Shown piece by piece: positions 1 through 33,927 of a DNA stretch of 33,927 nucleotides (its first letter is position 1; every line of letters starts with the position of its first letter). Source of the stretch: Opitutus sp. GAS368 (GTDB lineage: Bacteria > Verrucomicrobiota > Verrucomicrobiia > Opitutales > Opitutaceae); NCBI GenBank assembly GCA_945903545.1, contig CAMDOO010000034.1, positions 1 through 33,927 of the forward strand, in the 5' to 3' direction. The translations under genes were made by a program, and so were the position numbers. The notes beneath the pieces were generated by a model. The model worked only from the letters and a program-made list of their open reading frames with translations, was not told the origin of the DNA and did no database searches.

Positions 1-19
1 CCCCCCCCCACGGTTGGGG

Positions 20-1417
20 TTAGATATGAATCGCCTGCCCGTGCACCGCGGCCGCGGCCTCCATCGAGGCCTCGCTGAGCGTCGGGTGCGCGTGGATCGT
101 GTGGTGGATCTCGTCCACCGTCGCCTCCATGCCCATCGCGAGCCCGTACTCCGCGATCAGCTCGGTCGCCTCGGCTCCGATGATGTGCGCGCCGTGGATC
201 TCGCCGGTCTTGGCGTCGCTGATCACCTTGACGAAGCCGTCCGTCTCGCCGGCGGCCACGGCCTTGCCGGAGGCCGTGAACGGGAATTTCCCGATCTTGA
301 GCTCGAGCTTCTTCTCCTTCGCCGCCTTCTCGGTGAGACCGATGCTCGCCACCTGCGGCTGGCAGTAGGTGCAGCCGGGAAAGAGCTTCACGCGCTTCGG
401 CTTGGCATTGTCGAACATCCCATTGACCGCCTGCAGCGCCTCCCAGGTCGCCACGTGCGCCAGCCAGGGCGGTCCGATGTTGTCGCCCGCGGCGAACACG
501 CCCGGAATCGTCGTCTCGTAATTGTCCTTCACCTGGAGGAAGCCCCGGTCCAGCGCGGGCTGCAGGCTGGGGGCGAAAACACCCTCGATGTTGGCTGTCA
601 CACCCACGGCGGACAGCAGCACCTCGGCCTCGACCTCGGTGCGCACGTCGCCGGTGACCAGCTCGACCTTCACCGACGAGGCGCCGACGCGGATATTTTC
701 GCACTTGGTGCCGGTGTGGGAAGTAATCCCCTGCTTGTCGAAGGCGCGCTGGAGCGCGCGGGAAACATCCTCGTCTTCGACCGGCAGGATTTGCGGCAGC
801 ATCTCGACGAGCGTCACCTTCGTCCCGAAGGCATTGTAGAAATAGGCGAACTCCACGCCGATCGCGCCGGCGCCGACGATGATGACCGACTTGGGCAGGG
901 TTTTCAGGGCGAGCGCCTCGCGCGAGGTGATTACCCGGCCGGCGTCGTAGGGGAGCCCCGGGATCCGCCGCATCTTGCAGCCGGTCGCCACCAGGATCTT
1001 CTTGGCCCGCAGCGCGGCGCCCTTCTTCTCGCCCTCGGTGACCGTGACGGTCCCCGGGGCGGTCACCACGGCGCGGCCGACGACATACTCGACCTTGTTC
1101 TTCTTGAAGAGAAATTCGATGCCCTTGGCCATCTGCGCGGCGACCCCGCGGGAACGCTCGATGACCTTGGCGAAATCGAAGCCAACGCCGGTGGCCGAGA
1201 GGCCGAAGGTGTCGGCCTTCTTCATTTTAAGGTAGAGCTCGGCACTTTTGAGCAGGGCCTTGGTCGGGATGCAGCCCCAGTTGAGGCAGGTGCCCCCCGC
1301 CCGCTCGAGTTCAATGCAAACGACCTTGCGGCCGAGTTGTCCGGCGCGGATCGCTGCGGCATAGCCCGCCGGTCCGCCGCCAATTACAATCAAGTCGTAC
1401 TCCATGGTTTCAGCCAT
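20..1417 (-). CDS. lpdA: Dihydrolipoyl dehydrogenase (E3 of 2-oxoacid dehydrogenase complexes)
   Basis: FAD-dependent flavoprotein that reoxidises the lipoyl group of pyruvate/2-oxoglutarate dehydrogenase complexes or the glycine cleavage system, passing electrons to NAD+. The 465-residue product has the usual family length. Visible: N-terminal FAD-binding GGGPAGYAAAIRAGQLG, the redox-active disulfide in GGTCLNWGCIPTK, the central NAD-binding GAGAIGVEF, the second FAD motif in GVFAAGD, and the C-terminal catalytic His/Glu in HAHPTLSE. The start at 1417 (MAETMEYD) is the upstream-most ATG; an ATG at 1405 (MEYDLIVIGGGP) is equally plausible. On the minus strand a TTGACG lies about 35 bases upstream, but I cannot pair it with a good -10. 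No E1 or E2 gene is visible, so which complex it serves cannot be told. The gene upstream on the same strand is unrelated. Confidence 0.95.
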   Translation of the reverse strand: MAETMEYDLIVIGGGPAGYAAAIRAGQLGRKVVCIELERAGGTCLNWGCIPTKALLKSAELYLKMKKADTFGLSATGVGFDFAKVIERSRGVAAQMAKGIEFLFKKNKVEYVVGRAVVTAPGTVTVTEGEKKGAALRAKKILVATGCKMRRIPGLPYDAGRVITSREALALKTLPKSVIIVGAGAIGVEFAYFYNAFGTKVTLVEMLPQILPVEDEDVSRALQRAFDKQGITSHTGTKCENIRVGASSVKVELVTGDVRTEVEAEVLLSAVGVTANIEGVFAPSLQPALDRGFLQVKDNYETTIPGVFAAGDNIGPPWLAHVATWEALQAVNGMFDNAKPKRVKLFPGCTYCQPQVASIGLTEKAAKEKKLELKIGKFPFTASGKAVAAGETDGFVKVISDAKTGEIHGAHIIGAEATELIAEYGLAMGMEATVDEIHHTIHAHPTLSEASMEAAAAVHGQAIHI

Positions 1418-1466
1418 GCCACACCGTCAGCACCGCGTCCGTCACCGTCAAATTGAAAGTCCGGGC

Positions 1467-1527
1467 CCAAATGGCTCCGCCATTTGGCCTTCTAAATTCC
1501 TGGGGACGCAGTCCGCGGGAATTTAGA
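1467..1527. repeat. Composite double hairpin, copy 1
   Basis: Two adjacent hairpins. Hairpin A (1467-1487) is CCAAATGGC / TCC loop / GCCATTTGG, 9 bp perfect. Hairpin B (1491-1527) has 10-bp outer arms TCTAAATTCC and GGAATTTAGA around an inner 4-bp stem GGAC-GCA-GTCC. The TAA stop of the small membrane protein gene (1523-1525) lies in the right arm of hairpin B. The same two-hairpin layout recurs at 11661-11716 with a different sequence in hairpin B. Confidence 0.8.
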
Positions 1528-1939
1528 TGTCGATCACGTCGCCGCCCGGCGGGCGCCGCGACGGGGGCGGCCTCGGTCCACGGGGTTTGTCCCCCAGCAG
1601 GCGCGTCATGACAATGTTCGTCAGGCTGACGATCAGCGAACCGATCAGGGCCGGCAGGAAGCCCGTCACCACGAATCCCTCGACGAGATGGGACACCAAT
1701 AGGAACAGGACCGCGTTGATCACGAGCACGCCGAGGCCCAGCGACAGGACGATGAACGGCAGCGTGAAGAGGAGCAGGATCGGCCGCAGGATGGCATTGA
1801 AGAAGCCGAGTGTCAGCGCCGCCGCGAAGAGCGTGGTCGGGGTGTCATAGCTGATACCGCGGACAATCTTGGCGGCCAGGGCAACGCCCAGCGCCAGCAC
1901 GACCCAGCGCACGAGCAGGTTGACGAATGGATGCTTCAT
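1523..1939 (-). CDS. Small four-helix membrane protein, phage-holin superfamily IV-like
   Basis: 138-residue integral membrane protein with four hydrophobic segments, at about residues 8-25, 36-52, 55-85 and 93-111, and a proline/arginine-rich cytoplasmic tail. The NAILRPILLLFTLPFIVLSLG stretch (residues about 48-68) is characteristic of the widespread bacterial 'phage holin family / 4-TMS holin superfamily IV' proteins (as in E. coli YvlD-like proteins). Despite the name these are generally chromosomal and of unknown role. The start at ATG 1939 (MKHPF) was chosen because upstream codons in the same frame run into the divergent glycosyltransferase gene. Only 39 bases separate this start from that of the divergent gene. 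The stop codon lies within a palindromic element. Confidence 0.8.
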   Translation of the reverse strand: MKHPFVNLLVRWVVLALGVALAAKIVRGISYDTPTTLFAAALTLGFFNAILRPILLLFTLPFIVLSLGLGVLVINAVLFLLVSHLVEGFVVTGFLPALIGSLIVSLTNIVMTRLLGDKPRGPRPPPSRRPPGGDVIDI

Positions 1940-1978
1940 CAGGTGAATGGGACTCTTCGACCGCCGCCGACCCGAGCA

Positions 1979-3070
1979 ATGAAAATCCTCCTTCTCCAGG
2001 ATCACCTCCGCAGCGGCGGCACCGAGCGGCAGACCGTGCTCCTGGCCAATGCCTTTGCCCGGGCCGGGCATGCTGTGAAGCTGCTGACTCTCCGCCCCGG
2101 CGGTCCCCTCGCCTCCTCCATCGGGCCCGGCGTCGGGCACCAGGCGTTGCAACCCTTTGATCTCCACCTCGACTGGTTCGCCCCCGGCCTGAAGCGCACC
2201 GCCGCCTCCTTTGCCCCGGAGATCGTCCTCTGCATGGGCCGCATCGCCAATTGCTACGCGGGCGGCCTGCAGACCCGCCTGCCCCGCGCCGCTGTCATTG
2301 CCACGATGCGCACCGGCAAATCCCTGCCGGCAAAATTCCGCGCCTCGCTGCGGACCGTGCGGCACATCGTGGCCAACAGCGCCGAGGCGTGCACCCATCT
2401 GCAAACCCAGCATCAGGTTCCCCCGGATCGCATCAGCGTGATTCATAATTCCCTCGTTTTCCCGCCCGCCGCCCCCGTCGGCCCGGTTCGCGAGAGCGAA
2501 TTCCGCGATCGATTCGGGGCCAAGGCCAACACCCTGGTGCTGGCCTGCGTGGCGATGTTCCGCCGCGAGAAGAACCAGCGCGAGTTGATCGAGATCGCCG
2601 CCGGCCTGCCCGCCGAACTCGACTGGCAGCTCTGGCTCGTCGGCGTGGGCCCGGAGCTGGCCGCCTGCCGGGCCCTCGCCGTCCAACGCGGGCTCGCCGA
2701 GCGCGTGAAATTCCCCGGCTGGCTGGCCGATCCTACCCCGATCTACGCCGCCGCCGACATCGCGGTGCACGCCTCGTGGAGCGAATCGTTGTCCAATTTC
2801 CTCATCGAGGGGCAGGCCCGGGGCCTGCCCGTCGTGGCCTGTGAGGCCCAGGGCATTGCCGAGTGTTTCCTGCCGGGCGAAACCGGCTGGGTGATTCCGC
2901 GACGTAACCATGACGCCTTCCGCAGTGCGGTGGTAAGACTCGCCCGGGTAACCCTCGCCGAGCAACAGGTGCTTTCGGCCAAGGCCTCGGCTTTCGCCCG
3001 CGAGCGCTTCGATCCCGTCCGGCAGGTGCAGGCTTATCTCGACCTGTTTGGCCGACTGTTAGCCAGGTAG
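1979..3070 (+). CDS. Glycosyltransferase family 4 (GT-B fold)
   Basis: 363-residue retaining GT-B glycosyltransferase, probably transferring a sugar from a nucleotide donor onto a lipid-linked or cell-surface glycan. The N-terminal domain opens with MKILLLQDHLRSGGTERQ, where the GG-TE pattern is the usual family-4 acceptor-side loop. The C-terminal domain carries VAMFRREKNQ (donor-site region), LVGVGPE, and the EX7E motif within SESLSNFLIEG, followed by GLPVVA and ETGWV. The start is ATG 1979, because it begins directly with the conserved first beta strand; an upstream in-frame ATG at 1931 would overlap the divergent gene. The TAG stop (3068-3070) is formed by the GTAG foot of a REP-like element. 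Donor and acceptor cannot be predicted. Confidence 0.9.
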   Translation: MKILLLQDHLRSGGTERQTVLLANAFARAGHAVKLLTLRPGGPLASSIGPGVGHQALQPFDLHLDWFAPGLKRTAASFAPEIVLCMGRIANCYAGGLQTRLPRAAVIATMRTGKSLPAKFRASLRTVRHIVANSAEACTHLQTQHQVPPDRISVIHNSLVFPPAAPVGPVRESEFRDRFGAKANTLVLACVAMFRREKNQRELIEIAAGLPAELDWQLWLVGVGPELAACRALAVQRGLAERVKFPGWLADPTPIYAAADIAVHASWSESLSNFLIEGQARGLPVVACEAQGIAECFLPGETGWVIPRRNHDAFRSAVVRLARVTLAEQQVLSAKASAFARERFDPVRQVQAYLDLFGRLLAR

Positions 3071-3132
3071 CGCCCGACCTCCGGCGGGCCGGGGTTGACT
3101 CGATCCGCGGATCTCCGGGCCATCGGCCCTAC
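3067..3132. repeat. REPIN-like element at the end of the glycosyltransferase gene
   Basis: GTAG at 3067-3070 is followed by an imperfect hairpin (GCCCG 3072-3076 with CGGGC 3085-3089). The inverted partner ends with CTAC at 3129-3132 and reads on the minus strand GTA, then GGGCC-GAT-GGCCC. The inner part has the palindrome GATCCGCGGATC. GTAG feet pointing outward from paired hairpins are the hallmark of REP doublets (BIME/REPIN). The TAG of the foot is the stop codon of the upstream gene. Confidence 0.65.
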
Positions 3133-3273
3133 CCTCGGCGCTATTTCCGCGAAGTTTGCGGCACATCCCAAAATGGTTACGGTCCCAGCCATCAGGCAGA
3201 CCGTAAGGAGTGAGATCCCGTCGAACCCCCGACACCGCGACGGATCGCAGCGAACCTCCAACCCCATAATCCC

Positions 3274-3915
3274 ATGAGACGCGACATCCTGCTCGGCGCC
3301 CTGCTCGCCTCGATCCTGCACCTCACCGTGGCCGTTTACAGCCACCTGACGAAGGCTCCGGCTCCCATCCGCATCCCCATCGCCAAGGTCGACCCCATCG
3401 TCGTGCCGCTGCTCCCCGCGGACGTGGTGGACATCGACGATCAAAAGAAGGACGACCCCGTCGCCGAGGTCCCGCTCCTGCCGACGATCCCGGACGTGCC
3501 GCAGCCGGTGGCCGACCGGGATTTCGTGATCCCGCTCGATCCGCCCCGGCCGATCGACGCCCGATCCACCTTCGTCGCCTACCAGATCCCGCCGAACACC
3601 GGATCCGGCAATGGCACCGGTCGCACCGTCTTCACCCTCGACCAGGTCGAGCGGGCCCCCCAGGTGGTCCTGCAGGTTCCGGCGGCCTATCCCGCCGCCA
3701 TGCGCAGCCAGAAGATCACCGGCGAGGTGGTCGTCCGCTTCATCGTCGATGCCGACAACCACGTGCGCGATGTCCGGGTCGTTTCCTCCAACCAGCGCGA
3801 GTTCGAGCAACCCACGGTCCAGGCCGTGCAAAAGTGGCAATTCAAGGCCGGCCTCAAGGGCGGCCGACCCGTGCCCGTGCAGATGGAAGTGCCCATCCGT
3901 TTCAACCTGAAATAA
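3274..3915 (+). CDS. TonB-like energy transducer
   Basis: 213-residue protein with TonB architecture: a short cytoplasmic N-terminus and one membrane anchor (ILLGALLASILHLTVAVYS, residues 5-23), an acidic/proline-rich periplasmic spacer (VPLLP, DVPQPV, LDPPRP), and a C-terminal TonB domain from about residue 130 (VPAAYPAAMRSQKITGEVVV ... QAVQKWQFKAGLKGGRPV ... VPIRFNL). Such proteins couple the proton-motive force, via ExbB/ExbD, to outer-membrane receptors. No exbB, exbD or receptor gene is adjacent, so the partner is unknown. The spacer is much less Lys-Pro/Glu-Pro rich than in E. coli TonB, and the protein is somewhat short. ATG 3274 begins the anchor; no convincing Shine-Dalgarno site precedes it. 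It lies 48 bases upstream of uvrA and may be co-transcribed with it. Confidence 0.85.
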   Translation: MRRDILLGALLASILHLTVAVYSHLTKAPAPIRIPIAKVDPIVVPLLPADVVDIDDQKKDDPVAEVPLLPTIPDVPQPVADRDFVIPLDPPRPIDARSTFVAYQIPPNTGSGNGTGRTVFTLDQVERAPQVVLQVPAAYPAAMRSQKITGEVVVRFIVDADNHVRDVRVVSSNQREFEQPTVQAVQKWQFKAGLKGGRPVPVQMEVPIRFNLK

Positions 3916-3963
3916 TCTCCGCACCGGGGTTGAGTTTTGCGCCGCGCTGCACTTCGTGGGCGC

Positions 3964-9871
<5,908 letters not shown>

Positions 9872-9879
<8 letters not shown>

Positions 9880-9933
9880 TGGCACCCGGACTACAACCCT
9901 GAGATAAGATGTAGGCCGGGTGCCCTCACCCGG
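9872..9933. repeat. REPIN-like element carrying the uvrA stop codon
   Basis: Inverted pair of 23-nt units. The plus unit 9911-9933 is GTAGG, then CCGGGTG / CCCT-type loop / CACCCGG-type arm. The minus unit 9894-9872 is GTAGT, then the same 7-bp stem with a CCAT loop. They differ at only two positions. The uvrA TGA (9877-9879) lies in the left hairpin. The structure could also slow RNA polymerase or protect the uvrA mRNA 3' end, but there is no T-run. Confidence 0.85.
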
Positions 9934-9973
9934 CGAGCGATCCAGTCCTGCAATCCCAGTTTATTGAGCAAGA

Positions 9974-10444
9974 CTACTTCTGCACGACGGCCGCATCGTG
10001 CGCCTTCGCGGCGTCCTGCACGATCTTGACCAGCTCGCTGAGCTGGACGGGCTTGAGCAGATAGCGGAAAAGCGCGGCCTCGTTGACGCTGCGCAGCAGC
10101 ATCTCGGGCTTCATGTAGCCGGTGACCAGGATCCGCTGCATGTGCGGGAACTCCTCCCGGGCCCGCACGAGAAAGCTCATGCCGTTGCCACCGGGCATCA
10201 GGTGGTCGGCGATCACGACCTTGAACGATTTCTTGAAGAGGACGAATTCGGCCTCCCGCACCGAGATCGCGGTGGTGACATCGAAGAACGGGCTGAGGGC
10301 CGTGCTGAAGATGTTCAGCAGGGGCTGCTCGTCATCGATGATCAGGATCGCGGCCTTCTGGGAAGCGGCGGGCGTGGATTCCGAAGCGGACATGCCCGAG
10401 ATGCTGGGGTCGGCCTTGGGCTTGGCAAATTCAAAACCCTGCAT
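9974..10444 (-). CDS. Stand-alone response-regulator receiver protein
   Basis: 156-residue single CheY-like receiver domain with no output domain. The acidic pocket is Asp37-Asp38 (IIDDE), the phospho-acceptor is Asp80 (VVIADHLMP), the switch Thr is in ILVTGY (108) and the conserved Lys131 is in LLKPV. The ILVTGY..FRYLLKP pattern resembles receivers of RpfG/HD-GYP and hybrid-kinase type. It has an extra N-terminal tail of about 30 residues rich in Ser, Ala and Pro. The start could be ATG 10444 (used here) or ATG 10393 (MSASES). No kinase gene is adjacent. It is divergent from the ankyrin-like gene, with 156 bases between starts. It probably acts by protein-protein contact in a phosphorelay. 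Confidence 0.88.
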   Translation of the reverse strand: MQGFEFAKPKADPSISGMSASESTPAASQKAAILIIDDEQPLLNIFSTALSPFFDVTTAISVREAEFVLFKKSFKVVIADHLMPGGNGMSFLVRAREEFPHMQRILVTGYMKPEMLLRSVNEAALFRYLLKPVQLSELVKIVQDAAKAHDAAVVQK

Positions 10445-10600
10445 TGGCCCGGGCGGAAATGGCGGAGTCTAAAACCTGCAAACATTTCTGTCCTCACGAT
10501 GTCCTGGCCGGCCAATGAGGCATGTCCGTTCCGGCCCGTTCCGGTCATCAGGTTTTCCGTTGCCTCACTCCCGCGGCATGCTTGCCTGTCCCCCTCTCGC

Positions 10601-11626
10601 ATGGATTCGATCGATCTGTTCACCGCTGCCCGCACCGGATCACTCTCCGGCCTTCCCCTTGAGGCGCTGACCGTGGCCAACCTGACCGCCCGCAACTCCT
10701 CAGGGCACACCCCGCTCCACGCGATCGCCAAGCGGGGCCTCCTGCACGAGCTGCCGGCCGGCATGCTGAACGCCGGCCTCCTCGCCACCCGCAACGATTC
10801 CGGCTACACGGTTTACCACCAGGCGGCGCTGGGCGGTCACCTCGACCAGATCCCGCCCGCCCTGCTCACGCTCGAACACCTTACGCTCACCAGCAACGCC
10901 GGCTACACCGCGCTGCACAGCGCCGCGGGTTACGGCCACCTCGGCCAAGTCCCGGCCAGCGTCCTGCAGGCGGCCGACCCCAGCCTGAAAACCCACCTCG
11001 GCCAGACCATCTTCCACGAGGCCGCGGAACACGGCGCCCTCGACCGCTTGCCCGCCAGCCTGATCACGGCGGAGCGGTTGCTGGAAAAAAATATCAGCGG
11101 CGAGACCGTCTACCACGTGGCTGCCCTGAACGGCCACCTCAACCAGCTGCCGCTGGAACTGATCACCGAGGAAGCCATGCTGCAGACGACCAACGCCGGC
11201 GACACCCCCATCCACTCCGCCGCGATTGCCGGCCACCTCGGCCAGATCCCCCCCGTGCTGCTCAATGCCCGTACCTTGATCGCTTCCAGCAAGACCGGCT
11301 TCACCCCGATCCATGCGGCGGCCGAGACCGGCCAGCTCGACCGGATCCCCGCGCAGGTGCTCACGCCCGAGCTGCTCCTCACCCGCAACGACAACGGCGA
11401 CACCCCCCTGCACGCCGCCGCCTTCGAGGGCCACCTTGACCAGATTCCCCCGGAAATGCTCACGGAGGAAATGATCGAGACCCGGAATTATGAGGGCCTC
11501 ACCGTCGGCCGCATCGCCACCGACCGGAAGTTCGTCGACCAGATCCCCGAGGCCGTCCGCCCCAAGCCCCCCGGCGCCTTCCAGCGCTTCATGTCGAAGC
11601 TCGGCAGCACTCGCGCGCCGTTTTAG
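10601..11626 (+). CDS. Ankyrin-like repeat protein with atypical 33-residue repeats
   Basis: 341-residue protein made of about nine 33-residue repeats from residue 30 to 320. Each repeat starts like an ankyrin repeat (N-x-x-G-x-T-P-L-H-x-A-A-x-x-G-H) but has L-D-Q-I-P-P-x-L-L-T-x-E-x-L where canonical ankyrins have V-x-x-L-L-x-x-G-A. Examples are NDNGDTPLHAAAFEGH and LDQIPPEMLTEEM. There is no signal peptide or transmembrane segment, so it is probably a cytoplasmic protein-binding scaffold. ATG 10601 starts exactly before the first repeat; upstream in-frame sequence is the antisense of the divergent receiver gene. The last repeat is degenerate and is followed by a basic tail. The regular spacing suggests recent internal duplication. 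Function and partner are unknown. Confidence 0.85.
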   Translation: MDSIDLFTAARTGSLSGLPLEALTVANLTARNSSGHTPLHAIAKRGLLHELPAGMLNAGLLATRNDSGYTVYHQAALGGHLDQIPPALLTLEHLTLTSNAGYTALHSAAGYGHLGQVPASVLQAADPSLKTHLGQTIFHEAAEHGALDRLPASLITAERLLEKNISGETVYHVAALNGHLNQLPLELITEEAMLQTTNAGDTPIHSAAIAGHLGQIPPVLLNARTLIASSKTGFTPIHAAAETGQLDRIPAQVLTPELLLTRNDNGDTPLHAAAFEGHLDQIPPEMLTEEMIETRNYEGLTVGRIATDRKFVDQIPEAVRPKPPGAFQRFMSKLGSTRAPF

Positions 11627-11660
11627 GCTTGGTTCCGTGCTTTCCGGATCCGCCTAGGAT

Positions 11661-11716
11661 CAAAATGGCGAAGCCATTTTGGCTGGGCCACCGGTGGGCG
11701 GAGCCCGCCGGTGGCC
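11661..11716. repeat. Composite double hairpin, copy 2
   Basis: Hairpin A (11661-11681) is CAAAATGGC / GAA / GCCATTTTG. Hairpin B (11686-11716) has 9-bp arms GGCCACCGG and CCGGTGGCC around an inner GGGC-GGA-GCCC. The order, spacing and nested design match 1467-1527, while hairpin B differs in sequence. It lies between the ankyrin-like gene and enolase. Confidence 0.8.
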
Positions 11717-11748
11717 TGATTTTCCCCTTTCCCTCGCGGACGGCGTGA

Positions 11749-13050
<1,302 letters not shown>

Positions 13051-13051
13051 G

Positions 13052-13087
13052 GTAGGGCTGGCTCGACGAGCCGGCCGCGATCGATTC
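13052..13087 (+). repeat. REP-like unit downstream of enolase
   Basis: GTAGGGCT, then stem GGCTC / GAC / GAGCC, then GGCCGCGATC. Its first 27 bases (13052-13078) are identical to the minus-strand sequence of 16807-16781. It is also related to 14252-14282, where the flanks are the same and the stem is changed on both sides. It lies immediately after the eno stop codon. Confidence 0.85.
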
Positions 13088-13094
13088 AGTTTTC

Positions 13095-13127
13095 AAAGGC
13101 CGGGCTTAATTACCCGGCCTTTTTATT
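13095..13127 (+). terminator. Intrinsic terminator of enolase
   Basis: Stem AAAGGCCGGG / loop CTTAATTA / CCCGGCCTTT followed by TTATTT. Ten base pairs plus a T-rich tail, 45 bases after the eno stop codon. Confidence 0.88.
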
Positions 13128-13131
13128 TGGA

Positions 13132-13201
13132 GAATGTGGAAAGCTGGAAATCAGGAAATGGATTGCTGAGCCCATCCCGCTTTCCTACTTTCCATATTCG
13201 C
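13132..13201. repeat. Inverted pair of GGAAA short-period arrays
   Basis: Left arm 13132-13161 has an 8-nt period (TGGAAAGC, TGGAAATC, AGGAAATG). The right arm 13172-13201, read on the minus strand, begins GAATATGGAAAG and matches the left arm's GAATGTGGAAAG at 11 of 12 positions. It sits in the convergent gap between eno and rlmI, after the eno terminator. Confidence 0.7.
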
Positions 13202-13211
13202 TATCTGCGCC

Positions 13212-14627
13212 CTATTCCGCCTGCACGACATACCCCCGCAGGTACTCACTCTCCGGCATCGTCACGAGGACGGGGTGATCCGTCGGCTGGTGACAGAACT
13301 CCACGATCCGCACCTTCCGCTTCGCATCGGCCGCCGCGCCCGCGAGGACGGAGCGCAGCTCGGCGTCCTGCATGTGGTGTGAGCAGGTGTAGGTCGCGAG
13401 GACGCCGCCCGGCGCGAGCCGCTGCAGGGCTCGCAGGTTGATTTCCTTGTATCCCCGAAGCGCACCCTCAAGCGCGCTCTTCGATTTGGCGAACGGCGGA
13501 GGGTCGAGGATGATCACATCCCACGGCACATCCCCGCCGCGCGCGGCGTCGTTAAACCAGTCGAAGACATTGGCCACGGCGAACTCCGCCTCCACGCCGT
13601 TGCGCTCGGCGTTGCGCCGGGCCGCCGCGACGGCGTCCTCCGCGCTGTCGAGGCCCAGCACGTAGGAAGCTCCGGCGCGAGCAGCGTGCAGGGCAAACGG
13701 GCCCTGGTTGCAGAACGCGTCGAGCACCCGCTTGCCCGCACAGTACTTCGCCACCAGCGGATGCTGCGCGCGCTGGTCGAGGTAGAATCCGGTCTTTTGT
13801 CCCGACAGCAGGTCGAGCCAGTAATCGAAACCGTCGATCTTTACCCAACGCGGCGCCCACGGCTTGCCCGAACGGGTATGCACCTCGAGCGGCAGGCCCT
13901 CGAGCCGGCGGATCGGAGCGTCGTTGCGGAAGATAATCTCGGCCGGCTTGAGCGCCTCGGCCAGCAGGTCGCCGATCAGACCACCGCGCTGCTCCAGCGC
14001 CAGGCTCTGGATCTGCACTACGAGTGTCTCGCCGAATTTGTCGACGACGAGGCCCGGCAGGTCGTCGGACTCCGACCAGACCAGGCGGCAGTTGTCCGGC
14101 AGGGCGGCGACTCCGCTGCCCGCCGGTGGATTGTTTGCAGGCAAAGCCGAAGCCGCTGGCGCGGCTTCGCGAGGTCGGCCGCTCTGGCCGCGATTGAATT
14201 CCGCGATGGTTGGCGGCGGTCCGTCCTGGCCGCGATTGGATGCTTCGACAGGTAGGGCTGACCCGCTGGGTCGGCCGCGATCATCCGGTCGGGCCAGCCC
14301 CGCGGCAGGCTCTGGGCCCTGAGCTTGTCGAACGGGCGGCCCAACCCTACCCCCGGACCGCCGCGCGATCGCGCGGCCAATCGCCGCCCCGAGAAACGCC
14401 GCATCCAGCGCCACCCGCTCACGGCTCAGCCGGCGCCAGATGATCTGGGAGCGCGAATTGTAGATGCCCGAACCGAGAAAACGATTCGCCCGGTCGCGGC
14501 ACTCCACCACCTGGCCGTCGTGCTCCGGTGACAGCAGCTCCACCACCTCGTTGGCAAAGACCCACGGATGTCCCGACAAGACACGGGGCTTGGCATTGGG
14601 CTTAAGAGTGAGTGCGGGAACGGCCAT
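13212..14627 (-). CDS. rlmI: Class I SAM-dependent rRNA cytosine-5 methyltransferase (RlmI type)
   Basis: Probably methylates a cytosine of 23S rRNA; E. coli RlmI acts on C1962. The N-terminal PUA-like part carries LSGHPWVFANEV and GSGIYN. A central part has RLVWSESDDLPGLVVDKFG. The C-terminal Rossmann domain has VLDAFCNQGPFALHAARAGA (SAM site), ILDPPPFAKSK, and TCSHH with the likely catalytic Cys. The start ATG 14627 (MAVPAL) fits the PUA start; further upstream the frame reads through an intergenic repeat. The 471-residue protein is about 75 residues longer than usual. The excess is a Pro/Gly/Arg-rich block at residues about 91-178 that corresponds to a cluster of palindromic repeats in the DNA. 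RlmI versus a close paralogue cannot be settled here. Confidence 0.88.
   Translation of the reverse strand: MAVPALTLKPNAKPRVLSGHPWVFANEVVELLSPEHDGQVVECRDRANRFLGSGIYNSRSQIIWRRLSRERVALDAAFLGAAIGRAIARRSGGRVGPPVRQAQGPEPAAGLARPDDRGRPSGSALPVEASNRGQDGPPPTIAEFNRGQSGRPREAAPAASALPANNPPAGSGVAALPDNCRLVWSESDDLPGLVVDKFGETLVVQIQSLALEQRGGLIGDLLAEALKPAEIIFRNDAPIRRLEGLPLEVHTRSGKPWAPRWVKIDGFDYWLDLLSGQKTGFYLDQRAQHPLVAKYCAGKRVLDAFCNQGPFALHAARAGASYVLGLDSAEDAVAAARRNAERNGVEAEFAVANVFDWFNDAARGGDVPWDVIILDPPPFAKSKSALEGALRGYKEINLRALQRLAPGGVLATYTCSHHMQDAELRSVLAGAAADAKRKVRIVEFCHQPTDHPVLVTMPESEYLRGYVVQAE
14094..14357. repeat. Compound repeat insertion inside rlmI (about 264 bp, in frame)
   Basis: Contains a plus-strand REP unit at 14252-14282 (GTAGGGCT / GACCC-GCT-GGGTC / GGCCGCGATC). 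An inverted GTAGGG foot lies at 14350 (CTAC 14347-14350). There is a direct repeat CTGGCCGCGATTG at 14184 and 14226 (42 nt apart). On the minus strand the motif TTCGACAAGCTCAGG covers about 14319-14333. All of it is translated in frame as low-complexity residues 91-178. Edges are approximate, judged from where the methyltransferase homology stops and resumes. Confidence 0.8.
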
Positions 14628-14685
14628 GCCGACACCCTGACCGGTGCCCTTTGCCCGCGCCAAATCAATTCTCGGCACGGCATTT

Positions 14686-14777
14686 GGCACACAGAGACAC
14701 AGAGGGCACAGAGACCGGACGGATGGGATGTCCCAAATCCACGATTGGGCTCTGTGTTCTCCGTGTCTCTGTGTGCC
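14686..14777. repeat. Inverted ACACAGAG array pair between rlmI and prfC
   Basis: Left arm 14686-14713 begins GGCACACAGAGACAC. The right arm 14750-14777, read on the minus strand, begins with the same 15 bases. The 28-nt arms match at 25 positions. Each arm is a short-period array of CACAGAG units (8-9 nt). The loop is 36 nt. It lies in the divergent 5' region, 59 bases from the rlmI start and 74 bases from the prfC start, so it would be in the leader of either gene. Confidence 0.85.
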
Positions 14778-14851
14778 GCCAAAGGCTTGGATTCGACAAC
14801 TTCTCCCTTCCCCTGTCGGCCCAGACCTTCTTCCCTCTCCCCTCCCACGCC

Positions 14852-16570
14852 ATGTCACCCGCCGCCGAAATCGCCCGCCGTCGCACCTTTGCGATCATCT
14901 CGCACCCGGATGCGGGCAAGACGACGCTGACCGAGAAGTTCCTGCTCTACGGCAACGCCATCCACCTCGCCGGCGCCGTGAAGGACCGCAAGAACCAGCG
15001 CGCCACCGCCTCCGACTGGATGGAGCTCGAGAAGCAGCGCGGCATTTCCATCAGCTCGACCGTCCTCCAGTTCGACTTTGCCGGCTGCGCCGTCAATCTG
15101 CTCGACACCCCCGGTCACAAGGACTTTTCCGAGGACACCTACCGCGTGCTCACCGCCGTCGACGCCGCCCTCATGGTGATCGACGCCGCCAAGGGTGTGG
15201 AAACCCAGACCCGCAAGCTCTTCGAGGTCTGCCGCCGCCGCGGCGTGCCGATCTTCACGTTCATGAACAAGTGCGACCGGCCGACGCGCAACCCGCTCGA
15301 CCTGCTCGACGAGCTGGAGAGCGTGCTCGGCCTGCAGTCCTCGCCCGTCATCTGGCCCCTCGGCAATGGCCCGCAGTTCAAGGGCGTCTTCGACCGCCGC
15401 ACCCGCGAGGTGCACCTCTTCGAGCGTGTCCCCGGCGGCAAGTTCCAGGCCCCGGTAAATGTCACCGACCTCGACGACAAGGCTGTCCGCGACAAGCTCG
15501 ACGACGACACCTACGCCAACGTGAAGGAGCAGCTCGAGATGCTCGACGGCGCCGGCCACCCGTTCGACCTCGCCAAGGTCCGCGCCGGCCAGCAGACCCC
15601 GGTCTACTTCGGCAGCGCTGTGAACAATTTCGGCATTGAGCTCCTGCTGAACGGATTTCTCCAGGACTCCGTGCCGCCGCAGCCCCGTACAAATTCGGTG
15701 CCGGGCTGGACCGGGAGTGCCAAGTTCCAAGTGACAAGTGACAAGAGCCAGGCATCGGACGCCGATCCTCTCGTCACTCGTCACCCGTCACCCGTCACTT
15801 CGATCGTCCCGATCGACTACCCGAAGTTCTCCGGCTTCATCTTCAAGATCCAGGCGAACATGGACGCGAAGCACCGCGATCGCATCGCCTTCCTCCGCGT
15901 CTGCTCGGGCAAGTTTGAGCGCGACATGGTCGTGACCCACCAGCGCACCGGCAAGCAGGTGCGCCTGTCGTCGTCGCACAAGCTCTTCGGCCGCGAGCGC
16001 GAGACCGTGGATGTGGCCTGGCCCGGCGACGTGATCGGCCTCGTCGGCCACGGCGAGTTCGGCATCGGCGACACCCTCACCGAGGACCGCGGCATCATCT
16101 ACAACGAGATCCCGCGTTTTCCGTCCGAGGTCTTCACCTACATCTCCAACCCGAACAGCGGCGACTCGAAGAAGTACCGCGCTGGCCTGGAGCAGCTCCT
16201 GCAGGAGGGCGTCGTCCAGTCCTTCATGCCCCGCAACGCCCCGCCCGGCTCGACCCTCCTCGCCGCCGTCGGCCCGCTGCAGTTCGAGGTCGTGCAGTGG
16301 CGCATGCAGAGCGAGTACAACGCCGAGTCCCGCCTCACGCCCACGCCCTGGACCCTGCTCCGCTGGGTGACGAAAGCCGACGGCACCACCCTGCGCCAGC
16401 CCAACGGCTCGATCGACTTCACGCCCTACATCGTCGCCACCAGCGTCAGCTTCGGCGTCGACAAGTTCGACCAGCCCATCGTGCTTTTCCCCAACGAGTG
16501 GACGATGCGGTATTTCTTGGAGAAGAACGCCGACCTAAAGCTGCACGATCTGCCGCTCGATCCGGTTTAA
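14852..16570 (+). CDS. prfC: Peptide chain release factor 3 (RF3)
   Basis: Translational GTPase that recycles RF1/RF2 from the ribosome after termination. G motifs: SHPDAGKTT (G1, residues 17-25), the G2/switch region with KQRGISISS, DTPGHKDFSEDTYR (G3) and NKCDR (G4). EF-G-like domains II and III follow (GFIFKIQANMDAKHRDRIAF, then ..LQFEVVQWRMQSEYN). ATG 14852 (MSPAAEIARRR) is a typical RF3 start. At 572 residues it exceeds E. coli RF3 by about 40. The extra residues lie mainly between the G domain and domain II (about residues 283-318), where the DNA holds an inverted heptad array. The sequence stays in frame and all catalytic motifs are intact, so it should be functional. Confidence 0.95.
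   Translation: MSPAAEIARRRTFAIISHPDAGKTTLTEKFLLYGNAIHLAGAVKDRKNQRATASDWMELEKQRGISISSTVLQFDFAGCAVNLLDTPGHKDFSEDTYRVLTAVDAALMVIDAAKGVETQTRKLFEVCRRRGVPIFTFMNKCDRPTRNPLDLLDELESVLGLQSSPVIWPLGNGPQFKGVFDRRTREVHLFERVPGGKFQAPVNVTDLDDKAVRDKLDDDTYANVKEQLEMLDGAGHPFDLAKVRAGQQTPVYFGSAVNNFGIELLLNGFLQDSVPPQPRTNSVPGWTGSAKFQVTSDKSQASDADPLVTRHPSPVTSIVPIDYPKFSGFIFKIQANMDAKHRDRIAFLRVCSGKFERDMVVTHQRTGKQVRLSSSHKLFGRERETVDVAWPGDVIGLVGHGEFGIGDTLTEDRGIIYNEIPRFPSEVFTYISNPNSGDSKKYRAGLEQLLQEGVVQSFMPRNAPPGSTLLAAVGPLQFEVVQWRMQSEYNAESRLTPTPWTLLRWVTKADGTTLRQPNGSIDFTPYIVATSVSFGVDKFDQPIVLFPNEWTMRYFLEKNADLKLHDLPLDPV
15722..15802. repeat. Inverted pair of heptanucleotide arrays inside prfC
   Basis: Left arm: AAGTTCC, AAGTGAC, AAGTGAC, AAGAG (15722-15747). 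The right arm, read on the minus strand from 15800 down to 15768, is AAGTGAC, GGGTGAC, GGGTGAC, GAGTGAC, GAGAG. The loop is 20 nt. It has the same 7-nt period and inverted design as the uvrA element, with a different heptamer. It is translated in frame in the linker after the RF3 G domain. Confidence 0.85.
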
Positions 16571-16580
16571 GGCCTCGGAG

Positions 16581-16618
16581 TTTTTAACCGCGGATTTCGC
16601 GGATTTACGCGGATGAGG
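16581..16618. repeat. Single short-period array (CGCGGATTT units)
   Basis: Three CGCGGAT units at 9-10 nt spacing after TTTTTAACCG, just downstream of prfC. No inverted mate is seen nearby. It is related in style to the CGCGAATGGA units at 21206-21327. Confidence 0.6.
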
Positions 16619-16630
16619 CTGGGTCCGACG

Positions 16631-16691
16631 TCACGGCGAGCCGGGATTTTAGACCGATCTGAGGCAGTGCCTCAGACGCCGTGATGACTAC
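16631..16691. repeat. GTAG-footed nested hairpin downstream of prfC
   Basis: Outer arms TCACGGCG (16631-16638) and CGCCGTGA (16677-16684) enclose TCTGAGGCA / G / TGCCTCAGA (16658-16676). The minus-strand foot is GTAG (CTAC at 16688-16691). It resembles a REP unit with a longer stem. Confidence 0.65.
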
Positions 16692-16707
16692 CCAATAGGA
16701 AAATTTG

Positions 16708-16807
16708 CGACCGCATTGGATTTGAACCGATCCTCCCTTTGCTCAGTGGCCTCCTGCGAACAATAGGGTCGATTCCCATTGCGGCCGGCTCGTCGAGCCA
16801 GCCCTAC
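16708..16807 (-). repeat. REP-like unit supplying the stop codon of the vWA gene
   Basis: Positions 16807-16781 on the minus strand are identical over 27 bases to 13052-13078. The TAG of its GTAG foot (16806-16804) is the vWA gene stop codon. Inward, CGACCGC (16708-16714) pairs with GCGGCCG (16781-16787), and weaker pairing continues (GCATTGG against CCCATTGC), giving a long degenerate inverted repeat. Confidence 0.75.
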
Positions 16808-19344
16808 CCTTCGGAACGGCGCCGCGGCACGAGCGAAACTCCGATGCGCGTCAGCAGTGCGTCGGCGATGAGGAGCCCCAGCAGGGCCGACACGACCCAG
16901 ACACGAATCGAGCGCCACGCGATGGGCCGCGGCGATTTCCACACGTCGGCCAGATTGGTCTGCTCCTTGCCTCCGCTGCGGGCGCTTAGGGATTGCAGCT
17001 CCTCCAGACGCGAGCGCTCGAAGGCCCACTCGGCGGCGCCGACCACCGTGAGCGGGCCGAACGGCAGGGCCACGTTGCCGATGCGCACCGCCCCGCGCGC
17101 CACCTTGCCCGGGACCAGCACGGTCGTGGCTCGGAAGCGGCCGGGCTCGATCTTTTCCCAGATCAGGGGGCGGCGCGTGACGGCCACCGTGTTGCCGCCA
17201 CTCTCGGCCAGCTGGGCGACCGGGGGCGTCGCGGCGATGCGGCTCTGCCAGCTCTCGTCGTAGAGCAGGTCCAGCGTGACGCGCTCCCCATCGATCTCCG
17301 CGCGCAACGCCAGGCCGGGCGGTGTGTCGTCGCCGGCCAGCCAGCGCGCCATGGTCTGGGCGAAGTCGCCATAGCCCGGCCAGTCGCGCACGTACTTCGA
17401 GTAGTCTCCGCCGAGCGGGAAGGACACGGCGGCCACGCGACCCGCGCCGCGCTGCCAGGTGGCCACGAGCGGGGCGGCATATTCGTCGGTTGTCACGAGG
17501 CCCTGCGTCGCGCCATCGCGCAGATAGCTGAGGTTGTAGCCGTCCACCGTCTTCAGCCACGAGGGATCCTTGGCCGCGACCTCGCTCCAGCCGGGCGTGC
17601 CCTTGGCGCCGGTGGGATCGGTGATGAACGCCGACCGGGCGATCGAGACCGTCTCCTGGGCAAACAGGTTCGGCAGCTCCTCGGCGTCCGAGGTGAAGAA
17701 AATCCGCCCGCCGCCGATCCGGGCCACTTCCTTCAGAATGTCGGCGTCCTGGTCCTGCTCGGTGCCGAGGCCGATCACGCTGATCGTGCCGCCCTCGCGT
17801 TTGATCAGCTCCGCCACGGCCTCGAAGCCGTCCACGTCCTGACGCGAGTCGTTCGCATCGCCGAAAAGAATGATATGCCGCACGCCGGTCTGGGCCTGCC
17901 GCAGTTCGTCCCAGCCGGACTGCAGCCCAAGCGGCACCACGTGCCCGCCGCCGCCGGTGTTCACCTGCTTCACGGCGTTGATGATGCTGTCGCGGTTCGG
18001 TCCGACCTCGGTCAGGAACACGATCGGGTGCGCGACGCGGTCCACCGCAAAGATCGCCACGGCGTCGATGTCGCCCAGCAGCTCGACCGCCCGCGCCGCG
18101 CCGGCGTCGGCCAGGTCCATCTTGGTCTGGCCGTTCCCAACCGACATCCCCATCGAGCCCGAGCGGTCCATCACGATCGCCATCGCGGTGGCAAACTTCC
18201 GCTGGTCCTTGCGCAGCTCCATCGAGACCGGGAGCAGTTCGTCGATGGCCGAGGCGAAGTACCCGCCCGAGCCGAAGCTGTTCTGCCCGCCGACCATCAG
18301 GAGTCCCCCGCCCTGCTCGCGGACAAAGAAATCGAGCGCCCCGAGCAAATCGCGCCCCACCCGGTTGGCCGGCACGTTGTTGATCACCACCGCCCGCGCG
18401 CCGGTGAGCTGCGAGGCGGTCAGGGCCGAGGGATCCGTGACCACCTCTACCGCCAGCCCCTGCGAACCCATCAACGCCGCCAGCGGATCATCCGGATAAT
18501 TCGTGACGAGCATCACCCGCGGTCCGCCCGCGATCTCGCTCCAGCCGTTCGCCAGGTTGTTCTCCGGATGGGCGTCATCGGGCGGCCGGATGCGCACCTC
18601 GTAACGCACCGCCCCGCTGCCGGTCAGTCGGTCCGTCAGGCGCACGTGCGCCGTGCCGGAGCGCGCGGAGGCCGTGCCGCTCGCGGCGAGCACGCCGGCC
18701 CGGTGCAGTTCCCACGGGATCTCGGCATTGCCCGAGCCGGTGGCGGTGAACTCGATCAGGAACGCCTCGCCCGACAGCACCCGCGGCGGCACATCGAGGG
18801 CGCTGATCCGCCAGTCCGCCGTCGCCGGCTCGGTCAGCAGGCGGAAATCCAAGGGCACCCGGCTGCGCAACAGGGCGTCGGCCGCCGCCCCGAGCGGCTC
18901 GGTCGCATAACCATCCGTGAGGGCGAGGATGCGCGCCGCCCGTCCCTCGGGCATCTGCGCCAGGGTGTAATCGAGCGCCGAGCCTAGGCGGGTCTGGTGC
19001 CGCGCCCCCTCGAAGACGGGATCGCCGACGTCGCGCCGCACCGCCTCGCCCGCGTAGTCGACGTAGATGACCCGGTCCTCCCGGCCGCGCGACTTCTCCA
19101 GAATCGCATCGATTTCCTGCGCCTGTCGCGACATCGCCGCCTCCGCCGAATCCGAGCGGTCCGCCAGCACCCAGAGGTCGAGCCCCGAGCTGGAAAGCCG
19201 GATGCGTGGCCCCGCCAGCACGAAGACGAGTCCCACCAGCAGCAGGCCGCGCAGCGGCTCGTGCAGCCGCAGTCCGCGCCATTTCCAAGCGACAGCCACC
19301 AGCGCCGGCAGCAGGAAAAACCACTCGGGTGAACCGAAGGTCAT
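16804..19344 (-). CDS. vWA-domain membrane protein with amidotransferase-like domain
   Basis: 846-residue membrane protein ending the cluster. Two N-terminal hydrophobic segments (residues about 8-22 and 33-47) are followed by a degenerate vWA-like region (LWVLADRSDSA, 58-68). A class I glutamine-amidotransferase-like fold follows (RAVVINNVP..FFVREQGGGLLMVGG, about 317-353). An intact vWA domain starts with the MIDAS motif DRSGSMG (393-399), and a transmembrane segment lies close to the C-terminus. The big extracytoplasmic part probably binds protein partners through the metal site. It overlaps the upstream gene by ATGA (start 19344). ATG 19344 is chosen because of this coupling and the MTFGSPEWFFLLPALV start, typical of BatA/BatB-like proteins. 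The stop comes from a REP foot. The function of such proteins alongside MoxR and DUF58 is not established. Confidence 0.88.
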   Translation of the reverse strand: MTFGSPEWFFLLPALVAVAWKWRGLRLHEPLRGLLLVGLVFVLAGPRIRLSSSGLDLWVLADRSDSAEAAMSRQAQEIDAILEKSRGREDRVIYVDYAGEAVRRDVGDPVFEGARHQTRLGSALDYTLAQMPEGRAARILALTDGYATEPLGAAADALLRSRVPLDFRLLTEPATADWRISALDVPPRVLSGEAFLIEFTATGSGNAEIPWELHRAGVLAASGTASARSGTAHVRLTDRLTGSGAVRYEVRIRPPDDAHPENNLANGWSEIAGGPRVMLVTNYPDDPLAALMGSQGLAVEVVTDPSALTASQLTGARAVVINNVPANRVGRDLLGALDFFVREQGGGLLMVGGQNSFGSGGYFASAIDELLPVSMELRKDQRKFATAMAIVMDRSGSMGMSVGNGQTKMDLADAGAARAVELLGDIDAVAIFAVDRVAHPIVFLTEVGPNRDSIINAVKQVNTGGGGHVVPLGLQSGWDELRQAQTGVRHIILFGDANDSRQDVDGFEAVAELIKREGGTISVIGLGTEQDQDADILKEVARIGGGRIFFTSDAEELPNLFAQETVSIARSAFITDPTGAKGTPGWSEVAAKDPSWLKTVDGYNLSYLRDGATQGLVTTDEYAAPLVATWQRGAGRVAAVSFPLGGDYSKYVRDWPGYGDFAQTMARWLAGDDTPPGLALRAEIDGERVTLDLLYDESWQSRIAATPPVAQLAESGGNTVAVTRRPLIWEKIEPGRFRATTVLVPGKVARGAVRIGNVALPFGPLTVVGAAEWAFERSRLEELQSLSARSGGKEQTNLADVWKSPRPIAWRSIRVWVVSALLGLLIADALLTRIGVSLVPRRRSEG

Positions 19345-21188
19345 GCCGCGCCTCCCTTCGCCACTGTCCGCCGGCGGGCCAGCGGCTCCCACCAGCTGCC
19401 CAGCAGCGCGCCGATCATGACCAGCAGCCAGAACGGAGCCAGCGGGTCCTCACGCGAGTTGCGCTCGATCGCTGCCTGACGCGTGCCGGGCAGCTCGATC
19501 GTGAATGTGGCCGCTTCCTTGAAGTCACTCTGCCGCGAGTCGCCAAACTGCACCGCCCCGCGCACGATCAGTTCCTCGCCCGCCTTCAGCACAAAGAAGC
19601 CCGGGCGGCCCGGCGTGCGCGGCACCCGGCGCTCCTCGATGGTCAGGGTGCGCGTGGCCGTTTCCCCGCCCTCGGCGGGACGAAAATCGAGCGTCAGCGG
19701 TTCCTCAGGCGAGACCCCGGCGAGTGTCAGCGCTCCGTCCGTGTCGAAGTTCCCCGCCCACGCCGCCCGCTGGGCATCGCGCTCGGCCTCGAGGAAGCGG
19801 CGGACGAGCAGCACCGTCGCCGGCAGCCGCGCCGCGTTGGAACGCTCCCAGTCGAAGGCGAGGAAGAGCTGGCGCCGGGCACCCAAGCCGCTGCGGATAA
19901 AGGCCAGCGGACGGTTGTCCTGCCAAAGAAGCGGCGAATCACCGGCCTTACTCGCGAAACCGAACGGACCCAGTCCCAGCCAACCCTGCCAGTTGAGCGC
20001 AGCCACCAGCGGATCCCGCGCCGGAATCACCGGGGCAGTCGCAAGCTTGGCGTCGGCCGCCTTGGGGTCGGCGGCGGCCCAATAAATGCCGGGTGCCGTG
20101 ATCGCGGCCGCGTCGGCTTCCGTCAGGCGGGCCAGTCGCAGGGCAAAGCCCCCCGTCGCGCCCGGGGCGTGCACGCCCGCCACCCCCGCACTGACCTTGC
20201 GGAAGAAGTCCGCGGTGGCATCTCCGCCCTCGACCCGCAGCGGGAGGGGCTTGGCCGCGGGACGCTGGAGCGGCAGCCGGTCGTCGAGGGCAAACTCATC
20301 GGCGTCGAGCACGACAACGACCCGCTCGGCGCCGCCGGAAAATTCCCCGCTGATCTCGGCGAGAGCGCCCGGGGCGAGCTCGAGCGGCTGCGTGGCCGAG
20401 GCAGACACCTGGGCCTGCCCGACCGTCTCATAGTGCCAGGTGCGCCGCTGGGCCGTGGCCGCGTGGTTTTGCACCACGGCCCGCCAGCGGTGATTCGTGC
20501 CAGCCTCGTCCACCGGCTCGGTGGCGGAACCGGCGAAGCCCACGTTCGCAAGCGGCTTGCCCACGCCGGCGGCCCGCTGGCCCGGTGACACCTTGGTGCG
20601 GGAATCGGTGATGAGAAAGGTGCGGCCCGAGATCCCCGCCAGGGCACTCGCGAGACGCAGCTGCGGGTTGAGGTCGTGCGAGCCGAGCTGCGGTTGCCAG
20701 CGGGCAAAGGCCTCCGACGCCATGCGGCGTTCCTCACCCCGGTAGAGTGGCGGCTGGCGCTGGTCGGTGGTCAGAATCACCCACGTGGTGCGCTCGGCCA
20801 GACCCTGCGCCTGGTCCATCTCGCGCTCGGCCGCGGCGAGCGCCGGGGCACGGAACGCCGTCATCGAGGCCGAGGCGTTAAAGACAATCACCACCGTCTG
20901 CGACGAGCCCGACAACACCCAGCGCGGCTCGGTCAGGAGCCAAACCGCCGCCAGCGCGGCCAGAAGCTGCAGCCAGAGGGCCCGCGAGGTGCGGAGCTTC
21001 TCCCACGTGCGCCCCCGGGTGCTGTCGGGCGCGAGGTGCTCGATCAGGAACCAGGTGCTGGTCGTGAAGGTGCGCGCCTTTTGCTGCAGGAAATGGATCG
21101 CGAGGATGACCGGCACGGCCAGCAGCGCCCAGAGCCCGGCGGGATTGCCGAGCAGGAACGCCAAGGGAAATGGCTCGGGAAAACTCAT
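19341..21188 (-). CDS. BatA-like membrane protein with degenerate vWA domain
   Basis: 615-residue protein. The N-terminal BatA-type double hydrophobic region (FLLGNPAGLWALLAVPVILA, then LWLQLLAALAAVWLL) is a recognised aerotolerance-regulator signature. Next comes a vWA-like strand VVIVFNASASM (residues 99-109), where the usual DxSxS metal motif has Asn for the first Asp, so metal binding is doubtful. A long beta-rich extracytoplasmic region follows, with a C-terminal transmembrane segment (FWLLVMIGALLGSWW). ATG 21188 (MSFPEP) starts it; the frame upstream runs into an intergenic repeat. It overlaps the next gene by 4 bases, so the two are translationally coupled. It probably forms a membrane complex with the neighbouring DUF58 and vWA proteins. 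Confidence 0.85.
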   Translation of the reverse strand: MSFPEPFPLAFLLGNPAGLWALLAVPVILAIHFLQQKARTFTTSTWFLIEHLAPDSTRGRTWEKLRTSRALWLQLLAALAAVWLLTEPRWVLSGSSQTVVIVFNASASMTAFRAPALAAAEREMDQAQGLAERTTWVILTTDQRQPPLYRGEERRMASEAFARWQPQLGSHDLNPQLRLASALAGISGRTFLITDSRTKVSPGQRAAGVGKPLANVGFAGSATEPVDEAGTNHRWRAVVQNHAATAQRRTWHYETVGQAQVSASATQPLELAPGALAEISGEFSGGAERVVVVLDADEFALDDRLPLQRPAAKPLPLRVEGGDATADFFRKVSAGVAGVHAPGATGGFALRLARLTEADAAAITAPGIYWAAADPKAADAKLATAPVIPARDPLVAALNWQGWLGLGPFGFASKAGDSPLLWQDNRPLAFIRSGLGARRQLFLAFDWERSNAARLPATVLLVRRFLEAERDAQRAAWAGNFDTDGALTLAGVSPEEPLTLDFRPAEGGETATRTLTIEERRVPRTPGRPGFFVLKAGEELIVRGAVQFGDSRQSDFKEAATFTIELPGTRQAAIERNSREDPLAPFWLLVMIGALLGSWWEPLARRRTVAKGGAA

Positions 21189-21205
21189 GGATGCGATGCC
21201 GGAAA

Positions 21206-21327
21206 TTTGCCCGCGAATGGACGCAAATGGACGCGTATAAAATAGCCGATAATTTCGGAAATTGACTGGAGCAGGCCCCACTCAGGATTTCCGGATTCGC
21301 ATGAATTCGCGTCCATTCGCGGGCAAA
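21206..21327. repeat. Inverted array element inside the MoxR-vWA cluster
   Basis: TTTGCCCGCGAATGGACGC (21206-21224) is the exact reverse complement of 21309-21327, a 19-bp perfect inverted repeat with an 84-nt loop. The arms extend imperfectly with 10-nt periodic CGCGAATGGA / CGCAAATGGA units. It occupies the only sizeable gap (148 bases) between the DUF58 and BatA-like genes, where the other junctions downstream of moxR overlap. Confidence 0.85.
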
Positions 21328-21336
21328 AACAGGTCG

Positions 21337-22218
21337 TCATAGCACCGACTCCACCGCGCCCACGGCCAGCGGCTCGCCGCCCAGCGCGGCCGGGAGCGGC
21401 TGCTCGCAGGGCACACGGGCAAAGATCACGTTCCGCCGCTGGCAGGCCTCGCGCCAGAGATTGAAATGCCGGGCGTACGCCTCGCGGTAGTTCTCCGCCA
21501 CTCGGTGGTCGATGCGCTGGCGCCGCATGGTGCCGGTCTCGCAGTCCGTCAGCTCGCAGTTCCCGCGCCAGAGCAGGTCGCCCTCCGCCGCCAGCGAGGG
21601 CACCAGCACGATCCCGATGCCCGAGCCCACGGCCAGCCCCGCGATGAACGGGCCCGGATCGCCCGGGAAAAGGAGATCGGAAATGAAAACCTTGAGCGCC
21701 CCGGAACGCCAAGAGACACCGGAGGGAACCCCCGTGGCCTCGCCCGCCACTGCGGCACGCAGTCGTTCCCGCCAGCGCCCGGCGCGCACCTCGGTGAGAT
21801 CCAGCGGCTGGATCGTCCGACCGGCCACGGCATGGATCCGGACGGGAGCCATCGCGTGGTCGGCACTCGCGACGGCAAACGCGAGCAGCTCGTCCGCCCG
21901 CAGGGCCTTCTCCGGCGTGAACGCCATCGAGGCGGAGACATCGATGAGAACATCGACCGAGGGCGAAACCTCTGCCCGGTAGAGCTTCATCGTCAGCGCA
22001 CCTGTGCGGGCGTAGGCCTGCCAGTGGATGTGCCGCGGGTCGTCGCCGGGGGCGTAGCCGCGGTGGTCCTGGAAATCGAGTGAACTACCGGCCCCGGCGC
22101 CGAGCCAGGAACCCACCGGGCCGCGCCAGGTTTGCCGGGCGAAGGGCAGGCGCCAGCGGGCGGCGGCGGCAAGCGCACCGTGCTGCGCCGTGGGGACGGG
22201 GCGCGCCGCGTGGCTCAT
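21337..22218 (-). CDS. DUF58 domain protein
   Basis: 293-residue soluble protein. The DUF58 core is SSLDFQDHRGYAPGDDPRHI (45-64), followed by HWQAYARTG. A vWA-like fold follows, with an intact-looking metal motif DVSASM (93-98). DUF58 proteins are almost always encoded next to MoxR AAA+ ATPases and vWA proteins, as here, and are thought to be clients or adaptors of the ATPase. ATG 22218 overlaps the permease stop by ATGA. There is no signal peptide, so it is cytoplasmic. Unlike the neighbouring junctions, a repeat-filled gap separates it from the BatA-like gene that follows. Confidence 0.92.
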   Translation of the reverse strand: MSHAARPVPTAQHGALAAAARWRLPFARQTWRGPVGSWLGAGAGSSLDFQDHRGYAPGDDPRHIHWQAYARTGALTMKLYRAEVSPSVDVLIDVSASMAFTPEKALRADELLAFAVASADHAMAPVRIHAVAGRTIQPLDLTEVRAGRWRERLRAAVAGEATGVPSGVSWRSGALKVFISDLLFPGDPGPFIAGLAVGSGIGIVLVPSLAAEGDLLWRGNCELTDCETGTMRRQRIDHRVAENYREAYARHFNLWREACQRRNVIFARVPCEQPLPAALGGEPLAVGAVESVL

Positions 22219-23786
22219 GACGTCGGGGTGGACTCATCAGGCTCGTTCCTGATGCGGATCACGATGTCCTCCAGCCGCTCCCAGTACGGCCGGGCCCGGA
22301 CCCAGGCGAGCCCCAGCAGGCTGATCGCGAAGATCCCCTGCACCGCATAAGCCAGGGGGTTGCCCAGGTTGTAGCCCGGGATGATGTTCACGATCAGCGA
22401 TGCCACCGGGAGCACCGACACGAGGTCGGGCAGCAACGCGAACCGCGGGTAGGCCACCGACAACGCGTAGCTCATACCCAGCAGCGTGCCGGCGCCGCCG
22501 ATCATCACGAAGTAGAACCCGCCCAGCTGCCGCGGCGGCTTGCGCATGAAGGAAATCACCACGGCCGGATAGGCCAGCGCCTCCAGCGCGAGCACGGCCA
22601 GCCAGGGCCAGGTGACGAGCTGGGACTCGCCCAACCGCAACGGGCCGGCGTAGACCATGCCGTTGACAACCGTCGGGGAGGAGCTGGCGGCGACGAGGGC
22701 AAAGGTCACCGCGCAGGCCGCCCAGAGCAGCGAGGACAGCAGCGCGTAGAGCAGCGCGCTGGGCCAGCCCGGCAGGGTCATGCGGAGCAGCACCCGGGAG
22801 AGCGCCGTGAGCTTGGACGCGGCCCGCACGTGCACCGCCATCGGCTGCTGCACGTTGCTCAGCTCGCCGAAGCAGACCAGGCTGAGGAAGAGCGCCGCAA
22901 AAAGCAGCTGGGCGGCAAAGATTCCCACCACGGCCGGTGAACCGGCAAAGGGCAGCACCACCGGGGCGAAGACCACCGGGGCGAGCGCGAGGAGCGGCAG
23001 GCTCCGCGCCAGCAGGCTGTGGTTCTCGGCGGGCGGGGCGATGTTGCGCACCGCGGCCACGAGGAAGAACAGCAGCAGCAGGGCGGCGTTGTAACAGAGC
23101 AGCACGATGCCGGTGATCGGGATCGCGGCAGCCAAGGCACCGGTGCCGGAGATCCCCGCGATGGCGGTCCGCCCCAGCGAGGACAGCGCGATGATCACCC
23201 CGACCCCCACGAAGCGGAAAACCTTGCCGAGCCCGGCGCCCCAGAGTCCCGCCGCCGTGAGCAGCGCGCAGCCGCCCAGCAGCATCAGGCACTGCCACGC
23301 GTCGCGCCCCAGGTCCACCGACCCGGCAAAGTAGCGCACGATGCCGTACGGCAGCACCGCCACCAGCAGCAACACCGCCTGCAGGACGAGCGAACCCCAC
23401 TTGGCGACGACGATCCGCCACGCATTCAGGCGCGTGAGCAGCAACAGGTCGATCGTCCGCGTGGTGACCTCAAGTTGCAGCGCCCCGAGTGCGCGGCCGG
23501 GCGTGACCAGCAGCAGCAGCACGGTGAGCAGGGTCCAGAAGAGGCCATCGAGCGCGCTGAAGGCGCTCTGCCGGACGTAGACATTCGGCGAGGACGCCGC
23601 GGCGGCGAAGGAGCTCATCAGCAGCGCCATGGCGACCTGGCAGCCGATGAAGGCGCCGACAAAGCCGCGCGTGCGCATGCCCTGGCGGAGTTCCTTTACC
23701 ATCATGGCCGGCAGCCAGCCGGGAAAGTCCCGGCGGGCGATGGTGGGCAGGGCCGCAGCGGTGGCGGTGGCAGCGGTGTCGCTCAT
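22215..23786 (-). CDS. ABC-2 type transporter permease
   Basis: 523-residue polytopic membrane protein with about 12 hydrophobic helices. The N-terminal signature WLPAMMVKELRQGMRTRGF is typical of ABC-2/Gld-like permeases, where an amphipathic helix precedes the first membrane span; EVTTRTIDLLLLTRLNAWRI (cytoplasmic coupling loop region) also fits that family. It partners the ABC ATPase encoded immediately upstream, with which it overlaps by ATGA (23783-23786), and it overlaps the DUF58 gene downstream the same way. Its substrate is unknown. The position inside a MoxR-DUF58-vWA cluster suggests that it works with those proteins at the inner membrane. Confidence 0.88.
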   Translation of the reverse strand: MSDTAATATAAALPTIARRDFPGWLPAMMVKELRQGMRTRGFVGAFIGCQVAMALLMSSFAAAASSPNVYVRQSAFSALDGLFWTLLTVLLLLVTPGRALGALQLEVTTRTIDLLLLTRLNAWRIVVAKWGSLVLQAVLLLVAVLPYGIVRYFAGSVDLGRDAWQCLMLLGGCALLTAAGLWGAGLGKVFRFVGVGVIIALSSLGRTAIAGISGTGALAAAIPITGIVLLCYNAALLLLFFLVAAVRNIAPPAENHSLLARSLPLLALAPVVFAPVVLPFAGSPAVVGIFAAQLLFAALFLSLVCFGELSNVQQPMAVHVRAASKLTALSRVLLRMTLPGWPSALLYALLSSLLWAACAVTFALVAASSSPTVVNGMVYAGPLRLGESQLVTWPWLAVLALEALAYPAVVISFMRKPPRQLGGFYFVMIGGAGTLLGMSYALSVAYPRFALLPDLVSVLPVASLIVNIIPGYNLGNPLAYAVQGIFAISLLGLAWVRARPYWERLEDIVIRIRNEPDESTPTS

Positions 23787-24760
23787 GGGTTGGGTCCTCC
23801 CCCGCCCGACTTGAGCACGGGCGGCTCGCGGAGCATCTCCACAAAGGCCTCCTCGAGGCGGCGTTCCTCGCGGTGGAAATCGGAAATCACGATGCCGTCG
23901 GTGATCATCCGCTTCAGCTCGGCGGCCAGCCGCTGCGAATCGTCACCCGAGAACTCGGCCCGCGCTCCCTGGTTGCGTTCGCTCACCAGGCGCCAGCCGG
24001 CGCGCACCGCCAGCCATTCCAAGAGGGGCGCGACCGGGCCCTCGACGGAGATGTCGACCATGCAGATCGGGCCCTCGGTGCCGCGGCGCAGCGTGTGCGT
24101 GTCGCCGTGGTGCACGATGCCGCCGCGGTCCATGAAGATCAGCGTGTCGCACATCTCGCCGAGCTCGGAGAGGATGTGGGAGCTGATCAGGAGCGTCTTG
24201 CCCTGGTCCTTCAGCACGCGGACGAGGTTCTTGAACTCGAGCCGGGCCTTGGGATCGAGGCCGGCCGCCGGCTCGTCGAGAATCAGGAAGGCCGGGTCGT
24301 TCAGCAGTGTGCGCGCGAGGCAGAGCCGCTGGGTCTGGCCCTTGGAAAGCTTGTCCATCGGCCGCTCCGCCAGCTCGCGCAGATCGGTGAAATCCGTCAC
24401 CTCGTCCACCCGGCGCTCCAGCGCGGTGCCCCGCAGGCCGTGGGCCCGCGCGTAGAAGTCGAGGTAGTCGGCCACGGCCATGTCGGTGTACGCGGTGAAG
24501 TGGTCCGGCATCCAGCCAATGCCCGAGCGCACCTCGTTGGGGTACTCGACGATGTCCACGCCGCGCAGGCGGACCGTGCCGCCGGTGGGCATGTCGAGCG
24601 TGGCGAGGATGCGCATCGTGGTGGTCTTGCCGGCCCCGTTGGCGCCGATCAGGCCGACGACCGCCCCGCGGGGCAGGTCGAAGGAGACGCCGTTGACGGC
24701 ATGGACGCCGTCGAACCAGCGCACCAGGTCGCGGACCTCGAGCAGCGGGGCGGCGCTCAT
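23783..24760 (-). CDS. ABC transporter ATP-binding protein
   Basis: 325-residue ATPase of the ABC-2 exporter type. Walker A is GANGAGKTT (39-47), the Q-loop is replaced by GWMPDHF where many family members have a Gln, the signature is LSKGQTQRLCLARTLL, Walker B is FLILDEPAAGLDP and the switch His is in LISSHIL. A C-terminal extension of about 100 residues follows the nucleotide-binding domain, as in GldA/CcmA-type proteins. The start is ATG 24760 (MSAAPLLEV). It overlaps both neighbours by four bases. It energises the downstream-encoded permease. Confidence 0.93.
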   Translation of the reverse strand: MSAAPLLEVRDLVRWFDGVHAVNGVSFDLPRGAVVGLIGANGAGKTTTMRILATLDMPTGGTVRLRGVDIVEYPNEVRSGIGWMPDHFTAYTDMAVADYLDFYARAHGLRGTALERRVDEVTDFTDLRELAERPMDKLSKGQTQRLCLARTLLNDPAFLILDEPAAGLDPKARLEFKNLVRVLKDQGKTLLISSHILSELGEMCDTLIFMDRGGIVHHGDTHTLRRGTEGPICMVDISVEGPVAPLLEWLAVRAGWRLVSERNQGARAEFSGDDSQRLAAELKRMITDGIVISDFHREERRLEEAFVEMLREPPVLKSGGGGPNP

Positions 24761-27237
24761 CGGGCACCTCCCGCCGCGGGCACCAGGGCCCGGGATTCCG
24801 CGATGCCGGTGTAGGCCACGCGCGACTCCTTCCACTCGATGGACGAAAGGGTCTCGATCGGCGCGAGGTCGGATTTGCCGCCGTAGGCCATCCAGCGCCC
24901 GGGCAGGTCGGCCGTGACCGCCTCCAGCACCTGCTGGAAGGCCGCGCTGCCGCCGAGCAACGCCGCACTCAACCGGGCGGAATCGGGGGCCGGTGTGAGG
25001 GTGGTCGCCTTGCCGGGCAACACCTCGGAGGCGGTCCAGCGGCGGCCCTGCGCATCGACGAGGACGAAGCTCTTCAGTTCCACCGGGAGGCTGGACTCGA
25101 CCACCGGCGCGCCGTTCGCGGCGGTGGCTACCTGTTCGACCCGGCCGCGGCTCGGCACGAGTTGCCGGAGCTGGTGTGCCTGGCGCGAGCGGTTCATGAA
25201 CCAGTCGCCTTCCGCCCGGCCGGCCTCGCGGGCCTGCTGCCGGACCGGCGCCACGATGCCCTCGACCGGCATGCCGGCCAGCAGCACGTCGTCGGCGAGG
25301 CCGAAGTCGCGCTGTGTCAGGTAGCCCGTGCGGCTCGCCTGTTCCTGGAAGATCGCGGCCTGGTTCTGGCCGGGCACGAGCGCGACGATCGCCGCGCGCT
25401 GGCCCTCGCCGCCCACGCCGTCCTGCACCAGGATCACGAGGGCGAGCGTGAGCCCGCCGAGGAGGGCCAGCGCCGGCGTGGTCCAGAAGAGGCGGTACCG
25501 GGCCTGCCCCCGGGCAAAAACCCAGAGATTGACCGGCCCGATCAGGGCCGCAAAGAGGAGCAGAAAGGTGATCAGCCACGTGGCGCTCGAGCCGGTGTCG
25601 GCCACCTCGGTCCCGAGCGTGGTTTCCTTCAGGTCGAGCGCGGCACGCTCCGGCAGGCCGAGGCTGACGGACTCGAGCCGGAGGAGCGGCGCCAGCTCCG
25701 CGGCCGGGCGGCCGTCGATGGCCGGGATCATGCGCAGCCAGCCGGCGCCGATTTTCTGCTCCCGCACCGGGCCGGTGCTGGCCGGCCCGACGACAGTCAG
25801 AAATCCGCCCATCGCCACCCAGCCGCGGAGCGCGGCCTGCCGGGCCGCATCGAGCCCGGCAAATTCCGCCTCGGTGATGATCACCGAATGGAAGCTGCTC
25901 CAGACGCGCCAGTCGGCGGGCACGGTGACCGGATCAACCAGCGTGAGCAGCGGGGCCATGCTGCCGACGCCGAGGAACTGACCGCGCAAAAAGGGATCGG
26001 TCCCCGGACTGGCGGCCAGCGGCGGAATCGTGCCCTGGGCGCTATTGAGCGAACCCGACAGGCTCTGGCGGGCACCTTGGGGCAATCCCGGCCCGGCCAT
26101 CTCCACATTGATGCTGTAGTTCTGGGCTGCGAAACTCCGGACCAGGATCGTGGCCGGCACCACCGCCGTGGGCGACGGGCCCGCACTGGGAGGAGGCGGG
26201 GTGAAACCGGGCGGGATCGGCACCTGCTCGGTGTAAGTGATCACGCGTTCCACCTGGGCCTGGCCGCCCCGGCCCGCCGGGAGAGGTGTAATGGTCAGCG
26301 TGAAAGCGGGCGGCAGGGTCGCTCGGGACGGCAGGACTAGCTGCGCGGGCGCCCCTTGATGCCGGAAGGTGACCTTCACATCCATCATGCCCGGAGTGGT
26401 GCTGGCGGTGACCTCACTGCTCGTCTGCTGGGTCCGGTTCATGTTGGGCACGCCGGCACCGCCGAGGCGGGTCCGGGCGACGCTCACCACCGTGCTGATG
26501 GCACCCGCGGCGGGTGAAGCCGGCGACGTGGGGGTGACCGCGCTCTGGACCACGACCGTGGTCGTCCGCGTCACGTTGCCCGTCAGGTCCGGCGAAGCGA
26601 CGGACATGGTCGTGCGTGGCGGCAGGGAGCTTTGCGGGATCACCCGCAACAAGGTCGCGGGACCGGTCTGGGTGATTTGGAAGGTGGTCTCGAGGACGCC
26701 GTTCACCACCCGGCTCCCCATCTGCCGGGTGTTTTGACGCTGCAGACCCTGGGGCGCCGGAACGACACCGGGAATCTGCGGCACACTGGGACCGCCCGGC
26801 CCGCCGCGTCCGCCGACCGCGGCGGCCAGGTTGATCTCATTTGCCACCACCCCCGGCAGCGCGAGCGGCACGTAGTACCAGGCCTCTCGGTTCTGGCGGC
26901 TGGCGACGGTCATTTCGAGGCCGCTGCCAACCTCTCCGGGAAACTCGTTCGGTGAACCCGCGGTGAAGTGAAAACGCCAGGTGCCGTCACGGTCGGAGTT
27001 GTTCTCCACGAACACCCGGACGGGCATGAAGCCGAAGCGCGGCGAGAACGTGAGCGGGGTCGTGAACTTCACGGTGATCCCCGAGCCGGTGTTCGTGCCG
27101 ATATTGTAGGACGTCTCGGCTTTGGCGGCGCCCAACAGCAGCGCCGCATATGCCATGGCGCAGGCGACCGTCCGACCCAAAGGACGAGCGGCAAGCAGGA
27201 TGGTCCTGAATAAACGCATGCGACTGGTTGAATTCAT
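24757..27237 (-). CDS. Large secreted/membrane protein of the MoxR-ABC cluster
   Basis: 826-residue protein, family not recognised. It has an N-terminal signal peptide (RPLGRTVACAMAYAALLLGA, cleavage near AKAETS). A long beta-rich, Ser/Thr/Pro-rich extracytoplasmic region follows, opening with FMPVRVFVENNSDRDGTWRF. Then comes an amidotransferase-like segment (VIITEAEF..WVAMGGFLTVVG), resembling one in the vWA protein of this cluster. Two transmembrane helices (WLITFLLLFAALIGPVNLWV and ALALLGGLTLALVILV) and a C-terminal domain of about 240 residues complete it. The start is ATG 27237; TTG 27252 and ATG 27219 are alternatives. A perfect 12-bp palindrome covers the start region. It overlaps the ATPase gene by ATGA, so it is likely an accessory subunit of the transporter. 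Confidence 0.75.
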   Translation of the reverse strand: MNSTSRMRLFRTILLAARPLGRTVACAMAYAALLLGAAKAETSYNIGTNTGSGITVKFTTPLTFSPRFGFMPVRVFVENNSDRDGTWRFHFTAGSPNEFPGEVGSGLEMTVASRQNREAWYYVPLALPGVVANEINLAAAVGGRGGPGGPSVPQIPGVVPAPQGLQRQNTRQMGSRVVNGVLETTFQITQTGPATLLRVIPQSSLPPRTTMSVASPDLTGNVTRTTTVVVQSAVTPTSPASPAAGAISTVVSVARTRLGGAGVPNMNRTQQTSSEVTASTTPGMMDVKVTFRHQGAPAQLVLPSRATLPPAFTLTITPLPAGRGGQAQVERVITYTEQVPIPPGFTPPPPSAGPSPTAVVPATILVRSFAAQNYSINVEMAGPGLPQGARQSLSGSLNSAQGTIPPLAASPGTDPFLRGQFLGVGSMAPLLTLVDPVTVPADWRVWSSFHSVIITEAEFAGLDAARQAALRGWVAMGGFLTVVGPASTGPVREQKIGAGWLRMIPAIDGRPAAELAPLLRLESVSLGLPERAALDLKETTLGTEVADTGSSATWLITFLLLFAALIGPVNLWVFARGQARYRLFWTTPALALLGGLTLALVILVQDGVGGEGQRAAIVALVPGQNQAAIFQEQASRTGYLTQRDFGLADDVLLAGMPVEGIVAPVRQQAREAGRAEGDWFMNRSRQAHQLRQLVPSRGRVEQVATAANGAPVVESSLPVELKSFVLVDAQGRRWTASEVLPGKATTLTPAPDSARLSAALLGGSAAFQQVLEAVTADLPGRWMAYGGKSDLAPIETLSSIEWKESRVAYTGIAESRALVPAAGGAR

Positions 27238-27253
27238 TTTGAATGAATTCAAC
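27227..27253. repeat. Perfect 12-bp palindrome over the gene start
   Basis: GTTGAATTCATT / TTG / AATGAATTCAAC. It sits between the moxR stop (27255) and the next gene and includes the ATG at 27237. In mRNA it would hide the start codon in a hairpin. It has the 3-nt-loop perfect-hairpin design seen at 6645 and 6953. Confidence 0.8.
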
Positions 27254-27254
27254 T

Positions 27255-28283
27255 TCAGGCAATTTTCGCGGACCGCAGCGTGCCCGGCAGGGGCTTCGGC
27301 TGGGCCGGAATCTCGGCGAGCAGCTTCTCCACCACGCCCTGCGGGGTCGAGCCGTCGAGACGCGCGGTGTGCTCCAGGATGATGCGATGACCGAGCACGG
27401 AACGGGCCACGGCCTGCACATCCTCAAAGCTCAAGTGCGGCCGGCCGTGCCGGATCGCGCGGGCGCGGCCCGCCGCCGCCAGCGCGAGAGCCGCGCGCGG
27501 ACTGGCCCCGAAACGCACGCCGGCCGAGGCCGCCGAGACGCCGGGCTGCGAGCCGTGGACCAGGCGCGCGATGTAGTCGGCGACTACCTCGGGCAGATGC
27601 ACGCGGCGCACGAGCGCGAGCAGGCCATTGAACTCCTCGCGGGACAGCACCGGCGCCACCACGGGAACGGCGCCGAGCTCGCGGTTGAGCACGATGCGCT
27701 TGAGCACGTCGGCGGAGTTCGAGCCCACGACGATCTTGAAGAGGAAGCGGTCCAGCTGCGCCTCGGGCAGCGGATAGGTGCCCTCGAGGTCGATCGGGTT
27801 CTGGGTCGCGAGGACAAAGAACGGCTCGGGCAGCGTGTGGGTCTCGCCGCCGGCGGTCACGCGGCGCTCCTGCATGGCCTCGAGCAGGGCGGACTGCGTC
27901 TTGGGCGAGGCACGGTTGATCTCGTCCGCGAGCAGGATGTTGGCGAACACCGGGCCGGGCTGGAAAACGAAGCGGCGGCCGGCGGCGGTTTCCTCGAAGA
28001 CGGGGTTGCCGGTGATGTCGCCCGGCAGCAGGTCGGGCGTGAATTGGACGCGGCGCGACTGCAGGCCGAGGCAGCCGGCGAGGCCCTTCACGAGCTCCGT
28101 CTTGCCCAGGCCGGGCAGGCCCTCGAGGAGAAGATGGCCGCGGGCCAGGACACCGGTGACCACGAGCTCGATCAGCTCCTCCTGGCCGAAGAGCACGGTG
28201 CGGAGGGTGGCGACAAGTCGTTCGAGCGAGGCGGAGGCGGCGGTCAGTTCGGTGTCAGTCGGGGGGGGCTTCGGGTCGGACAT
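27255..28283 (-). CDS. MoxR-family AAA+ ATPase
   Basis: 342-residue AAA+ ATPase. Walker A is GLPGLGKT (55-62), Walker B is ILLADEIN (116-123), and sensor 1 is in FVLATQNPIDLEGTYPLPEA. The conserved Arg-containing LDRFLFK and a C-terminal lid domain follow. MoxR ATPases act as chaperones that remodel or insert cofactors into partner complexes, typically with DUF58 and vWA proteins encoded alongside, exactly the set present here. ATG 28283 (MSDPKPPPTD) is used; the frame upstream is a repeat-rich gap of 116 bases. It probably powers assembly of the membrane proteins encoded downstream. Confidence 0.95.
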   Translation of the reverse strand: MSDPKPPPTDTELTAASASLERLVATLRTVLFGQEELIELVVTGVLARGHLLLEGLPGLGKTELVKGLAGCLGLQSRRVQFTPDLLPGDITGNPVFEETAAGRRFVFQPGPVFANILLADEINRASPKTQSALLEAMQERRVTAGGETHTLPEPFFVLATQNPIDLEGTYPLPEAQLDRFLFKIVVGSNSADVLKRIVLNRELGAVPVVAPVLSREEFNGLLALVRRVHLPEVVADYIARLVHGSQPGVSAASAGVRFGASPRAALALAAAGRARAIRHGRPHLSFEDVQAVARSVLGHRIILEHTARLDGSTPQGVVEKLLAEIPAQPKPLPGTLRSAKIA

Positions 28284-28313
28284 TGGGGTTGGGGAAAGGG
28301 GATCGGGCGGAAC

Positions 28314-28335
28314 GCTCGACGTTCAACACTCAAGC
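28314..28335 (-). repeat. Short solo heptad array upstream of moxR
   Basis: On the minus strand the units are CTTGAGT, GTTGAAC, GTCGAGC. The 7-nt period and GTCGAG core recall the array inside uvrA. No inverted mate is visible nearby. Confidence 0.45.
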
Positions 28336-28371
28336 AACTGGGATCGGGCCCAAAGCACTAGGTTTTTCAGG

Positions 28372-28398
28372 GCCGGAATTTCCGCAGGAAATCCCGGC
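28372..28398. repeat. Hairpin between moxR and the upstream gene
   Basis: GCCGG A ATTTCC / GCA / GGAAAT C CCGGC, 11 pairs with one mismatch. The 3-nt GCA loop is shared with hairpin B at 1491-1527. There is no T-run, so it is not a standard terminator. It lies directly after the stop of the coiled-coil gene. Confidence 0.65.
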
Positions 28399-28399
28399 T

Positions 28400-29674
28400 T
28401 CACTTGAAGAATCCCTTCAGCGCCGCGCGTTCCGCGGGTGTGAGGCGGTTGACCCAGACGGCGTCGCCACCCAGCGCGGGGGCGGCCACGGCGCCGGCCG
28501 AGGTGTTGCCGACCAGCTTGGCCGGGTCCGCCTCATGGGCTCCGGCGCTGGTGCTCAGCTTGTCGCCCAGCGAGGCCCGGCTAAGATCGCCGATGGAGAG
28601 GCCCTCGGCGGCGCCCTTGGTCTCCGTCGGGGAAGGAAGCTTGAGCGTAAGCGGGGCCGCCTCGCCGCCGCCGCCGGGTCCGCCGTTCCCCTGCCCCAGC
28701 CAGGAGGGCAAGGCGTCGCCAAACTCACCCTGGCCCCTGCCCAGGGCGCCGAGGATGCCGCGGGTCTGGGCGCCGGCCAGACCGAGCTGCTGCGCAAGCT
28801 GGGCGAGCTGCTGGGGGCTCAGGCCGGTGAGTTCGGCGAGGTTGCCCGGCATGAGCGAAAGAAGCTCCTGGTTCGCCGTGAGCGAACCGTCGCGCATGCC
28901 TTGCAGCGCGGTCGCGAGCCGCTCGGCGGCGGCCTTCAGGTCTCCGCCATCGGCGGCGGCCTGGATGGCGCTCGCGGCGGCCTCGAAGTCCCGCCCGAGC
29001 GAGGCCGCGGCGGTCGCGATCTGCTCCCGCAGGGCATCGGCGGCCTCAAGCGCGGCATGGTCGAATTGCGATCCGGGCGGGCGGCGGGCGAGCTCGGCGG
29101 CGCGTTCGGCCAGTTTCTCGAGGTCGGCGGGTGAAACCAGCTTCAGCGCCTGCAGCGCCGTGATCATCCCCTGGGTCTGGACCAGCGACGGGGGCGGCCC
29201 GGCGAAGGCCGGGAGGGCGGAGGCATCGCCAATCGGGGCGAGGACCGACAAGGCCAGCAGAGCCGCCGCGGCGCCGATCCAGCCGGCCGGGGCCTGCAGG
29301 CGCCAGCGGATGACCGGCTCGGACTTGGCCGGCGCACCCGGCCAATGGGCGACGCCCTCCGTGGCCGCGGTCAGGCGATTGTCGAGATACAGGCCCGCCT
29401 CGAGCAGCACCCGCGCCTCCGCGGTGCGGTAGAAACCGGCCCGGGCCCGCCACAAGGCGATGGTCGCGGCCAGGACCGCGAGGATGCCGATGCCCGCCGC
29501 GAGGGGCAGCTGGGGACCGCCCTGGCGGCGGACGGCGTAGATGGCCACGGCCGCTGGCGTCGCGGCAGCGAAGAACACCGGGGCGAATTGCTCCAGCCAG
29601 GCTCCGATGTTGATCCACCAGGCCAGCGTGCGCGCACGGCGCTCCCAATAGGGGCGGGCAACCTCGGGGTGCAT
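28400..29674 (-). CDS. Membrane protein with long helical region, first gene of the MoxR cluster
   Basis: 424-residue protein, family not recognised. Three hydrophobic segments fall in the first 160 residues (FAPVFFAAATPAAVAIYAV, LPLAAGIGILAVLAATIALW, WIGAAAALLALSVLAP). A long Ala/Glu/Arg-rich helical, probably coiled-coil, region follows (about residues 175-270), then a Gly/Pro-rich low-complexity region and a C-terminal ERAALKGFFK. The layout is reminiscent of the DUF4175-like proteins often found beside MoxR operons in planctomycetes and verrucomicrobia, but I cannot confirm that. ATG 29674 (MHPEVARPYWERRARTLAW) is preferred over an ATG at 29710. It lies 116 bases upstream of moxR on the same strand and is presumably the first cluster gene. 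Confidence 0.7.
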   Translation of the reverse strand: MHPEVARPYWERRARTLAWWINIGAWLEQFAPVFFAAATPAAVAIYAVRRQGGPQLPLAAGIGILAVLAATIALWRARAGFYRTAEARVLLEAGLYLDNRLTAATEGVAHWPGAPAKSEPVIRWRLQAPAGWIGAAAALLALSVLAPIGDASALPAFAGPPPSLVQTQGMITALQALKLVSPADLEKLAERAAELARRPPGSQFDHAALEAADALREQIATAAASLGRDFEAAASAIQAAADGGDLKAAAERLATALQGMRDGSLTANQELLSLMPGNLAELTGLSPQQLAQLAQQLGLAGAQTRGILGALGRGQGEFGDALPSWLGQGNGGPGGGGEAAPLTLKLPSPTETKGAAEGLSIGDLSRASLGDKLSTSAGAHEADPAKLVGNTSAGAVAAPALGGDAVWVNRLTPAERAALKGFFK

Positions 29675-29743
29675 GGGGCCGGAGCTTGGGCGGGCGCCCG
29701 GCTGAGGCAAGAACGCAGTGCCGCTCGGGCGCGCCGGGAGTAC

Positions 29744-31099
29744 TTACTTTCCGATTCCGTGGGCGCGGAAACCGAGGGCGCGGAGCTTGGCGAGGTCGAG
29801 GATGTTGCGGCCGTCGAAAACAAAGGCGGGCTTTACCATGGAGGCATAGACCTTTTCGAAATCCAGCTTCCTGAACTCGTCCCACTCCGTTACCACGGCG
29901 AAGGCGTGCGCACCAGCGACGGCCTCGGCGGCCGAGGTGGCGATGGTCAGGCGGGCGTTTTCCTTGCCCTCGAGGACATCACGCCGGATCTCGTCGGCCG
30001 GGACCTTGGGGTCGTACACCACCACCCTCGCCTGCTCGGCGAGGAGGTCGCGCACCACGGAGATCGCCGCCGACTCGCGGGTGTCGTTGGTGTCCTTCTT
30101 GAAGGCGAAGCCCAGCACGGCGATTTTCTTGTCCGCCACGGTGTTGAACAGCGACCGCACGATGCGCGAGGCGAAGCGGTGCTTCTGCCAGTCGTTCATC
30201 TTCACGACGCTCTCCCAATAGGAGGCGACCTCGGGCAGGCCGAAGTGCTCGCAGAGGTAGACGAGGTTGAGAATGTCCTTTTGGAAGCAGGAACCGCCGA
30301 AGCCGACCGAGGCCTTGAGAAATTTCGGGCCGATGCGGGAATCGCGGCCGATCGCGCCGGCCACTTCGTCGACGTCCGCACCGGTCGCCTCACAGAGTGC
30401 GGAAATCGAATTGATGGAGGAGATGCGCTGGGCAAGGAAGGCGTTGGCCACGAGCTTGGAGAGTTCGGATGACCAGAGGTTGGTCGTGACGATGCGGTCC
30501 CGCGGCACCCAGTGGGCGTAGACGTCCACGAGGGTCTTGATCGCGGCCTCGCCCTCGGGCGTGCGCTCGCCGCCGATCAGGACGCGGTCCGGCATCTCCA
30601 GATCGGCCACGGCCGTGCCCTCCGCGAGGAACTCGGGGTTGGAGAGCACAGCGAATTTGATCCCGCGGGTGTTCGCGGCGAGGATGTCCTTGATGGTCTC
30701 GGCGGTCTTCACCGGGATCGTGGACTTCTCGACGATGATCTTCGGCGTGGTCGAGACCTCCGCGATGGTGCGGGCGACCGACTCGATGAAGCGCAGGTCG
30801 GCGGCCCGGCCGGCGCCGACGCCGTAGGTCTTGGTCGGGGTGTTGACCGCGACAAAGATGATGTCGGCGGCCTGGATCGAGGCGATGACATCGGTCGAGA
30901 AAAACAGGTTCTTGCCGCGGCACTGGCGGACGACCTCGTCGAGCCCAGGCTCGTAGATCGGCAGCGTGTCAGAATTCCAGGCCGCGATGCGGGCGGCGTT
31001 CATGTCGACGACGCGGACCTCGATCGCCGGGGCTTTGCGCGCGATCATCGCCATGGTGGGTCCGCCGACGTAGCCGGCTCCGATGCAGCAGATCTTCAT
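29744..31099 (-). CDS. ugd: UDP-glucose 6-dehydrogenase, animal-like type
   Basis: Oxidises UDP-glucose to UDP-glucuronate with two NAD+, supplying precursors for surface polysaccharide. The 451-residue product has the NAD site GAGYVGGPT (7-15), NTPTKTYG (86-93), the FLAEGTA loop (157-163), [11 protein letters not shown] (260-270) with the catalytic Cys271, and [13 protein letters not shown]. From memory the sequence matches animal UGDH better than short bacterial Ugd, especially [28 protein letters not shown] and [20 protein letters not shown]. It is also longer than many bacterial enzymes. ATG 31099 starts the Rossmann fold exactly. About 200 bases upstream hold an AT-rich palindrome. The gene is on the same strand as the MoxR cluster, 69 bases before it, but is functionally unrelated. 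Confidence 0.95.
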
Positions 31100-31205
31100 A
31101 GGCCGGCTACTCTGCGGGCCGAAGCGTTGAATCCAAGGCCGATTTTTTTCCGCGGAAACACGCCGTGGAGTGCGCTCCCCGCCCTGCGACGGCGAACCCC
31201 ATATC

Positions 31206-31228
31206 AATGTCATGCATTAAATGACATT
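31206..31228. promoter_or_regulatory. AT-rich palindrome upstream of ugd, possible operator
   Basis: AATGTCAT / GCATTAA / ATGACATT, 8-bp perfect arms, in the 200-base gap between ftsH and ugd, about 107 bases upstream of the ugd start. It is markedly AT-rich for this window. It could be a repressor site or another member of the palindromic-element population; no promoter elements could be placed confidently. Confidence 0.4.
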
Positions 31229-31248
31229 CGCAGGGGTGATGCAGACGC

Positions 31249-31276
31249 AAAAAAGGCGCGGTGGATAACCGCGCCT
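31249..31276 (-). terminator. Intrinsic terminator of ftsH
   Basis: Read on the minus strand: AGGCGCGGT / TATCC / ACCGCGCCT followed by TTTTT. Nine base pairs plus a T-run, 25 bases after the ftsH stop codon. Confidence 0.88.
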
Positions 31277-31300
31277 GAAGAAAAACAAGAGGGCTCCAAC

Positions 31301-33313
31301 TCAGGCCGGCGTGGGTGCGGCAGCCGGGCCGCTGCCGAGGGCCTCGGGCGAGGCGTTCTGGGCGGGGGCCTTGCGGCCGCCTCCCTTGTCCTCGAGCTTG
31401 GGCGGCGGGACGGGCACGACCGGGGAGCGGATTTCGCCGAATTCCAGGATTTCGAGCACATGGCGGCCCTCGAGGGTCTCGTACTGGATGAGGGCTAGGG
31501 CGATCTTCTCGAGCGCCTCGCGCCGCGCCTCGATGATCTGTTTCGCGCGGGTGTACTGCTCGTCGATGATCCGGTGGATCTCGAAGTCGATCTTCCGGTT
31601 GGTTTCCTCCGAGACATGCTCGTTGCGGGTGATGTCGCGGCCGAGGAAGACGGTATCCTGGTTCTCCCCGTACGAGATGGGCCCGAGCGGGCTCATGCCC
31701 CAGTCGCACACCATGTGGCGGGCGATTTTGGTGATTTGCTTGATGTCGCCGGCGGCGCCGCTGGAGATGTCGCCCATCACAAGCTCCTCGGCGATGCGGC
31801 CGCCGAGGCCCATGGCGATCTGGTTGAGCATGCGCTTCATCGCATGGGTGAGGATGTCCTTCTTCGGGATGAACATCGTGCTCCCCAGGCTGCGGCCGCG
31901 CGGGATGATCGTGACCTTGTGGACGGGCATGTGGCCGTCATCAAGGACCGCCTGGATGAGGGCGTGGCCGGCCTCGTGGTAGGCGGTGAGCTTCTTCTCC
32001 TCGTCGTCCATCAGGCGGCGGCGCTCGCGGCCGAACTGGACCTTCTCGCGGGCGTCCTCGACATCGACCATCTCGACCTTCTTGCGATTGCGGCGGGCGG
32101 CGAGCAGCGCGGCCTCGTTAAGGAGATTGGCGAGCTCGGCGCCGGAAAGACCGGGGGTGCCGCGGGCGATGACGTGGAGGTCGACGTTCTCGGCGAGGCT
32201 GATCTTGCGGGCGTGGACGCGCAGGATCTGCTCGCGGCCGTTGATGTCGGGCAGGTCGACGTAGATCTGGCGGTCGAAGCGGCCGGGCCGCAGTAGCGCG
32301 CTGTCGAGCACGTCCGGACGGTTGGTCGCGGCAATGATGATAACGCCCTCGGTGGTGTCGAAGCCGTCCATTTCTACCAGCAGCGAGTTGAGGGTCTGCT
32401 CGCGCTCGTCGTTGCCGCCGCCGAGGCCGGCGCCACGCTGGCGGCCGACGGCGTCGATCTCGTCGATGAAGATCAGGCAGGGGGCGTTCTTGCGGCCCTG
32501 CTCGAACATGTCGCGGACGCGGCTGGCGCCAACGCCGACGAACATCTCGACGAAGTCGGAGCCGGCGATACTGAAGAAGGGCACATCGGCCTCGCCGGCC
32601 ACGGCCTTGGCGAGGAGCGTCTTGCCGGTGCCCGGGGGCCCGACCATCAGCATGCCCTTGGGGATGCGGCCGCCCATCTTCTGGAACTTCTTCGGGTCGC
32701 GCAGGAACTCGACGACCTCGCTGACCTCCTCCTTGGCCTCGTCGCAACCGGCGACGTCGGCAAACGTGAGGCGGTCACGATCGCGGGTCAGCAGCTTGGC
32801 GCGGCTCTTGCCGAAATTCAGCGCACTGCGGCCGGTGGAGCGGAGCTGGCGAACAAAGAGGAAATAAACGAGGCCAATCAGCAGCATGATCGGCAGCACG
32901 TTCCACAGCAGCTGCCGCATCACGGTGTCGGCGGGGATTTCGGTGAAGACCTTCGAGCGCTGCAGGATCTGCGCGGTCTCGTCCGTTACGCGGCCCTGAG
33001 TCCGAAACTGGGTGGCCCCGACGGCGAGGCCGGCGTCCGGGCCCACCTTGCCGGTGAGGGTCGCGCCGTTGGGCCCGATCGTGGCATCGTACTGGATCTT
33101 GCCGTCGGTGACCTTGCCCGCCTCGACGAGGTCGATGACCTGCTGCATGCTGACGGTGGCTGGGGCCACCTGGCCCTCGGTCTTCCACATCAGCAGGGCG
33201 ATCAGCAGCATCGCGCCGGCGAGCCACACGAGCCAGGTCTTGGAGATCACGTTCTCCGGGGGGAGTTTTTTGGGCGGCAACCGCCGTTTCGTTTTGTTAT
33301 CGAGATCGGACAT
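31301..33313 (-). CDS. ftsH: ATP-dependent zinc metalloprotease FtsH
   Basis: Membrane-anchored AAA+ protease that degrades misfolded membrane proteins and regulatory proteins. The 670-residue product has transmembrane segments at about 25-43 and 136-154 enclosing a periplasmic domain of about 90 residues. Walker A is GPPGTGKT (225-232), Walker B is IFIDEID (281-287), and the second region of homology is at 331-350. The zinc-binding HEAGH is at 446-450, and the tail is Pro/Ala/Gly-rich. ATG 33313 gives [11 protein letters not shown], a basic cytoplasmic start. The periplasmic domain is bulkier than in E. coli FtsH. It follows tilS on the same strand, a gene order seen in many bacteria, and ends with a clear terminator. 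Confidence 0.97.
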
Positions 33314-33336
33314 CTTGGAAAAAATTAACCTGACCG

Positions 33337-33365
33337 TACCGTGCTGGTTCCGCGTTGTAAGTCAA
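33337..33365 (-). promoter_or_regulatory. Candidate ftsH promoter
   Basis: On the minus strand TTGACT (33365-33360) is followed after 17 bases by ACGGTA (33342-33337), leaving a leader of about 17-23 bases before the ATG. The -35 matches consensus well; the -10 is poor, so this is tentative. Confidence 0.3.
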
Positions 33366-33381
33366 TGGGTGCGACTCGGAA

Positions 33382-33927
33382 TCAGGATGGAAACTTTCCT
33401 GCCCGCCGGAGCGCGCGGCGCACCGTCAGCCGGCCCGCCCGGACCTCGGCGAAGCGTTTGCCATCGAGGCTGTGCCGGGTGGTCCGGCCCGCCTCGCAGG
33501 CCGCGAGCAGGGCCGCGAAGCCCGCCCGGGAAAGTGCCGGCGCAGGGTTTTGCGCCAACAGCCAACGATGCAGCGCCCGCCGCCAGAGTGCCCGTGGGCT
33601 TCCCGCCAGGCGCTGCAGGTCGAGGGCGCCATCCGCCCGCTGGGGCGCCAACGCGGCGAGCCAGGCCTCGAGCGCGGTGTCGTCCTCCTCCAGCCGTTCG
33701 CGTGCCAGCGCCGCGCCCGCCAGCATATCGCGGCCCTGCGACGCACGGCGCCAGGGCGGCAGCACTTTTCGCCGGATCCGGTTGCGGAGGAAGTCATCGC
33801 CGGCGTTGCTCGCATCCTCGCACCAGGCCGCTCCCGCCGCGCGGAGGGCGGCGACGATCTCCGCTTTCTTCAGGGTGAGCAGCGGCCGGAGATGCCACCG
33901 CCCGCCGGGCATGGGTTGCGCGGGGCG
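33382..33927 (-). CDS. tilS: tRNA(Ile)-lysidine synthase TilS, C-terminal part (cut by the window edge)
   Basis: TilS attaches lysine to C34 of the AUA-reading tRNA-Ile, changing its codon and charging specificity. Only the last 181 residues are in the window; the frame stays open to the right edge, so the N-terminal PP-loop ATPase domain lies outside. Visible: RPLLTLKKAEIVAALRAAG (end of the catalytic domain), WCEDASNAGDDFLRNRIRRK and VLPPW, which are typical TilS motifs, followed by the helical linker and a short C-terminal domain with SLDGKRFAEVRAGRLTVRR. The ATG at 33912 is internal. It lies 68 bases upstream of ftsH on the same strand. Confidence 0.9.
   Translation of the reverse strand, partial: RPAQPMPGGRWHLRPLLTLKKAEIVAALRAAGAAWCEDASNAGDDFLRNRIRRKVLPPWRRASQGRDMLAGAALARERLEEDDTALEAWLAALAPQRADGALDLQRLAGSPRALWRRALHRWLLAQNPAPALSRAGFAALLAACEAGRTTRHSLDGKRFAEVRAGRLTVRRALRRAGKFPS

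Follow-up and report, generated by a model that had tools for sequence, protein, structure and literature searches.

A paired heptad array in the release factor 3 gene of Opitutus sp. GAS368 as a probable gene-less member of the S23/IVP element family

The release factor 3 (RF3) gene of Opitutus sp. GAS368 contains in its linker a pair of inverted heptad arrays, which we read, with a probability of roughly 0.65, as a gene-less, non-autonomous member of the S23/IVP element family. Its identity as a variant, outside rRNA, of the intervening sequence (IVS) kind, and the association of such arrays with S23 genes, are well supported. Elements of this anatomy, commonly with four units in each arm, are dispersed through the genome and differ in presence and in unit between orthologous sites of related genomes; S23 (PF05635) genes lie between such arms in several phyla. 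The window mentioned below is the whole stretch of 33,927 nucleotides analysed, and its two main elements are as follows.

6548..6590, + strand: left arm of the uvrA element, AGTCGAG-type unit
6612..6652, - strand: right arm, the inverted array of the uvrA element
14852..16570, + strand: release factor 3 gene with the element in its linker, orthologues across the family
15716..15750, + strand: left arm of the RF3 element, with two intact GTGAC units among its five heptads
15751..15768, + strand: insert between the RF3 arms, with a small internal palindrome (from sequence and fold)
15769..15800, - strand: right arm of the RF3 element, all four GTCACNN units intact

The initial annotation had placed an in-frame array of GTGAC units in inverted arms in the RF3 gene, and this array is indeed found at 15716-15800, in frame in the linker. 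The right arm is a four-unit GTCACNN array (ctcgtca, ctcgtca, cccgtca, cccgtca, ct; TRF 15770-15799, period 7, 4.3 copies, score 46), and the left arm, on the other side of ggcatcggacgccgatc, is a degenerate array of the AGTGACA type (agtgcca, agttcca, agtgaca, agtgaca, agagcca; TRF 15716-15750, period 7, 5.0 copies, score 42). The hairpin is imperfect because the left arm has just two intact GTGAC units. An open reading frame (14612-16570) runs uninterrupted across the element, the RF3 start being most likely at 14852. Where a TGA would be in frame, the left arm reads AAG-TTC and AAG-AGC. The stop-phase units of other coding copies, read by hand, are AAG-TTC and ACG-TTC in L080, presumably an ABC-transporter-like gene, AAG-AAT in L064 (5436), and AAG-ATC and AAG-GAC in L043, the RF3 gene of genome G018. 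As a separate observation, with phases also read by hand, the element's own TGA is the predicted stop of the upstream gene at six places (L061 5778, L064 5929, L065 3951, L072 4047, L076 4016 and L086 4075). Rfam at gathering thresholds gave no match anywhere in the window.

The uvrA array (about 6548-6652) is likewise real and in frame, and the proposal that the uvrA and RF3 arrays represent one kind of element and a real class was borne out: the class is dispersed in the genome and present in relatives. The three-unit pattern GTGACNNGTGACNNGTGAC has 62+61 matches (123, overlapping, the elements themselves being fewer) in the 3.08-Mb genome, and its reversed control has 0+0 in the whole genome. 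The neighbourhoods of 100 listed among the 123 matches, later contigs lying outside this sample, yielded 37 GTGAC sites including the window, some of them one-armed. A gene caller based on codon usage, with the UvrA and RF3 of the window as its initial training set, places 5 of these 37 sites within predicted ORFs, and most sites hug gene ends. Location in frame, earlier seen as a property of the element, is not supported as one.

Both arms were parsed at 29 of the 37 sites, the parse at L079 being poor. The left arm has four units in 21 of the 29 and the right arm in 22; the commonest form, 4+4 around a short insert, accounts for 16. Of the 29 innermost spacers on each side, 22 on the left and 28 on the right read GA or AA, and the outer edges are A-GTGAC and GTCAC-T in most parsed elements. 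Between the two arms of one element 19 of 71 spacers are identical (null mean 24%, with 33% of permutations as high); arm spacers are no more alike within than across elements, and therefore neither arm is a recent copy of its partner. As RNA the elements fold strongly (median z -6.6 for the 29 parsed elements), though more weakly on the mRNA strand in both parsed coding copies, namely RF3 (MFE -27.8 kcal/mol, z -3.7) and L080 (z -1.9). Among the 27 elements outside ORFs, a distance of at most 30 nt separates 25 flanks from a gene 3' end and 16 from a 5' end; GTGAC elements also occur between divergent genes. The short copies, dispersed by dozens, have the same arms, mostly 20-65 nt apart, and for the most part their inserts show no relationship (pair scores average 6.71 versus 6.02 for shuffled ones), which is unlike simple copies of one master.

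The link with gene family PF05635, missed by the initial annotation, is provided by a long copy, L124 (L076 4907-5457; contig C25 of the same genome, G000), where five and four GTGAC heptads of the unit GTGACRR enclose a 126-aa ORF. Its product matches PF05635 (E 5.4e-32), the TIGR02436 four helix bundle family (E 1.1e-28) and PDB 2gsc (Xcc0516; E 1.5e-22). At E 0.001, PF05635 matches 13 loci of the genome, of which 11 score above the curated cut-off and 2 below it. By eye, all 13 genes are bounded by arrays (eight with heptads), and by script 11 are; L121 just misses because of the periodicity of its right arm, and the 9-nt arrays of L132 lie further out. The units around these genes include AGTCGAG, AGTAGCG, AGGAGTC, GTGACRR, TCAGANG, GGAGGCN and ATTTTTG. 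Compared with these 13 arm sets, the RF3 arms agree best with L124 (left 15, next 9; right 26, next 10), and the uvrA arms with L121 (left 23, next 8; right 21, next 10). Intergenic DNA of the sample, with GTGAC masked, contains 22 period-7 runs versus 1 in shuffled sequence; periods 4, 5, 8 and 10 gave 1, 4, 8 and 5 runs, and period 9 also 22. The sample contains 49 further period-7/8 arrays, and 18 of them match an arm set of the genome's own 13 S23 genes, compared with 13 of 245 unit-permuted controls.

Across genomes, the association was measured by a strict arm test whose criterion was fixed after looking: the plain score had 14 of 85 loci above the 99% control value, and periodicity was then added. 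So defined, the test is passed by 59 of 85 PF05635 loci (own genome 11/13, relatives 48/69, distant 0/3), by none of 305 windows shifted within these loci, and by 5 of 183 ordinary genes, three of which sit between GTGAC sites for which the loci were chosen. The 69 loci of relatives are the best-scoring among the matches listed (29, then the next 40), the own genome and one contig-end match being skipped. The three distant loci are the relatives of the L124 protein in wider genome contigs; in the genomes that carry them (Chlorobiota, Cytophagales and a Nitrospira MAG), 7 of 20 PF05635 loci pass. Plasmid loci, all but two of them cyanobacterial, were tested after the criterion was set, in 27 of 29 records (H3 and H15 were omitted as probable near-duplicates): 19 of 27 pass (14/14 of the first choice, 5/13 of the rest), as do 7 of 125 shifted windows. 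Nearly perfect TAGGGAG arrays lie on both sides of the S23 gene in a Nostoc edaphicum plasmid, and GGTGACA arrays surround the S23 gene between cas6 and cas4 in a plasmid of Anabaena sp. 90.

As a side observation, array-ended S23 genes occur in cas loci of the cyanobacterial plasmid loci L303, L306 and L311, twice between cas6 and cas4 and once between cas10 and a cmr3-family gene. Insertion of such elements in cas loci may explain the reported presence of IVP genes there (PMC3936711). Another S23 element (L122 1440-1880) lies between gyrB and gyrA, as named by eye; its flanks are homologous in G003, G019 and G043, and relatives with the same unit are found elsewhere (L152, L177, L184).

Similar S23 proteins tend to come with similar repeat units, and this holds for sites that are not orthologous too. 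Over the 59 passing loci, protein similarity correlates with arm similarity at r 0.479 (null sd 0.047, the largest of 2000 nulls 0.168). Because orthologous loci make up many of the close pairs, the 53 pairs whose flanks are homologous were removed, after which r is 0.348 and the largest null 0.178. In the remaining pairs the unit is shared by 73% of those with protein similarity of at least 0.7 (n=22, from few lineages) and by at most 3% of those below 0.55. The proteins nearest to that of L124 (L144, 0.61; L170, 0.59) have GTGACRT-like arms at another site.

Comparison of the RF3 linker in relatives is based on 20 loci from same-family genomes besides our own, 19 of which span the linker. 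The element is absent from G001 and G002, of the same genus, and from G003, all of which have 46 residues in a stretch that numbers 67 in our protein. Other arrays, with units assigned by eye, occupy the linker in frame elsewhere: CTCAACT (L040, G005), CGCCCCT (L038, G019), TCCAAAA (L047, G023) and AAGTGAC (L043, G018). The RF3 linker is a permissive spot where arrays were acquired more than once.

Similar turnover was observed in the sibling G001, in which loci were located via joined flanking peptides; 31 sites could be anchored, and 6 of the 37 were not comparable. Ten of the 31 are short or empty, one has the same GTGAC unit, and 14 have a periodic array of another unit, ten of period 7 and four of period 8 or 9, of which L061, L067 and L068 may be due to chance. 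The script assigned the other six to neither class, L062 and L089 resembling decayed arrays. No target duplication, such as a MITE of a DDE transposon would leave, is evident at the 31 sites, where the element boundaries are blurred. The length difference at RF3 is 63 nt by protein alignment and 61 nt by the anchor-based script, owing to a 2-nt gap inside the anchor; at L074, L080, L090 and L064 it is about 3, 30, 3 and 45 nt (anchor-based, the raw G001 gap lengths including 10 extra nt). At all five in-gene sites the difference is a multiple of 3. The in-frame bias suggested earlier as a diagnostic was nevertheless rejected: only survivors are seen, selection on survivors alone would leave multiples of 3, and one third is the wrong null because copies breaking essential genes could never be seen.

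Three control genomes were scanned for inverted heptad pairs, and one of them had examples. G005 has four inverted period-7 pairs in 400 kb and eight PF05635 matches, and its unit GTTGAGA is that of its S23 locus L174. No such pair was found in 400 kb each of G006 and G028, both without a PF05635 match. G006 (L240-L259) has 42 single period-7 runs, 41 of them oriented with the sign of the local GC skew, which is unusually large there (up to 0.37 in size). Either these runs are remnants after loss of an S23 gene, or arrays can exist without S23.

We propose the following explanation. A full element would be a PF05635 gene bounded by two inverted arrays of about 28-35 nt each, usually four heptads, with a unit that differs by S23 lineage. 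The inverted arms may fold into a hairpin as single-stranded DNA or RNA, and the matching S23 protein would recognise this hairpin. With the help of host enzymes of replication, repair or RNA processing, the hairpin would then be copied or inserted elsewhere, gene-less copies being served in trans. Recognition by S23, mobilisation in trans and the chemistry of movement are hypothetical. Insertions would be retained at the ends of genes and in linkers of proteins, and within genes if the frame is kept and TGA units are absent from the stop phase. S23 genes are often kept at one site across genera and are therefore not themselves highly mobile. Several points count against this explanation: movement was not seen, boundaries are not clean, inserts are mostly unrelated, 26 of the 85 loci fail the arm test, G006 has single runs, and only 18 of the 49 other arrays match an own arm set.

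Alternatively, slippage of the polymerase could have produced the arrays as simple sequence repeats, as in a hypothesis that Rehm et al. 2015 (PMC4692102) quote, with pairs and gene context incidental. Period 7 is over-represented as such, and G006 has single unpaired arrays, but inverted pairs with mostly four units per side, the association with PF05635 and a unit identity that follows the protein make this origin improbable. The elements might also serve the host in RNA processing or termination, as hairpins retained for gene regulation with S23 as their RNA-binding protein; this would fit the strong folds, the closeness of flanks to gene 3' and 5' ends in the elements outside ORFs, and the persistence of S23 loci at the same sites across genera. 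It is unlikely, however, in view of the many orthologous sites that in G001 are empty or occupied by a different unit, and of the elements located within coding sequence or between divergent genes.

Two further alternatives concern the moving enzyme. In habit the elements resemble REPINs moved by a RAYT (Y1) transposase: they are intergenic, paired, hairpin-forming and gene-less around a single-copy gene, and RAYT and REP are present in this genome. Nonetheless, all three Y1_Tnp loci of the genome lack GTGAC heptad arms, two having TGTAGGAGC arms (L218, L219) and one no clear arms; REP/RAYT is a separate system here, and its involvement is very improbable. Movement as RNA via a reverse transcriptase, with S23 acting like the related Avd of diversity-generating retroelements, would agree with the weak Avd match of the L124 protein (E 6e-4, under the cut-off of that model) and with terminal stems that resemble RNase III substrates of intervening sequences. 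Against this route, to which we give little credence, the 98.64% complete draft genome has no RVT_1 match.

The S23-linked explanation can be compared with known systems. Salmonella IVS exist in ORF-less forms. The 23S rRNA IVS of Coxiella has a terminal stem of 28 bp and an S23p ORF preceded by tandem GACAGAT heptamers, which vary between strains; it is excised by RNase III, and the idea of a mobile element is already old (PMC4990558). The elements described here share with the IVS of Coxiella and Leptospira a PF05635-family ORF between terminal inverted repeats (L124 being the long form with an S23p/IVP ORF) and, as a family, an inverted-repeat stem of about 28 bp (4+4 in 16/29, strong folds), seen only weakly in the RF3 copy itself with its degenerate left arm. 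They differ in lying in protein genes, such as RF3, and in intergenic DNA rather than in 23S rRNA, in dozens of gene-less copies and in many units per genome.

Paired inverted heptads had been considered undescribed, which does not hold: besides the Coxiella IVS heptamers, GGGAATC arrays of Xanthomonas, mostly of four units, form 70 and 75 convergent pairs in two genomes (Rehm et al. 2015, PMC4692102). These arrays are intergenic near ORFs in 89% and 93% and intragenic in 7-11% of cases; the same report also covers the GGGGAYT arrays of Nostoc, treats both kinds as G-quadruplex repeats, states that heptamers are generally not associated with mobile elements, and leaves the role of heptameric arrays to be elucidated (PMC4692102). 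The arrays described here are similarly intergenic near ORFs, in inverted pairs and mostly of four heptads, and, in contrast to those of Rehm et al., which that report links to no gene, are tied to PF05635 genes. Cyanobacterial STRR, plain tandem heptanucleotide repeats, share the heptad length with the S23 arms, and the S23 genes of the Nostoc and Anabaena plasmids lie between inverted heptad arrays.

REPINs bear a GTAG tag beside the hairpin, and their repeats flank a Y1 transposase gene. REP elements with RAYT provide a precedent for gene-less dispersed hairpins and a gene flanked by the same repeats (PMC3733652); our elements have another protein, no GTAG tag, and k-mer arrays as arms. Rickettsia palindromic elements, of about 150 bp, also lie in frame within housekeeping genes (PMC10969869) and are not known to carry heptad arrays or an S23 gene; they occur mostly in ORFs, whereas most copies here are intergenic (5/37 in ORFs). 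Among the open-licence papers listed in searches, none linked dispersed heptads to S23, and this link appears to be new.

More tentatively, in a generalisation that is possible but on which we would not rely, S23/IVP proteins may be sequence-specific partners of widespread mobile hairpins, each lineage reading its own unit of 6-9 nt. Heptad arrays of Verrucomicrobia, cyanobacteria and probably Xanthomonas would then be gene-less copies, the rRNA IVS a special case that landed in rRNA, and a PD-(D/E)XK (PF13366) branch with 8-10 nt units would run in parallel. If true, this would be a mobility system without a recognised transposase or reverse transcriptase. The S23 link itself joins two orphan observations, the scattered heptameric arrays and the S23/IVP proteins; for the latter, which have a solved structure and are familiar from inserts in rRNA, we found no established function. 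It gives each repeat unit a testable partner protein, and the hairpins turn over within a genus and can enter housekeeping proteins via linkers.

PF13366 is a parallel gene class with array ends. At L206-L213 (8 of 11 matches examined) flank scores are 17-29 versus 8-18 in windows shifted within these loci, and the arms have mostly 8-10 nt units by eye, L208 not being periodic. Other arrays of the window touch on this class. At 21206-21327, a 10-nt unit (CGCGAATGGA-like) forms inverted arrays around 56 nt that match best the arms of the PF13366 (PDDEXK_3) gene L207 elsewhere in the genome (scores 18 and 20). A lone 8-nt array at 13130-13161 is nearly identical to the arms of the PF13366 gene L212 (score 26). 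Just upstream of RF3, at 14686-14777, ACACAGAG-type inverted arrays with units of 8-9 nt match weakly the PF13366 locus L209 (scores 14 and <10). Finally, a REP-type hairpin with a TGTAG tag is present at 9872-9933.
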